From assembly GCA_945888515.1 (NCBI GenBank), contig CAMDAD010000018.1, positions 1 to 61,250 of the forward strand: a DNA stretch of 61,250 nt, written 5' to 3'. Below the pieces are notes generated by a model. It saw only the letters and a list, made by a program, of their open reading frames with translations, made no database searches and was not told where the DNA came from. This DNA is from Akkermansia muciniphila. GTDB lineage: Bacteria; Verrucomicrobiota; Verrucomicrobiia; Verrucomicrobiales; Akkermansiaceae. Position numbers and translations under genes: made by a program. Positions 1-61,250 of the stretch are shown piece after piece (the first letter of the stretch is position 1; each line of letters begins with the position of its first letter).

Positions 1-115
1 GGGCGGGAAATGGCTTCCGGGGCTACCTGCGGATGCCAGACTGATGCTGAGCGGGTAGACCCCCCCCGCCAAACTGCCCTCCGATGCCGCAACCAAACGC
101 CCCGAAATAGGCGCC

Positions 116-1727
116 CTAAAAACCACGCCCATTTTCCTTTTTAGGATAATCGAGAGAGAGCATGTCCTTGCAGCGTCCTGAAAAAACAGCCTTCAGTTCG
201 GATTTTTGTTCATCGCTCTGATATTTCCTGCCCAAATACGGCGGATTCCCACAAATATACGTCTCCCCGCCCTCATTCGCGAAATCGATCTCCGCTTGAT
301 CCATCGGAGTCTCAAACAAATCGTCCGCGCGATTTTTCACGCCTTTCCCCGTGGGCGGGCAGATGCTGAGCCAGTCGAGGCGCAGGGCGTTGCCGCAGGT
401 GATCCAGTTGGCGGCTTCGAGCGGGAGGAACTCGGCGAGGGCGAGTTGTTGGCCGCGATAGAGCACATCGCACTGATACTCGGCGATGATGAGAGCGAGG
501 CGGGCGATCTCGCAGGAGAAGTGACGCAACTCAATGCCGCGGAAGTTGGTGAGCGGGATGGCGGATTGGATTTCCGCTTCGCCACGGCGGCGGTTGATTT
601 CCGCCTCGATGGCGCGCATTTCCTTGTAGGCGATGACGAGGAAATTTCCCGAGCCGCAGGCCGGATCAAAGACGCGGATGCGGGCGATGCGGTGGCGGAG
701 GTTGAGCAGCTTGCGCGGATTATCGCCCGCTTCCTCCAGCTTCGCGCGGAGGTCATCGAGGAACAGCGGATTGAGCACCTTGAGGATATTCGGCACGCTG
801 GTGTAGTGCATGGCGCTCCTCATCGTCCGCCACCGCCTGGATCATGGAGCCGAAGATATCGGGGTTGATCTTGGTCCAGTCGAGATTGCCCACGTGGAGC
901 AGGTAGGTGCGGGCGATCTTGCTGAAGCGCGGCACCTCCACGGAATCCGAGAAGAGCCCGCCATTGACGTAAGGGAAGACATTCGCCCAGCTCTTGATGC
1001 CGGCAGCCTCGCGGTGGCGGTTATCCAGTTTTCCCTCGTGGCGAACGGGGACGTTCATGGCGCGGAAGAGCTCGGAAATCACCAGATGGGTATCGGACGA
1101 GTCACGCGCACTGATTTGCTCCACCGTCTGCGTGAAGCGAGCGCGGTCGCCAAAGATGGCGGTATCCTCGGCAAAGAAGCAAAAGATCACCCGCGCCATG
1201 AAGTGATTCAAGTCCTCGCGTCGGGCAGCGGTAGCCCACTCCGGATTGTCCTTGAGCAGTTCGATGTAGAGTCGGTTCAGGCGGCCGGTGGCCTTGATAT
1301 CGAAGGCGTTTTCGCGGATCTGGCGGACGGTGGAAATCCCCGCCAGCGGGAGGAAGAAGCCAAAGTGATCGGCAAACTGCGGATAATCGCAGACGAGAGT
1401 TTCCCCCTCCCCTTCCAGCGACTCGGCCTGCAGCTCGGTGCCATCCGTGGCGAGGATGAACTTGGCTTTTTGGGCGTGGGTCTTTTTGCTTTCGCGCAGG
1501 GCCTTCAGAGTATCGGCGACTTGGCCCGGTGTGCAGGTTTTGATGTGGATATTGCCGCGCTGCAGGACACCGGCGATGTCGGATTGATTCGTGGCACCGC
1601 TCCTGAGCCGTTGGAGAGTGGTCGGCTTATTACCGAAGGCTTCGAGAAAAGCGTAGGGAAACTCCACCGCATCAAACGGCTGCTCCGCAAGGCGTGATAC
1701 GGCTTCTTCGATTTCAACGGCGTTCAT
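116..1727 (-). pseudogene. MmeI-like class I DNA methyltransferase, frameshifted and truncated
   Basis: This is the N-terminal two thirds of a large MmeI-like (type IIL-like) SAM-dependent DNA methyltransferase, a family that modifies adenines in restriction or defence systems. The first 324 codons (1727 down to 753) hold the family's N-terminal and spacer regions. The remainder continues in another frame with the SAM-binding motif DPACGSGNFL and the catalytic motif GNPPYLG. The two readings join at about 810-830, where the family-typical HYTS segment lies in the second frame, so a single 1-base or 2-base indel separates them. After the residues LSLDY the frame runs into unrelated residues and a stop at 116, whereas the family continues for several hundred residues (target recognition domain). 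It is therefore broken twice, or once plus an assembly join at the left end. Bases 1-115 show nothing I can assign. Family assignment is firm; loss of function is inferred. Confidence 0.85.
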
Positions 1728-1962
1728 GGATCAGAAAAAGGGACTGACGATGACACCATCAATCCTACGCGCCATTAGCTAACGAAGAACGGAGGAAGTT
1801 TCAAGACTTAGTTTCCCCGATGTGTTGATTTTTTAGAACCATCCCATGCGTATCCCAAGAATTCGTTTTTGCTGAGACTTTTTGGAGTCTCGCGTAAGAA
1901 TGTGCCGGGATTTCCTCACTGAAGGAACGGCATATCTCTCTCCCATGAGAAAGGAAACATGG

Positions 1963-2035
1963 AGCCGGTTGTCGGACTCGAACCGACGACCTGATCATTA
2001 CAAATGAACTGCTCTACCAACTGAGCTAAACCGGC
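1963..2035 (-). tRNA. tRNA-Thr (anticodon TGT)
   Basis: On the minus strand a complete cloverleaf can be folded: acceptor GCCGGTT pairing with AACCGGC, a D arm GCTC/GAGC, an anticodon loop TTTGTAA giving anticodon TGT, and a T arm GTCGG/CCGAC around TTCGAGT. The anticodon stem has one T-T mismatch. TGT reads ACA threonine codons. CCA is not encoded; the sequence after the discriminator base reads CC and then leaves the pattern. Confidence 0.95.
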
Positions 2036-2062
2036 ATGTTGTAACCCGCGTGCGGGGGCGAC

Positions 2063-2091
2063 GTTGTAGCGTCGGCACTCGCGTGTCGCAA
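2063..2091 (-). promoter_or_regulatory. candidate promoter of tRNA-Thr
   Basis: On the minus strand TTGCGA is followed after 17 bases by TACAAC, a plausible -35/-10 pair, placed about 28 bases before the first base of the tRNA. It lies between the typA stop and the tRNA. This is by eye only. The same stretch also contains imperfect inverted repeats, which could serve as the end of the typA transcript. Confidence 0.4.
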
Positions 2092-2116
2092 GCTTTTTTT
2101 TAATTTTGTCTGTGAA

Positions 2117-3946
2117 TTACCCGCGGGCAGCACGACCTTTTTCCACGCGGCGGCGCTCGTTCGGATCGAGGATGCGTTTGCGCAGGCGGATGTTTTGCGG
2201 GGTGGCTTCCACCAGTTCATCGGAGTCGATGTATTCGATGGCGCGCTCTAACGAAAAGCGAATCGGCGGGGAAAGTTTCGAGGTCTTGTCCTTGCCCGAG
2301 GAACGCATGTTGTCGAGGTGTTTCTCTTTCACGGGGTTCACGGGAAGGTCACCGACGCGGGGGTTTTCACCGACGAGCATGCCGGTGTAAATCGCATCGC
2401 CTGCACCAACGAACAAGGTGCCGCGGTCTTCGAGCGCGGTGAGGGAATAGTTCGTGGCGACGCCGTTGTCCATCGATACCAAAGTTCCGGTGGTGCGGTT
2501 GACGATCTCGCCAGCGTGCGGGCCGTATTCCTTGAAAAGGTGGGACATGATGCCGTGGCCGGAGGTCAGGTTGACGATTTCGGTTTCGAGACCGATGATG
2601 CCGCGGGTCGGGATCACGGCCTGGATGAGGGTGCGTCCGCTGGCTTCGGTGTCCATGTTTTCCATGATGCCTTTGCGGTTGACCAGAGCCTTGAGGATGC
2701 CCTGGGTATAGTCGCCGGGAGCCTCGATGTAGAGAGTCTCAAACGGCTCTAACAAAGTGCCGTGATCATCGCGGCGGAAAATCACCATCGGACGCGAAAC
2801 GCAGACTTCGAAGCCCTCGCGGCGCATCGTTTCCACGATGACGGCGATCTGCATCGCGCCACGGGCGGAAACGAGGAAGATGCCCGAGGTATCGGTGTCC
2901 TCGACCTGAATGGAGATGTTGGTTTTCAACTCGCGCATCAGGCGATCGCGGATGGCTCGGGAGGTGACGTGCTTGCCTTCGCGACCGGCGAGTGGGCCGT
3001 CGTTGATGGAGAACTGCATCTGCACGGTCGGTGGGTCAATTTCCACGAAAGGCAATGGCTCGGCATCGGGTGTGCCGGAGAGGGTTTCGCCGATATCGAT
3101 GTTTTCAATGCCGGCGGCGATGCCGACGATGCCGCCTGCGCCGCAACCTTCGGAATCCTGCGTGGCGAGACCGGAGTAGGTAAATGTTTTCATCACCTTC
3201 GATGCGACCTTGCTACCGTCCTTGCGGATGAGCCAGATGTTGTCGCCTTTTTTCACGGAACCGCCGAGCACTTTGCCGACGCCGACACGGCCGACATAGT
3301 CATCCCACTCGATGTTAGATACGAGCATGGAAAACGGAGCCGCAGGATCGGCCTTTGGCTCGGGGATGTATTCGATGATTTTATCGAGCAACGGTGCGCA
3401 ATCGACGCGCTCGTCATCGGGATGATTCATGAAGTAACCATCGCGGGCGGAACCGTAGAGGAACGGTGCATTGAATTGTTCTTCCGTGGCATCCAGGTCG
3501 AGGAAAAGTTCCAGCACCATGTCGCGCACCTTGAGGGGCGTGGCAAGCGGGCGGTCCACTTTGTTTACCACCACGATGGGAGTAAGGCCTTCTTGCAGGG
3601 CTTTGCGCAGCACGAAACGAGTTTGCGCTTGCGGGCCACCGGAGGCGTCGACTACGAGAAGCACGCCGTCCACCATTTTCATCACACGCTCCACCTCGGC
3701 ACCGAAGTCAGCGTGGCCTGGAGTATCGACGATATTCACAGTAAAGCCCTTCCAGAGAACGGCGGTATTTTTCGCCTTGATGGTAATGCCTTTTTCTTTT
3801 TCCAGGTCCATCGAGTCCATGGCGCGCTCGGTCACGGCCTGGTTTTCGCGATAGGTGCCGCCGGCTTGGAGGAGTTGGTCAACGAGAGTGGTTTTGCCGT
3901 GGTCAACGTGAGCGATGATGGCGAGGTTGCGGATATTGATGGACAT
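2117..3946 (-). CDS. typA: ribosome-associated translational GTPase TypA/BipA
   Basis: TypA/BipA is an EF-G-like GTPase that binds 70S ribosomes and helps 50S assembly and stress adaptation. The start is placed at MSINIRN (3946) because the P-loop AHVDHGKT then falls at residues 12-19, as in the family; the open frame extends 24 codons further upstream with no family similarity. Further G motifs are visible (DTPGH, NKVD), followed by the EF-G-like domains and the BipA-specific C-terminal domain with the stretch LTSGHGIMSHLF. The length of 609 residues matches the usual size. It is followed on the same strand by the tRNA-Thr gene. No strong Shine-Dalgarno is seen. Identification is secure. Confidence 0.97.
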   Translation of the reverse strand: MSINIRNLAIIAHVDHGKTTLVDQLLQAGGTYRENQAVTERAMDSMDLEKEKGITIKAKNTAVLWKGFTVNIVDTPGHADFGAEVERVMKMVDGVLLVVDASGGPQAQTRFVLRKALQEGLTPIVVVNKVDRPLATPLKVRDMVLELFLDLDATEEQFNAPFLYGSARDGYFMNHPDDERVDCAPLLDKIIEYIPEPKADPAAPFSMLVSNIEWDDYVGRVGVGKVLGGSVKKGDNIWLIRKDGSKVASKVMKTFTYSGLATQDSEGCGAGGIVGIAAGIENIDIGETLSGTPDAEPLPFVEIDPPTVQMQFSINDGPLAGREGKHVTSRAIRDRLMRELKTNISIQVEDTDTSGIFLVSARGAMQIAVIVETMRREGFEVCVSRPMVIFRRDDHGTLLEPFETLYIEAPGDYTQGILKALVNRKGIMENMDTEASGRTLIQAVIPTRGIIGLETEIVNLTSGHGIMSHLFKEYGPHAGEIVNRTTGTLVSMDNGVATNYSLTALEDRGTLFVGAGDAIYTGMLVGENPRVGDLPVNPVKEKHLDNMRSSGKDKTSKLSPPIRFSLERAIEYIDSDELVEATPQNIRLRKRILDPNERRRVEKGRAARG

Positions 3947-4172
3947 AAGCAATGGGAGTCTGAAGCGAAGCGTCGATGCGTCGGCGCGGTGCATGCACTG
4001 ATTTTCCGTCCGTGGCAAGGAAAAGTGTGAGTTTTTTCGATTCTGTCACAGAGGGCAAGGCAGGCATGAGTCGCCATTGTCATCACCTGCGCCTGCTGAT
4101 CGCGAGCGACTTTGTCATTTTCTATCGATTGCATGAAAGAGTGGGAGTGGTATGCCGTAATTCTCACAAATC

Positions 4173-7100
4173 ATGATTCGCTTTCTCACTCGTGCCATTG
4201 TTTCCTCGTTGCTGTTCTATAGCCTACCAGCGCAAGCGGGTGGTTTGTCCTGGATTTGGAGTAGCAAAACTCCGGGCGCGCAGGAAAAAGTATCGTTCCG
4301 CCGTGACTTCGAAGTGCCTGATCAGGTGCTTTCTGCCACGATTTCCTCATCCGCAGATAACTGGCACCGCGTCTGGATCAACGGACACTTGCTAGGTGAG
4401 AGTCGTGCCTGGGAAAATGTCGCGCAATATGATATCAAAAAACATCTCAAGCGCGGCGGTCGCAACGTGATTGCGGTGGAAGCGGGCAATGAGGGTGGCA
4501 GTGCAGGCTTCGCCATGCTGCTGCAGATGGAATTGCCGAACAAGCGCGTGATCCGCATCAACTCGGATGAAACCTGGAGCTTCTCCACCGCGGCAACGGG
4601 AGACTGGCAGACGATGGACTTTAACAGCAAGTCATGGGGTCGCGCCGTGGTATTGGAAAAAATGGGTGGTGGTCCCTGGGGTGCCTTGATTGCCGATACG
4701 AAGGCAGGTCCCACTCCGGCCGAAGACATGACTAGCCAGTTTAAGGTCGCCGCGGGATTTCGTTTAGAAAAACTCTACGATGTCCCCGGACCGCAAGGCA
4801 GCTGGGTGGGCATCACCTTGGCCGATCATGGCAACTTCATTTGCGCAGACCAGTACGGCAAGCTATTTTATGTGCGCGCGCCGGAAGTCGGCAAGCCCGA
4901 TCAAGGCACACAGGTGAAGCCACTGGAAGCCGAAATCAGCGGCGCCCATGGCCTGCTGTGGCACCAAGGCGCGCTCTACGTGACCGTGAATGAAGCCGTG
5001 GGTGGCACGGCCGGAGTCTATCGCCTCAGCGATGACAACAAAGACGGCGTGTTTGAAAAGCCGGTCCTGCTCAAGGAGATGAAAGGCCGCGGCGAACACG
5101 GCCCTCACTCACTGGTCCCCTCGCCCGATGGCAAATGGATTTATTTCGTAGCCGGCAACCACACCGACCTCGCGCCGATGGATGCCAGCATGCCCATCAC
5201 CACTTGGCAGGAAGACCAATTGCTGCCGCGCCAAGCCGATCCCGGCGGACATGCCCGCGACCGCATGGCTCCCGGCGGCTGGATCTCCCGCTTCACGCCC
5301 GATGGCAAGCACTGGGAACTGATCAGCATGGGCTATCGGAATACTTACGATATCGGCTTCAATCTGGAGGGAGAACTGTTTGCCTACGATGCCGACATGG
5401 AATGGGACCTAGGCACGCCATGGTATCGTCCCACTCGCATCAATCACGCGATTCCCGGCAGCGAATTCGGCTGGCGCAATGGCTCGGGCAAATGGCCTGC
5501 GTATTATGAGGACAGCCTTGGTGCAGTGGTCGATATCGGCCCCGGCTGCCCCACCGGCGTCGTCTCCGGAAAAGGCGCCAAGTTTCCCGAAAAATACCAG
5601 CGCGCGATCTATGCGCTCGACTGGACCTTTGCCACGCTTTACGCGATTCATCTTCAAGCGGATGGCGCCGGCTACAAAGGCACCACCGAAGAGCTCGTGG
5701 CGGGCGAAGGCCTGCCGCTCACCGATGCCGTGATCGGCGCGGATGGTCACATGTATTTCACCACCGGTGGCCGCCGCACCAAGTCCGCCTTCTGGCGCGT
5801 GACCTACGTCGGCTCGGAATCCACGGCTCCCGCAGCACCTCTCGCCGTCAGCAAAGAAGCGCAGATCCGCCGCGCCATGGGCGAAGTCACCCTCACGGGC
5901 GATGCCTCCCAGCTGGAAGAAATCTGGACACAGCTCGGCTCCGAGGACAGAACGATGCGCTACGCCGCACGCGTAGCACTGGAGAAAATTCCCGCCGCGC
6001 AGTGGGTGAGCCGCCTGGCTACGGAGTCACAGCCATGGCGCGCGCTTCACGGCAGCATGGCACTCGCCCGCCTCAACGCCAAGGACCAACGCGCCATCGG
6101 ACTAACCGCGCTCGACAAACTCGACTGGGCCAAGCTCTCGACCCAACAGCAACTGACATGGCTCCGTGTCGCCGGTCTCTGGGCCATTCGCACGGGCGAA
6201 TGCAACGCCGACGAACGCACCAAAATTCTCGCCAAGATCGACGCGCAGTTTCCCGCGAAAAACGAAGATCTCAATCGCGAGCTCTGCCGTTTGCTCAGCT
6301 ACATGCAAGCCCCCGGCGTCGTCGCCCGCACGCTGGACCTCATGGACCAGGCGAAACCCTCGCCCATCCCCGATTGGGCAGAGCTCGCCACGCGCAACGA
6401 ACGCTACGGCAGCAGCGTGAAAAAATTGATCGCCAAGTTTCCTCCGCTGCAAAACACCTTCTACGCCTATTGCCTGCGTCAGGTGAAAGGCCCTTGGCAA
6501 AACGGCGAGCGCGAACGCTACTTCTCCTGGCTCGGTGAGGCCGCCAAACGCAGCGGTGGCAATTCCTACATCGGCTACCTCAACGCCAGCCGCAACGATG
6601 CCCTCGCCAACGCGACCGAGGAGGAACGCCAGCGTTTCGGCAAGGACAAGCAACTAAAAAATGCCGACCTTTTTGCCAACCTCCCGGAAATCAAAGGCCC
6701 GGGCCGCAACTGGACCATCGCCGATGTGGAAAAAATCGCCGCCTCGGGACTCGAAGGACGCAACATTGAAAACGGCAAAAAAATGTATCAAGCCTGCCTC
6801 TGCGCCGCCTGCCACGTGGTGGGCAATGAAGGTGGCGTCGCTGGTCCGCAGCTCAATGCGCTCGGCGGTCGTTTCTCGGTGCGCGACATCGCCGAGGCCA
6901 TCATCGATCCCAGCAAGGTCGTCTCCGATCAGTATGCCGTTTCTGCCATCGAGAAAAACGATGGAACGACCGTGATCGCCAAAATTCTCGATGAAAAAGA
7001 CGGCAAACTTGTCGTCGCAGCCAATCCCTTCGACATGCAGCAGCAGACGCTCATCGCCAAAACCGACGTGAAAGCCACCAAACCCTCCACCGTCTCCCCG

Positions 7101-7175
7101 ATGCCGCCCGCCCTGATCAATCGTCTGAGCGAAGACGAACTCAAGGACCTGCTCGCGTTTTTGTTAGGCAAATAA
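4173..7175 (+). CDS. secreted membrane-bound-dehydrogenase-type protein with C-terminal c-type haem domain
   Basis: A 1000-residue secreted protein starting with a signal peptide (cleavage probably after SLPAQA). Residues about 25-150 look like a galactose-binding-like beta-sandwich (motif WINGHLLGESRAWENV). Residues about 190-560 form a beta-propeller of the PVC 'putative membrane-bound dehydrogenase' type, and about 580-840 is helical with HEAT-like character. The C-terminal about 130 residues are a TIGR02603-type haem-binding domain with the haem motif CAACH at residues 877-881 and a typical GPQLNALGGRF stretch. Such proteins are periplasmic or surface oxidoreductases, probably acting on sugars or aldehydes, but the substrate cannot be read from the sequence. 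The gene stands alone between divergent typA and a convergent gene 3 bases away. No promoter is obvious in 3947-4172, which otherwise looks empty. Confidence 0.85.
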   Translation: MIRFLTRAIVSSLLFYSLPAQAGGLSWIWSSKTPGAQEKVSFRRDFEVPDQVLSATISSSADNWHRVWINGHLLGESRAWENVAQYDIKKHLKRGGRNVIAVEAGNEGGSAGFAMLLQMELPNKRVIRINSDETWSFSTAATGDWQTMDFNSKSWGRAVVLEKMGGGPWGALIADTKAGPTPAEDMTSQFKVAAGFRLEKLYDVPGPQGSWVGITLADHGNFICADQYGKLFYVRAPEVGKPDQGTQVKPLEAEISGAHGLLWHQGALYVTVNEAVGGTAGVYRLSDDNKDGVFEKPVLLKEMKGRGEHGPHSLVPSPDGKWIYFVAGNHTDLAPMDASMPITTWQEDQLLPRQADPGGHARDRMAPGGWISRFTPDGKHWELISMGYRNTYDIGFNLEGELFAYDADMEWDLGTPWYRPTRINHAIPGSEFGWRNGSGKWPAYYEDSLGAVVDIGPGCPTGVVSGKGAKFPEKYQRAIYALDWTFATLYAIHLQADGAGYKGTTEELVAGEGLPLTDAVIGADGHMYFTTGGRRTKSAFWRVTYVGSESTAPAAPLAVSKEAQIRRAMGEVTLTGDASQLEEIWTQLGSEDRTMRYAARVALEKIPAAQWVSRLATESQPWRALHGSMALARLNAKDQRAIGLTALDKLDWAKLSTQQQLTWLRVAGLWAIRTGECNADERTKILAKIDAQFPAKNEDLNRELCRLLSYMQAPGVVARTLDLMDQAKPSPIPDWAELATRNERYGSSVKKLIAKFPPLQNTFYAYCLRQVKGPWQNGERERYFSWLGEAAKRSGGNSYIGYLNASRNDALANATEEERQRFGKDKQLKNADLFANLPEIKGPGRNWTIADVEKIAASGLEGRNIENGKKMYQACLCAACHVVGNEGGVAGPQLNALGGRFSVRDIAEAIIDPSKVVSDQYAVSAIEKNDGTTVIAKILDEKDGKLVVAANPFDMQQQTLIAKTDVKATKPSTVSPMPPALINRLSEDELKDLLAFLLGK

Positions 7176-7178
7176 TCA

Positions 7179-7724
7179 TCACGCACGGATGGCTTCCGCC
7201 TCTGCGTGTTTCTCCCACCATGGCAGCGCCTCCGCCGGGGCCAGCCATGGTGATTTTTTTACGAGAGAAAACTGCGCACGCCACGTTTTCCAGCGCCACT
7301 CTGCCCCCAACGTGGAGGCGACCCATGTTTCATACGCCACCAACCACCGCAGCAGCGGCTGGAATGCCTCCCAAGTCTCTTCCGGTGAGCGATACTGCCC
7401 TTGATCCACGCCGGGGACAGGCGCGCGGTATTCACTCCATGCCTTGATGCGCTTCGAGCTCCGCGCATACACGCACCCGCAGCAACCACTGCCATCCGCT
7501 CCATGCCAGGATGCCACCGCTCCATGCAACTGCACCCAGCCACCTTCCCACTCCATGCGGTAGCAACTCGTGCCCTGCAAGCCCGTGGAAGCCACGCGCT
7601 CCATGCCGAAGCGCTGCAAGGCATTTCCCTGCGGGTGCTTCACATCATGCCCCCACAGAATCATCTGCTGCGCCAGACCTTTGCCCGCCTCCCGGAGTAG
7701 CTGAAAATGCGATCGTGTTTTCAT
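7179..7724 (-). CDS. conserved hypothetical partner of the COG0523 GTPase
   Basis: A 181-residue protein of unknown function. It is rich in tryptophan and has the stretch LAQQMILWGHDVKHPQGN near the N-terminus and a cysteine cluster SGCCGCV in the middle. There is no signal peptide or membrane segment. It starts 3 bases after the stop of the COG0523 GTPase gene on the same strand, so the two are almost certainly co-transcribed. I have the impression that proteins with a similar QQM-W-G-D-HP-GN opening accompany COG0523 genes in other PVC genomes, but this is memory and not a search. A role in metal handling is inferred only from the neighbour. The stop lies 3 bases from the stop of the convergent dehydrogenase gene. 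Confidence 0.7.
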   Translation of the reverse strand: MKTRSHFQLLREAGKGLAQQMILWGHDVKHPQGNALQRFGMERVASTGLQGTSCYRMEWEGGWVQLHGAVASWHGADGSGCCGCVYARSSKRIKAWSEYRAPVPGVDQGQYRSPEETWEAFQPLLRWLVAYETWVASTLGAEWRWKTWRAQFSLVKKSPWLAPAEALPWWEKHAEAEAIRA

Positions 7725-7727
7725 CGT

Positions 7728-8950
7728 TTATTTGCCTACAATTCCCATCTTCCACTCAGGAAATGGATCCACAAATTTCTGCGGCCATCGCTTCTCAGAG
7801 ATCGCCATTTCCTCATCCGTCAACAAAGCCTGATCCAGCATTGCCGTGAGATACGCCTGATCCATTTTCACACCGATCAGCACGATCTCCTGCCGACAAT
7901 CCCCATTCGGTTCTTTCCACGTGCTCTTGATTTTCGCCAAACTCGCCTCATCCATAGGCCACTCCTCGCGCGGCACCGCTGCCCAGAAGTATCCCAGACA
8001 GTGATTGCGACATATCCCGCCCGCTTGCGACCAAAATCCCGCCAGTTGTAGCCGTGTCGCCAACCAGAAAATGCCCTTCGATCGTATCACGCCCGGCCAC
8101 TCATACTGCAACAACTCGTAAAACCGCTGTGGATGGAACGGACGACGACGTGAGTATATGAAATTGGAAATGCCATACTCGATGGTCTCCGGCGTATGCT
8201 CGACCAATGAATCCAGCCACCCGTCCCGCTTCTCGGCGGCCGCTTGATCATAGAGCCCGGTATGCAAGATCGCAGACAGCGGCGCCTCTGCATGTTCCGT
8301 CTCGTAAATGCGCGCCTGCGGATTGAGCGCCCGCACCATCGCGTGAACCTGCTTCCGTTGCCGCGCACTCAGCAGGTCCATTTTATTGATCAAAATCACG
8401 TTCGCAAAATCGATCTGATCAATGAGCAAATCGACAATCGTCCGCTCATCCTCTTCCCCCACTGCCTGCTTTCTCTCTAACAAAGAATCCAGCGAAGAAT
8501 AATCCCGCAGGAAATTGTAGCCATCCACGACCGTGACCATGGTGTCGATCGCAGCAATGTCTCCCAGCGAGCGTCCTTCTTCATCCATGAACGTAAATGT
8601 CTCCGCCACCGGCATCGGCTCACTCACTCCCGTGGACTCAATCACCAGATGATCGAAGCGACCTTCGCGCGCGAGTTTCCCCACCTCTAACAACAAATCT
8701 TCCCGCAAGGTGCAGCAGATGCAGCCGTTCGACATCTCGACCATTTTTTCCTCGGTGTGAGAAAGCGCGGCATCCCCCGAACGCACCAGCTCGGCATCCA
8801 TGTTCACCTCACTCATGTCATTGACGATGACCGCGATTTTTTTCCCTCCCGATTGCGCAATAAATGATTCAAAAGAGTGGTTTTCCCCGCACCTAAAAAT
8901 CCTGAGAGAATGGTAACGGGTAGTCTGGATGTGCTGGTCGCATGCTTCAT
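7728..8950 (-). CDS. COG0523/CobW-family GTPase (zinc-chaperone type), frameshift at an A7 run
   Basis: A G3E-family GTPase of the COG0523 group, which delivers metals such as zinc to client proteins under scarcity. The conserved GCICC metal motif, the stretch [10 protein letters not shown] and the NKMDLL nucleotide motif are all in the frame that is open from 8816 to 7728. The Walker A segment [15 protein letters not shown] and a good start (8950) are in a different frame. The two join at a run of seven A on the minus strand (8837-8843): one extra A would give a continuous protein of about 407 residues reading through [10 protein letters not shown]. The gene is thus either hit by a homopolymer sequencing error, phase-variable, or read by slippage. 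It leads an operon with the next gene, and its promoter carries the box described separately. Confidence 0.85.
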
Positions 8951-8975
8951 GGCGCGGTCAGTTTGTACAATAAAT

Positions 8976-9004
8976 TAACTATTGCAAGTTTTATACATAA
9001 ACAA
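8976..9004 (-). promoter_or_regulatory. promoter of the COG0523 GTPase overlapping a shared 25-bp box
   Basis: On the minus strand TTGTTT is followed after 17 bases by TAGTTA, a reasonable -35/-10 pair giving a start about 20 bases before the ATG at 8950. The segment 8980-9004 is the same in 20 of 25 positions, in the same orientation, as 11613-11637 before the PEP-CTERM gene. It includes a perfect 10-base match TATTGCAAGT (plus-strand reading). Conservation inside the spacer, which promoters do not require, suggests a regulator site. Flanking CAAGTT and AACTTG (8985-9007) also form an inverted repeat. Zur is the natural candidate given the genes, by inference. Confidence 0.6.
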
Positions 9005-9005
9005 C

Positions 9006-9034
9006 TTGATTGAAATACAGGAATCCCCTATCTT
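9006..9034 (+). promoter_or_regulatory. promoter of the pseudopilin operon
   Basis: TTGATT, a 17-base spacer and TATCTT form a good sigma70-like promoter. Transcription should start near 9041, only a few bases before the ATG at 9044, so the message may be leaderless unless translation starts at the later ATG at 9077. The -35 element directly abuts the conserved box at 8980-9004, so one bound regulator could affect both divergent promoters. Confidence 0.55.
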
Positions 9035-9043
9035 AACCGCGAC

Positions 9044-9757
9044 ATGACAGGCAGACTCCATCATCAAGCGCGAGGAATGACTCTCGTAGAAATTCTCGTC
9101 GTCTTTGCCATCGTTGCGGTTTTAGTCGCACTGGTGACGGCAGGCTTCAGTAAATTCAAGGCGAAATCACAGCAAGTGCAATGCCTCAACAATATGCGAC
9201 AGATCGGCATAGGCTTGCAGGTGTATGCCGATGATCATCAAGGGGTCTATCCCCAGACCTCGCACACCGCCGCCCAAGGGCAATCGTGGATTTATGCGCT
9301 AGAGGAATACTTGAGTGATTTTCAAAACGTCCGCATTTGCCCGGCTGATCCGAAGGCGAAAGAGCGCATGGAGATGCAAGGGACGAGCTACATTCTGAAC
9401 AGCTTCGTGTTTGTGCCGTCGTTCGATGCCTTTGGCGAGCCAGATGGCCCATCTCACAATCGCCCCGCACAGCTTCAACAGCCCGCACGCACCATCCTCA
9501 TGTTCTGCTGTGCAGACAGCATCGGCGTGCGCGCCGGAGATGATCACACCCATTCCGATAACTGGACTAGCTGGGCCGCGGTGCGTAGAGACATCGCTCC
9601 TGATCGCCATTTTCGCAAAGGTTCCGATGGCCTGCAAGGATCCAGCAATTATCTATTTGCCGATGGGCATGTCGAAAATTGGCAGGCCATTGACGTGAAA
9701 AAACGAATCGATTCAGGAGATAACATCGCCAACATACCAGGAGTCCATGATCGCTAA
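9044..9757 (+). CDS. type II secretion/DUF1559-like pseudopilin
   Basis: A 237-residue protein with a type IV prepilin leader: a basic 11-residue leader ending in glycine, then MTLVEILVVFAIVAVLVALV, where a prepilin peptidase would cut before the methionine with the glutamate at mature position 5. The C-terminal ADGHVENW resembles the H-X9-DG signature seen in PVC DUF1559/pseudopilin families, and the central part has cysteine and histidine residues (CCADS, DDHTHSDNW). These proteins occur in large numbers in Verrucomicrobia and Planctomycetes and are thought to sit at the cell surface or the secretion machinery. Its stop overlaps the start of the next gene by 11 bases, so the two are translationally coupled; it may help to export or anchor that neighbour (inference). 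Confidence 0.85.
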   Translation: MTGRLHHQARGMTLVEILVVFAIVAVLVALVTAGFSKFKAKSQQVQCLNNMRQIGIGLQVYADDHQGVYPQTSHTAAQGQSWIYALEEYLSDFQNVRICPADPKAKERMEMQGTSYILNSFVFVPSFDAFGEPDGPSHNRPAQLQQPARTILMFCCADSIGVRAGDDHTHSDNWTSWAAVRRDIAPDRHFRKGSDGLQGSSNYLFADGHVENWQAIDVKKRIDSGDNIANIPGVHDR

Positions 9758-10817
9758 AACCACACTGCTCAGCAGCCTCTTCACGGTGCAACTAGTCGGC
9801 TTGGAGCCTCTGATTGCTCATATCGATATCGACCCCAGATACAACACGAATTCACAGCTGTGGACGTGGCGTTTGATGGCTGATAACGTCGAGAAACAGC
9901 CAGAACTTTGCTACATGCCCGGACGTGATATCATATCGGGATCCTCGTCTGCGCGCACGGGCGAACGGCACACCCGCCCGGCCTCATCTACATGGGATTT
10001 CATGGGAACGGCAGCGGGGCAAAACGTGTGGATTTACACCCAGTCCAACAATGGCTACTCGTGGCTCGGGTTTTCTGATTCACAGTCCATCTTCACCCAG
10101 CCCTTGCAAGTCAGGCTCGCAGGCGTGGATGGCCCCCCTGATGGGCACTTTTCTCTCTATTTTACCACCCCTTCGCCGCAAGTCTATATGAGGACCAGCG
10201 ATGGAATCTCATCGACTGATGTTTTCCCCAAGCCACTGGAGCATAATCACATCAACTGGGCATTCACCAAAAAAGGCGTATGGCGCGTGCGGCTTACCGT
10301 CAACGGATTCATTGGCAGCGGAAGCTCTCAGCCGACCACCACGAGTCAGGAAGTCCCTCTGTATTTTGCCATCGGGCATCGTGCCCAGTGGCGCGCCAAT
10401 TACTACTCCCATAGCACGGTGATGAATGAAGCCGTTGCCTCGGATTTCGCCGATGACGATGGCGACGGCATGGTCAATTTGTTAGAATACGCCTTCGGAG
10501 GAAATCCCACCATCGCATCCGCACTCAGCACGGAACACGGTGGGCCCCTGCAGCCTGCCCTGCGGATCACGCAGAATGGACCGGATCGTTTTTTGGAAAT
10601 CCAGTTTTACCGACGCCGCGCCGGAACACAGCCGATCGAAGCGAGCTACGAGGCGCAGTTCTCCTCTTCGCTAGCGCAAGCAGATTGGCAGACACAACCG
10701 ATCACTTTGACTCCTGAAACGATCCATCCGCAGTGGGAGCGTGTCACGGTAAGAGATTCACAGCCCCTTACCGCTCAGAGCAAACGTTTTGCCCGCATCC
10801 GCATCACGCCCTTATAA
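9747..10817 (+). CDS. choice-of-anchor M-type surface protein
   Basis: A 356-residue exported protein with a hydrophobic N-terminus that may be an uncleaved or atypical signal. The segment HNHINWAFTKKGVW (about residues 168-181) matches the hallmark of the choice-of-anchor M / TIGR03769 repeat, a domain known from surface proteins encoded near metal-type ABC transporters in actinobacteria. It is followed by a calcium-binding-like linker DDDGDGMVNLLEYAFG (about 238-253) and a C-terminal beta-rich module also seen in the large protein at 15410-18793. The start has a good ribosome site (CAGGAG at 9738-9743) and overlaps the pseudopilin gene. Several HxH patterns fit metal binding, but that is inference. 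No PEP-CTERM or LPXTG signal is present. Confidence 0.75.
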   Translation: MIAKTTLLSSLFTVQLVGLEPLIAHIDIDPRYNTNSQLWTWRLMADNVEKQPELCYMPGRDIISGSSSARTGERHTRPASSTWDFMGTAAGQNVWIYTQSNNGYSWLGFSDSQSIFTQPLQVRLAGVDGPPDGHFSLYFTTPSPQVYMRTSDGISSTDVFPKPLEHNHINWAFTKKGVWRVRLTVNGFIGSGSSQPTTTSQEVPLYFAIGHRAQWRANYYSHSTVMNEAVASDFADDDGDGMVNLLEYAFGGNPTIASALSTEHGGPLQPALRITQNGPDRFLEIQFYRRRAGTQPIEASYEAQFSSSLAQADWQTQPITLTPETIHPQWERVTVRDSQPLTAQSKRFARIRITPL

Positions 10818-10823
10818 AACAAA

Positions 10824-10846
10824 ACAGCCCGCATGATGCGGGCTGT
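10824..10846 (-). terminator. hairpin terminator between convergent genes
   Basis: ACAGCCCGCAT and ATGCGGGCTGT pair perfectly around a short loop. On the minus strand the hairpin is followed by TTTTGTTTT, so it is a good Rho-independent terminator for the PEP-CTERM gene. On the plus strand no T run follows, but the stem may still mark the end of the choice-of-anchor M operon. Confidence 0.8.
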
Positions 10847-10872
10847 CTACCATTCCTTGGTCAACTCACCCA

Positions 10873-11592
10873 TCACTTGCGCTTTCTGCGCAATAACACC
10901 GCGGCACCGAGCAGGCTCATCAGGCCTGTGGATGGCTCCGGCACTACGTTGAATTGATAGGTGGCGGAGGTAGATTTCGGCCCATCCACCGCGTGTTCGC
11001 CACTGATTTCGAATGTCAGATCATACACCCCCAACTCGGTAAAACCCCACAAAAAGTGTGCGTGATCCTCGATGCTCAGATCCATGCTGTAAAAATCGCC
11101 TGCAGTGATGCCACCAGCGAAGCTGCTCATGAAAAACGTGGGATCTCCGAAGCCATCCGTCTGCAAGAGAGAAAAATGAGCGCCCACGGGTGCGCTCATG
11201 CCAGTGAGCGTGATTCGAATCGGGCTGATCCAATCGCTTGGAGTTAATTCTTCCGCTCCAATACCAGCAAATGGCTGACCCGGAGTGGAAGTTTCCGGTA
11301 ATGCCCAAAAACTCACACCGGAGCCAACCCCCACAGCACTCCACTCGGATCCAGCAGGCCGCGTCACGCTGCCCACAACCTGGAGCGACAATTCTCCCAG
11401 TTCATACTCGGTGTCAGCAAGGAGAGTCACTCCATCGACCACAGCCCCCGCCTCCGCATGACTGTGTGGTTCGAACGCACCCGCATCATAGCCTATGCCG
11501 ATAAAATCGACGTGACCTGAAGTGAGCGTGGCACCTAGTAATGGCCCGGTCATCACCGCAGCCCCCATCGTTAGAAATAATTTTGTTTTCAT
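10873..11592 (-). CDS. PEP-CTERM surface protein with choice-of-anchor M domain
   Basis: A 239-residue secreted protein. It has an N-terminal signal peptide (cleavage near LLGATL), the choice-of-anchor M / TIGR03769 hallmark HAHFLWGFTELGVY in the second half, and a C-terminal PEP-CTERM sorting signal (VPEPSTG, a hydrophobic stretch, then RRKRK) recognised by an exosortase. Histidine-rich spots (EPHSHAE, EDHAHF) suggest metal binding. It shares its domain with the product of the convergent gene 9747-10817 and its promoter box with the COG0523 GTPase, which links it to the same response. No exosortase gene lies in this window. Confidence 0.85.
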   Translation of the reverse strand: MKTKLFLTMGAAVMTGPLLGATLTSGHVDFIGIGYDAGAFEPHSHAEAGAVVDGVTLLADTEYELGELSLQVVGSVTRPAGSEWSAVGVGSGVSFWALPETSTPGQPFAGIGAEELTPSDWISPIRITLTGMSAPVGAHFSLLQTDGFGDPTFFMSSFAGGITAGDFYSMDLSIEDHAHFLWGFTELGVYDLTFEISGEHAVDGPKSTSATYQFNVVPEPSTGLMSLLGAAVLLRRKRK

Positions 11593-11608
11593 GTTGCGGG
11601 ATCAATTT

Positions 11609-11637
11609 TACATATTGCAAGTAATTTACAATAACAA
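11609..11637 (-). promoter_or_regulatory. promoter of the PEP-CTERM gene overlapping the shared 25-bp box
   Basis: On the minus strand TTGTTA, 17 bases, TATGTA. The segment 11613-11637 repeats the box at 8980-9004 (20 of 25 bases identical), again covering -35 to -10. Transcription would start about 10 bases before the ATG at 11592. A weaker related stretch (TTTTTGCAAAATATT, 11646-11660) lies next to it on the side of the divergent ABC exporter. Confidence 0.6.
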
Positions 11638-11781
11638 ATTTACTGTTTTTGCAAAATATTATTACTATTCAATTCCGTATGACTCTCACCTCGCTTTCCG
11701 ATTCGGGGCCTTCCCCCGCAAACGCGACACAAGCAACAGCGAGATTCTATTCTTCCCCCTCAACCGATTACCCCTCATGCT

Positions 11782-13503
11782 GTGGCTGTGCCCACGCTTC
11801 GTCGCATCATTCAACACACCCTGCGCTTTCCACTGGCGAGTCTGCTATCGTTGATTCTGGCCGTACTCTGCACCTCGCTGGTGTTGGTGCTGCCGGCGGT
11901 GACCATGCGATTCATCGATGTCATCATTCCGCAGAAACGGCATGATCTGATCGTGCCCACCGCACTTCTCGGCATCGCGGCCATCGCGGGGCGGCAGTTC
12001 CTTTTCACACTCCGCACGTACGCGAACAATCTGTTAGAAATGCGCATCACCCACCTGATCCGCGTGGAGCTTTATGATAAACTGCAACGACTCCCAGTGA
12101 AGTGGTTTGATACGAAATCCTCCGGAGAAATCATGTCGCGCGTGGGGGATGACGTGCCCACCATGGACCGCGTGATCATCGAGGGCATCGATCAGGCACT
12201 CGCCGCCGCGCTGCAATTTCTCATCGTGCTCGCCTATCTGTTTTTTCACTCCTGGCAACTCACGCTGGTGACGCTCATCCCCTTGCCGCTGATCGGCATC
12301 ATTACCTCCTGGTGGTCGCGCAAATCGGAGTCGAAATGGCGGGCCTCCTCGGAGGCTTCCTCCGCACTCAATGCGCTGCTTCATGACAACCTCGCCGGCA
12401 TCCGCCAAATCAAGGCCTACACCGTGGAACCAGAGGCCTTGCAGCAGTTCGACGATGCCTCGCGCAAAGTCGGCCAGGCCCATCAGGATGTGATGAAAGG
12501 CCAGGCCATCGTCTGGCCTAGCGTTTCTTTGATTGCTGAATCCGGCATCATACTGATGGTGGCTTTTGGCGCGTGGTGGACCATCGAGGGCCAAATCACC
12601 GCGGGCGTGGTCATGTCCTTTCTCGTGGCCTGGGGGTTTCTTTTCGATCCGATTTCACGCATCAACGCCCTCGCCCAAACTTTCACGCGCGGCGTGGTGG
12701 CGGCGAAACGGGTGTTTGCCATCATCGATACCCCCGATGAGAGCAACCTCACCGACGGACAGCGCCCCACGACATTTCGCGGAGCCGTGCGCTTCGAAAA
12801 CGTGAGTTTTTCCTACAGCGATGACAGCCCCGCCGTGATCGGCCTAGAGCTCACCGCAGCTCCGGGACAGACCATCGCACTCGTCGGCCCCACGGGCGCG
12901 GGGAAATCCACCGTGCTCAACCTGCTCACCCGCTTTTACGACCCGAGCGGCGGCACGATCTGGATCGACGATACCCCCCTCAACGTGCTTTCGAAAGAAT
13001 GGCTGCGCGACCATACCGGCTTCGTCACGCAGGAAAATTTTCTTTTCCATACTAGCCTGCGCGAGAACTTGCAACTGGCCCTGCCCCACGCCAGCGATGA
13101 GGAAATCTGGAAAGCTCTCACCTCCGCGAATGCCGCCGATTTCGTCCGCGCCTTGCCCGAGGGCTTGGATACCATCGCCGGCGAGCGCGGCGTCCGTTTT
13201 TCCGGTGGGGAAAAGCAACGACTTTCCATCGCCCGCGCCCTGCTGAAAAATCCGCCGCTGCTCCTGCTCGATGAAGCCACCTCCGCGCTCGACAACCGAA
13301 CCGAACGGTGGGTGCAGCAGGCGCTCGATACCCTGCGCCGCGATCGCACCTGCTTCGTCATCGCTCACCGCCTCTCCACCGTGGAAAAAGCTGACTGCAT
13401 TTACGTGCTGAAAGAAGGCAGAATCGTCGAACACGGCACCCACGAAGAACTGCTCGCGCGCCACGGACATTATGCCGAACTGGCCGCCGGATCCCTGCAA
13501 TAA
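11782..13503 (+). CDS. ABC exporter, fused membrane and ATPase domains (MsbA/HlyB-like)
   Basis: A 573-residue half-transporter that works as a dimer in the inner membrane. Residues about 1-310 form a six-helix ABC transmembrane domain, and about 330-573 the nucleotide-binding domain with Walker A GPTGAGKS (369-376), signature FSGGEKQR, Walker B LLLLDEATS and the switch histidine in IAHRLS. It resembles lipid A or drug exporters such as MsbA; the substrate cannot be told. The start is a GTG at 11782, as the nearest ATG is out of frame. It is divergent from the PEP-CTERM gene, with 189 bases between them. Confidence 0.9.
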   Translation: MAVPTLRRIIQHTLRFPLASLLSLILAVLCTSLVLVLPAVTMRFIDVIIPQKRHDLIVPTALLGIAAIAGRQFLFTLRTYANNLLEMRITHLIRVELYDKLQRLPVKWFDTKSSGEIMSRVGDDVPTMDRVIIEGIDQALAAALQFLIVLAYLFFHSWQLTLVTLIPLPLIGIITSWWSRKSESKWRASSEASSALNALLHDNLAGIRQIKAYTVEPEALQQFDDASRKVGQAHQDVMKGQAIVWPSVSLIAESGIILMVAFGAWWTIEGQITAGVVMSFLVAWGFLFDPISRINALAQTFTRGVVAAKRVFAIIDTPDESNLTDGQRPTTFRGAVRFENVSFSYSDDSPAVIGLELTAAPGQTIALVGPTGAGKSTVLNLLTRFYDPSGGTIWIDDTPLNVLSKEWLRDHTGFVTQENFLFHTSLRENLQLALPHASDEEIWKALTSANAADFVRALPEGLDTIAGERGVRFSGGEKQRLSIARALLKNPPLLLLDEATSALDNRTERWVQQALDTLRRDRTCFVIAHRLSTVEKADCIYVLKEGRIVEHGTHEELLARHGHYAELAAGSLQ

Positions 13504-13556
13504 GTCGAAATGATTGGCATCGGTGGCATTTTTTCATCAAAAAACACGCTTTTTGC

Positions 13557-13584
13557 TTGCCAAACACGGTGCGTCCCCTATTTT
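13557..13584 (+). promoter_or_regulatory. candidate rpsB promoter
   Basis: TTGCCA, 16 bases, TATTTT, leaving a leader of about 100 bases before the rpsB ATG. The leader has imperfect stem potential (GATCGAAGGGACC region, 13621-13680) that could be an autoregulatory S2 site, but I cannot show a known fold. Confidence 0.4.
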
Positions 13585-13693
13585 CGCCGCCTCTTCCCGT
13601 GCTGCGAGATAACCAAGAAAGATCGAAGGGACCCAAGCGGCGGATCTTTCAAAAGCGCCCTTTCTGCTTTAAGAAGGGACAACCTCAACCTCT

Positions 13694-14377
13694 ATGATTA
13701 ACGAACTCATCTCAGAAATGGTGGACGCAGGCGTTCACTACGGTCACCAAACGAAAAAGTGGAATCCCAAAATGAAGCCTTATCTCCTCAAGGATAAGAG
13801 CGGGATTTACATCATCAACCTCGACAAAACCGTCAAGTGCCTCGACAAAGCCGCGGATTTCCTCGCCGGTCTTGCCAGCAAGAACAAAAAGATTCTCTTC
13901 GTCGGTTGCAAACGCCAGGCTCAGGAAGCCGTGCGTGAGGCGGCGGAAGCTACGAACCAAAACTACGTCAATCACCGCTGGCTCGGTGGTATGCTCACCA
14001 ACATGGCCACCGTTCGCAAGAGCGTGGAGCGTCTGAAGTATCTTGAAAATATCGAGAAACAACCGGAGTTCAAGGCCATGTCCAAAAAAGAACTCGCCGC
14101 CCTCGGCCGCGAGCGCGAAAAACTTCTGCGCAACCTGCGCGGTATCCGCAATCTGGAAAAAGCTCCCGATGCCATCGTCATTGTCGATTCCGCCCGTGAA
14201 TCGATCGCCGTCGCCGAGGCTCGCCGCTTGAAAATCCCGATCGTGGCCCTCGTCGATACCAACGCCGATCCATCGAAAGTGGAATACCCGATTCCCGGCA
14301 ACGACGACGCCATCCGCTCCATTCGCATCATCCTGCAAAACCTGGTGGATGCGATCGTGGTAGCCTCCAAGGCCTGA
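13694..14377 (+). CDS. rpsB: 30S ribosomal protein uS2
   Basis: Ribosomal protein uS2, needed for late assembly of the small subunit and for placing bS1. The product is 227 residues with the classic opening [20 protein letters not shown], a helical hairpin in the middle, and the family signature around [19 protein letters not shown] and VDTNADPS. It is slightly short of the usual 240 residues, with the C-terminal tail reduced. It is followed by tsf after a terminator-like hairpin, the usual rpsB-tsf arrangement. Confidence 0.98.
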
Positions 14378-14391
14378 TACCCCCTTCCTCC

Positions 14392-14427
14392 GGGCGGCCT
14401 GAGCATCTCAGAGCCGCCCTTTTTTTT
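14392..14427 (+). terminator. Rho-independent terminator/attenuator between rpsB and tsf
   Basis: GGGCGGC (14392-14398) pairs with GCCGCCC (14413-14419) and is followed by eight T. Partial termination here would give more uS2 than EF-Ts, as known for rpsB-tsf in other bacteria. Confidence 0.85.
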
Positions 14428-14451
14428 CCCACACCTCAACACACTCACTAT

Positions 14452-15318
14452 ATGATTACTGCTGCTACTGTTAAAGAACTCCGCGATAAAACCAACGCGG
14501 GCATGATGGATTGCAAACGCGCGCTCGAAGAGACGAATGGCGACCTCGATGCCGCCATCACCCTGCTGCGCGAAAAAGGCATTGCCAAGGCTGCGAAAAA
14601 AGCCGACCGCGAAGCCAACGAAGGCACCATCACCGCACGCATCTCCGCCGATGGCAAATCAGGCATCCTGCTCGAAGTCAACTGCGAGACGGACTTCGTT
14701 TCGAAAAACGACAACTTCCAAGGCTTCGTCGCGGGCATCGCCGATGCCCTCATCTCCTCCTCTGCTGCCGACCTCGCTGCCGCCAATGCCGTGACCAGCA
14801 ATGGTTTAACGATCGAGGACACGATCAAAGCGAAGATCACCGAGATCGGAGAAAACCTGCTGTTCCGCAAGTATGTGCGCTACGAGGCACAAGGCGAAGG
14901 CTCCATCGCTTCTTACATCCACATGGGTGGTAAGGTCGGCGTGCTCGTCGAGATCGGCTGCACCAATGCCGCCACCACCAGCACCGAAGGCTTCCGCGAT
15001 CTAATCAAGGACATCACCCTCCACATCGCCGCTCTCAGCCCGCGCGGCCTCGCTCGTGAGGACATCTCCGAGGAAGTGATCGCTGCCGAGAAATCCATCT
15101 TCCGTGCCCAGTTGCTCGAAGAGGGCAAACCAGAAGCGATGCTGGAAAACATCATCGTCGGTAAGATGAAGCGCTTCTTCGCCGAAAACTGCCTCTTGGA
15201 GCAAGGCTTCGTCAAAGACCCCAGCGTTACCGTGAAGTCCCTGCTCGAAGCCAAAGGCAAAGAGCTCAGCGACACCTTGACCCTGCGCCGCTACGTGCGT
15301 TTCGGCCTCGGTGAGTAA
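14452..15318 (+). CDS. tsf: elongation factor Ts
   Basis: EF-Ts exchanges GDP for GTP on EF-Tu in the cytosol. The 288-residue product has the UBA-like N-terminal domain with the family motif LRDKTNAGMMDCKRAL and the core motif LLEVNCETDFVSKN that contacts EF-Tu. Length and domain order are normal. It lies directly after rpsB and ends at a strong terminator. A few bases before its ATG there is no clear Shine-Dalgarno. Confidence 0.98.
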   Translation: MITAATVKELRDKTNAGMMDCKRALEETNGDLDAAITLLREKGIAKAAKKADREANEGTITARISADGKSGILLEVNCETDFVSKNDNFQGFVAGIADALISSSAADLAAANAVTSNGLTIEDTIKAKITEIGENLLFRKYVRYEAQGEGSIASYIHMGGKVGVLVEIGCTNAATTSTEGFRDLIKDITLHIAALSPRGLAREDISEEVIAAEKSIFRAQLLEEGKPEAMLENIIVGKMKRFFAENCLLEQGFVKDPSVTVKSLLEAKGKELSDTLTLRRYVRFGLGE

Positions 15319-15340
15319 TGCCCCCGATGATTTTTCTCAG

Positions 15341-15371
15341 ACGCCCACCGAACCTCGGTGGGCGTTTTTTT
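15341..15371 (+). terminator. Rho-independent terminator after tsf
   Basis: ACGCCCACCG and CGGTGGGCGT pair perfectly around a 5-base loop and run into seven T. The strength of this signal argues that the next protein cannot start at the upstream end of its open frame (15311). Confidence 0.95.
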
Positions 15372-15409
15372 GTCCCATGCGGCATCTTTCCTTCTCAAAT
15401 AGGCTAGGT

Positions 15410-18400
15410 ATGCTATGGATCGACTGCTTCATGCTTCGCCCCGTCATACCATTCTCATTCCAGAAGCTGATGCACCTCGTTACGGGATGGTGCGTCTGGG
15501 TCATCGTCGCCCATGCGCAGACCACTTGGCGCAGCTCCCTCTACCCGACCACATGGCAGGCACCAGCATCCACGGTATCATTTGCCACCGCCAAAATGAT
15601 ACAGGATTTTTCCTATGCCGGCTACCGGCGCGGTGAAGAACTCATCCCCAACGTTGCTGGTCCGCTGTTTAATGTGACCGAATATGGAGCCGACCCCACT
15701 GGCAGTATCGATAGCACCGTCGCGATTCAAAATGCGATTAACGCCGCTGCGGCAGCAGGGGGTGGAGTGGTCTATTTGGCTGCTGGCAAATTCCGCATTT
15801 CCCCGCAGGGTAGTAACAATCACTGCCTGCGTATTTCCAGCTCTCACATTGTCCTACGTGGAGCAGGGACCGCCCAAACCTACCTGCTCAACACATCACA
15901 GACCATGAATGGCAAAAGCGTCATTCAAGTTTCTCCCGTCTCCACATCCACAGGCATCGCTCAATCAATCACCACCGACCGCCCTGGCCCCACGCGCCGC
16001 ATCCCCGTCGCAAACGCTAGTGCGTTCAGCCCAGGCACCATGGTTCGCATCCGATGGCAGTTCACCAGCGATTGGGTCGTTGAGAACAATCAACAAACGT
16101 GGTGGGGCATTTCGCAACCAGCCAACGCCACCTACCTCCGTGAGGTGACCGCCACCGACCCTGCTGCGGGATGGATCGAAGTAGATGTCCCCACCCGTTA
16201 CTGGATCAAAACCCGCGATAACCCCACCGTCCTCAGCATCAGCGGCTTACTTCGTCATGTGGCGATCGAGTCCCTATCGATCGGTAACTCGCAAATCACA
16301 AAATCGGGCTGGGGTGAGCAAGATTATACCGACTCCACCAAGGGAGCGTTTGATGCTCATGCCAGTTGGCTGATCCGTTACCAAAATGTGCGCGATAGCT
16401 GGATCAGCAACGTTCACAGCTATCAGGACATTGGCAATTCCAGCACCTGTCACCTCCTTTCCAACGGCATCCTGCTGAGTCAATGCACACGGGTGACCAT
16501 GCAATCTTGCCAGATGCGGCGCCCGCAATACGGTGGCGGTGGTGGCAATGGATACATGTATCGACTGCAGAACAGCAACGAGTGCCTGATCAAGCAATGC
16601 GTGGCGGACTTTTCGCGGCATGGCTTTGTCATCTCGCACGCCGGCACATCGGGCAATGTCTTTCATCGCTGCGAAGACCGCGAAACCGCACGCGCCACCG
16701 GTGCATCGGCCACGGGTTATACGACCAGCGGATCCGGTAGCGACAACCACATGCATTTCAGCCACTCCAACCTGTGGGATCAATGCCATGCATTCAACAG
16801 CTTCTTTACCGCTCACCATCGACTTACCAACGGCAGCACTCCGAGCCATGGCGTTACCTCCGCTCATGGCGTCTTTTGGAATACGAGTGGCAGCGGAACT
16901 CGTTACGACGACTCGAGTTCCCCGATTGTCCGCAGTGAGCAGCTTAACTACGGCTACATCATCGGCACCAAAGCCACCAGTGGTACCGCCTACTTTGCCT
17001 CCAATCCCACGGGAGGAAGCACCTCCCCAGCGGACCACATCGAGGGCGTCAATACAGGCGCCACACTTCAACCGCAATCCCTTTTCCTCGATCAGGTCAC
17101 GCGTCGGCTGAGCCCTACCATTACCTTCTCATCCCGCGGCGGAAGCCCCACCGTTCCCGCCAGCATCACGGGAAATTTCGGGCAAGCCTACGGCACGCTT
17201 CCCACCACAGCACGCGCTGGTTTCGTCTTCACAGGGTGGTTCACCAGCGCCACCGGCGGTGCGCTTGTGACGGCAACAAGCACGATCACCATCTCCGCGG
17301 ATCACACACTTCACGCCCAGTGGAATGCCATTCCCTCTGTTGACGCCGGTGCCAACCAATCGATCAGTATGAATCAGTGGCAGCTCTGGTCTCCCACTTC
17401 CATGAGCACCGCTGCTTGGTTTGACGCCGCGGATGCCGCAACTGTCAGCGCGACAAATCATCTCGTGTCGCTGTGGCACGACAAAAGCGGCAATCAAAAT
17501 CATGCGTCCCAAGCCACCGCATCACGAAGACCGAGCACTGGCAGTATACAAATCGGCGGATTGAACGCCATCGCATTCAATCCATTTCAAGAACAATTCC
17601 TGTCCGCGTCGCACACCCCCTCTTTGCTTCTGGACGCCAGCGGTGGAGCGAATCTGTTTTCTGTATTTCACACCAGCGGATACGTCAGTCGTGGCTCGGG
17701 TCTCAATTCTATCGCATCAAAAGGCTCCTTACTCACAGCGGGAGCCGCCTATGGCATACGGTTGAACGACAACAACAAACTGCCCTTCAAACCGAGCTCT
17801 GATATACTCACCGATCCCGCAGAGGTGTTTACGTCACAGAACCTCATTTTTTGCGGGATGCGCCATGATGTGGAAAAAACCGCCAGCACATTCATCAATG
17901 GCAGGCAACAATCGATTGCCGCGCTCCCTACCATCTCCAGCAACAACACCTCCGCTCTGATTCTCGGCGGTGAAAGCAATACCGCACGCTGCGCCGATCT
18001 GCGCTTGGGCGAGTTTCTGGTAGTTCCTGGCGTTCTGACTGCCCATCAGCGCCAGAAATTCGAGGGCTACCTCGCCCACAAATGGTCACTCACCGCCTCG
18101 CTTCCCGCGAACCATTTTTACCGATCATCGCCGCCACAGATGCCCACAGCCACAGTCGCGCTCACTGGCTTGGTGAGTGATGCAGACAGCACATCGCTCA
18201 CCTTTCTCTGGTCCGTGATCTCCGCACCGGCACCAGTATCATTCAGCCATCCCTCCAGCCGCACTAGTAACGCCACTTTCGCGCGCGCTGGTTCCTATCT
18301 CCTGCGTCTCAGCGCCAGCGATGGCGTCACCACGAGCACGGACGATGTGATGATCGCGGTCTTGGAAAACAATCAGTCCGATCCATTCGTCGAGTGGGCT

Positions 18401-18793
18401 CTTGAACCAAAAGAGACGTTTTTTCAGGACTTCAATGCCGACGCCATGTCCAATGGCCTCGCTTGGCTTCTCGGGGCAGAGTCACCTGCTTCTGATGCAC
18501 ACACTCTCATGCCGCATCATGCAAAAGAAAACACAGCTCTCGCAATGACCTTCCGCTACCTGACTCCTGTCAGACGAGGTTCCTATGCGCTACAACTTGA
18601 ATACAGCCCAAGCCTCGCGCCGGGCACATGGACCAAGGTGCTCATTCCCGATCAATCGGCTGTAGTGGATGGCGCTTCATTCCTCATTTCGCCGCTGCCA
18701 GACGGTCAGTCGAACCATGTCAAAGTGATCATTCCCGCGGGCCCCACGGGCAAAGTTTTTGCACGTCTGGCCAGTCTGATTCCTGGCACCTGA
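15410..18793 (+). CDS. large secreted right-handed beta-helix protein (pectate lyase-like) with LamG-like and PKD-like modules
   Basis: A secreted modular protein of about 1127 residues. After a signal peptide ending in IVAHAQ, a pectate-lyase-3-like beta-helix follows (VTEYGADPTGSIDSTVAIQ), then an InlB/Flg_new-type repeat (GFVFTGWFTS, HTLHAQWNA), then a concanavalin/LamG-like domain (AWFDAADAATV, WHDKSGNQNHASQ), then a PKD-like domain (LTFLWSV, YLLRLSASDGV). It ends with a module like that of the 9747-10817 protein. It probably binds or cleaves an external polysaccharide. The start is uncertain: the open frame begins at 15311 inside tsf, but the terminator at 15341-15371 rules that out. ATG 15410 (behind AGGCTAGGT) and ATG 15431 are the realistic choices. 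It is convergent with rodA. Confidence 0.8.
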   Translation: MLWIDCFMLRPVIPFSFQKLMHLVTGWCVWVIVAHAQTTWRSSLYPTTWQAPASTVSFATAKMIQDFSYAGYRRGEELIPNVAGPLFNVTEYGADPTGSIDSTVAIQNAINAAAAAGGGVVYLAAGKFRISPQGSNNHCLRISSSHIVLRGAGTAQTYLLNTSQTMNGKSVIQVSPVSTSTGIAQSITTDRPGPTRRIPVANASAFSPGTMVRIRWQFTSDWVVENNQQTWWGISQPANATYLREVTATDPAAGWIEVDVPTRYWIKTRDNPTVLSISGLLRHVAIESLSIGNSQITKSGWGEQDYTDSTKGAFDAHASWLIRYQNVRDSWISNVHSYQDIGNSSTCHLLSNGILLSQCTRVTMQSCQMRRPQYGGGGGNGYMYRLQNSNECLIKQCVADFSRHGFVISHAGTSGNVFHRCEDRETARATGASATGYTTSGSGSDNHMHFSHSNLWDQCHAFNSFFTAHHRLTNGSTPSHGVTSAHGVFWNTSGSGTRYDDSSSPIVRSEQLNYGYIIGTKATSGTAYFASNPTGGSTSPADHIEGVNTGATLQPQSLFLDQVTRRLSPTITFSSRGGSPTVPASITGNFGQAYGTLPTTARAGFVFTGWFTSATGGALVTATSTITISADHTLHAQWNAIPSVDAGANQSISMNQWQLWSPTSMSTAAWFDAADAATVSATNHLVSLWHDKSGNQNHASQATASRRPSTGSIQIGGLNAIAFNPFQEQFLSASHTPSLLLDASGGANLFSVFHTSGYVSRGSGLNSIASKGSLLTAGAAYGIRLNDNNKLPFKPSSDILTDPAEVFTSQNLIFCGMRHDVEKTASTFINGRQQSIAALPTISSNNTSALILGGESNTARCADLRLGEFLVVPGVLTAHQRQKFEGYLAHKWSLTASLPANHFYRSSPPQMPTATVALTGLVSDADSTSLTFLWSVISAPAPVSFSHPSSRTSNATFARAGSYLLRLSASDGVTTSTDDVMIAVLENNQSDPFVEWALEPKETFFQDFNADAMSNGLAWLLGAESPASDAHTLMPHHAKENTALAMTFRYLTPVRRGSYALQLEYSPSLAPGTWTKVLIPDQSAVVDGASFLISPLPDGQSNHVKVIIPAGPTGKVFARLASLIPGT

Positions 18794-18927
18794 CAAGAAT
18801 CGTTTCAAGGTGCTGCGTATAGCTGCGTCAGCAACCCATCGGCCCATGAGGCAAAGCAATCAAACACCTGTTAGAAATTCAAATCCCCATACAAACCTTA
18901 TGGAGCCTAGGAAAATGATCGGCTAAC

Positions 18928-19000
18928 AAAAAAAAAGAACCCCGCCTTGGCCAATCAAGAGTCTCCCCCCAGACACTCTCAATTTGTTACCAAAGCGGGG
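18928..19000 (-). terminator. long-stem terminator, or small structured RNA, after rodA
   Basis: On the minus strand CCCCGCTTTGG pairs with CCAAGGCGGGG (one mismatch) around about 40 bases and is followed by TTCTTTTTTTTT. The loop holds a second hairpin, GAGTGTCT with AGACTC around a G run. It lies 60-130 bases after the rodA stop. A terminator is the simplest reading; the nested stem is unusual. The rest of 18794-18927 shows nothing. Confidence 0.7.
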
Positions 19001-19059
19001 AACGAGGGGGAAAATAAAAAAATTTACCGATTAATCAATGAAAATATCAATTTTTCTCA

Positions 19060-20271
19060 TCATCGCAGTACTTCCCTATCAGACGACGGAACCTTGACGA
19101 TTTCCATCGCATGACGGTGGATCCAGACGCTCTGAACCATGCCGAGCATAAACATGCACATCATCGCAAAGGTTCCAGAGTAACTGATCAGGGGCAGTGG
19201 AATACCAGTGATCGGCATGATCAACACGCACATGCCAATATTTTCGAAAATGTGCGCGAAAAAGAAAGCCACCACACAGGCTACCACAAGTCGCCCCGTA
19301 AGATCCCTGCTGTAAAAAGAAACATACAAACAGAGAATCAATAACGCCGCGAAAGCCGTAATCAGAAACAAACTGCCACGGAATCCAAACTCCTCCGCGA
19401 TCACCGCAAAAATGAAATCGTTGTGTGCCGTTTTCCAAGGAATGTAACGTTTGTCATGCAGTGAACCGCGCTCCGCTGGTGCATTCCAGCCATTTCCCAT
19501 CATACCGGCCTTACCGACTGCCATCGAGACGTAATAGGACGCATAGGCAGGCCCTGCGATGTCCACCGGCCTATCGTTTAGCATATCCAGGTATAACTGG
19601 ATGCGCTCCGGACCGCGTTTGGAAACCTTGGGAAGCACGACCATGTAAATCATTGGAATGCAACCGAAGGCGATGATGGCCATCAAGCTCAGGTATCGAA
19701 AAGGCACCCCACCAATGAGTAATGCCACCACAGCCACAGGCAGCCACACCAGAGCCGATCCCATATCTCCCATCTTCATCACCATCAAAAACGGTACGCC
19801 CGAGAGCACGGCTATGAAGCCGATGCGAATCAAGGGCAACCCAAAGATCCGATGCAGCCGTGGCAAATCCTGCATCAACCAAGCGATCATCAACACCCCC
19901 GAAGTCACGCCCAGTTGCGCGGGTTGGAAAATGATGGGGCCAAGACGCAACTGGTGCACCTCATCATCACTGCCCATCACGCGTGCCATGAAAAACAGAC
20001 TCACGAAATAAATCGGTAAGGCCAGCCAGCGGATCCAGCGGTAATCCACCAAAGCCGTGAAAAAATACACCACCGATCCATAAACGATCCAACGTTTCTG
20101 CAGATCCGCGTAGTATGCTCCGGGCGTTCCGAACTCCTCCAGCAGCTTCGCACTGACTGGTAAGTGACGCGCCGCGCTTTCGATCGCATAAATTCCGAAA
20201 ATCAGCAATGCATACATCAGCAACACCAGCACCCAATTCATTCCAAGTATTTTGCGTAGTATGGGCGACAT
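19060..20271 (-). CDS. rodA: peptidoglycan glycosyltransferase RodA (SEDS family)
   Basis: A SEDS-family membrane protein that polymerises lipid II for side-wall growth together with a class B penicillin-binding protein. The product is about 403 residues with roughly ten membrane segments. The family segment AHNDFIFAVIAEEFG carries the conserved aspartate, and the C-terminal PLPLISYSG corresponds to the SEDS motif usually written PLPFISYGG. The start is placed at MSPILRK (20271), since the upstream extension of the open frame is not membrane-like or conserved; the alternative starts are up to 20409. It is a single gene, divergent from rpsU. The companion PBP gene is not in the window. Confidence 0.88.
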   Translation of the reverse strand: MSPILRKILGMNWVLVLLMYALLIFGIYAIESAARHLPVSAKLLEEFGTPGAYYADLQKRWIVYGSVVYFFTALVDYRWIRWLALPIYFVSLFFMARVMGSDDEVHQLRLGPIIFQPAQLGVTSGVLMIAWLMQDLPRLHRIFGLPLIRIGFIAVLSGVPFLMVMKMGDMGSALVWLPVAVVALLIGGVPFRYLSLMAIIAFGCIPMIYMVVLPKVSKRGPERIQLYLDMLNDRPVDIAGPAYASYYVSMAVGKAGMMGNGWNAPAERGSLHDKRYIPWKTAHNDFIFAVIAEEFGFRGSLFLITAFAALLILCLYVSFYSRDLTGRLVVACVVAFFFAHIFENIGMCVLIMPITGIPLPLISYSGTFAMMCMFMLGMVQSVWIHRHAMEIVKVPSSDREVLR

Positions 20272-20369
20272 GGAGATAAGACAAGCAACAACATGCCTGA
20301 ACATCCCGAGCGTGGCAAGCCACTGTTTTCCCATCGCAAAAAAAAACACATTTCTTTGCAGTTTCCTTC

Positions 20370-20398
20370 TTGACAATCCCCTGTTTTTCCCCAAGCAT
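20370..20398 (+). promoter_or_regulatory. candidate rpsU promoter
   Basis: A perfect -35 TTGACA followed after 17 bases by AAGCAT, a weak -10. It lies about 50 bases before the rpsU start. The flanking 20272-20446 region contains A-rich and C-rich tracts but no other gene. Confidence 0.4.
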
Positions 20399-20446
20399 CC
20401 GCCCCCCAACCGAATTTTTCAACCAAACAACAACCTATCTAGCAGC

Positions 20447-20677
20447 ATGCGCGGAGTGACTATGAAAAAAGGAGAGCCAGTCGATCGGGCCCTCAAGCGT
20501 CTCAAAACCAAACTCGATGCCGAGGGCATTCTGGAGGAGATTCGTCGCCGCCGCGCATTTGAAACTCCAAGTGATCGCTTCAAGCGCAAGCTCCGCACCG
20601 CTTCCAAGCGCAATAAACTCCGCTGGCGCTTTTCGACGGATAAGCCGACCTTGATTCTCGACGAAGCAGTGGATTGA
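20447..20677 (+). CDS. rpsU: 30S ribosomal protein bS21
   Basis: bS21 binds the 30S platform near the anti-Shine-Dalgarno sequence and helps initiation. The 76-residue product has the family core EPVDRALKRLK and LEEIRRRRAFETPSDRFKRK and is strongly basic. The open frame runs from 20252, but similarity to bS21 starts only at MRGVTMKKGEP, so the ATG at 20447 is chosen. It has its own strong terminator and stands alone. The C-terminal extension ending in LILDEAVD is acidic and longer than in E. coli. Confidence 0.9.
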   Translation: MRGVTMKKGEPVDRALKRLKTKLDAEGILEEIRRRRAFETPSDRFKRKLRTASKRNKLRWRFSTDKPTLILDEAVD

Positions 20678-20690
20678 GATTCGCAGTTCT

Positions 20691-20721
20691 AAAAAAAGGC
20701 ACCTTCCCAGGTGCCTTTTTT
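20691..20721 (+). terminator. bidirectional terminator after rpsU
   Basis: AGGCACCT pairs with AGGTGCCT around a CCC/TCCC loop, flanked by seven A and six T. It can act on either strand and isolates rpsU from cdsA. Confidence 0.95.
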
Positions 20722-20806
20722 GTGTTCTGATCAAACGATCCACGCCCAACAGCATTCGCCAGATTAAGATTGCACAGAAGAGCAAATCCGACTGGAATCA
20801 CAGCTC

Positions 20807-21691
20807 ATGCCTGACGCACCCGCGGCCTCCAGCAAATCACAGACGTTTTTCCGTCGATCCTTCAGCACCTTGCTGCTGTGGGGCCTCGTAGGGATCGCTT
20901 TCGGATCGATGAAACCGTGGGCGCATCTCGCGCTGATTGGCTTTCTCGCCATCTGGGCAATCGCAGAGTTTTGCCATCTATCGCATCGGAGTGGCATCCC
21001 CGTGCACCGGCGCTGGTCGATATTTCTTAGCGTAGGCTACGGTGCGGGCGTTTCGTATTTCTTGCTTCTGGGAAAAACCATCCCCGCCGAGCTAGACTTT
21101 GCGCTGATTTTTCTCCTCGTTGCGGGCACCATGATCTTGCAACTTCGGCGTCCCATCGAGGGAGCGCAGAGCATACTAGCCGTCACCTCTACCATGCTAG
21201 GCGGACTGTGGCTGACGTGGATGTTTTACTTCACCGCGCGGCTTGATTTCGCCCCGAACTTTGATGGATCACTTCCCGGCGCCTATGTGCTGCTGTGGTG
21301 CCTGGCCGTCACGAAATTTACCGACATGGGGGCCTACATCACCGGCTCGTTGATCGGGAAGCACAAGATGATCCCTCACATCAGTCCCGCCAAGACTTGG
21401 GAGGGATTCGTCGGGGCCTTGCTATTTGCACTACTCGCCGCAGTCGGACTATACGCGCTGTTTCCCTCTCAGTTGGCCATTTTTCCCTCGTGGGTGCATG
21501 TGATCGTGCTCAGTCAAATCGTCGCCTTGCTTGCGGTAGTAGGCGATCTCGCGGAAAGCCTATGGAAACGCGCACTCGCCGTGAAGGACTCTGGCCACGC
21601 ACTGCCCGGCATTGGCGGTGCCATGGATCTCATCGATAGCCTTTGCTTCACCGCTCCCGCTGTCTATCTTTACGTCACTCTTTTTCTCTGA
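20807..21691 (+). CDS. cdsA: phosphatidate cytidylyltransferase (CDP-diacylglycerol synthase)
   Basis: CdsA converts phosphatidate and CTP to CDP-diacylglycerol in the inner membrane, the branch point of phospholipid synthesis. The 294-residue product has about eight membrane segments, the family motif SPAKTWEGFVGA, and the signature region ESLWKRALAVKDSGHALPGIGGAMDLIDSL, of which the core KRALAVKDSG and the final aspartates are intact. In the common signature the last part is PGHGGxxDRxD; here the histidine is isoleucine and the arginine leucine. It overlaps nothing but ends 2 bases before dxr, so cdsA-dxr form an operon, a common pairing in bacteria. Confidence 0.92.
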   Translation: MPDAPAASSKSQTFFRRSFSTLLLWGLVGIAFGSMKPWAHLALIGFLAIWAIAEFCHLSHRSGIPVHRRWSIFLSVGYGAGVSYFLLLGKTIPAELDFALIFLLVAGTMILQLRRPIEGAQSILAVTSTMLGGLWLTWMFYFTARLDFAPNFDGSLPGAYVLLWCLAVTKFTDMGAYITGSLIGKHKMIPHISPAKTWEGFVGALLFALLAAVGLYALFPSQLAIFPSWVHVIVLSQIVALLAVVGDLAESLWKRALAVKDSGHALPGIGGAMDLIDSLCFTAPAVYLYVTLFL

Positions 21692-21693
21692 TC

Positions 21694-22851
21694 ATGCCCA
21701 AAAAAATCGTGTTGTTAGGATCCACCGGATCGATCGGCTGTTCCACGCTCAAGGTCGCTCAGGATTTGCCGGAAGAATTGCAAATCATCGCTCTCGCCGC
21801 GCATAGTAATATCGAAAAACTATCTGAACAAGTACACGATACAAACGTAAAACACGTGGCACTTTATGATGCCAGTCGTGCCGATGCCCTGCGCGCGCTA
21901 TTGCCCTCTGATGTGACGCTGTATCTCGGCGAATCCGGATTGATCGAGCTAGCGAGTCTTGCCGAGGCGGACACTGTCTTGGTAGCCATCGTGGGCACTG
22001 CCGGTCTTCACCCGGCTCTCGCAGCAATCCGCGCGGGCAAGGACCTCGCTGTGGCCAGTAAGGAAATCCTCGTGATGGCGGGAGAGATTGTGACGCGGGA
22101 GGCCATGGAAGCCGGTGTGCAGTTGTTACCCGTGGATAGTGAGCACAACGCGATCTTCCAGTGCCTCGATGGCCATCGCGGCGACACGGCGGAAATTTCC
22201 CGCCTCATCCTTACCGCGTCTGGTGGGCCTTTTCGCAACACGCCCGCAGAGGATTTGCCTCATGTCACCTTGGCCCAGGCGCTGAAACATCCGACATGGG
22301 AGATGGGAAGAAAGATTACCATCGATTCCGCCTCCCTATTCAATAAAGGACTCGAAATGATCGAGGCGCGCTGGCTGTTTGGCATTGGCATGGATCGTAT
22401 CGATGTGATCATCCACCCGCAAAGCATCATCCACTCGATGGTGGAGTTCATCGACGGCTCGGTGCTGGCGCAGATGAGCCACACCGACATGTGCTTTCCT
22501 ATCCAGTATGCGCTGACCTGGCCGAAACGCCTGCGCGGCGGACTTAAGCCTCTTCGTTTTGAGGAGTTGGCGAAGCTGGAATTCATCGCCCCGCGCGAAA
22601 CCGATTTCCCCGCGCTGCGCCTCGCCCGCGAAGCAGGCACTCGCGGCGGCACATTGCCCGCGGTATTCAATGCCGCAAATGAAATCGCAGTCGATGCCTT
22701 CATCGCCGGTCGCATCCCCTTCCCGGGCATCTGGCACTTGGTGGAAAAAACCATGCAGTCACATGAGGTGCAGCACGCCAGCGAGCTAGAGCCCATTCTC
22801 GCAGCCGACCAATGGGCGCGCGCCTTCGCCACCGCCAGTCTTCCCACCTAG
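21694..22851 (+). CDS. dxr: 1-deoxy-D-xylulose 5-phosphate reductoisomerase
   Basis: Dxr catalyses the committed step of the MEP isoprenoid pathway, converting DXP to MEP with NADPH. The 385-residue product has the NADPH motif GSTGSIG at residues 9-15, the metal-binding segment PVDSEHNAIFQ, and the catalytic-loop regions ASGGPFR and SASLFNKGLEMIEA. The ATG at 21694 lies 2 bases after the cdsA stop; the open frame reaches further upstream but without similarity. The next member of the usual cluster, the site-2 protease rseP, is missing and purQ follows instead. Confidence 0.97.
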   Translation: MPKKIVLLGSTGSIGCSTLKVAQDLPEELQIIALAAHSNIEKLSEQVHDTNVKHVALYDASRADALRALLPSDVTLYLGESGLIELASLAEADTVLVAIVGTAGLHPALAAIRAGKDLAVASKEILVMAGEIVTREAMEAGVQLLPVDSEHNAIFQCLDGHRGDTAEISRLILTASGGPFRNTPAEDLPHVTLAQALKHPTWEMGRKITIDSASLFNKGLEMIEARWLFGIGMDRIDVIIHPQSIIHSMVEFIDGSVLAQMSHTDMCFPIQYALTWPKRLRGGLKPLRFEELAKLEFIAPRETDFPALRLAREAGTRGGTLPAVFNAANEIAVDAFIAGRIPFPGIWHLVEKTMQSHEVQHASELEPILAADQWARAFATASLPT

Positions 22852-22933
22852 CAGGAAAAAACAAAAATACACGATTGCCGCCACAGGACTTTGCGATTAC
22901 AAGAACGCTTCAAAGTTACACCCGAACCGTCAC

Positions 22934-23641
22934 ATGCCACACGCGACTCTGCTCAAATATCCCGGCACCAACTGCGATGCCGAAACCGCCCGCGCCCTTC
23001 AACTCGTCGGCTTCACCACCGCCATCGTGCCTATCGCTGATGCCTCGGTTTCCGACATTGAACAATCCCAGCTCGTAATGTTTTCCGGTGGCTTCAGTTA
23101 CGGCGATTATGTCATGTCCGGTCGCCTCGCCCAGCTCGTGACCGAATCGAAACTCGGCGATGCCATCCAGAATCACCACGCCCGCGGTGGTTTCACGTTC
23201 GGCATCTGCAACGGCTTCCAAATTCTTACCAAACTCGGCATCCTGCCTACCGGTAGCCTCATCGATAACACCACCGAGCGTTTCGTTTGCCGCTGGGCCA
23301 AGCTGCAAGTGAAGAATTCCTCCAGCCCTTATCTGCAAGGTCTACCAGCCGAATTCGAGCTACCCGTCGCCCACGCCGAGGGCCGCTTCGTGACCTTCCC
23401 CGGCGATGCCGAAAGCTACCTCGCCAACGGCAATGTAGCTCTCACCTACGCGGAAAATTTCAACGGTTCCACACTCGCCATCGCCGGCCTGCAAGATCCC
23501 ACCGGTCGCGCATTCGGGCTCATGCCCCACCCAGAACGTTTCGTTCAAAAAAACCACCATTACGATCCCGATTGGAACCTCGACCCTCATCATGGCTGGG
23601 GCTACTACATGTTTAAAAGTCTCGCATCGGCACTAGCCTGA
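22934..23641 (+). CDS. purQ: phosphoribosylformylglycinamidine synthase, glutaminase subunit
   Basis: PurQ hydrolyses glutamine and passes ammonia to PurL in the fourth step of purine synthesis. The 235-residue product is a class I glutamine amidotransferase: nucleophile cysteine in FGICNGFQ, catalytic His-Glu in PHPERF, and the opening LLKYPGTNCDAETARAL typical of PurQ. purL and purS are not in the window. It is a free-standing subunit, unlike the fused PurL of many proteobacteria. It starts 82 bases after dxr and may share its transcript. Confidence 0.96.
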   Translation: MPHATLLKYPGTNCDAETARALQLVGFTTAIVPIADASVSDIEQSQLVMFSGGFSYGDYVMSGRLAQLVTESKLGDAIQNHHARGGFTFGICNGFQILTKLGILPTGSLIDNTTERFVCRWAKLQVKNSSSPYLQGLPAEFELPVAHAEGRFVTFPGDAESYLANGNVALTYAENFNGSTLAIAGLQDPTGRAFGLMPHPERFVQKNHHYDPDWNLDPHHGWGYYMFKSLASALA

Positions 23642-23664
23642 TCAGCCGTCGTGACAAAAAATGC

Positions 23665-23694
23665 TTGCAATCGGCAGATTTCAAGCCCTAGTCG
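23665..23694 (+). promoter_or_regulatory. candidate topB promoter
   Basis: TTGCAA, 18 bases, TAGTCG, about 35 bases before the topB ATG. TTGCAA as a -35 is also seen before secA in this window. Confidence 0.35.
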
Positions 23695-23727
23695 CCTGAC
23701 ACACACTTCACTCTAGTTCTTACTCTC

Positions 23728-26334
23728 ATGGGAAAAATTCTGATCATCGCCGAAAAACCTAGCGTTATGACTGACCTCAGTCGCGCTCTCGCCAAACCTT
23801 TGGGAAAGATGGAAAAGGAAGGCTCAGGACGCGACACATGGTTTGAAAACGACAAGGCGATCATCACTTCCGCCGTCGGCCATTTGATCGAGCTGCGCAT
23901 GCCACAGGGGCCGAATGGAAAGAATCTGCCTTGGAAGTTCGACGTTCTGCCCGCCATCCCGCCCCAATTCGACCTCGATCCGATTGCAGACTCAGAATCA
24001 CGCCTGAGGCAAGTGCTCAGACTCGCCAGACGCGCGGACGTGAGCGAAATCATCAACGCCTGCGATGCGGGCCGCGAAGGAGAACTCATTTTTCAATACA
24101 TCATCGAATTCGGCAAGATCAAGAAGCCCGTAAAGCGCCTGTGGATGCAGTCGATGACCCAAGGCGCCATCCTAGACGCTTGGGAGCAACTGCGACCCTC
24201 CTCTGCGATGAAAAACCTGGCCGATGCCGCGAAGTGCCGCTCCGAGGCCGATTGGCTCGTCGGACTAAACTCCACTCGCGCCCTCACCTGCTTTCGCTCT
24301 CGCCACGGTGGTTTTAACATCACCGCCGCAGGTCGCGTGCAAACGCCCACCCTTTCCATCCTCGCCCAGCGCGAGGCCGAGATTCAGGCATTCATCCCCC
24401 AATCTTACTGGGAAGTGAGTGCGGAATTCAAAGTCGTGAAGGGCCAATACCCCGCAACGTGGATCGACGAGAGATTCAAAAGGGATGAAACCGCGCCGCA
24501 CGGCAAGGCTGAGCGCATCTGGAACGCCCAGCAAGCCGAGGAAATCAAGCAACGCTGCCTTGGGAAATCGGGGATCGTCACCGAGGAAACCAAGCCGCAA
24601 AGCCAAATTGCGCCGCAACTCTACGACCTCACGTCCTTGCAGCGCGACGCCTCCTCCCGTCTGGGTCTCTCCGCCAAGTCAACCCTGCAGATCGCGCAGG
24701 CGCTCTACGAGAAGCACAAGATGCTGACTTACCCGAGAACGGACTCGAAGTATTTGCCGGAAGACTACCTCGGCACCGTGCGCACGACCTTATCCGATAT
24801 CGCCAATGGCTCCCCATCTCTTGCGCCCTACGCCACTGCCGTGCTCAATGGCAAAGAATCCCATGGCCCCCAACTCATAAAATCGCGACGCGTGTTCGAC
24901 GACAAAAAAGTCAGCGATCACTTCGCCATCATCCCTACCGGTGCCTTCAGCAAACTCAACGACCTTGAGGCCAAGGTGTATGACCTCGTCGCAAAGCGCT
25001 TTATCGCAGTCTTTTATCCTGCCGCTGAGTTTGAACTCACACGCCGGTTGACTCGCATCACGCACACGCCTTCCCTCATCGATACGTTCCAAACCAACGG
25101 CAAAGTCCTTGTCAAACCGGGCTGGATGGAAGTGTATGGCCGTCGTGTCGGTGTTGCCGCAAACAAAGACGAACTGGTAGGCATCACCGCGGGAGAAAAA
25201 GCCGAGGCCGTCCATGTGGAAGTCAAGGCAGACACCACGAAACCACCCGCCCGTTACAACGAAGCCACTCTGCTCTCCGCGATGGAAGGCGCTGGGAAAC
25301 TTGTCGATGATGAAGCGCTGGCCGAGGCGATGTCGGAGAGAGGCCTGGGCACACCCGCGACGCGCGCCGCCATCATTGAGGGTCTCATTTCCCAAAAATA
25401 CCTGGCCCGCGATGGTCGCGATCTCCACGTCACTCCCAATGGCATGACTCTCATTCGCATCGTCCGCGAAATGGGAATCGATGGACTCAGCTCCCCTGCC
25501 CTCACCGGCGATTGGGAATACAAACTCCGCCAGATGGAGCAGGGAGAACTCAGTCGCGATGTGTTCATGAGAGAAATCCAAGACTACACCCGTGAGATTG
25601 TCGAAAAAGCGCGCAGTCATGCAGAAGCCTCCAAAGGCCAAAGTTTTCCGGACCTCCACGCTACGTGCCCGAAATGCGGCGCCACCGAGCTCAAGCAAAC
25701 CGATGCCACCTTCGAATGCCGCACGCCGGAGTGCAAGTTTTCGATCAAAAAACACATCGCCTCACGTGAGATTTCGTTAGACGAAGCACGTGAGCTGCTC
25801 ACCAAAGGAATGGTAGGACCGCTCATCGGTTTCAAGTCGCGCTTCAATCGACCGTTCGATGCATCACTGAAGCTCGATGAAAGATTCAAAGTCAATTTTC
25901 AATTCGACAACGAAGACTCGGACAACAAAGTTGAGCTCACCGAGGAAATGCTGATCGGCACGGCGACCCTCAGGGATGGCAAAGAAGCCAAAGTCTACGC
26001 TACCGAAAAAGCCTACTACGTCCCCTCCCTCGTCACGCCTGAGCACAAGGACGGTTTGCGCATCGGTCGTTCCATTCTGCAAAAAGAACTGCCCGCGGAA
26101 GAAATCCTCAAACTTCTCAGTGAAGGAAGAACCAATTTGCTCAAGGGTTTTGTCTCTAACAGAAACAAGCGCAAGTTCGATGCCTACCTGCAACTCGATC
26201 CGAATTCTTACAAGGTCGCCTTCGATTTCCCCGAACGCGAGCCTCGCGTCCCCAAGGCCACCGCAGACACCGCAGTCCGTCCGGCTACTACCAAAAAAAC
26301 AGCCACTAAAAGAGCAAGAAAACCTGGCAAGTAG
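23728..26334 (+). CDS. topB: type IA DNA topoisomerase (topoisomerase III-like)
   Basis: A type IA topoisomerase that passes single strands to relax negative supercoils and unlink DNA. The 868-residue product starts with the Toprim domain ([23 protein letters not shown]), followed by the gated-ring core with the catalytic tyrosine Y335 in [12 protein letters not shown]. From about residue 645 come a zinc-ribbon-like C-P-K-C...C-x4-C segment and two copies of the topoisomerase C-terminal repeat ([16 protein letters not shown] and [17 protein letters not shown]). The end is a lysine-rich tail. The organisation is like TopB rather than TopA, though the finger and repeats are also seen in TopA. 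It stands alone. Confidence 0.92.
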
Positions 26335-26611
26335 CATTTGATCATCTCAGCAGGTCCACTTCTGAGGCCACTGATCCAACGCGTGAGAAACCGGGTTGAG
26401 AGGTCCCTATGATTCTCCAGATGAAGCCGACGCCCGATTTGCCCTGATTTCGCTGGGTTTTACGTGATGGGGCAGTCATCTGCTTTGACAATATCGGACA
26501 CCGGGGCTTTAGCGTCGTCGATGACCACGACCCGGTTCGCTGTCGCAAGATGACCTTTTCCAGAGGCCACCTCACGATCTCGCCTGCGGGTCTTAGTTCA
26601 TGAATAATTCC
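26335..26611. other. intergenic region before secA, no confident gene
   Basis: This stretch between topB and the secA promoter has an open frame on the minus strand (26342-26617, 91 codons) with no family I recognise and a composition rich in R, S and W. It might be a decayed coding fragment, for instance from a mobile element, but no inverted repeat or second copy is visible. I treat it as non-coding. Confidence 0.4.
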
Positions 26612-26640
26612 TTGCAATCATGGCTTTCCACCTGTATCCA
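26612..26640 (+). promoter_or_regulatory. candidate secA promoter
   Basis: TTGCAA, 17 bases, TATCCA, putting the transcript start near 26647 and a leader of about 30 bases. The 12-base sequence ATTCCTTGCAAT covering the -35 (26607-26618) is repeated exactly at 26661-26672, directly before the secA ATG. Confidence 0.45.
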
Positions 26641-26675
26641 TTCCACCCGCCTTACGCGTTATTCCTTGCAATTAT

Positions 26676-29600
26676 ATGATCAAATGGATTCTTCAAAAAA
26701 TCGTTGGCAGCAAAAACCAACGGGAAATTCGCCGCATTCGTCCGATTGTGGCGCGCATCAACGAAATTGAAGAAGCCCTGCAGCGGGAACCGGAAGAAAA
26801 ACTGCGCGAGCTGACACAAAAATGGCGCAGCCATTTGGCGCGCTTTCATGAGCTGCAAGCCCCACCCAAACCACAGCTTTTCCGCATGCCCGAGGAGGAG
26901 CTTCGCGCTGTGGCGGTAGAGATCGAGCGACGCTTTTCCCGCTTGCGTGAAGAGTTTCCGCAACTGCCCGCCACAATCGAACCCACGCCCGACTCGATCG
27001 AGGCCGCCAAGGAGGCCTTTCGCGAAATCGAACCGTCATTCCGGGAACGCCGCGCGAAGTATCTGGAGCAGATTCTGCCCGATGCCTACGCGGTAGTAAA
27101 AAATGGCGCACGTCGCATGTGTGGCTCACAAATTTCCGTCTGTGACCACACTCTGAGCTGGGAAATGGTGCACTTTGATGTCCAGCTCATCGGCGGCATC
27201 GCACTGCACCGTGGAATGATCGCGGAAATGCAAACGGGTGAAGGAAAAACGCTGGTCGCCACACTTCCCGTTTATCTCAATGCCCTCACTGGTCTAGGCG
27301 TGCATATTGTCACCGTCAACGACTACCTTGCGCGCCGTGACTCGGAGTGGATGGGTTCACTCTACAAATTTCTCGGACTCACCGTCGGATGCATTCAAAA
27401 CCAAATGTATCCGCAAGACCGACGTGAGCAGTATCTCTGCGATATCACGTATGGCACGAACTCGGAATTCGGCTTTGATTACCTGCGCGATAACGGCATG
27501 GCCACTTCAGCGGATGAGCAGGTGCAGCGCTCGCACTACCTCGCTGTCATCGATGAAGTAGACTCGATTCTGATCGATGAAGCTCGCACGCCTCTCATCA
27601 TTTCTGGCCCTGCGACCGTTTCATCGCATCAGTACGACACCTACAAGCCGCTGATCGAGCGCTTGGTGAAGAAGCAAACCGAGCTCTGCAACGACCTCGC
27701 AGCAGAAGCCAAGGCCAAGCTCGAAGCTGCTGACCCCGAGGCAGCAGGACGCGCGCTCTTCAAACTAAAACTCGGTCAACCACGCAACCGTCAGTTCATG
27801 CGCCTGATGGAAGAGCCGGAAAATCGCCGATTGCTCGAAAAAACCGAACTTTCATTCTATCAGGATGCCCAGAAACGCGAATTATTTGCGATCAAGGAGG
27901 AGTTGTATTTTACCATAGATGAAAAAGCGCACGACGCCGACCTCATGGAAATGGGCAGAAATTTCCTCTCCCCCAATGATCCCGATGCCTTCGTGCTTCC
28001 GGATCTCGGCCAAGCCTATGGCGACATTGATGCGGATTCCTCACTCAACGATGAGGAACGTTTCGCCCGCAAAGAGGCGCTGCAAACTCGCCTCGATCTG
28101 CAAGGCGAAAAAATGCACAATATTTCCCAACTACTCAAAGCCTACTGCATTTATGAAAAAGATGTGCAGTATGTCGTAACCGAGGGAAAAGTGGTGATCG
28201 TGGACGAAAATACTGGTCGAGAAATGCCCGGACGTCGCTGGTCGGATGGATTGCACCAAGCCGTCGAAGCCAAAGAAGGCTGTGTGATCGAACGCGAAAC
28301 GCAAACGTATGCCACGATCACGATTCAGAATTATTTCCGCCTCTACGAGAAACTCGCGGGCATGACCGGGACAGCAGAAACCGAGGCGGCGGAATTTTCT
28401 GACATCTACAAGCTCGACGTGCTGCCCATCCCCACCAACCAATCAAACAAACGCGTGGATCTCAATGATCAGGTGTTCAAAACGCGCCGCGAGAAGTTCA
28501 ATGCTGTGGTGAAAAAAATCGCCGAAGCGCATGAAAAAGGCCAACCAGTCTTGGTCGGCACCGCATCCGTCGATGCCTCTGAAACACTGAGTCGATTGCT
28601 CAAGCGTGAGAAAATCGAGCATCAGGTGCTCAATGCTAAATACCATCGCCAGGAAGCTGAAATCATTTCCCAAGCCGGCCAGCGTGGCGCAGTGACGGTT
28701 TCCACCAACATGGCAGGACGTGGCACCGACATCAAGTTGGGTGCGGGAGTAGGCGATCTTGGTGGACTTTTCGTGATCGGCACCGAGCGTCACGAGTCGC
28801 GCCGTGTCGATCGACAATTGCGCGGTCGATGCGCTCGTCAAGGCGATCCTGGTCTCTCACAAGCGTTTTTGTCTTTTGAAGACGACTTGATGCGAAACTT
28901 TGCCGCTGCCGAGAGAATGACTCAGATGATGGAGCGCTTTGGCATGGAAGACGGAGATGCGCTGGAGCACTCCTGGTTGAATCGATCCGTGGAAACAGCG
29001 CAAAAACGAGTGGAGCAGCGGAACTACATCTGGCGCAAGCGAGTGTTGGACTTTGACGATGTGATGAACAAGCAGCGCGAGGTGGTCTATGGCTATCGGA
29101 ATGAAGTGTTATCCACGGAAACGCCGCGCGACCTCGTCACTGAGATCATCGAGAAGGTGATTCCCTCGAATGTCATCGGGTATTTTGCGGGGCGTGATGA
29201 CAATTCTCCCGATCTCACCGAACTGTATCACTGGATCCAAGGGAACCTTCCCGTCCGCGTGCAGTTGGAGGAAATCCAGAACGCCAAGAGCCCCGAGCTG
29301 ATCACCTCCCTCTTGGTGGAAAAGGTCAAGGACGCCTACGAAGCGCGCACCGTAACGTTGCCGCCGGAAATTCTCGAACAGGAAGAGCGCCGTATGGTGC
29401 TGGCGGCCATCGATAAACAATGGCAGGCACATTTGTATAACATGGATGCTCTGCGCGAAGGCGTCTATCTCCGTGCCCAAGGCCAGAAAGATCCGCTGGT
29501 GGAATACAAAAACGAGGCTTACAACCTCTTCGTCGAGCTCATGGGCCATATCGAGCAGGAGGCATTCCACAACCTCTTCCGCTCCGCTGCCGCGATCGAG

Positions 29601-29855
29601 GCATTCATCAAACAACTCCAGAGCACGCCACATCAATTGCAGAGTGCCGAGGTGGAGCTGACACAGGACAATATCGGTCAATCGGCAGGTTCAGCGATGC
29701 TACCCTCACCCGAGGGAGCTTCGATCAAACTCAACCTTCCGAAGCGCAAGCCCAGTTTTGACATTGCGACTTCTGGACGCAACGCACCCTGCCCCTGCGG
29801 CTCAGGCAAGAAGTTCAAACAATGCTGCGGAAAGGATACAGAGACTGTCGCCTAA
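26676..29855 (+). CDS. secA: preprotein translocase ATPase SecA
   Basis: SecA drives secretory proteins through SecYEG using ATP. The 1059-residue product has the DEAD-like motor with Walker A TGEGKT (187-192), the motif IDEVDSILIDEARTPL, the preprotein cross-linking domain, the second nucleotide-binding fold with STNMAGRGTDI, helical scaffold and wing domains, and a C-terminal zinc-binding SEC-C motif (CPCGSGKKFKQCC) that contacts SecB and phospholipid. It is longer than E. coli SecA (901) because of insertions in the first motor domain (about residues 320-450), as in other PVC and Bacteroidetes SecA. The ATG at 26676 overlaps the stop of a tiny upstream frame. Confidence 0.97.
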   Translation: MIKWILQKIVGSKNQREIRRIRPIVARINEIEEALQREPEEKLRELTQKWRSHLARFHELQAPPKPQLFRMPEEELRAVAVEIERRFSRLREEFPQLPATIEPTPDSIEAAKEAFREIEPSFRERRAKYLEQILPDAYAVVKNGARRMCGSQISVCDHTLSWEMVHFDVQLIGGIALHRGMIAEMQTGEGKTLVATLPVYLNALTGLGVHIVTVNDYLARRDSEWMGSLYKFLGLTVGCIQNQMYPQDRREQYLCDITYGTNSEFGFDYLRDNGMATSADEQVQRSHYLAVIDEVDSILIDEARTPLIISGPATVSSHQYDTYKPLIERLVKKQTELCNDLAAEAKAKLEAADPEAAGRALFKLKLGQPRNRQFMRLMEEPENRRLLEKTELSFYQDAQKRELFAIKEELYFTIDEKAHDADLMEMGRNFLSPNDPDAFVLPDLGQAYGDIDADSSLNDEERFARKEALQTRLDLQGEKMHNISQLLKAYCIYEKDVQYVVTEGKVVIVDENTGREMPGRRWSDGLHQAVEAKEGCVIERETQTYATITIQNYFRLYEKLAGMTGTAETEAAEFSDIYKLDVLPIPTNQSNKRVDLNDQVFKTRREKFNAVVKKIAEAHEKGQPVLVGTASVDASETLSRLLKREKIEHQVLNAKYHRQEAEIISQAGQRGAVTVSTNMAGRGTDIKLGAGVGDLGGLFVIGTERHESRRVDRQLRGRCARQGDPGLSQAFLSFEDDLMRNFAAAERMTQMMERFGMEDGDALEHSWLNRSVETAQKRVEQRNYIWRKRVLDFDDVMNKQREVVYGYRNEVLSTETPRDLVTEIIEKVIPSNVIGYFAGRDDNSPDLTELYHWIQGNLPVRVQLEEIQNAKSPELITSLLVEKVKDAYEARTVTLPPEILEQEERRMVLAAIDKQWQAHLYNMDALREGVYLRAQGQKDPLVEYKNEAYNLFVELMGHIEQEAFHNLFRSAAAIEAFIKQLQSTPHQLQSAEVELTQDNIGQSAGSAMLPSPEGASIKLNLPKRKPSFDIATSGRNAPCPCGSGKKFKQCCGKDTETVA

Positions 29856-29934
29856 TACGGACCTCTGCCTTTTTTTCCAGTAACTGAAACTGCCGCGTTT
29901 CCGCTGTTTCACAGCCTTCACTATTTCCACTCCC

Positions 29935-31956
29935 ATGCTTTCCATTCAAGGTCTTCGCGTCGAATACGGCGCCCGTGTATTGTTCAATGATCTGTCCTTC
30001 ACCGTGCAACCGCGCGAGCGTATCGCCTTCGCGGGTCATAATGGTGCGGGGAAATCAACTTTGATGAAATGCGTGGCCGGGATCATCCAGCCAACTGCCG
30101 GAAAAGTCACCGCGCCGAAGGGACATCGCATCGGCTACTTGCCACAGGAAGGCATTCACGTGAAGGACATCACGCTCTGGAAGGAAACAGAATCCGCCTT
30201 CGCCGAGGCCGTGGAAATCAAACGGAAAATCGATGAACTCAGCGATTCGTTAGAACATCTCGATCCCCGCTCCTCGCCCTTCAGCGAGTGCCTCGAAGAA
30301 ATCGGTAACCTCGAATTGCAATACGAGGCCTTTGATCCCGGTCGCATGAAGCCGAAAATCCAATCGGTGCTTCTCGGCCTCGGATTTAATGAGGCGGACT
30401 TTGAGCGCGATTGCGGCCATTTCTCCGGTGGCTGGCAAATGCGCATCGCCATGGCAAAACTGTTTCTCCAGTCACCTGAGGTCCTTCTGCTCGACGAGCC
30501 CACCAACCACCTCGATATCGACTCGCAGGCTTGGGTGGAAAACTACCTCATCAACTATCCGGGTGCCATCCTGCTCATTTCGCACGACCGCTCGCTGCTC
30601 GATACACTCTGCACACGGACCATCGCCTTCCACAAAGGTCGCGCCGAGGAATATGCTGGAAATTATTCGTATTACGAAAAAGAAAGTGTCGCACGGAAAG
30701 AAAACCTGCTGAGGCAATACGAAGCACAGCGCAAGGAGATCGCAAAAACACAAGAGTTCATCGATCGCTTCCGAGCCTCGGCGAACAAAGCCACTCTCGT
30801 GCAATCGCGCATCAAACAGCTCGCCAAGGTCGAACGCATTGTCATCGAAGCGGAGGACCCCATCATGAATTTTCGCTTCCCGAAGCCACCATCCTCAGGG
30901 CACTCGGTGGCGATGTTAGAAAAAGCAACCAAGCGCTACGGCAATCACACGGTGTTTGAAAATTTCGATTTCGAGGTCGTAAAGGGCGAGAAGTTTGCCA
31001 TCGTCGGCCCGAATGGCGCTGGAAAATCCACCTTCTGCCGTATGATCACGGGCCAAGAAGATCCTACATCGGGAACCTTCACGCTGGGCATGCGCGTTAG
31101 TGTGTCGTATTTCTCACAGAATCATGCCGATGAGCTCGACCCGACAAAAACCGTGCTCGAAACCGTGGAGGAGACCGCCACGCGCGATGCCGCCCCACAT
31201 TGCCGCAATCTGTTAGGCTGCTTCTTGTTCCGCGGGGATGATGTGTTCAAAAAAATCGGCGTTCTTTCCGGTGGCGAGCGCTCTCGCGTCGCCTTGGTGC
31301 GAATGTTGGTGCAGCCAGCGAATTTCCTCATACTAGACGAGCCAACGAACCACCTCGACATGCAATCGCAGGACGTATTGCAGCGTGCACTGGTCGACTA
31401 CCCTGGCACCGTGCTGATCGTATCGCACAACCGCAACTTCCTCGATCCCTTGGTAACGAAGACGCTGGAGTTCCGTCCAAGTGTCAAGCCAACCTTGTAT
31501 CCCGGAAACATCAGTTACTACCTCGAAAAATCTGCTGCGGATCGCGCGCGAGAGGACAAGTTTAAAACTCAGCAAAAGAGCCCGACGCCCAGCGTGCCAC
31601 AGCTTGCCAAGCGCACCGTCGAGCCAGCACCTGCCACTGCCAATAACGGCAACCGTAAGGATCAGCGCAAGCTGGAGGCGGACATCCGCAATCAGCGCAA
31701 TAAAGTCCTCAAGCCACTGCAAGAAGAACTCGAATCCGTGGAAGGAAAAATTGCCGAAATGGAAAAGGCACAGGTTGCGCTCACGCAGCATCTGTCCAGT
31801 GAAGAAGTGGCCTCCCACCCGCAGAAATTCCGCGAAGCCACACACGCAATCGAGAAAATCGCAAAAGCTCTAGAGCTGGCATTTTCGCGCTGGGGAGAAT
31901 TGACATCAGCCATCGAGTCGGCCGAGGCCAGCTTGCCAAAGTTGACTGATGATTGA
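29935..31956 (+). CDS. ABC-F family ATPase
   Basis: A soluble ABC-F protein with two ATPase domains and no membrane part; such proteins act on the ribosome (EttA, Uup, YheS) in translation control or antibiotic protection. In the 673-residue product the first domain has GHNGAGKS, FSGGWQMR and LLLDEPTNHLD, and the second has GPNGAGKS, LSGGERSR and LILDEPTNHLD. Between them is the PtIM-type helical linker (about 235-325). The C-terminal 110 residues are a charged coiled coil, like Uup/YheS, that could bind nucleic acid. It follows secA by 80 bases. The subgroup cannot be settled from the sequence alone. Confidence 0.92.
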   Translation: MLSIQGLRVEYGARVLFNDLSFTVQPRERIAFAGHNGAGKSTLMKCVAGIIQPTAGKVTAPKGHRIGYLPQEGIHVKDITLWKETESAFAEAVEIKRKIDELSDSLEHLDPRSSPFSECLEEIGNLELQYEAFDPGRMKPKIQSVLLGLGFNEADFERDCGHFSGGWQMRIAMAKLFLQSPEVLLLDEPTNHLDIDSQAWVENYLINYPGAILLISHDRSLLDTLCTRTIAFHKGRAEEYAGNYSYYEKESVARKENLLRQYEAQRKEIAKTQEFIDRFRASANKATLVQSRIKQLAKVERIVIEAEDPIMNFRFPKPPSSGHSVAMLEKATKRYGNHTVFENFDFEVVKGEKFAIVGPNGAGKSTFCRMITGQEDPTSGTFTLGMRVSVSYFSQNHADELDPTKTVLETVEETATRDAAPHCRNLLGCFLFRGDDVFKKIGVLSGGERSRVALVRMLVQPANFLILDEPTNHLDMQSQDVLQRALVDYPGTVLIVSHNRNFLDPLVTKTLEFRPSVKPTLYPGNISYYLEKSAADRAREDKFKTQQKSPTPSVPQLAKRTVEPAPATANNGNRKDQRKLEADIRNQRNKVLKPLQEELESVEGKIAEMEKAQVALTQHLSSEEVASHPQKFREATHAIEKIAKALELAFSRWGELTSAIESAEASLPKLTDD

Positions 31957-32006
31957 TTGTGCCTACGCGAGATGATGATTCATCTCATAAAAGCCGTATT
32001 TGATCC

Positions 32007-33302
32007 TCAGCATTCGCAATCCAGTCGGATCGATACCGATCTACCATGGGCATCCAGACCTTCGATGCGGGCAAACTCCTCTGTGAAGAGAAGCGAGCGC
32101 TTCACTGCTTTACGATCCATTTTCACGATGCTAGTGCGACGCTGGAATTGATCGGCACGGAGCCCAGAAAACGATCGACCTGCTCCACCGGTCGGCAAGG
32201 TGTGGCTGGGCCCAGCGAGGAAATCGCCCACAGCCACGGGCGAAGCATTGCCGAGATAAATCGCACCCGCCGTGCGAACTCGCGCCAACCAGAACGCTTC
32301 TTCCGCAGCAATGAGGGATAGGTGCTCAGGGGCAAAATCGTTCACGAGCTGCATGCCCTGCTCCATGGATTTGACATGCAGGAGGAAAGTGCCTTTTTGC
32401 AGAACTTCATCGATGATTTTCGAACGAGAAAGCAAGGCACTCTGGCGCGCAATAGCTTTGACGACGCTAGATAGCAGCGCCTTTGAATCGGTGAGAAAAC
32501 CGACAACGCTGTCACCACCGTGCTCAGCCTGAGCAAGAATATCGGCAGCGATGCACTCGGCATGGCCGCTGCGATCGGCGAGAATAAGAATTTCGCTAGG
32601 ACCAGGCAAAAGATCGATCGACACCGCGCCGACGAGCTGTCGCTTTGCCTCGACTACGAAACGATTGCCGGGACCAAAAATACGATCCACGGGAGAGACC
32701 GACGCTGTGCCAAGAGCCATGGCGGCGATGGCCTGTGCGCCGCCGATTTTCAGAACCTCTGTGGCACCCGCAGATTTCAAAGCGTAGAGCAATGAGGGGT
32801 TCACCTTGCCATCCGCCCCCACCGGAGTGGAAGCGAGAATCTGTGGCACACCCACCGCCTGGGCAAAGCCAGCGGTCATCAAAGCAGTGGAGACGAGAGG
32901 CGCTTTGCCACCGGGAACGTAAACACCCACGCGATCAAATGGCGTGAAGCGCTCGCCCACCACAGCTCCTTGCGCATTTTTTCGACTCCAGTCCTTGCGC
33001 ATGCTGCACTTGGCGAAGTCATGAATGTTGCGCAAGGTCGCCGCTACCGCATCGCGGGTGCTCTGCGACACAGCGGCATCGGCCTCAGCAAATTCCTTTT
33101 CCGAGACGAATAGTTGTTTTTTCGTTAGGGAAACGCCATCGAACTGTTGCGTAAATGCCCGCAATGCGTCATCGCCTTTCGCTGAGACTTCTGCGATGAT
33201 ATTCGATACCGTGTCACGCAGGGAATCGGTGGGCACGGCACGACGTTTCATCATCGTGGCCATCGCGGAAAAATCCGCATCTTTGTAGCTGAGAACTTTC
33301 AT
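32007..33302 (-). CDS. hisD: histidinol dehydrogenase
   Basis: HisD oxidises L-histidinol to L-histidine in two NAD-dependent steps using zinc. The 431-residue product shows the family blocks YVPGGKAPLVSTALM, AGATEVLKIGGAQAIAAMA, GPSEILILAD, the zinc ligand region AEHGGDS and the catalytic APEHL. Length is normal. It is the last gene of a minus-strand run that begins with two Sco-like genes and a DUF420 gene; it begins 10 bases after DUF420, so it is probably co-transcribed with respiratory assembly genes, an uncommon context. No other his gene is near. Confidence 0.97.
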   Translation of the reverse strand: MKVLSYKDADFSAMATMMKRRAVPTDSLRDTVSNIIAEVSAKGDDALRAFTQQFDGVSLTKKQLFVSEKEFAEADAAVSQSTRDAVAATLRNIHDFAKCSMRKDWSRKNAQGAVVGERFTPFDRVGVYVPGGKAPLVSTALMTAGFAQAVGVPQILASTPVGADGKVNPSLLYALKSAGATEVLKIGGAQAIAAMALGTASVSPVDRIFGPGNRFVVEAKRQLVGAVSIDLLPGPSEILILADRSGHAECIAADILAQAEHGGDSVVGFLTDSKALLSSVVKAIARQSALLSRSKIIDEVLQKGTFLLHVKSMEQGMQLVNDFAPEHLSLIAAEEAFWLARVRTAGAIYLGNASPVAVGDFLAGPSHTLPTGGAGRSFSGLRADQFQRRTSIVKMDRKAVKRSLLFTEEFARIEGLDAHGRSVSIRLDCEC

Positions 33303-33312
33303 ATCGGGAAAA

Positions 33313-33864
33313 TCAATAGTAGGGCCGCAGCATTAGATAGCAGATCGGCCCGGTGATGGCGACGTATAACCACAGCGGGAAAGTGATTTTCGCCAGTCGC
33401 CGATGTGCTTGTCGCCGATCCGCCCAGCCCGCCAGGTAAGTTAACAGGATCAGCGGAAAGCTCACTGCTGCTGAAACAATGTGAGTGATGAGCAACCCAA
33501 AATACACAACACGGATTCCGCCTACTCCGCCGAATTTCGTCTCGGCATGAGTGAAATGATAGGCCACATAGCAAAGCAAAAAAATCGTAGAGAGAACCAT
33601 GGCCGCCGTCATGAAGCACTTGTGACGTGCGATGTTTCCTTGTTTCACCGCCCCTAGCGCCACGATCAAACACAGGGCAACGGTGGTATTCAGCACCGCG
33701 TGCACGGCGGGGAGGAAATGAAGATTCACGCCCTCAGGCAGAGCGATGCGAAACTCGGGGCGTCGCATCATCCCGACCAATAGGAGCACCAGCGCAGTCA
33801 CCACCCACACGGCAATGCGCAGCTTTTTTTCCGCTGATGCGGACAGTGGTGAATGCTGTTTCAT
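33313..33864 (-). CDS. DUF420 membrane protein (cytochrome oxidase assembly type)
   Basis: A 183-residue inner-membrane protein with about five membrane segments and conserved histidines (LPAVHAVLNTT, YHFTHAETKF, THIVSAA), the hallmark of DUF420, a family found with haem-copper oxidase assembly genes (CtaM-like). It lies 2 bases after the Sco-like gene upstream and 10 bases before hisD. Its job in oxidase maturation is inferred from family and context; the oxidase genes themselves are outside the window. Confidence 0.88.
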   Translation of the reverse strand: MKQHSPLSASAEKKLRIAVWVVTALVLLLVGMMRRPEFRIALPEGVNLHFLPAVHAVLNTTVALCLIVALGAVKQGNIARHKCFMTAAMVLSTIFLLCYVAYHFTHAETKFGGVGGIRVVYFGLLITHIVSAAVSFPLILLTYLAGWADRRQAHRRLAKITFPLWLYVAITGPICYLMLRPYY

Positions 33865-33866
33865 GA

Positions 33867-34559
33867 CTATTTAGCGAGTTCTCTTCGGATTTTTTCATAC
33901 ATATCCTTTTTCAAGGACTCATACAGGACAGGATCAGTCTTCCGAGCATCTGCCAAGGGCCACTTGCCAACGACCTCGAAGTTTTTGTTCACCAAGGCCA
34001 GTCCGAGGTCATGAGCAAACTTGCCATTGCTCTCGATATCGGCGATGTCGGTGCGTTGTTTGATTCTAAAAAACTTCAAAGTTTCCTCCATGTATTGATG
34101 AGCCTTTTTATTACTCTCAGTCGTCAAAAACCACCAATTTTTCGGATCCGCATTTAATGCACTCGCGTATTCCTTAAGTCGATCGACGCTGTCGGTTTCA
34201 GGATCAATGGAAATGCAAGTCAGATGAAAGTCTTGGTGAGAGGAAAATTCATTCAGAATTTCGCGCAACTCCTGACCGTTGCGCAAGGCACAGTGTGGAC
34301 AAACGGCGAAAAATTCTGCCACGACCCAGACCTTGCCCTTGAGCTGGGAGAGCTTGACCGGCTCACCCAACTGGTTGGTGGCATCCAGATCACTTACGAT
34401 GGGAAACATAGTCTGTTGAACCTCCGCTCCTGCATTGACGACATAGGGCTTTTCCCGCTCGATCAAGCCATCGCGCACCCAGAAAGCGATGGCTAAGATG
34501 AGAGCGGACACCCCGATCGTGGTGGCATAGATGGCAATAATTTTGGCAGTGCGATTCAT
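33867..34559 (-). CDS. Sco1/SenC-like protein with CxxC motif
   Basis: A membrane-anchored thioredoxin-fold protein (230 residues, one N-terminal membrane helix, the rest facing the periplasm). Sco proteins deliver copper to the CuA site of cytochrome oxidase with a CxxxC pair and a distal histidine. Here the active site is VCPHCALRNG, a CxxC pair as in thiol oxidoreductases, and a histidine is present in AHDLGLAL at the place where Sco has its third ligand. It may therefore be a thiol-disulphide partner rather than a copper donor. It overlaps the upstream Sco-like gene by 4 bases (ATGA) and is followed by DUF420. Confidence 0.85.
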   Translation of the reverse strand: MNRTAKIIAIYATTIGVSALILAIAFWVRDGLIEREKPYVVNAGAEVQQTMFPIVSDLDATNQLGEPVKLSQLKGKVWVVAEFFAVCPHCALRNGQELREILNEFSSHQDFHLTCISIDPETDSVDRLKEYASALNADPKNWWFLTTESNKKAHQYMEETLKFFRIKQRTDIADIESNGKFAHDLGLALVNKNFEVVGKWPLADARKTDPVLYESLKKDMYEKIRRELAK

Positions 34560-35335
34560 GGTTTGGTTGGTCTGATGGTTTCGTTCAGCAGGATCTCAAC
34601 CGTGCTTTCCAGCAAAAACTGCAACTCGGCTACATTGTTGCGCTCGGTGCCTGTTTTGATTCCTTTCTCATCCCAATGCGCAGCCTGGGAAAAATCGAAA
34701 CCTGTGACGAAAGGCGGCCCACCGCGTTGCTGCGGCACCACAGCTTTGCGCAACTTGAGATTGCGGTCCACCAAGATAAGCGATGTGTCATACTTCCATC
34801 GCCCCTCCTCGAGGTGCGGGAGCATCCCTAGCTTGCACTTGTCTTTGAGATACTTGTGCAACACGGCTGGCTCTGTCGTAACGAACCACCACTGCGATAG
34901 CTTCGCCCCCTGACGCTGGGCTTCCTGTTTCAGCACCTCAGCCGCCTGTTCGGGTGGTCCGGGATCGATGATCGTACTGATGAAAACCACGTCTTCGCGC
35001 GATTCGTATTTTTTCGCCATCTCCTGCATCACGCGAACGGCGAGCGCACATGTATCCGGTTGAGTAACGCTGATCGAGTTCAAGACCCAGACTTTGCCCT
35101 GCAGCTCCTCCAGCCCAATACGCACTCCATCTTGACGCAGAATCGGTAAGTTATAACGCAACTCTCCCACGTATGAAGGACGCAATTCCTTGTTCGCATT
35201 GCTTGCGTAGCGCTCGTAGGCCGCAAAAATGAACACCCCGCCGAGTAGGGCGAAACAAACAAGAATCCATGCCGTGCGTCGTAATTTTTTTTCATCACGC
35301 ACCGCCGGTTCCATTGTTGCTTCGTGTCTTGCCAT
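34556..35335 (-). CDS. Sco1/SenC-like protein lacking the first active-site cysteine
   Basis: A 259-residue Sco-like protein with one N-terminal membrane helix (TAWILVCFALLGGVFIFAA). The thioredoxin fold is recognisable from GKVWVLNSISV, FISTIIDPGPPEQA and the late KYDTSLILVDRN. The expected CxxxC site reads QPDTC, so the first cysteine is glutamine, and the distal histidine is threonine. It probably cannot bind copper like a standard Sco. The start at MARHEAT (35335) avoids a 9-residue upstream extension; a start at MEPAV is also possible. It heads the run Sco-like, Sco-like, DUF420, hisD and is divergent from metH. Confidence 0.8.
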   Translation of the reverse strand: MARHEATMEPAVRDEKKLRRTAWILVCFALLGGVFIFAAYERYASNANKELRPSYVGELRYNLPILRQDGVRIGLEELQGKVWVLNSISVTQPDTCALAVRVMQEMAKKYESREDVVFISTIIDPGPPEQAAEVLKQEAQRQGAKLSQWWFVTTEPAVLHKYLKDKCKLGMLPHLEEGRWKYDTSLILVDRNLKLRKAVVPQQRGGPPFVTGFDFSQAAHWDEKGIKTGTERNNVAELQFLLESTVEILLNETIRPTKP

Positions 35336-35410
35336 CGAGACGCAGAAAATACCCAGATCCACTTACAACGCAAGCCCCCAACCGAAAAAACTTCGGTTCC
35401 GAGCTTGAAA

Positions 35411-35441
35411 TCAATCGCATCATCAAATCGCGATGCGTTGA
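35411..35441 (+). promoter_or_regulatory. hairpin in the metH leader
   Basis: TCAATCGCAT pairs with ATGCGTTGA (one bulge) around 12 bases, about 40 bases before the homocysteine-domain ATG. It lacks the conserved cores of the SAM, SAH or cobalamin riboswitches I know, so its meaning is open. A smaller stem (ACCG/CGGT, 35377-35393) lies upstream. Confidence 0.35.
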
Positions 35442-35482
35442 TATCTACTTGCCAAGTGACCACTCATCTCGTAACTTCGCGC

Positions 35483-36577
35483 ATGCCTCCATCCGATCTG
35501 ACCGCTGAGCTTTCCGCCGCCTTGAAGGAACGTATTCTCGTTCTCGATGGGGCCATGGGCACGACGATCCGCACCTATGGCCTCAACGAGGAGCAAGCGC
35601 GCGGCCAGCGTTTTGCCGATTGCAAAAAAGACATCCTCAATAATGGCGACATCCTCACACTGACGAATCCGCAGGTCATCGGCGATATCCACAAGCGTTT
35701 TTACGAGGCAGGTTCGGACATCGTGGAGACCAATAACTTTTCCGCCACTTCGATCTCTCAGTCGGAGTTTTTTGTCGATGACCCGAGAGAGCATGGCGGT
35801 CGCAAAGATCCTGAATTTTTTCAAGGCATCATCGAGAGCCCATTTCTCCGCGATCTCGCATGGGAGATCAATGTCGAGTCCGCTCGACTCGCTCGGCACT
35901 GGGCGGATCAAATCGGCAGCGATACCGGCGTGAAGCGCTACGTCGCCGGCGCCATCGGTCCCTTGACTGTTTCTCTAACGAATTCGCCCGATGCGAACGA
36001 TCCCGGCTTCCGCGTGATCACCTTCGATCAAGTGCTCGTCGCCTACAAAGAGCAGGTGCGCGCACTCATCGAAGGAGGCTCTGACCTGCTGATGGTAGAA
36101 ACGATCTTTGACTCGCTCAATGCCAAAGCCGCACTGGTCGCGATTCAGGACGTGTTTGCGGAAGACAATGTTCGCTTACCCATCATTGTCTCTGCAGCAG
36201 TGGGTCGTGGCGGTGAAACCATGATCTCGGCGCAAACATCGGAAGCCTTGTGGAATGCCGTCGCTCATGCTAATCCGCTCGCCATCGGACTGAATTGTTC
36301 GCTTGGGCCCGACTTGATGAAACCTTTTCTCGAGGAGCTCTCACAGGCTGCCACGACGCACATTTCCTGCTATCCGAACGCTGGATTGCCCAATCCGCTC
36401 TCGCCCACAGGCTTCGATATGACGCCCGATGACATGAACCGCTGGCTCGCAGAGTTTGCCAACGCCGGCCTGCTGAACCTCGCAGGTGGTTGCTGCGGCA
36501 ATACCCCTGAACACGTAGCAGCGATCGCTCAAGCCGTGCGCCACGCCGTCCCGCGCGAAGTCCCCACCCTTTCCTGA
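35483..36577 (+). CDS. methionine synthase, homocysteine-binding subunit (split MetH)
   Basis: A 364-residue homocysteine S-methyltransferase domain corresponding to the N-terminal module of MetH. It has the barrel opening LVLDGAMGTTIRTYGL and the three zinc-binding cysteines in GLNCSLGP and GGCCGNTP. The start at MPPSDLT is chosen because the upstream open frame (from 35324) overlaps the divergent promoter region and has no similarity. The rest of the enzyme is encoded 12 bases downstream, so the two chains must assemble to make cobalamin-dependent methionine synthase. Two-chain MetH is known from other bacteria. Confidence 0.93.
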   Translation: MPPSDLTAELSAALKERILVLDGAMGTTIRTYGLNEEQARGQRFADCKKDILNNGDILTLTNPQVIGDIHKRFYEAGSDIVETNNFSATSISQSEFFVDDPREHGGRKDPEFFQGIIESPFLRDLAWEINVESARLARHWADQIGSDTGVKRYVAGAIGPLTVSLTNSPDANDPGFRVITFDQVLVAYKEQVRALIEGGSDLLMVETIFDSLNAKAALVAIQDVFAEDNVRLPIIVSAAVGRGGETMISAQTSEALWNAVAHANPLAIGLNCSLGPDLMKPFLEELSQAATTHISCYPNAGLPNPLSPTGFDMTPDDMNRWLAEFANAGLLNLAGGCCGNTPEHVAAIAQAVRHAVPREVPTLS

Positions 36578-36589
36578 TTGTCCTACTCC

Positions 36590-39500
36590 ATGAAAACCAT
36601 TCCACGCCTCCTGCGCCTCTCGGGTTCCCAACCTTACAATCACACGCCGGACAAAAATTTCCTGATGATAGGTGAGCGCACCAACGTCGCCGGCTCACCG
36701 CAGTTTGCCAAACTCATCCGTGCGGGAAAACTCGAGGATGCGTTAGAGGTCGCGCGTCAACAAGTCGAGAACGGCGCGAACGTGATCGACATCTGTTTCG
36801 ACGATGGCCTCATCGACGGCAAGGCGATGATGGCGCGCTATCTGCAGCTTTTACAAAGCGAGCCAGACATCGCCAAGGTGCCGATCATGGTCGATTCTTC
36901 GAAATGGGAAATCCTCGAAGAAGGCATCAAATACTTACAAGGCAAGGGCATCGTCAATTCAATCTCGCTCAAGGAGGGCGAGGAAACCTTCAAGAAATGC
37001 GCGCGCCACATCAAGAAATTCGGAGCCGCCGTGGTGGTGATGGCATTCGATGAAAAAGGACAGGCCGCCACCTACGAAGAAAAAATACGCATCTGCGAGC
37101 GCGCGTATCGCATCCTTGCCGATGAAGTGGATTTCCCGCCGCAAGACATCATCTTTGATCCCAATATCCTCACCGTTGCCACTGGCATCGAGGAGCACAA
37201 CAACTACGCGCTCGATTTCATCAACGCCACGCGCTGGATCAAGGAAAACCTGCCCTACGCGAAAGTCAGCGGCGGTGTTTCTAACATATCTTTCTCCTTC
37301 CGCGGTAACAACGTCGTGCGCGAGGCCATGCACTCCGTTTTCCTCTACCACGCCTGCAAAGCGGGCATGGATATGGGCATCGTCAATGCCGGCATGCTCG
37401 AGGTCTATGACCAGATCGCGCCAGAGTTGTTAGAGAAAGTCGAGGACGTGATTCTCAACCGACGCCCAGACGCCACCGAACGGCTGCTCGACTTAGCAGA
37501 GTCCTACAAAAACGTTACAGGAAAAAAAATCGAAGAAGACCTCAGCTGGCGGAATGAACCCGTCGAGAAGCGTCTGGAATACGCGCTGCTCAAGGGCATC
37601 GACCGCTTCATCGAGGAAGACACCGAGGCCGCCCGCGTCAAATACGGCATTCCGCTGAAAGTCATCGAGGGTCCGCTGATGGACGGCATGGGCGTGGTAG
37701 GCGATCTTTTCGGCGCCGGAAAAATGTTTCTCCCACAAGTGGTAAAGTCTGCCCGCGTGATGAAAAAATCCGTCGCTTGGCTTGAGCCCTTCATGGAGCT
37801 GGAAAAAGTCGCAAAGGCCGAGACACTGCGTTTCCTTAGCGAACGCGACGCCGGACTCACGCCCGCGCCTGTGACCTTGTGTGAGGGATTTTCCTACATC
37901 CCCTACCCTGATCTCAGTGATGAAGAGCGCCGCGTTGAATTTGAATTTGCTGCCATGCTCGCCGGAAATCTCGCCACCACCGCCGCGCAATACGAAGCTA
38001 AATTCGGTATCATCCTCGATCGCAACAACGCCCAGGAACTCTCACCGCTTTACAACGAATCGCGCGAGTCCCGCCAGAAATGGAGCGTCGCCACCTTGGA
38101 ACCCGCCGGTGCCTTCATCGAGTGGCTCTACTTCCAAAAAATCAAATCTCTCCCCCCCGAGAGCCTGATCGTCTTCAACGCCGGCGGCCAAGGCAGCGGG
38201 AAGACCACGGCCACTGCTGGATTAAGTTCAGCTGATGGTGCCGCATTGATCATGGATGGCACTTTGCAAAATCTTGAACGCTCGATGGCTCACATCGAAT
38301 GTGCTTTGCAACAGAGGCATTTTGTCAACGTGCGCTACGTCTTTAGTCCCTGGAAAAAAGCGTTGGAAAACGTCGTTCGCCGCGCATGCACAGAGGGTGG
38401 TCGCATCGTCCCCTTGCGCCGGTCCGCGAAAGGACACTTCCAAGCACCGCGAACTTTTCTGAACGCATGCGAGCGCTTTGCCGATCAGGAAATGTTTGTC
38501 GCATGCGTCATCGACAACAGCATTTTCCATCTTCCCCAAATGCGCGACCCCTCATGGTTGCGTGAACAGCTTTATCCGTCCATCGAATTTCTCCTTGAAT
38601 CCTCCGCTAATTATGTCAAACTCAACTTACAAAGTTATGAGCACCTCATCGACCAAAAAGTCAGAGACATCTTCTTCGACGAGCCAACTTCTGCGGGAGA
38701 AAGCGCGCTTGATCAACGAGAAGTCGCTGGCACTGCTGCGTCAGGCGGGCGAGACGAAGGAAGCGCAAAAAGCGCCCACCAAGCCAGTCAACTAGCCCCC
38801 ACCTCCGCCGGAAAATTCCTCATCGCCACCGTCAAGGGCGACGTTCACGACATCGGCAAAAACATCGTCGGTGTGGTTCTTTCCTGCAACGGCTTCGAAG
38901 TCACCGACATGGGCGTGATGGTCTCTTGCGACAAAATCCTCGCCAAAGCCAAAGAAATCGGTGCCGACATCATCGGGCTCTCCGGACTGATCACGCCCTC
39001 ACTCGATGAAATGGTGCACGTCGCCAAAGAAATGGAAAAGCTCGGCATGTCCACGCCGCTGCTCATCGGCGGAGCTACCACCTCTGCCGCGCACACCGCG
39101 ATTAAGATCGCCCCGCACTACTCAGGTCCCGTGTTGCACGTGCTCGATGCCTCGCGCTCGGTCCCCGTCACCACCTCCCTGCTCTCCGCCGATCAGCGCG
39201 AAGGATTCGCCCAAGCCAATCGCACCAAACAAGAAAGCATCCGCATTGACTTCGAAAAAGGCACTAACAAAAAGCCAACCATTTCGTTAGAAAAAGCCCG
39301 AGCAAACAAATTCACCTGCGACTGGGAAACCTATCAACCTGCCGTGCCGGAATTTGTGGGCACCCGCGTCATCGAAAACCAATCGCTGCGCGAGCTCGCG
39401 AACTACATCGACTGGACGCCATTTTTCCACGCCTGGGAAATCCGCGGCGTCTGGCAGCCCGAAACACAGACGCTCAAAACCCAGAATGCCGAGGGTGCCA

Positions 39501-40261
39501 AGGAGGCGCAAAAAATTCACGCCGAGGCCCTCGCCCTCATTGAGCGCATCATTGCCGAAAAACGTTTCACCGCCCGTGGCATCTACGGCTTCTTCCCTGC
39601 GAATGCCGATGGCGATGACGTCATCGTCTGGACCGATGACACCCACACCACCGAACGCTGCCGCCTTCACACCTTGCGTCAACAGATCGACAAATCCAGC
39701 GGTAAGCCCAATGTTGCGCTGGCAGATTTTGTAATTCCTAAAAAAAATGCATGCACAGACTACGTCGGAGGCTTCGTTCTGGGGATCCATGGTGCGGACG
39801 AATTTGCGAATGAGCTCGAAAAACAAAACGACCCTTACTCCGCCATTATGGTCAAGGCCGTGGCCGACCGTTTCGCCGAGGCCTTTGCCGAGCTTCTCCA
39901 CCACCGCGCCCGGGTCGCCTGGGGTTACGAGCGACCTAACGAATTCAATCATAACGAACTCATCAAAGAACTCTACCGAGGGATCCGCCCGGCCCCTGGC
40001 TACCCCGCCCAGCCCGACCACACGGAAAAACCCATTCTTTTCGATCTGCTCGATGCCACCAGCAAAACCGGAGTCAGCCTCACCGAATCGAACGCCATGC
40101 ACCCGGCCTCAGCGGTAAGCGGGATTTACTTTTCACATCCCGAGAGCCATTATTTCGCCCTCAGTGATCTGCAACGCGATCAAATCGAGGACTACGCAAA
40201 ACGCAAAGGCATAACGATCGAGGAAGCGGAACGTTGGCTCGGTCCCTGGCTCGGATATTGA
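36590..40261 (+). CDS. metH: methionine synthase, folate/cobalamin/activation subunit with inserted zeta-toxin-like kinase domain
   Basis: This 1223-residue chain has the MetH order: methyl-tetrahydrofolate domain ([10 protein letters not shown], residues about 20-290), cobalamin cap (about 310-404, [20 protein letters not shown]), cobalamin domain (741-890) with ligand H753 in DVHDIG, and the SAM-dependent activation domain (about 910-1223, [26 protein letters not shown]). Between cap and cobalamin domains, where E. coli has about 12 residues, lie about 335 residues. They resemble a zeta-toxin-type kinase: ARELSP-like segment AQELSPLY near 483, Walker A GGQGSGKT (532-539), D556 in MDGT, and VIDNS (640-644). 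Residues 697-740 are a low-complexity linker whose DNA looks coding in another frame. ATG 36590 is preferred over TTG 36578. Frame is open throughout, so a functional fusion is possible but unproven. Confidence 0.9.
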
Positions 40262-40318
40262 AAAAACTTCTCCCCATTCCTCTGGCTTTGCGCTAGCCTC
40301 CCCGTCCACGCATTGCTC

Positions 40319-41395
40319 ATGGACTACTCCGCACTGATCGAACAACGCAAACAACGCTTCGCCGAACTGGAACATGCCATCGGTGATCCGAATCTTTTTG
40401 CTGATCCCAAGCGTGCGACAGAGACCTTGCGAGAGCATCGGCGGCTCAAGGAAACTCTGCAGATCGCCGAAAATCTCGAACAATGCAACCGACAGTTGTT
40501 AGAAAACATCGAGCTCTCTAAGGGCGACGATGCCGAATTTGCGGAAATGGCCGCCATGGAGATTCCACAACTCGAAGCAGACATTCCGCGTCTGCGAAAT
40601 GACCTCCAATACGCCTTACTCCCCGCCGATCCAAACGAAGACCGCGATGCCTTGGTCGAAATCCGCGCGGGTGCCGGCGGTGATGAAGCATCGCTTTTCG
40701 CCGCCGAATTGCTTCGCATGTATCAGCGCTACGCAGAGCGACGCGGTTGGAAAACCGAGCACCTTGAGTCCTCGCCATCTGAGGTGGGCGGATTCAAAGA
40801 AGTGATCCTGCGGGTCACAGGAGATGAAGTCTTTCGCTACCTCAAATATGAATCCGGCGTCCACCGTGTGCAGCGCGTGCCGGAAACAGAAGCCCAAGGC
40901 CGCGTGCACACTTCCACTGTTACCGTTGCCGTTCTACCTGAAGCGGAAGAGGTGGATGTGCAACTCAACCCGAATGACCTGCGCATCGAGGTGTGCCGCT
41001 CGGGGGGAGCCGGTGGTCAGCACGTGAACCGCACCGAGTCCGCAGTACAAGTATTCCACCTCCCCACCGGCCTCTACGTGCGCTGTGAGGACGGTCGATC
41101 GCAAGGCAAAAATAAGGAAAAAGCCCTGCAAATCATGCGCACCAAACTCTTTGAAATGAAACAACGCGAGGTCACCGAACAGTATTCGGAGCACCGTCGC
41201 TCATTGATCGGCTCGGGTGACCGATCGGAAAAAATCCGCACGTACAATTTCCCCCAATCGCGCATTACCGATCACCGCATCGGCTACACCGCACACAATC
41301 TGGCTGCCGTGATGGATGGAGACTTATACGATCTCACGGGTTCTCTACAAAAAGAAGAAATCGCCGAACGACTGGCGGAAGCGAGCAAAATCTAA
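40319..41395 (+). CDS. prfA: peptide chain release factor 1
   Basis: RF1 recognises UAA and UAG stop codons and triggers peptide release. The 358-residue product has the GGQ motif at residues 232-234 (GGAGGQHVNRTESAV) and the codon-recognition tripeptide region RVPETEAQGRVHTS, here PET where many RF1 have PxT. Length is normal. The ATG at 40319 is two codons inside the open frame (TTG at 40313) and gives the usual N-terminus. It follows metH by 57 bases on the same strand; a shared transcript is possible. The methylase prmC is not adjacent. Confidence 0.96.
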   Translation: MDYSALIEQRKQRFAELEHAIGDPNLFADPKRATETLREHRRLKETLQIAENLEQCNRQLLENIELSKGDDAEFAEMAAMEIPQLEADIPRLRNDLQYALLPADPNEDRDALVEIRAGAGGDEASLFAAELLRMYQRYAERRGWKTEHLESSPSEVGGFKEVILRVTGDEVFRYLKYESGVHRVQRVPETEAQGRVHTSTVTVAVLPEAEEVDVQLNPNDLRIEVCRSGGAGGQHVNRTESAVQVFHLPTGLYVRCEDGRSQGKNKEKALQIMRTKLFEMKQREVTEQYSEHRRSLIGSGDRSEKIRTYNFPQSRITDHRIGYTAHNLAAVMDGDLYDLTGSLQKEEIAERLAEASKI

Positions 41396-41640
41396 CAGAT
41401 CATTTTCTAGGGAGAGAACATACTCTTACAAACTTTCATCATAAAATACTTTTGAATCAAGTTAGTCACTTAATAAGAAAAATACGATGAATCTCGCTAA
41501 TCTCTGAGATATCCTCTCTGATTCTCCTGCTAGCTCTGCAGAGCCCACCTCAAGTGAAAGAGCCCCAAAGGCGTGAACGTTCTTGTTTTGAGGGAATCCC
41601 TTCCCTTCGCGCTCAGAAAAACACTCATCACACCATCCTC
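41396..41640. other. intergenic region after prfA
   Basis: AT-rich for this genome, with a perfect 12-base palindrome GCTCTGCAGAGC at 41533-41544 and a weak hairpin after prfA. An upstream extension of the esterase open frame (41554-41640) has no similarity. No gene or clear terminator is seen. Confidence 0.5.
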
Positions 41641-43461
41641 ATGAAATGCATCCGCCCGCTGGCACTCACTCTCTCACTCTTCGCCGCCTCTCTGACGATC
41701 AGCCACGCGGCACCGCTCAAGCTGCATAGCATCTTTGCCAGCCACATGGTCCTGCAACGCAACAAACCGATCGTGATCTGGGGCTGGGCGGATGCGGGCG
41801 ATCAGATCGTGGTGAACTTCGGTAACGAACAGGCCAAGTCGACGGCGGCGGGCAACAAAGGACGCTGGGAGGTGACTTTTCCTGCCCGCGAAGCCAGCAC
41901 CACTCCGGTCACTCTTCTCGCCAGCACCGGCGAGGAAAAAGTCGCGCTCGAGGACATTGTCATCGGCGACGTGTGGGTCATGACCGGTCAGAGCAATATG
42001 TCCTTCGCGCTCAAAGCCGTGCAGGAAAAGGACACCGAGGCAGCCCAAGCGCATCTGCCACTGCTGCGCTTTTTCTCAATCGCGCCCAACGAGCAGGCGT
42101 CGCCGCAGGATGACATCCCTGCGGAAAAAATCGAGACTCAGGGCTGGGCGGTATCGACTCCCGAAACATGCCTCGAATTCTCCGCCATCGGATATGTCTT
42201 CGGTGCCCGATTGCAGAGGTCCTTGGGCATTCCCATCGGCTTGATCAAGAGCTCTCGCGGGGGAGCCTCGATCGAGGCCATCGTTCCCAGTCACAAGTTC
42301 GAAGACGACCCGCTCGCCAAACGCTATGCAGACTACATGAAACAGAAAATGGCAGAGTTCGATCAAGAAGCCGCCTCCCTGCAAATCTGGAACAATCAGC
42401 TCGCCCGCGCGAAAAGCAAGAAATTGCCAGAGGAAAAGTGGCCGACGAAACCGATCAAGGGTGACAATCTCACATCTTGGAACATTCCTGGTATGAGTCC
42501 GAGTGACATGGGCAGCGTCCATCACGGAATGTTCGGCGTGTTCAAGGGATTCAACATCAAGGGCGTGCTGTTTCACCAAGGCTTTAACAATGCTTTGGAC
42601 AGCAACTGCCGCCCGAAACGCTACCGCACCCTCATGAAGCTGATGGTCGAAGGCTGGCGCGAGGACTTCCACGACCCCGCGCTCCCCGTCGGAGTGATCG
42701 GCTTCTGTGCCGGTGGCGACACCCAGACCGTCGAGAACTTTGAAACCAAGGGACTGGAAACTGCTCCCTACATCCGCGAGGCGCAACGTCTCGGATTGGC
42801 AGACGCCGGCGATCCCGTGAACACGGCCTACCTACCCGGTGATGACATCCAAATTCCCGGCCTGCATCCGATCAAAAAATGCGAGCACGGCGCACGCGCC
42901 GCCCGCTGGGCACTGAGCCGCATCTACAAGAGTGATGTGGAGTGGGACAGCGCCAAGCTCGTTTCCTCCGAAACGCAAGGCGATGTCATGGTTCTGAAAT
43001 TCGATAAAAGTGTCATGCCCGATGACTGGTCGCCCCTCATCGAAGGATTTTCCATCGCCGGCGAGGACGGCAAATACGCCATGGCCTATGCCCGCTTCCC
43101 GCTGCAGTCCGCCAAAAGCAATGCCAGCAACGCACGAGGCTACGACACCACCACGATCCGTGTCTGGAGCCCGTTGGTGAAAGAGCCCAAGGCCGTGCGA
43201 TACAGCTGGGCCAGCAGCCCGCTTGGCAACCTAAAAGTGAGTGGCAACCCCGCGCTGCCCCTGCAAAACTTCCGCACCGATTCCTGGGACTACCCCGAAG
43301 TCGAAGACCCCACCACCATCGCCAAGACCGACAGCAAAAAGCTCAAGGAAGAAGCCACCGCCCGCACCCTAGAGCGCCGCATCAAAGAGGGAGAAATGAT
43401 CGAGGAAGTCCTCGAAAAACTCAACACCCTCACCGCTCCACTCGCACCGGCAGCGAAGTGA
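41641..43461 (+). CDS. sialate O-acetylesterase-like SGNH hydrolase
   Basis: A 606-residue secreted esterase of the sialate 9-O-acetylesterase (DUF303) family, which removes acetyl groups from sugars. It has a signal peptide (cleavage near SHAAPL), an N-terminal beta domain (HMVLQRNKPIVIWGWA), and the SGNH catalytic serine S118 in TGQSNMSF; a late GLHPIKK probably supplies the catalytic histidine. The second family block usually reads QGE; here it is HQGFNNAL, with the glutamate replaced by phenylalanine. The end is a charged helical tail. The ATG at 41641 is the first one that gives a signal peptide. It stands alone, and fits polysaccharide or mucin use. Confidence 0.88.
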   Translation: MKCIRPLALTLSLFAASLTISHAAPLKLHSIFASHMVLQRNKPIVIWGWADAGDQIVVNFGNEQAKSTAAGNKGRWEVTFPAREASTTPVTLLASTGEEKVALEDIVIGDVWVMTGQSNMSFALKAVQEKDTEAAQAHLPLLRFFSIAPNEQASPQDDIPAEKIETQGWAVSTPETCLEFSAIGYVFGARLQRSLGIPIGLIKSSRGGASIEAIVPSHKFEDDPLAKRYADYMKQKMAEFDQEAASLQIWNNQLARAKSKKLPEEKWPTKPIKGDNLTSWNIPGMSPSDMGSVHHGMFGVFKGFNIKGVLFHQGFNNALDSNCRPKRYRTLMKLMVEGWREDFHDPALPVGVIGFCAGGDTQTVENFETKGLETAPYIREAQRLGLADAGDPVNTAYLPGDDIQIPGLHPIKKCEHGARAARWALSRIYKSDVEWDSAKLVSSETQGDVMVLKFDKSVMPDDWSPLIEGFSIAGEDGKYAMAYARFPLQSAKSNASNARGYDTTTIRVWSPLVKEPKAVRYSWASSPLGNLKVSGNPALPLQNFRTDSWDYPEVEDPTTIAKTDSKKLKEEATARTLERRIKEGEMIEEVLEKLNTLTAPLAPAAK

Positions 43462-43501
43462 AGAAGAGAAGGAGTCAGGGGACAGGCGCAGATCGTTAGA
43501 C

Positions 43502-43747
43502 TCAATCCTCCGCGTCATCTGGGCCGCTCAGGCGCGTTTGCATTCGCTTGCGGTGCTTGGTGATGCGGCCGCTCACTCGCTTTCGCCAGAGGCGGAAGCT
43601 GGCGGGTTTCAACTCCGCGCGCATGATCTCGATGACTTCTTTTTCCACCAGCCCTGTGCGTTTTTCTATGTCTTCAAAGCTGGTGCGATCTTCCCAAGCG
43701 AGGCGGATGATTTGCGATGTTTGTTGCGGAGAAAATTTCGATTTCAT
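43502..43747 (-). CDS. TIGR03643-family small protein
   Basis: An 81-residue basic protein. The start is at MKSKFSPQQTSQII; the open frame extends upstream inside the flavoprotein gene. The family (TIGR03643, DUF2805-like) is short, helical, probably with a helix-turn-helix (ITKHRKR and TSFEDIEKRTGLVEKEVIE), and is found next to cryptochrome-like genes. Here the ATG overlaps the stop of the cryptochrome-like gene by 4 bases (ATGA), so the two are translationally coupled. A regulatory or nucleic-acid-binding role is inferred. Confidence 0.85.
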   Translation of the reverse strand: MKSKFSPQQTSQIIRLAWEDRTSFEDIEKRTGLVEKEVIEIMRAELKPASFRLWRKRVSGRITKHRKRMQTRLSGPDDAED

Positions 43748-44940
43748 AACAAAAGGGGCGAGGTCAGGTCGCGGCTCATTTTTTTCCAGAACGGGAAAAA
43801 TCCCGAGGCCGCAAATGAAAAAGCGCGCGCGTCCGAGGCACGGCGCAGCAGGGTGAGCGGAATATCTAACGAAGCCAGTGACGTTGAGATTTTTTCCATC
43901 AAGTCCTGCTCTGGGCCTACGAAGGGCGCGAAGGCGACGACTTGCGTAAGTTGATGCGATCGCACCCATGCGGCGCATTCTTTCACGGTCACGAGCGCCA
44001 CCTTGCATGCGTAGTGCGACTCCGCGCGGGCGATGGCATCGTCCAGCGCGACTCTTGCCGCAGGCGTTGGCACTGACGAATGAATCACTGCGATCGAGAC
44101 CGGCTTCAGCTCTGACAACGGACCGATTTCCGGCAAGAGATCATCCGCGTGCAGCCAAATCCCGCAGCGCGGCGAGAGATGCGGCAGGGATTGCCGGTAA
44201 GCGGGCAGTGAAGATTTTGTTAGATCCGCATGCTCTTGGGCGATCTGTGGTGTGATCGAGCCATCGGCCAAGCGCTCGGATCCCTGAAGATTCGTCAGAA
44301 ACTCAGGGGCGAGGTATTTTTTCAGATTGTCCAGCCTTACAATGTAAGTTTTCCCTGGTGTCTGGAGTCCCGCGACCCATCGCCAGGAGAGCGTGTTGCT
44401 AGAGGGATCGGCATCGTGGAGATGGCGAAAAAAAACATCCGCGCCCAGCTCCCAGGGCAGTTTTTCCGCATGGATCCAGAAACTGGCCCACCACATGCGG
44501 GCGTGATTGTGCAGGTAGCCCGTGTCGATCAACTCACGCGCCAGAGCATCCATGCAGGCGACGCCACTCTTCCCTGCGGCCACGGCATCGGCTTTTTCCA
44601 AAACTTCCGCGGGCAGCGTTTGGCGGAGCTCCGCGACGCGCCTGCGCCAGCTGTGCCAGACATCCGGTCGCATCTCTAACCAACCTTTCCAGTAGCGACG
44701 CCAGCAAATTTCCTGGAGCCATTTTTCGACAGGGGCGAAGGGGAAATGCCGGAGGGTATCGGAAATGATTTCATCCTCGCTGACGAGCCGATACCGGAGC
44801 GCGACACTCAGTCGCGAGACATGGCGGTGGCCATCGATCACGTGATTTCTGCGCGAGCCGTACTGGCGCACGTGGGGCAAGAACTGTTGCCATGCCGTGA
44901 GTGCTTCGGCTCGGGTTTGTGGGAGAAAAGTTCGGTCCAT
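43744..44940 (-). CDS. cryptochrome/photolyase-like FAD-binding protein with C-terminal antenna-like domain
   Basis: A 398-residue flavoprotein. Residues about 30-250 are the photolyase FAD-binding helical domain, including TGYLHNHARMWWASFWIH, WELGADVFFRHLHDADPSSN and LSWRWVAGLQT. The photolyase alpha/beta antenna domain that normally comes first is absent; instead a Rossmann-like region follows at the C-terminus (about 275-398: GIWLHADDL, ARVALDDAIARAESHY, VVAFAPFVGPEQDLME, GFFPFWKKM). The order thus looks permuted. A role in light sensing or DNA repair is possible. The start at MDRTFLPQ (44940) is preferred to 44970. It is coupled to the TIGR03643 gene and divergent from the DUF2339 gene. 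Confidence 0.8.
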   Translation of the reverse strand: MDRTFLPQTRAEALTAWQQFLPHVRQYGSRRNHVIDGHRHVSRLSVALRYRLVSEDEIISDTLRHFPFAPVEKWLQEICWRRYWKGWLEMRPDVWHSWRRRVAELRQTLPAEVLEKADAVAAGKSGVACMDALARELIDTGYLHNHARMWWASFWIHAEKLPWELGADVFFRHLHDADPSSNTLSWRWVAGLQTPGKTYIVRLDNLKKYLAPEFLTNLQGSERLADGSITPQIAQEHADLTKSSLPAYRQSLPHLSPRCGIWLHADDLLPEIGPLSELKPVSIAVIHSSVPTPAARVALDDAIARAESHYACKVALVTVKECAAWVRSHQLTQVVAFAPFVGPEQDLMEKISTSLASLDIPLTLLRRASDARAFSFAASGFFPFWKKMSRDLTSPLLL

Positions 44941-45080
44941 TCGTGAATCGCGCAGTAAGGAAAGCCCCACATCCTAACCCAAGAATGAGACAGCGCAAAT
45001 CTTTCTCACAAAGCAATCGCTGGGATGAGTCGTGCAGTTTATGTTCGCAATCGAATGATTTTCCGTGCAGGATTCGACTC

Positions 45081-47852
45081 ATGGAAGAAATGAGCCTGCG
45101 CCGCAGAGTCGATTTGCTGGAGGAGGAAATTCGCGACTTGCACCGCAGAATGCAACTGCTGGAGCCAAGAGCGGAGGTCGCTCCCGAGCCAATCGCTTTC
45201 ATGTCGGAAATGCCTGCCACAGAGGAAGCGATCAGCGCCCCACCAGTCGTTCTTCCCCCACCCTTACCGCTAGTGACAGAGCCAGCGGCTCAGAGCAAAA
45301 TGAAAGAAGGCTTTCAGGCGGCAAACATCGTCGCAGAGGCGGAGATGCGCTTGGAAACGGAGCTGGTAGAGGAGCCACCGATGGCAGCAGAGAAGCATCC
45401 GCGGATGCCCGATACCGGAAATGCGGAGCTCCTGATGGGGCAGGTCTGGGCGGTGCGTATGGGCGTGTTGCTCTTGTTCACAGGATTCGTGTTTCTGGCG
45501 AACTACGCGTGGGAGCACTACATCAGCCAGCTCGGCGCGATGCCGAGACTCCTCATGCTGACCCTGCTCGCGGCGGGTGGCGTGGTGGCTGGGGAAATCA
45601 TGCGCCGCAAGCCACGGTTGGGAACCTTTGGCGAAGTGATTGCCGCGGGTGGACTGGCGGCGCTTTACTATTGTGCCTTTGCCTCGCATCACATCGATCG
45701 CCTGCGAGTGATCGATAGCCCATCGCTGGGTGCGATTCTTCTAACGATCACGGGGCTGGGAATCCTCGGCTATGGTGCCTGGCGTCGCGCCTCGGTGATG
45801 TGCGCCATCGCTTTGTTGCTGAGTTTTTATGGCACCTCGATCCAGCCCGTAGTTCTCACCGCGATGATTTCCGGACTGATCGTAGCGGCGGTGGGTGCGT
45901 GGCTTTGTTTGCATTTTCAATGGAAATCGCTGGGCTTGGTCGGACTGATCGGGGCCTATGTCGCCTTCACCCTATGGCAAGGTTTGTTGTATGAAGCGCC
46001 TGCGTTCAGCCTTGGCTCGTGGTTTTTATGCAGCTACTGGCTGCTTTATCATGCGGTGATTTTGCACAAGAAAAATCCCTGGGACACGCATGGCACGGTG
46101 GTGATCTGCACTATGAATTACGGCTTGCTCGCCGCGTATCTGCCCTTTGATTGGTCGCTCTTCTCTTGGGATTCGCGCTGTTGGATGGTGTATGGCGTCT
46201 TGTCCGTGATTTCTCTGGCCATCTGGCGCTGGCTGGAAGGATCGCGCGGTCGGCATTTGCTGAGCGAGACGTTTCTGATGCAGGGCATCGGACTGCTGGC
46301 GCTCGCCATCGTGACGAAGTGGAGCGGACATGAGCTTTTCCTGATCCTCGCGGTCAATGGTCTGGCGCTGTTAGGTTGGGATCGTTTCAGCCGGCGCAAA
46401 AACATCGAGGTGAGTGGGTGGTTGCTGCTGCTTTTGTCTGCGCTGTTTGCGCTGATCGCGGGACAGGAGGCCTTGGCATCGTGGATCTGGGCGGTGTATG
46501 CGCTGCTGCTTTTATTAGGGGTTTGCGTGGCGCGCCGCGACGCGCTCGGAACGGTCGCGCACGAACCAGCACGCGATGTCTGCCGCTGGGCTGTATCCGC
46601 TATCTCATTGATCGCACTGGTCACAGGCGTGTTGAGTCCGATGGTGGAGTTTCGGGGTGCGCTCGTGATGATTGCCCTTTCGATCCTTTTCACTGCATCA
46701 TACCGCTTCCTGCGCGATCGCTTTCCTGCTCCGGAATTTGCCTATCAGGCGCTGGGTGCCGCGATTCTTGCGGAGGTTGTTTTATGCGGAAATGCCCATC
46801 TCGCTCATGAGTGGGTGCTGATGACGGGAGTGTGCCTCGCCTGGATCCACGCTCTAGTGCATCCGCAGACCATCGAGCAATGGAGAATCCCCAAGAGCAC
46901 GGAGCACCATGGCATCCTTTTGACGGTTTTCGCGTGGACGCTGATGGGCTCCTATTTTTATGCCAAAACGCCTTTTGATTCTTGGCCACCAGTGATCGCA
47001 GCGATCATCATGGTAGGACTTCATGCACTGGCACGAGTGATGAAATGGGACATTGTTCGCGGCACGGCACCCTTCTTTGCCTTTGCCGTGATGTATCTGA
47101 CATTACCGAATCTGCTCGGGGCAACGCTGCCGCTCTATACGGTTTATACGATTCTGTTAGGCTATGCCGCGTGCCTGACCTTGCGATCCCCGCATCCCCA
47201 TCTAGCAGCACCTCCCCTGCTCTGCGGAGCGATAGGGATCGCTTGGCTTTTCGCGCACGAATCGCATGGCTGCATCTATCTTCTGCTTCTGCCGCTGGCA
47301 CTCTGCCTGAGCCCGTTGAGCCGAAGCACGATCTGGCGCTGCGCGATGGGACTGTGGGCGGTGCTCTCGTTTCTTTATTTTACCGAGGAACCGAACGACC
47401 GCTGGCTCACGTATTCCGTTCCCGTTTTGTGGGTGGGCGCGCTGGCATTTCGGGCGCGAGTGAAAGGAGGACTCTCGGTGAGCTACACCAAGATCATCGC
47501 GGTGCTGATCACCCTTACCACCGCAGGAAAAGCAACGTCATGGGTCGGCATGGACGGGGGCACGCATCAACTGACCATCCTCTGGGCACTGCTGGCCGCA
47601 TTGTGTTTTGCGATCGGTTTCCTCATCAAAGAAGCCATCATGAGGCTGATGATGTTGCTACTGCTACTGGCGAGCATGATCCATATTCTGGCAAGCGTCT
47701 GGCAACTCGGCACGCTGATGCGCATCGCGAGCTTTTTGGTAACAGGTCTGATTTTCCTCTTGCTGGGCTACGTCTACAACAAGCACCCGGAGTGGTTCGG
47801 CAAGAGCGGGGAAAAAAGCCCGACTCCGACGGCGGAAGAGGATCCAGCGTGA
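45081..47852 (+). CDS. DUF2339 polytopic membrane protein
   Basis: A 923-residue protein with an N-terminal coiled coil (LRRRVDLLEEEIRDLHRR), a proline-rich linker, and then some 25 or more membrane segments over residues about 130-900, the pattern of DUF2339. The first membrane block, GVLLLFTGFVFLANYAWEH, is the family hallmark. Function is unknown; related proteins are envelope proteins of many Gram-negative bacteria. The start is MEEMSLRRR (45081); the open frame extends to 44901 across the divergent gene's start. It ends 80 bases before tRNA-Val. Confidence 0.85.
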   Translation: MEEMSLRRRVDLLEEEIRDLHRRMQLLEPRAEVAPEPIAFMSEMPATEEAISAPPVVLPPPLPLVTEPAAQSKMKEGFQAANIVAEAEMRLETELVEEPPMAAEKHPRMPDTGNAELLMGQVWAVRMGVLLLFTGFVFLANYAWEHYISQLGAMPRLLMLTLLAAGGVVAGEIMRRKPRLGTFGEVIAAGGLAALYYCAFASHHIDRLRVIDSPSLGAILLTITGLGILGYGAWRRASVMCAIALLLSFYGTSIQPVVLTAMISGLIVAAVGAWLCLHFQWKSLGLVGLIGAYVAFTLWQGLLYEAPAFSLGSWFLCSYWLLYHAVILHKKNPWDTHGTVVICTMNYGLLAAYLPFDWSLFSWDSRCWMVYGVLSVISLAIWRWLEGSRGRHLLSETFLMQGIGLLALAIVTKWSGHELFLILAVNGLALLGWDRFSRRKNIEVSGWLLLLLSALFALIAGQEALASWIWAVYALLLLLGVCVARRDALGTVAHEPARDVCRWAVSAISLIALVTGVLSPMVEFRGALVMIALSILFTASYRFLRDRFPAPEFAYQALGAAILAEVVLCGNAHLAHEWVLMTGVCLAWIHALVHPQTIEQWRIPKSTEHHGILLTVFAWTLMGSYFYAKTPFDSWPPVIAAIIMVGLHALARVMKWDIVRGTAPFFAFAVMYLTLPNLLGATLPLYTVYTILLGYAACLTLRSPHPHLAAPPLLCGAIGIAWLFAHESHGCIYLLLLPLALCLSPLSRSTIWRCAMGLWAVLSFLYFTEEPNDRWLTYSVPVLWVGALAFRARVKGGLSVSYTKIIAVLITLTTAGKATSWVGMDGGTHQLTILWALLAALCFAIGFLIKEAIMRLMMLLLLLASMIHILASVWQLGTLMRIASFLVTGLIFLLLGYVYNKHPEWFGKSGEKSPTPTAEEDPA

Positions 47853-47932
47853 GTGATGAGATGTCTGCGAAAAAAATTGTGTTATCCGCTTGCCATCGGC
47901 GGAAAATTTCGTATTTTCTGCCTCCCACCCAT

Positions 47933-48007
47933 GCACGGGTAGCTCAGCGGTAGAGCAACCGGTTTACACCCGGTCGGTCGGCGGTTCGATCCCGTCCCCG
48001 TGTACCA
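47933..48007 (+). tRNA. tRNA-Val (anticodon TAC)
   Basis: A full cloverleaf: acceptor GCACGGG with CCCGTGT, D arm GCTC/GAGC, anticodon stem ACCGG/CCGGT with loop TTTACAC giving anticodon TAC, and a T arm around TTCGATC. The 3' CCA is encoded in the genome (48005-48007), unlike the tRNA-Thr of this window. Confidence 0.95.
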
Positions 48008-48018
48008 TCTTTTTTCCA

Positions 48019-48052
48019 ACGAACCAGTGTCTGAGACATGGTTCGTTTTTTT
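48019..48052 (+). terminator. Rho-independent terminator of tRNA-Val
   Basis: ACGAACCA pairs with TGGTTCGT and runs into seven T, 12 bases after the tRNA. It ends only 20 bases before the next start codon, so that gene needs a promoter overlapping the terminator or translates from read-through. Confidence 0.9.
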
Positions 48053-48071
48053 ATGTGAATCGACTTTTTCT

Positions 48072-48584
48072 ATGGACACTGTAACGCATGCCTTGCTGCC
48101 CGTGATCATCACCGCCGTGGCGTTGCGGGACAAGCGACCGGATTGGTTGTGCGGGCGCGGTGGTTGGATCGTCATCGGCATCGCCGGAGCGCTGCCCGAT
48201 CTGCTCTCGCCGCATCTAAGCATTGAGTCGCGACTGAACAGTTGGTCGCACGGCCTGCCGTATTGGCTCCTGCTGAGTTCCCTGATCTTGCTGTCGAGCA
48301 CCATGCCGCGCAGCATCTGGAACTGGCGACTCGCCATGATCGCTTGGCTAGCCTATGGATTGCATTTGTTTTGCGATGGCATTTCCGGCGGCATCAATCT
48401 GCTCTATCCCTATCGCAATCTGATCTGGGGTGACTACTGGGTGCCACCCATCTACTGGATCCCGCTGGACATCCTCTGCGTGCTCGTTTGCTACGGGATG
48501 TTCCGACTGAAACCACTGTGGCAAAAGCGCCGTAAACAAGAAGCCGCCGCCCACAATCGTGCGGACGACGGCAGAATTCGTTAG
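48072..48584 (+). CDS. YdjM-like membrane-bound metal-dependent hydrolase family protein
   Basis: A 170-residue integral membrane protein with about five membrane segments. MDTVTHALLP, GALPDLLSPH and AYGLHLFCDGIS carry the histidines and aspartates that define the YdjM / DUF457 family, a predicted membrane-embedded metalloenzyme of unknown substrate. The start at 48072 is the first ATG after the tRNA terminator; the open frame extends into the tRNA. It converges on the oxidoreductase gene 8 bases away. Confidence 0.82.
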   Translation: MDTVTHALLPVIITAVALRDKRPDWLCGRGGWIVIGIAGALPDLLSPHLSIESRLNSWSHGLPYWLLLSSLILLSSTMPRSIWNWRLAMIAWLAYGLHLFCDGISGGINLLYPYRNLIWGDYWVPPIYWIPLDILCVLVCYGMFRLKPLWQKRRKQEAAAHNRADDGRIR

Positions 48585-48592
48585 ACTGCGAT

Positions 48593-49759
48593 TCAGTAGT
48601 CGAGCTTAGTCCAAGCCGCGTTGTTTTTCGATGACTTCACGGCCGCCTCGATGAAGGCCATACCGGTGACGCCATCGTCCACTGTCGGAAAATCATAACC
48701 ATCGGCGGGCTCGGGATTACCCAAAATAGCATCGGTGATCGCCTCGGCCGCCGCGCAATAGATGTTCGCAAAAGCCTCGATGAATGCCTCCGGATGGCCA
48801 AAGGGAGTGCGGGTGTTTTTCTGAGCCGCAGGACCATTGTAGCTGTTGCCGCGACGCCAAATTTGACGCGGTTGATCGGCGAATTTCACGATCAGCTCAT
48901 TCGGATGTTCCTGATGCCACTCGATCGATGCCTCGGTGCCGTAAATGCGGACGTTCAGGTTGTTTTCGTCACCAGTGGAAATTTGCGACGCATAGAGAAC
49001 GCCGCGCGCGCCGCCTTTGTAGCGCAGAAGCATGCTGCCATCGTCATCGAGCGGACGCCCTGGGATGAAGGTATTGAGCTCCGCTGCAACTTCTTCGAGT
49101 TCCAGCCCGCTGATGTATTGCGCGAGATTTTCCGCATGCGTGCCGATATCGCCGATGCAGTTGGAAACGCCCGAGACACTCGGGTCCATGCGCCAGTTCG
49201 AGATGGCGCCATCGGTCGCGTCCTTCAGTGCAGAAATAGCGTAGCCCTGCGGGTATTCTGCGACCACTTTGAGGATGCGACCGAGTTTTCCCTCGCGCAC
49301 CATAGCACGGGCCTCCTTGACCATCGGATAGCCGGTGTAGTTGTGGGTCAGCGCGAACACCAGTCCGCTTTTTTTCACGATCTCGCGCAGCTCCTTGCCC
49401 TCGGCGAGAGAAAATGCCAACGGCTTCTCGCAGATCACGTGAATGCCCGCTTCCAGAAACGTCTTGGCTACCTTGTAGTGCAGGTCGTTGCGAGCGACAA
49501 TGCTAACGAAGTCGATACGCTCGCCCAAGGGCAATGCGGCTTCTGCAGTCGCCATTTCCTCATAACTGGTGTAAACGCGGGAGGGATCGAGGAACAGGTC
49601 CTGGCCGGAGAGTTTCGACTTCTCGGCATTCGAGGAAAAACAGCCTGCGACCAGTTCGATCTTGCCATCGAGATTCGCCGCCATGCGGTGAACCGCGCCA
49701 ATGAATGCTCCGCGTCCGCCGCCGACCATTCCCATTCTGAGTTTGCGATTGAGTGACAT
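48593..49759 (-). CDS. Gfo/Idh/MocA-family oxidoreductase
   Basis: A 388-residue NAD(P)-dependent sugar dehydrogenase-like enzyme. It has the N-terminal nucleotide-binding motif MGMVGGGRGAFIGAVHR (about 9-25), the catalytic lysine in CEKPLAF and the substrate-domain stretch NCIGDIGTHAENLAQ. The family covers glucose-fructose oxidoreductase and inositol dehydrogenase; members with this GGGRGAFIG start are frequent in PVC bacteria, usually in carbohydrate use. No signal peptide. It is preceded by the Nudix gene on the same strand. Confidence 0.92.
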   Translation of the reverse strand: MSLNRKLRMGMVGGGRGAFIGAVHRMAANLDGKIELVAGCFSSNAEKSKLSGQDLFLDPSRVYTSYEEMATAEAALPLGERIDFVSIVARNDLHYKVAKTFLEAGIHVICEKPLAFSLAEGKELREIVKKSGLVFALTHNYTGYPMVKEARAMVREGKLGRILKVVAEYPQGYAISALKDATDGAISNWRMDPSVSGVSNCIGDIGTHAENLAQYISGLELEEVAAELNTFIPGRPLDDDGSMLLRYKGGARGVLYASQISTGDENNLNVRIYGTEASIEWHQEHPNELIVKFADQPRQIWRRGNSYNGPAAQKNTRTPFGHPEAFIEAFANIYCAAAEAITDAILGNPEPADGYDFPTVDDGVTGMAFIEAAVKSSKNNAAWTKLDY

Positions 49760-49835
49760 ATGTTGAGTGAGAAATGTGGCACCACAAAAACCACGGGATC
49801 ACGACCGATGTCGAGCAAAATCCTTGCACTAGCCA

Positions 49836-50225
49836 CTACTCACACTCTGACACGTATTCCCGCCACACCGGCACATCCGCAGGGGCCCAGTCCAGCGCGG
49901 AAAACTCCTCAGTGGAACACCAGCACATGGCCGCATGCTCCAGTGCGCGTGGCACTCCCTCGGTGATGCGACAGACAAAAGGCAAGAGCCGTATGGCCCC
50001 GCGACCGTAGTCCCACTCGACCGGACGGAGCGATCTTCCGCAGCACACTTCGATCGCGAGCTCCTCGCGCATTTCACGGATCAGCGCCGCTTCCGGCATT
50101 TCACCAGGCTCGACCTTACCACCGGGAAACTCCCACAATCCGCCGAGATGCGAGCCATGGGCCCGCTGACATACAAGCACTCGACCATCTTCCCGAACCA
50201 AAATCGCACAAACCACGTGCACCAT
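49836..50225 (-). CDS. Nudix hydrolase (MutT-like)
   Basis: A 129-residue single-domain Nudix hydrolase. The Nudix box is complete: GGKVEPGEMPEAALIREMRE followed by EL, with the metal-binding glutamates. The N-terminal VVCAILVREDGRVLVCQRA and the substrate region GLWEFPGG are like MutT/8-oxo-dGTP diphosphatase, so nucleotide sanitation is likely. It is near the Gfo/Idh/MocA gene (76 bases between) but functionally unrelated as far as I can see. Start at MVHVVCAIL. Confidence 0.9.
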   Translation of the reverse strand: MVHVVCAILVREDGRVLVCQRAHGSHLGGLWEFPGGKVEPGEMPEAALIREMREELAIEVCCGRSLRPVEWDYGRGAIRLLPFVCRITEGVPRALEHAAMCWCSTEEFSALDWAPADVPVWREYVSECE

Positions 50226-50453
50226 GGCGGCAGTGTGAGGGATGAGCGCGTGAGGTCAATCGGGAAAAACAGCGCCTTATGTCGCAGCACTTTATCATCG
50301 TTGCGAAACTTGGCAGTTAGCTGGATATCTCGTGCAGTAACAAAATGACATAGACCACAATTTTGACACCGGCAGATAAAGGTGGATATGGCGCCTTCAA
50401 TCCGAGAACGAGCACAACCTCACCGGGAGAGCCATGCAACGCCTGAGCTTTGA
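50226..50453. other. intergenic region, nothing assigned
   Basis: Between the Nudix start and a possible small ORF. No terminator or clear promoter for the divergent genes is seen. Confidence 0.4.
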
Positions 50454-50600
50454 GTGGCTAAACTGAAAGTCAGCCACCTCATGATCGTGAGCGACAAACG
50501 CAGCCCCTCCGGTCACTGCATGTTGCTGCATTTCATCAGCGCTGGTGCTCGCGTGGAAGATGGCCTCTTCACCTACCCGCTGACCGAACATTTCCGCTGA
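50454..50600 (+). CDS. possible 48-residue small protein
   Basis: A GTG-started frame with genome-like codon use (CTG, GTG, CGC, AGC), containing SGHCMLLHFISAGARVEDG and ending LTEHFR. No family is recognised. It could be a real small protein, or the decayed end of a larger gene since the frame is stopped just upstream (TGA 50450-50452). It lies before the DUF1549 gene. Confidence 0.25.
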   Translation: MAKLKVSHLMIVSDKRSPSGHCMLLHFISAGARVEDGLFTYPLTEHFR

Positions 50601-50692
50601 AAATAACCTCTACAATCGATGGCATACAAGTTGACAGCGTGGGCTTCCGAGCGAAAGATTCTGCTAGTGAATCGCGTAATTGCCTAGCAAAA

Positions 50693-53600
50693 ATGAAACA
50701 TTTCCGTCCCAGCCTTCTCTCTCTGATGCTCCTGCCCGCTTGGTTGCAGGCGGAGGAAAAACTTTCGTTCAATCGCGACATCCGGCCTATCCTCAGCGAT
50801 AAATGCATCGGCTGCCACGGGCCCGATGCCAAGCATCGCGAAGCAGGCCTGCGTCTCGATCTACCCGAGGCCGCCTACGCTCCGCTCACCGAGAGCCAAG
50901 GCTTTGCCATCGTGCCGGGCAAACCGGAGGAAAGTCACGTCATGAAACGAATCGACTCGAAAGATCCTGATTCCATCATGCCTCCGCCCAAGTCGCACAA
51001 GACTTTCACCAAGACCGAGCGCGATCTCATCGAGCGCTGGATCCGCGAAGGAGCCGTCTATCAACCGCATTGGTCTTACACCCCCTTGGTGCGCCCCGCA
51101 GTGCCGGCAGTCAAAGGCGAGATCAACAATCCGATCGATGCATTCATCCTCGACCCCTTGGAAAAAAAGGGCATCTCGCCTAGCTCCGAGGCCGCGCCTA
51201 ACGATTTACTGCGTCGCCTCAGCCTCGATCTCACCGGTCTGCCGCCCTCACCGCAGGAAGTCTCAGCTTTTTTGCAAGCGCCTGCCGGATACGATAAAAA
51301 AGTCGAAGCACTACTCGCCTCACCCCGCTATGGCGAGCGCATGGCGGTGCCGTGGCTGGACGCCGTGCGCTATGCCGATACCGTCGGTTTCCACGGCGAT
51401 CAAAACATGCGCGTCTTCGCCTACCGCGATTACGTGATCGATAGCTTCAATCGGAATAAACCTTTCGATGTCTTCACGCGTGAGCAGATCGCCGGCGACT
51501 TACTACCCAACGCCACCGATGAACAACGCATCGCTTCTGCATTCAATCGGCTCAACCTGATGACGCGCGAGGGCGGTGCCCAGCCCAAAGAGTATCTTGC
51601 CAAGTCCTCTGCCGACCGCGTGCGCGCCATAGGCATCGCCTTTCTCGGGCAGACCACCGGCTGTGCCGAATGCCACGATCACAAATACGACCCGATCACC
51701 GCAAAGGACTTTTACTCCCTAGCGGCATTCTTTGCGGATGTGCAGCAATGGGGCGTCTACGGCGATTACAACTACACGCCGAATCCCGAACTACGCGGCG
51801 TAAACAATGACTTCCCCTTTCCTCCCGAACTAGTCTCTCAGTCCCCAGCATTGCTGGAGCGCATGAAACGTATCGAGGCAGACATTCATTCGCTGTTAGG
51901 AAAAGTTCCCGTCGCCACCGAAACGCTCGCAGCTTGGCGCAATTCGATCAAATCTTATGCAAATGCTCATCCCGATGGCTGGCGCACGATGGTAGTAAAA
52001 TCTACGACAAGTAAAAAAAATACACCCATCACTATGCAAGCCGATGGCAGTGCCACCGCGTCAGGTGCTCTGGTCAAGGATGAGGAAATTCTTTACGATC
52101 TCGGCGATGGCATCACCGGTAGCATCGGCAGCCTGCGCATCGAGGCGATACCAGATGAATCACTGAACGGTTTCGTTGGCCGCTCGCCAGAAGGACATTT
52201 CACACTCACTCCCAGCGTCGAGATCATCGATGCCGCGGGCAAGGTGATACCAGTCAAGATCGCCTACAGCCAAGCCGACCTCAATCGTCCCGCAGGATAC
52301 GCGAATGGCTTTGAAAAAAGCATCAGCTTCGGTGCCACCTGGATGAGCGCGCCCGCACTGCTCGAACAACCTGCCACGCTTACCAAACGAACGCAGACCG
52401 CGGTGCTCTGCTTTGCCACGCCGACGGCTATCCCTGTGGGCAGTAGGCTCGCCGTTCGTGTGAAATCAGCGGATGTCGGACGCCTGCGTTTCTCTACCTC
52501 GCCCGTGCTCAACCCTGTGCCAGGACAGCCCGCATTCAGCCAACGATTCCTCAACGAAATCGATCGCAGCACCGTTCCCTATCACCTCTGCTCCACGATC
52601 GAAGCGAAGCTGCCCGCCGAATATCGATCCTTACTCACAGAAATGCGCCTCTGCCGCGGTGGATGGACGCGCACCGTCACCACCGTCTCCGTGCCCAAGG
52701 AAAAAAAACTCACCACACGCATCCTGCCGCGCGGCAATTGGCAGGACGAGAGCGGTCCCGTCGTCAAGCCCGCCGTGTTATCATTCCTTCCCCAAGACTC
52801 TCTGCCTAAAGACCGCGAGCTGACTCGTCTGGATCTCGCTCACTGGATCACCTCGAAAGAAAATCCTCTTACCGCCCGCAATTACGTCAATCGCTTGTGG
52901 AAACAATTTTTCGGCAAAGGACTGTCGAACATTCTCGATGACCTAGGAGGACAAGGCGAGGCCCCCACACACCCCGAATTGTTAGATTGGCTCGCCTGCG
53001 AATTCCGAGACTCCGGATGGGACACCAAGCATATGATTCGACTGATCGTTAGCAGCAAGACCTATCGCCAAGCCGCCGCCAACCGCAAGGATTTGTTAGA
53101 AACCGATCCCGCCAACCGCCTGCTCGCCCAGCAAAGCGCGCGTCGTCTGGATGCCGAGTTCATCCGCGACAACGCCCTCACCATAGCCGGACTGCTCGAT
53201 ATTTCCTACGCCGGCGGCCCACCAGCGAAACCCTATCAACCGCCCGGCTACTATACTGCCATCCAATTTCCGAATCGCGACTGGATCATGGACACGGGCC
53301 ACAGCCGCATGCGTCGTGGCATCTACACACATTGGCAACGCACTTTCATGCATCCAATGCTCGCAAACTTCGATGCTCCTTCACGCGAAGAGTGCAGCGC
53401 CGATCGGATGCAGGCCAACACGCCCCAGCAAGCGCTCACTCTGCTGAACGATCCCGTATTCGTCGAGGCCTCTCATGCCCTTGCCCTGCGCATCAAAGAC
53501 GCTGGTTCCGTGCAGGCATCGCTCACCCAAGCCTTCTCCCTAGCCCTCGCCCGCAGCCCGCGCGATGAGGAAATGAGAGGACTTGTGGAATTTTACAACA

Positions 53601-53722
53601 AACAACTCGCGCTCTTTACCTCTGGTGAGAGCAAAGCAAACCATCTGACAAACGAACAAGCAGCCCTCGCACAAACCTGCCGCGTGATTCTCAATCTGCA
53701 TGAATGCATCACGCGTTATTAA
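50693..53722 (+). CDS. secreted PSCyt1-DUF1549-DUF1553 cytochrome c protein
   Basis: A 1009-residue PVC-typical protein. A signal peptide (ending LQAEEK) precedes a planctomycete cytochrome c domain (PSCyt1) with haem motif CIGCHGPD. Then come DUF1549/PSCyt2 (about 150-360, with SADRVRAIGIAFLGQTTGCA and the motif CAECHDHKYDP, which also could hold haem), a central beta-rich domain (about 440-640), and C-terminal DUF1553/PSD1 (AHWITSKENPLTARNYVNRL, DNALTIAGLL, NTPQQALTLLND). It is paired with the DUF1501 gene 15 bases downstream; such pairs are abundant in Verrucomicrobia and Planctomycetes and are tied to polysaccharide or sulfated-substrate use, though the reaction is unknown. The ATG at 50693 gives the signal peptide. 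Confidence 0.9.
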   Translation: MKHFRPSLLSLMLLPAWLQAEEKLSFNRDIRPILSDKCIGCHGPDAKHREAGLRLDLPEAAYAPLTESQGFAIVPGKPEESHVMKRIDSKDPDSIMPPPKSHKTFTKTERDLIERWIREGAVYQPHWSYTPLVRPAVPAVKGEINNPIDAFILDPLEKKGISPSSEAAPNDLLRRLSLDLTGLPPSPQEVSAFLQAPAGYDKKVEALLASPRYGERMAVPWLDAVRYADTVGFHGDQNMRVFAYRDYVIDSFNRNKPFDVFTREQIAGDLLPNATDEQRIASAFNRLNLMTREGGAQPKEYLAKSSADRVRAIGIAFLGQTTGCAECHDHKYDPITAKDFYSLAAFFADVQQWGVYGDYNYTPNPELRGVNNDFPFPPELVSQSPALLERMKRIEADIHSLLGKVPVATETLAAWRNSIKSYANAHPDGWRTMVVKSTTSKKNTPITMQADGSATASGALVKDEEILYDLGDGITGSIGSLRIEAIPDESLNGFVGRSPEGHFTLTPSVEIIDAAGKVIPVKIAYSQADLNRPAGYANGFEKSISFGATWMSAPALLEQPATLTKRTQTAVLCFATPTAIPVGSRLAVRVKSADVGRLRFSTSPVLNPVPGQPAFSQRFLNEIDRSTVPYHLCSTIEAKLPAEYRSLLTEMRLCRGGWTRTVTTVSVPKEKKLTTRILPRGNWQDESGPVVKPAVLSFLPQDSLPKDRELTRLDLAHWITSKENPLTARNYVNRLWKQFFGKGLSNILDDLGGQGEAPTHPELLDWLACEFRDSGWDTKHMIRLIVSSKTYRQAAANRKDLLETDPANRLLAQQSARRLDAEFIRDNALTIAGLLDISYAGGPPAKPYQPPGYYTAIQFPNRDWIMDTGHSRMRRGIYTHWQRTFMHPMLANFDAPSREECSADRMQANTPQQALTLLNDPVFVEASHALALRIKDAGSVQASLTQAFSLALARSPRDEEMRGLVEFYNKQLALFTSGESKANHLTNEQAALAQTCRVILNLHECITRY

Positions 53723-53737
53723 CACTTTCACAACACC

Positions 53738-55150
53738 ATGATCGATCCACTTTCCATCAACCGTCGCTCATTCCTGGAAAAATCCTTCGCTGGCATCGGC
53801 GGCATGGCTTTTGCCTCGCTGATGCAGCAGGCGCGCGGCGAGCAGGCCCCGTGGCCAGGGCGCTATGATAACGCGCTTCATTTTGCCCCCAAAGCCAAAC
53901 GAGTGATTCACTTGTGCATGGCGGGCGGGCCTTCGCAGTTCGAATCCTACGATTACAAACCAGATCTCAACAAACTCAATGGACAGCCTTTTCCCGAGAG
54001 TTTCACCAAGGGTCAACAGCTCGCGCAGTTGCAAGGCGCCAAGCTCGTGGCGCGCGGTTCCTTTGCCAAGTTCCAGAAACACGGGCAATCCGGCATCTGG
54101 GTTTCTGATCTTTTTCCTCATATGGCAAAGGTGATTGACAACTTCACCGTGATCAACTCGATGACCACCGAGCAAATCAACCACGACCCCGCTCACGCGT
54201 TTTTCAACAGCGGCTCCATCGTCAAAGGCCGCCCCTCGATGGGATCGTGGTTGCTCTATGGACTCGGCGCGGAAACCTCTGACCTGCCCGGCTATATCGT
54301 ACTCATGTCCGCAGGCGGCGGTGGTGCACAACCGGTCAGCTCACGCCAATGGTCTTCTGGTTTTCTACCAGGGAAATACCAAGGCGTACAGTTTCAATCG
54401 AACGGTGCCGCCGTTCACTACCTCGGCAATCCCGATGGCGTTTGCCAATCAACGCAACGCCAAGTGGTCGATGAAATCAAACGCATGAACGGACTGTTAG
54501 CGGAGAGTCGTTACGACACCGAGATCGCCGCGCGCATCTCGCAATATGAAATGGCGTTCCGCATGCAGAGCTCGGTCCCGGGACTCACTGAACTCACCGG
54601 CGAACCGAAAAGCGTATTGGATCTCTACGGCATCAAGGAGGCGAACGAATCGAGCTTTGCCCGCAACTGCCTGCTCGCACGCCGGATGGTCGAGCGCGGT
54701 GTGCGCTTTGTCCAACTCTATCATCGGGCATGGGATCATCACAGCAACATCGAAAAAGACATGCCGTTTTCTGCGCGCAATACCGATCAGGCTACGGCGG
54801 CACTGATCATGGACCTGAAGCAGCGTGGGATGCTCGATGATACGCTGATCATCTGGGGCGGAGAATTTGGTCGCACACCGATGGGCCAAGGAACCGGTCG
54901 CGACCACCACATCAACGCCTTCAGCCTGCTCATGGCTGGCGGCGGTATCAAGGGGGGCATGGTCTATGGCAAGACGGATGAGCTCGGTTACGGAGTGGCA
55001 GAAAACAAAGTGACCGTGCACGACCTGCATGCGACCATGCTAAACCAGCTCGGCATCAACGACGCCGCGTTCACCTACAAGTTTCAGGGGCTAGACTTCA
55101 AACTCAGCGGCGTAGAGCCGGCGAAGGTTATCAGGAAGATCTTAAGTTGA
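53738..55150 (+). CDS. DUF1501 protein, Tat-exported, sulfatase-like fold
   Basis: A 470-residue DUF1501 protein with a Tat-like signal (INRRSFLEKSFAGIGGMAFA). The family shares the alkaline phosphatase/sulfatase fold; here HLCMAGGPSQFESYDYKP, FVQLYHRAWDHHSNI and GGEFGRTPMGQGTGRDHHI carry likely metal ligands. It lies 15 bases after the DUF1549/DUF1553 gene, its usual partner, so the pair probably form a secreted complex. Its stop lies 11 bases from the convergent toxin gene. Confidence 0.92.
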   Translation: MIDPLSINRRSFLEKSFAGIGGMAFASLMQQARGEQAPWPGRYDNALHFAPKAKRVIHLCMAGGPSQFESYDYKPDLNKLNGQPFPESFTKGQQLAQLQGAKLVARGSFAKFQKHGQSGIWVSDLFPHMAKVIDNFTVINSMTTEQINHDPAHAFFNSGSIVKGRPSMGSWLLYGLGAETSDLPGYIVLMSAGGGGAQPVSSRQWSSGFLPGKYQGVQFQSNGAAVHYLGNPDGVCQSTQRQVVDEIKRMNGLLAESRYDTEIAARISQYEMAFRMQSSVPGLTELTGEPKSVLDLYGIKEANESSFARNCLLARRMVERGVRFVQLYHRAWDHHSNIEKDMPFSARNTDQATAALIMDLKQRGMLDDTLIIWGGEFGRTPMGQGTGRDHHINAFSLLMAGGGIKGGMVYGKTDELGYGVAENKVTVHDLHATMLNQLGINDAAFTYKFQGLDFKLSGVEPAKVIRKILS

Positions 55151-55161
55151 TGATTGATTCG

Positions 55162-55476
55162 TCACCCGAAAGTTAGACCTAACCATGCGCACACTTTTTT
55201 CTCGACCTGCTCCATCACATCATTCTCCAACACGCCTAGATGTCTGATAAAATGACTACGATCTGTAGTCCCTATGCCCTGCGCATCAAAGGCACCAGGT
55301 TTCAACCCGCGTGATTGATGCGGAACTTCAAAATTAGTCAGACGCGTGCATGTCGTTCTCATCACGTAAGTGACAAGTGCTCGATCTTGATCGCCGGGCT
55401 GAATGCTAAGTATCAAGACAGGACGAACTTTGCCAGTGTAACCGAGATCAGCCAACCAGATTTCACCCCTCTTCAT
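55162..55476 (-). CDS. MazF/PemK-family toxin
   Basis: A 104-residue type II toxin of the MazF/PemK endoribonuclease family. MKRGEIWLADLG, then KVRPVLILS, and the later LGVLENDVMEQVEKKV are the family blocks. The catalytic region is recognisable, but the usual threonine/serine segment is divergent (TYVMRTTCTRL). Its start overlaps the antitoxin gene by 14 bases. It would cleave mRNA when unbound. It lies downstream of sdhB in the same direction. Confidence 0.85.
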   Translation of the reverse strand: MKRGEIWLADLGYTGKVRPVLILSIQPGDQDRALVTYVMRTTCTRLTNFEVPHQSRGLKPGAFDAQGIGTTDRSHFIRHLGVLENDVMEQVEKKVCAWLGLTFG

Positions 55477-55660
55477 CTTCTCTCACCAATTGAGTTTCGC
55501 CACCGTCTTCACTATCATACAAAGACGCAAGTATGGCAGAACTCTCCACACTAAGCCTATGATCATTGAACCAAACAGCTAACTTTCTCTGTTCTACCTC
55601 GGGTAGCCTTTCGATCGCTTTTTCTATTTCTACAATCGTGTGCACAGGTGAGAAATACAC
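55463..55660 (-). CDS. antitoxin of the MazF-like pair
   Basis: A 65-residue acidic protein with a helical core EIEKAIERLPEVEQRKLAVWF and a disordered acidic tail (YDSEDGGE, REDEEG), as in antitoxins paired with PemK-like toxins. The ATG at 55660 lies 40 bases after the sdhB stop; a GTG at 55645 is an alternative. It is the first gene of the pair and overlaps the toxin by 14 bases, so it should be made in excess. Confidence 0.8.
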   Translation of the reverse strand: MYFSPVHTIVEIEKAIERLPEVEQRKLAVWFNDHRLSVESSAILASLYDSEDGGETQLVREDEEG

Positions 55661-55700
55661 CTTTTATGAAACGATGTCAAACGAGAGCCAGTCCCAGCCC

Positions 55701-56456
55701 TTACACCAACTGCTCCTTCAGAGACGCCGCGGTGTAATCGCGGTTCATGCGGGCGATGTGATCCACACTGATCTCTTTCGGACATGCAGCTTCGCACTCG
55801 TATTGGTTGGTGCAGTTGCCAAAGCCTTCGGCATCCATCTGGCGAACCATGGCCAAGACACGCTTGTCGCGCTCGGGCTGACCTTGCGGCAGGTGACCAA
55901 GGTGGGAAACTTTCGCCGCGGTAAAAAGCATCGCGGAAGAATTTTTGCACGCGGCAATACAGGCACCACATCCAATGCAGGCTGCGGCATCAAAAGCGGC
56001 ATCGGCATCAGGTTTCGGAATCGGCAATGAGTTCGCATCGACCGCTGAACCAGTGCGTACGTCAATGTAGCCGCCAGCCGCAATGATCCGATCCATCGCC
56101 GAGCGATCGACAATCAAGTCGCGTATCACGGGAAAAGCCCGTGCTCGGAATGGCTCGATCCAGATCGTATCGCCATCGCGATACTTCCGCATGTGAATTT
56201 GACAAGAAGTGATGCCTTTTTCTTTGCTATGAGGGACGCCATTGATGGTCAAAGAGCAGGAACCACAAATCCCCTCGCGACAATCGTGGTCGAAATGAAT
56301 CGGTTCGCCACCAGATTCGATGATACGACCATTGACTATGTCTAACATTTCCAGAAAGGATGCTTCTTCCGGAATATTTTTTGCATCATAGGTTTCGATG
56401 CTCCCCTGATCCTGAGGAGTTTTCTGACGCCAGACTTTGAGTGTGAGATTAAGCAT
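55701..56456 (-). CDS. sdhB: succinate dehydrogenase/fumarate reductase iron-sulfur subunit
   Basis: SdhB passes electrons from FAD to quinone. The 251-residue product has the N-terminal 2Fe-2S ligands in CREGICGSC with a later cysteine (SCQIHMR), and the C-terminal 4Fe-4S and 3Fe-4S ligands in [11 protein letters not shown] and CEAACP. It is the last gene of sdhC-sdhA-sdhB. Like the Bacteroidetes/Chlamydia type it is close to fumarate reductase of the diheme class. Confidence 0.96.
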
Positions 56457-56474
56457 AACAGAACAGGGTGAACA

Positions 56475-58448
56475 TTATTTGTAGGAACGGACGGATGGAT
56501 GCACTTCCTCGAAGTTGAGCGACTCCTTGTGCAGGGTGGGCGCTTGTCCTTCATTGTATTGCCAGGCAGCGACGTGGGCATAATTGACATCATCGCGTTT
56601 TGCTTCGCCGGGCGCCAGGTAGCCGCTGTCCACATCGGGATCACCGGGCATCGTTTGATGCTCCTCGCGGAAGTGGCCACCGCACGATTCTTCCCGCGAG
56701 AGAGCATCGTAGCACATGGTTTCGGCAAACTCGAGGAAGTCGGCCACACGACCGGCTTTTTCCAGTTCCATGTTTGCCATATTACCACTGCCAGGGATGC
56801 AGACGTTGTTCCAGAACTCCTCACGGATTTCCGGGATGCGTTTGATGTTTCCTTCCAATCCAGCTTTGTTGCGAGCCATGCCGCAGTTGTCCCACATCAG
56901 GAGGCCGAGCTCGCGATGGAAGGAATCAACCGTGCGCTTGCCATTGATACCGATGAGCTTGTTCACCCGCGCAGACGTTTCGGCCTCGGCGAGTTTGAAG
57001 GCATCGTCGGTGACTTTGACATTGCCTGGCGTTTGAGTGGCGAGGTAATTGGCAATCGTGGTCGGGATAACGAAGTAGCCATCGGCAAGACCTTGCATGA
57101 GGGCCGAGGCACCGAGACGGTTCGCGCCGTGGTCGGAGAAATTCGCTTCGCCCAGCACGTGCAGGCCGGGAATATTCGACATGAGGTTGTAGTCCACCCA
57201 CAGGCCGCCCATCGTGTAGTGCACGGCGGGATAAATCATCATCGGATTCTTGTAAGGATCCTCACCCGCGATTTTCTCATACATTTGGAACAGATTGCCA
57301 TAGCGGGCACGGATGACCGACTCGCCGAGGCGTTTGGTGGAATCGCGAAAATCGAGATAAACGCCTAGACCGGTGGAAGCCACGCCGCGACCTTCGTCGC
57401 AGGCTTCTTTGGCGGCGCGGGAAGAGATATCGCGCGGGGCAAGGTTGCCGAAAGATGGGTATTTACGCTCCAAGATGTAGTCGCGATCATCTTCTGCCAC
57501 CGAATCAGGGTGAATTTCTTTTTTCCGAAGTTTTGCCGCCACCTCTTTCGATTTCGGCACCCAGATGCGGCCGTCGTTGCGCAACGATTCCGACATCAGC
57601 GTGAGCTTGGATTGATAGTCTCCCGATACTGGAATGCAGGTCGGGTGGATCTGCGTGTAGCAGGGATTGGCAAACAAGGCACCGCGGCGGGCCGCGCGCC
57701 AGGCGGCCGTCACATTGCAACCCATGGCATTGGTGGAAAGGAAGAATACGTTGCCATAACCACCCGTCGCCATGATGACCGCATCGCCCGCATGTGAGGA
57801 AATTTTTCCCGTGACCAGATCGCGGACAACGATGCCCTTGGCATGACCATCCACCAAAACGAGATCGAGTAATTCCGTACGAGGAAACATTTCCACGCCT
57901 CCCTTATGCACTTCTTTTTCAAGAGCTTGGTAGCAACCGATGAGCAACTGCTGCCCGGTCTGGCCACGCGCATAAAATGTCCGAGAAACCTGTGCGCCAC
58001 CGAACGAACGGTTATCGAGCAAGCCGCCATATTCACGCGCAAAAGGCACCCCTTGGGCCACGCATTGATCGATGATGTTCGTGGAAACTTGGGCGAGGCG
58101 ATAGACATTCGCTTCGCGCGAGCGAAAGTCGCCGCCTTTGATTGTATCGTAGAACAAGCGGCGCACCGAGTCACCATCGTTCTGGTAGTTTTTCGCTGCA
58201 TTGATGCCACCTTGCGCGGCGATGGAGTGCGCACGACGCGGGCTATCCTGATAGCAAAAGCATTTTACCTTATAGCCTAATTCCGCAAGCGTAGCCGCAG
58301 CGGAACCACCCGCCAATCCCGACCCCACCACGAGAATGGTGAACTTGCGCTTGTTCGCGGGGTTAATCAACTTCGAGTCCATCTTGTGCTTCGACCATTT
58401 CTGATCAAGCGGACCTGAGGGAATTTTGCTATCGAGGACAAATGACAT
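56475..58448 (-). CDS. sdhA: succinate dehydrogenase/fumarate reductase flavoprotein subunit
   Basis: SdhA oxidises succinate to fumarate with covalently bound FAD. The 657-residue product has the FAD motif [19 protein letters not shown], the FAD-attachment region [18 protein letters not shown] with its histidine, and active-site segments such as [14 protein letters not shown]. It is longer than E. coli SdhA (588), as in the diheme/type B group. It lies 18 bases before sdhB and 21 bases after sdhC. Confidence 0.97.
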
Positions 58449-58469
58449 AAGTTCGAGAGTGGTTGGAGA

Positions 58470-59150
58470 TTAGCTACCGAAATTGAAAAGATAAATCGCG
58501 AGCGGAATCGACAGGAAACCGAGCCAGATGACGAGCGCGTAGGCCTTACTGAGTTTCTCGATCAAGGGAGCGGACTTCTTCGAACGCAGGCCCAGGGTCT
58601 GGAAAATGGAAGCCACCCCGTGCGATAGGTGCGAGCAGAGCAAGGTCATCGCGATCACGTAAAACAACACCACAAGGCCGTTAGAGAAACCCTCGATCAC
58701 CATTTTGTGAGGGTTTGTTTTGGCAATCTCCGCCAGTCCGGAATCGACGCGCACGGTGAAGTGCAACAGGTGGAAAATTACAAAAGCCAGAATCGTCAGA
58801 CCGCTCCAGATCATGATGCGAGAGGACTTGCTGGCTTGGATGGTTTGATTATGCACATATTTCGGTGAGGCCGCACGATTCATGCGAGTCAGGGAAATGG
58901 TGGCTACCACGTGAACAACCAAGCATGTGAGCAAGACGACGCGTGCAATCCACACACCAGCGCCATGCAACAGCTCATGCAACTGTTTCGCGTAATCATT
59001 AAATGCTTTTTCACCAACAAAAACCAGCAGATTGCCTGCTAAATGCCCAGCGAGAAAGAGGACAAGAACAAGACCGGTGAGGGCAACCAAAAGTTTTTTT
59101 CCAATCGAGGAATTCCAAATCGTACAAAGAGAACAAGTCGAAGCATTCAT
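58470..59150 (-). CDS. sdhC: succinate dehydrogenase cytochrome b subunit, diheme type
   Basis: A 226-residue membrane anchor with five membrane segments, the type B (Bacteroidetes/Wolinella-like) single-subunit anchor that carries two haems and the quinone site; no sdhD gene is needed. Histidines lie in helices (LAGHLAGNLL, CLVVHVVAT, IFHLLHFTV, LCSHLSHGV). It is the first gene of the operon. Confidence 0.93.
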   Translation of the reverse strand: MNASTCSLCTIWNSSIGKKLLVALTGLVLVLFLAGHLAGNLLVFVGEKAFNDYAKQLHELLHGAGVWIARVVLLTCLVVHVVATISLTRMNRAASPKYVHNQTIQASKSSRIMIWSGLTILAFVIFHLLHFTVRVDSGLAEIAKTNPHKMVIEGFSNGLVVLFYVIAMTLLCSHLSHGVASIFQTLGLRSKKSAPLIEKLSKAYALVIWLGFLSIPLAIYLFNFGS

Positions 59151-59183
59151 GAGAAATGGTGCGACAAAGATGATCGCGGCGTG

Positions 59184-59211
59184 AACATAATCGTCTTGGT
59201 CAAAATGACAA
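59184..59211 (-). promoter_or_regulatory. candidate sdhCAB promoter
   Basis: On the minus strand TTGTCA, 16 bases, TATGTT, placing the start about 27 bases before the sdhC ATG. The rest of 59212-59398 has no further gene; it holds A/T-rich runs. Confidence 0.5.
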
Positions 59212-59398
59212 GGTCCGAAAATGCAATTTTTTTACTTTTTCGCCATTTTTTTGAGTAGCTCTCGCGAACAGTCGATCCATGAATCATCGGATCAAATCCG
59301 TCGCGCCAGTAGTCAGTGGATGAGGTGAAAAATCCGAATGCCGAGAGCCCCTCGATTTTTTCGTGGCACGAAATGTCCCGCTAACAGAAACCATCACC

Positions 59399-59686
59399 TC
59401 AACCAGCGCGTTGCTGCAGTGCATCAATCGTTGCCAGCGCGAGATCTAACTCGCTTAAAACTTTGCGACAATGATCGAGAAACACTTCACCAGAGGCCGT
59501 CATCGTGTGAGTTTTTCCTCTTCGATTCAGCAGGCGTGTGTTCAAGGAGTCCTCAAGAGCGCGAAGAGAATGGCTGATTGCCGACTGCGTGAGATTGAGT
59601 CTTTTCGCAGCCAATGTGAAACTTCCTGAATCGACAATTGCCACAAATGCAAGCACTTGGCGAATTTCAGGAAGATTGCGGTTCAT
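59399..59686 (-). CDS. LysR-type DNA-binding domain, stand-alone
   Basis: A 95-residue protein consisting of only the LysR winged helix-turn-helix (VDSGSFTLAAKRLNLTQSAI, SHSLRALEDSLNTRLLNR) and the linker helix, ending after LQQRAG. Normal LysR regulators have about 200 more residues for effector binding, which are missing; no continuation is found in other frames downstream. It may be a truncated relic or a small regulator. The start at MNRNLPE (59686) is preferred to 59716. It lies upstream of sdhC on the same strand. Confidence 0.75.
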   Translation of the reverse strand: MNRNLPEIRQVLAFVAIVDSGSFTLAAKRLNLTQSAISHSLRALEDSLNTRLLNRRGKTHTMTASGEVFLDHCRKVLSELDLALATIDALQQRAG

Positions 59687-59791
59687 GGTTGCGAGGCGGA
59701 AAGATTGATAAAACAAGATTTAGCACAATCTGTGCCACAATCGTGTAGCATCGAAATCGTAACCCGGAGGTGAGACTCGCCCCCCACGAGA

Positions 59792-60406
59792 TCAAATCGC
59801 CATGATCGGGACCTCGGTAGCTCCGTCGCCCCGGGTAAAGAGCACTTTTCCGTCGGCATCGAAGACCACTTCGCGCACTTTGGTGAAGTCCATGCCTTCT
59901 GTCATGGTCGTGACAAAATGCTCGCGAAAACTCATAGTCAAAGTGACCACGGTCACCTTGGTGAACGTTAAGCCGCCGTGCTGGATGGAGTTGTGCTTCG
60001 ATACGCTTGCCTTGTAAGAAAATCGACTAGTCGGCGACGTGTAGCGGACGAGTTTTTGTTTGCCAAAACCATGCACCAACTCGGAGTAATACGAAACGGC
60101 TTCGACTGTCAGAGTGAAAGGAATTTTCACACCGAGCGACTCCTGATACCACCACTGCTTCGCCACAAGCTTCGCCGCAGGATCCTGTTTCTGAGCCTCC
60201 ACAGCCAATTCTTTTTCGTTCGGAGCAACATGTTCAGCCGCAGTAATGAGAGCGGCTTCGGATTCATTCTGAAATACTCTCTCGATCGATACGACATGAC
60301 GAGAGGGATCCGCAGGCCATTCTTTCGGCTCGGTTCCGGCCAGCAGCGCAGCTTCGCAAGGAACCATCGCTAAGGCACTCAGAACCAACCATGTGATTGC
60401 TTTCAT
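59792..60406 (-). CDS. secreted protein of unknown function
   Basis: A 204-residue protein with a signal peptide (MKAITWLVLSALAMVPCEA). The mature part is soluble, with a WWYQESLGVKIPF segment and otherwise no recognised domain. It is not obviously tied to its neighbours. It starts about 145 bases from the next gene on the same strand. Unknown function. Confidence 0.7.
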   Translation of the reverse strand: MKAITWLVLSALAMVPCEAALLAGTEPKEWPADPSRHVVSIERVFQNESEAALITAAEHVAPNEKELAVEAQKQDPAAKLVAKQWWYQESLGVKIPFTLTVEAVSYYSELVHGFGKQKLVRYTSPTSRFSYKASVSKHNSIQHGGLTFTKVTVVTLTMSFREHFVTTMTEGMDFTKVREVVFDADGKVLFTRGDGATEVPIMAI

Positions 60407-60551
60407 AGCAACAGACTAGTGGCTTGGGGATGCTCTGTCAATCAGACTCCACGCGGCCCCATGGTGCCCTGCTGTGAGCATGAGAATAGGAAGCGCATGC
60501 AGAATCGAGGTTCTATCGCAAGGAGCGCATCGAACTTTTCAGGAATTGACC

Positions 60552-61250
60552 CTACTTGAGCTTTGGAGAAATCAAGGTGGGCATATGACCCGCCACATCC
60601 TTGAGCGCGAATTCTCGTTGCTGCTCCAGTTCTTGCTGCAAGGATTCACTCGCCTCACGCAACCATGCCGAACGAGTTTCCTCGGGTTGTTGCAAAATGA
60701 CACCCTCCATCGCTCTCGCGGTTTCCTGACGCAAGCCCGCGTCATTCATACTTGCCATCCAGGCAAAGGCTGCAGTGGCATCCTGCGGTAGCCAGCGTTC
60801 GACGATGACTTTCACACTCGCCTGACGAGCGTGACCACTGGGAAATCGAGACACCCACTCTGCGGCGTCCGTAGTGGAGCGAGCGGACCATCGTTGCACC
60901 ACTTGCACAACGGCAATATCCAGCTCATGTCCGGGTTGACCATGCTCCACAAGCAAGGAAGCCGAGCGTCGCGGATCCGCCTCAGCCAGAGCCACCGCGA
61001 TGTGTGTGAGCGCACTGCTGGTTTCCTTCTCGTTCGTTAGAGAAATCGCCCATGCGATGGCCTGGTCAACATCCTCCTCCGCGAGACGCATGGCATAGTG
61101 CTGGATCAGTCGCCTTTTCTCTTGGCTGGCGGGCGACAACGATGCAAAGGCACGGTGAGCGGTCTCTGGATCGGTTTCGATAGCCTCCCATGCCATTGCG
61201 GCGAGTGCTTTTTCCCGTTCGATGTCTTCATACGTTTCAGCCTCAGCCAG
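60552..61250 (-). CDS. helical repeat protein, partial at window edge
   Basis: The C-terminal 232 residues of a larger protein; the frame is open to the right edge and extends 18 codons beyond the last ATG (61196), so the N-terminus lies outside the window. It is made of repeats of about 35 residues with alternating A-W-[AIV] and DPE/DP[RA] patterns (TDPETAHRAFASL, VDQAIAWAISL, EADPRRSASLL, TTDAAEWVSRF, PQDATAAFAWM), giving a Sel1/TPR-like solenoid typical of uncharacterised Verrucomicrobia proteins. Function unknown. Confidence 0.7.
   Translation of the reverse strand: MAEAETYEDIEREKALAAMAWEAIETDPETAHRAFASLSPASQEKRRLIQHYAMRLAEEDVDQAIAWAISLTNEKETSSALTHIAVALAEADPRRSASLLVEHGQPGHELDIAVVQVVQRWSARSTTDAAEWVSRFPSGHARQASVKVIVERWLPQDATAAFAWMASMNDAGLRQETARAMEGVILQQPEETRSAWLREASESLQQELEQQREFALKDVAGHMPTLISPKLK

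What the first reader, a model, noticed from the sequence alone, without database searches (positions are those of the whole stretch)
37800..38810. Zeta-toxin-like P-loop kinase domain inside methionine synthase
Between the cobalamin cap and the cobalamin-binding domain, E. coli MetH has a linker of about a dozen residues. Here about 335 residues sit at that point (405-740 of the 1223-residue chain). They contain Walker A GGQGSGKT (532-539), MDGT (with D556), a basic stretch REACTE-like RRACTEGGR and VIDNS, the layout of zeta-toxin-type kinases, which phosphorylate UDP-activated sugars. The preceding AQELSPLY and following helices match a whole zeta-type protein, not just a loop. The frame is open and both MetH flanks are intact (cap motif and H753). 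A kinase placed exactly where MetH must swing its cobalamin domain could gate the enzyme or be a selfish passenger. I know of no described MetH of this build.
Basis: partly seen in the sequence, partly recalled or inferred. Interest (0 to 1): 0.9.

Follow-up and report, generated by a model that had tools for sequence, protein, structure and literature searches.

The report
Swappable zeta-type kinase inside methionine synthase
In many Verrucomicrobiota the B12-dependent methionine synthase carries, in the joint next to its vitamin-B12 domain, a complete kinase domain of a toxin-related family, and related bacteria keep exchanging half of that kinase while the enzyme around it stays almost unchanged.

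Summary
MetH (window 36590-40261) has a 330-residue insert in the Cap:B12-domain linker. Its AlphaFold model (pLDDT 84) matches the kinase domain of gonococcal zeta1 over 260 residues (Z 26.6; next 11.0). It is not unique: all 41 loci from a pattern scan of 84,980 species genomes, Verrucomicrobiota by title, have it in a MetH frame. In the window's order 34 of 386 genomes hold it nearly whole and 17 as N-terminal remnants. The kinase looks selected for (P-loop kept, C-half dN/dS 0.09-0.25 in 8 pairs) yet dispensable (in-frame remnants; P-loop broken in one species).

New here: the part after the P-loop is a swapped cassette. Of 276 genome pairs, 13 have upstream MetH flanks about 90% or more identical; in 12 this part is only 47-60% identical, in the 13th 100% with flanks 95-96%. 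AU tests reject a common tree. Known non-MetH relatives sit mostly in phage or polyvalent proteins; the zeta1 catalytic Asp position is Asn in 41 of 42 MetH copies. Most likely it is an accessory conflict-type kinase riding in an essential enzyme. Substrate and trigger are unknown; no activity was tested.

The parts
35324..36577 (+). homocysteine-binding domain of MetH as a separate upstream frame
   Evidence: S-methyl_trans PF02574, 256.6 bits; ends TGA at 36575-36577, next ATG at 36590
36590..40261 (+). MetH chain (pterin, Cap, zeta-type kinase insert, B12-binding, activation domains), 1223 residues from the ATG
37565..37786 (+). MetH Cap domain (B12-binding_2)
   Evidence: PF02607, 77.9 bits
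37814..38803 (+). whole insert in the Cap:Cob linker
   Evidence: short linker in 40 genomes read as lacking it; alignments
37880..38167 (+). N-module of the kinase (part of the zeta1-type fold), with the conserved stretches LDRNNAQEL and [19 protein letters not shown]
   Evidence: invariant and nearly invariant columns; aligned to zeta1 from model residue 23 on
38018..38026 (+). D-R-N: the Asn lies at the position of the zeta1 catalytic Asp56
   Evidence: alignment; Asn in 41 of 42 MetH copies, Asp in the 8 non-MetH relatives aligned
38183..38206 (+). Walker A GGQGSGKT; left breakpoint region of the swapped cassette
38210..38758 (+). C-half of the kinase plus part of the linker: the cassette exchanged between species
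38252..38263 (+). MDGT (strand after the P-loop)
   Evidence: the Asp is invariant in 34 aligned copies
38396..38416 (+). GGRIVPL; its Arg aligns with Arg181 of zeta1
38507..38521 (+). VIDNS
   Evidence: the Asn is invariant
38681..38803 (+). low-confidence, variable linker before the B12 domain
   Evidence: pLDDT under 50 for residues 290-315 of the model
38813..39094 (+). B12-binding domain, DVHDIG intact
   Evidence: PF02310, 69.6 bits
39386..40210 (+). activation domain
   Evidence: PF02965, 353.6 bits

Best explanation
A zeta1-type kinase domain, of the kind carried by phage and mobile-element polyvalent proteins, was inserted long ago into the Cap:Cob linker of MetH in Verrucomicrobiota. 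The domain fold, site, distribution, in-frame remnants and cassette swapping are shown here. What follows is inferred. The kinase is an accessory conflict module (defence, or a self-serving element) that uses MetH as an always-made, essential carrier. It binds ATP through its P-loop and modifies a substrate other than that of zeta1, or acts as a nucleotide switch. Its C-half is under selection for difference, perhaps because inhibitors or partners bind there, so new C-halves spread by homologous recombination between the conserved Walker A codons and the conserved B12 domain. When the pressure is gone it is lost by in-frame deletion, because the MetH frame must stay open.
For: Fold: zeta1 6eph_B Z 26.6, 260 residues, rmsd 2.4; next family 11.0. 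Site and spread. Selection on the domain: P-loop GGQGSGKT in 40 of 41 scan loci, although the scan pattern favours it; C-half dN/dS 0.09-0.25 in 8 chosen closer pairs. Swapping: of 276 pairs, 13 have an upstream flank of about 90% nt or more; 12 of these have C-halves at 47-60%, the 13th has C 100% with flanks 96/95. Fourfold sites G478/G480: C 14/44 against 118/139 up and 47/51 down; G051/G441: C 105/106 against 128/148 and 44/54. AU tests reject each other's topology, p <= 2.8e-4 in each of six comparisons. Not a frameshift: global DNA identity of the C-halves is 0.49-0.62 in the four swapped pairs tested, shuffled 0.47-0.53. Loss: 17 N-terminal remnants in 386 genomes, 16 of them read as sequence; P-loop broken in G001. 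Origin: relatives in LPD37/MuF_C/Kinase-PolyVal and LPD3 proteins, in a phage protein; best viral structure matches in Caudovirales proteins, then a cedratvirus one. A second polyvalent-type domain (PRTase) occurs in another linker of MetH in L091.
Against: No activity, toxicity or phage link has been shown. No PADLOC model matched the window's insert; the only match among 34 members was one weak Cas11e hit. No partner gene beside metH was recognised. The catalytic-base position is changed, so it may not be a kinase at all. The 13 pairs are not independent: 11 lie within two quartets of species. In the five quartet pairs where it was measured, the MetH flanks (91-97%) are more alike than prfA (77-84%) and hisD (78-80%), so metH itself seems to recombine there and part of the decoupling may come from the flanks; G000/G009 do not have this problem (prfA 89, hisD 83, flanks 91/93, C-half 47). 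Scan, phylum and order samples show that most genomes lack the insert.
Confidence: 0.45

Rival explanations
1. A regulatory gate: the domain senses ATP or another nucleotide and controls how the Cap uncovers the cobalamin, tuning methionine synthesis.
For: It sits in the linker (Linker III, Cap:Cob) that accompanies the Cap-on/Cap-off move (PMC10567725, passages); the P-loop and many N-module residues are invariant in the 34 copies aligned, except that this set contains the P-loop-broken G001 copy with its own changes.
Against: Of 53 genomes with a MetH activation domain among 57 relatives, 40 were read with a short linker and no insert, 12 have it or a part of it, one could not be read. It is lost in frame. 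A gate of one enzyme gives no reason to swap half of the domain between near-identical enzymes.
Confidence: 0.2
2. A selfish or neutral passenger domain, tolerated because it stays in frame, spreading by recombination between metH genes.
For: In-frame gain and loss, P-loop decay in G001, remnants; other in-frame guests (RAYT, PRTase) in the same enzyme.
Against: C-half dN/dS 0.09-0.25 in 8 pairs and a conserved active site across deeply split genomes; in G428, G528 and G518, which lost the kinase core, the N-module motif has drifted. Both argue for selected function in intact copies. Pfam recognised no nuclease or recombinase domain in it.
Confidence: 0.22
3. A metabolic fusion: the kinase acts on a small molecule tied to cobalamin, folate or sulfur metabolism, and C-half variety follows different substrates.
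For: The fusion partner is a metabolic enzyme; the fold belongs to a broad small-molecule kinase group (adenylate kinase, chloramphenicol phosphotransferase and others lower).
Against: The relatives found are mostly in conflict proteins; swapping between near-identical enzymes is not expected of a metabolic step; frequent absence and loss.
Confidence: 0.12
4. Assembly or annotation artefact.
For: Many of the carriers are MAGs; nothing else.
Against: Seen in many separate assemblies, among them the record titled Verrucomicrobium sp. BvORR034 (L076) and a one-contig 8.2-Mb genome, G441; no stop inside any of the 34 nearly whole copies listed.
Confidence: 0.01

Closest known systems
zeta1 (ng-zeta1) toxin of Neisseria gonorrhoeae (PDB 6EPG/6EPH/6EPI; PMC5923241, passages and section 8 read)
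   Same: Same kinase fold over 260 residues with the rewired order (catalytic segment before the P-loop); P-loop Lys; Arg175 and Arg181 equivalents kept
   Different: No room for the OB-fold tail in the insert, no epsilon antitoxin gene recognised beside it; Asp56 position is Asn; Lys59 and Asn75 (UNAM contacts) not kept by the alignment; embedded in MetH
[quoted passage not shown]
   Same: Same family and, in G441, the same N-module plus kinase build in a protein with LPD37, MuF_C and Kinase-PolyVal domains
   Different: Those are described as phage or conjugative-element effectors; here the carrier is a host housekeeping enzyme
Cobalamin-dependent methionine synthase MetH
   Same: All other domains and motifs present, the homocysteine domain in its own frame
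   Different: Linker III is 7 residues in the published full-length structure (PMC10567725, passages); here about 330 with a kinase fold
Polymorphic toxins (recalled; PMC3482391 seen only in a search listing)
   Same: Conserved front part with an exchanged C-terminal part
   Different: No adjacent immunity gene seen, the exchanged part is half a kinase, and it is followed by more of the enzyme
Inteins and in-frame selfish inserts such as Rickettsia palindromic elements (recalled)
   Same: In-frame guests in essential genes
   Different: Pfam recognised no splicing or nuclease domain in it; some relatives carry in-frame remnants, as expected of a domain that stays in the protein

Membership tests
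zeta-type kinase (zeta1 kind) | zeta1 kinase fold | tested here: met
   Z 26.6 over 260 residues, rmsd 2.4; Foldseek E 4.8e-11
zeta-type kinase (zeta1 kind) | Pfam Zeta_toxin above cut-off | tested here: met
   22.7 bits in the whole protein, 28.1 for the insert, cut-off 22.3; marginal
zeta-type kinase (zeta1 kind) | P-loop with catalytic Lys | tested here: met
   GGQGSGKT in the window and in 40 of 41 scan loci
zeta-type kinase (zeta1 kind) | catalytic Asp (Asp56 in zeta1) | tested here: inconclusive
   Asn at that position in 41 of 42 MetH copies with an Asp two residues before; Asp in the 8 non-MetH relatives aligned, a hand-picked part of those found. By sequence alignment only; a local shift cannot be excluded
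zeta-type kinase (zeta1 kind) | phosphorylates UDP-activated sugars and is toxic | not testable with these tools
   needs biochemistry
epsilon/zeta toxin-antitoxin system | antitoxin gene beside the toxin | tested here: inconclusive
   No antitoxin family among the Pfam hits of five upstream and two downstream neighbours in the window; one of the seven had no Pfam hit; short frames were not examined
MetH | pterin, Cap, B12-binding (DxHxxG) and activation domains | tested here: met
   (TIGR02082 1156.6 bits, cut-off 1010.85; the longer PRK09490 model scores 1398.7, below its 1497, with the homocysteine part in another frame)
MetH | methionine synthase activity | not testable with these tools
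   inferred from intact motifs and absence of MetE
known anti-phage defence system | match to a PADLOC model | tested here: not met
   0 families for the window's insert; 1 of 34 members had one weak Cas11e hit, E 0.0091

The most novel reading that the evidence does not exclude
MetH of Verrucomicrobiota is the carrier of a polymorphic conflict enzyme: an essential, always-made metabolic enzyme holds a kinase whose half is exchanged between species like an allele of an immune or toxin locus, so that attack on or loss of the module also touches methionine synthesis (a bait-and-guard design).
Probability: 0.25. Interest if true: 0.95.

Novelty: new variant of a known kind. Interest (0 to 1): 0.85.

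Why it matters
A toxin-family kinase as an integral domain of B12-dependent methionine synthase did not appear in the papers searched. That its C-half is exchanged between near-identical enzymes points to selection for difference inside a housekeeping enzyme, a pattern known from toxin, immunity and surface-antigen loci (recalled). It gives a natural test of how MetH bears a 330-residue body in the linker next to its moving Cap, and it suggests that metabolic enzymes can shelter conflict modules that gene-by-gene annotation does not see: NCBIfam matches this protein as methionine synthase and has no model for the insert.

Tried and rejected
Chance or artefact: rejected. Frameshifted reading as the cause of the divergent C-halves: rejected; global DNA identity of the C-halves is 0.49, 0.62, 0.54 and 0.56 in the four swapped pairs tested, against shuffled means of 0.47, 0.53, 0.50 and 0.51. 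Vertical descent with one fast rate: rejected by G051/G441 against G478/G480 at similar flank distance and by AU tests. Partner or immunity gene beside metH: none recognised; by a crude listing of long frames the neighbours differ between G441, G478 and G480. Known defence family: no. Close copies in viral contigs: two pattern scans found no relative; plasmid hits were weak, E 0.1 or more; one phage hit, E 1e-8; the G441 polyvalent kinase found no phage record. PHROGs: no family for the insert of the window or of L065. The relative placement of the domains in the 912-residue model is not reliable (pTM 0.50), so no claim is made on how the kinase touches the Cap.

Limits of the surveys. The genome-contig scan uses two exact peptide patterns, so more diverged copies are missed and intact P-loops are favoured. 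The phylum sample (387 genomes) found 6 in-MetH copies, one of them partial; the order sample (386 genomes) is one genome per species, and remnants below E 0.001 are not seen. In trees only rows with both MetH anchors were used: 98 and 42 rows; the set is enriched for insert-bearing genomes, so the fewest changes of state (9) is not a rate. The pairwise table used the 24 P-loop-bearing genomes of a hand-chosen list of 39, out of 42 insert-bearing rows in the tree set. dN/dS was run on 8 chosen pairs, prfA and hisD on 9 chosen pairs. Of the 34 nearly whole copies, 29 were read in their MetH frame; the other five (G440, G450, G533, G570, G723) are placed in MetH by frame lengths equal to scan loci.

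Full report
What is there. The frame 36578-40261 (+) codes for MetH from its pterin domain to its activation domain; the ATG at 36590 gives 1223 residues. The homocysteine domain is a separate frame just upstream, ending in TGA at 36577, as in the 8 of 10 genomes of this genus whose upstream part was read, the own one included. Between Cap (B12-binding_2, 330-403) and the B12-binding domain (746-839) lies the insert; Pfam calls part of it Zeta_toxin, just above the cut-off.

Fold. The insert was modelled with 33 relatives taken from the genome scan (of its 41 loci, those with both anchors and the search motif): pLDDT 84.3, pTM 0.81. Against solved structures it matches the kinase domain of gonococcal zeta1 at Z 26.6 over 260 residues (rmsd 2.4, 18% identity); streptococcal zeta toxins and AvrRxo1 follow at 10-11. 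In zeta1 two sequence blocks are exchanged relative to other zeta toxins, and the catalytic Asp56 lies before the P-loop Lys115 (PMC5923241, passages and section 8). The insert has this order: most of its first 120 residues are part of the kinase, not a mere spacer. In alignment, Asp56 meets Asn (window 38018-38026 codes Asp-Arg-Asn). Asn is there in 41 of 42 MetH copies; the other, G001, has Asp there but a broken P-loop. The 8 non-MetH relatives aligned, a hand-picked part of those found, all have Asp. The P-loop, MDGT and GR.VPL remain. Either another residue takes the base's part, or the domain binds ATP without this chemistry.

Spread. Among 57 genomes (own and relatives) 53 have a MetH activation domain. 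Twelve have the insert in MetH, one of them (G041) without the P-loop part; 40 were read with a short linker; one (G038) could not be read. A pattern scan of genome contigs (84,980 species) gave 41 loci, all with titles of Verrucomicrobiota, including Verrucomicrobium sp. BvORR034, Prosthecobacter, Pedosphaera and Opitutaceae. In 36 of the 41 both MetH anchors (Cap and B12 motifs) lie in the same frame; in the other five at least one does, and all five frames reach an end of the DNA held. In the window's order 34 of 386 genomes have it nearly whole: 29 read in their MetH frame, five placed there by frame lengths equal to scan loci. Seventeen have only the N-terminal part, 16 of them read as sequence in MetH. 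These remnants range from loss of the P-loop half to about 50 leftover residues, always in frame. In three of the longer remnants (G428, G528, G518) the SRESRQ.WS motif, elsewhere strongly conserved, has drifted. G001 keeps the frame but has lost the P-loop (GGQESKKT).

Swapping. The tree of MetH flanks and the tree of inserts disagree. Of 276 pairs among 24 insert-bearing genomes, 13 have an upstream flank about 90% or more identical in DNA. In 12 of these the part after Walker A is only 47-60% identical, and identity returns to 88-97% in the B12 domain. Sliding windows place the drop at or near the Walker A codons and the return just before the B12 domain in several pairs; in others (for example G497/G538) the N-module differs too. 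In the 13th pair, G051/G441, the C-half is 105 of 106 at fourfold sites while the flanks are 128 of 148 and 44 of 54. AU tests on flank, N-half and C-half data each reject the other two trees (42 rows, LG+G4, fast search). The pairs are not independent: 11 lie in two quartets, each of four similar MetH chains with differing C-halves (one pair in the second quartet, G538/G564, flank 89%, has C-halves 85% alike). In the five quartet pairs measured, prfA and hisD are only 77-84% and 78-80% identical, so the MetH flanks are themselves more alike than expected and seem to recombine too; for G000/G009, prfA 89 and hisD 83 agree with flanks 91/93, while the C-half is 47. Over all 861 pairs the two tree distances still correlate (Spearman 0.59), so exchange is mostly among relatives. 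Closer C-halves show dN/dS 0.09-0.25 (8 chosen pairs): the domain is under constraint, though less than the upstream part of MetH in seven of the eight pairs (G500/G476 is the exception).

Relatives outside MetH. They occur at the end of a 3109-residue stretch of a G441 protein with LPD37, MuF_C and Kinase-PolyVal domains, in an LPD3 protein (G321), in an InPase protein (G105), in proteins of G015, G027 and G453, as a lone 368-residue frame in G446, and at the end of an 878-residue protein of phage MW202577, annotated thymidylate kinase. The two best viral structure matches are large uncultured Caudovirales proteins, the third a cedratvirus protein. [quoted passage not shown] One relative, L091, has both a zeta-type kinase and a PRTase in MetH.

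Reading. Shown: identity of the fold, site, spread, constraint, in-frame remnants, cassette exchange. Inferred: origin from mobile-element proteins (direction not tested by a rooted tree), ATP binding, an antagonistic role. The insert is not needed for MetH to work in general, since most relatives lack it. A mere passenger would not be expected to keep its active site. A module useful now and then, under selection to differ, fits best; its substrate and its opponent are unknown. Literature searched; nothing in the titles and abstract starts listed describes such a MetH, but the library holds only open-licence papers.

Noticed in passing
L015, L017, L020, L021, L037, L040, L043, L051 (MetH of G002, G004, G007, G008, G028, G031, G034, G042): A second in-frame guest of 228-294 residues inside the MetH activation domain: by its PNHVH motif a REP-associated tyrosine transposase (RAYT, name recalled); Pfam Y1_Tnp on the G002 copy. 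G001 has a 30-residue leftover at the same place. The window's own MetH lacks it.
   Followed up: partly
L191, L192 (leucyl-tRNA synthetase of G008, G004); L193, L194 (carbamoyl-phosphate synthase large chain of G004, G007): Y1_Tnp transposases also lie in frame inside these housekeeping enzymes (host enzyme named by Pfam for L192 and L193, by likeness for L191 and L194); in L193 and L194 they come after a KTGILPVSADGR peptide that looks like a translated REP element (recalled pattern). In all, 8 of 70 Y1_Tnp hits in ten genomes of this genus lie in frames over 900 residues. The listings show no paper that plainly describes this.
   Followed up: partly
L091, MetH after the B12 domain: A phosphoribosyltransferase domain (PF00156, 35.3 bits) in a 347-residue insert in the Cob:activation linker, together with the kinase in the other linker; L090 has a PNHVH-type transposase at that place.
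   Followed up: partly
window 35324-36590: MetH is split by one in-frame TGA between homocysteine and pterin domains; the same split is seen in the 8 genomes of the genus whose upstream part was read and in about half of the rest of the family, while the order's other families read here have one chain.
   Followed up: partly
L196, L197 (G478, G480): By a crude listing of long frames metH lies beside different genes in two species whose MetH flanks are 94-97% identical though prfA and hisD are only 84 and 80% identical, as if the whole gene moves.
   Followed up: partly
L168 (G446): A lone 368-residue frame with the same N-module plus kinase build, not in MetH.
   Followed up: no
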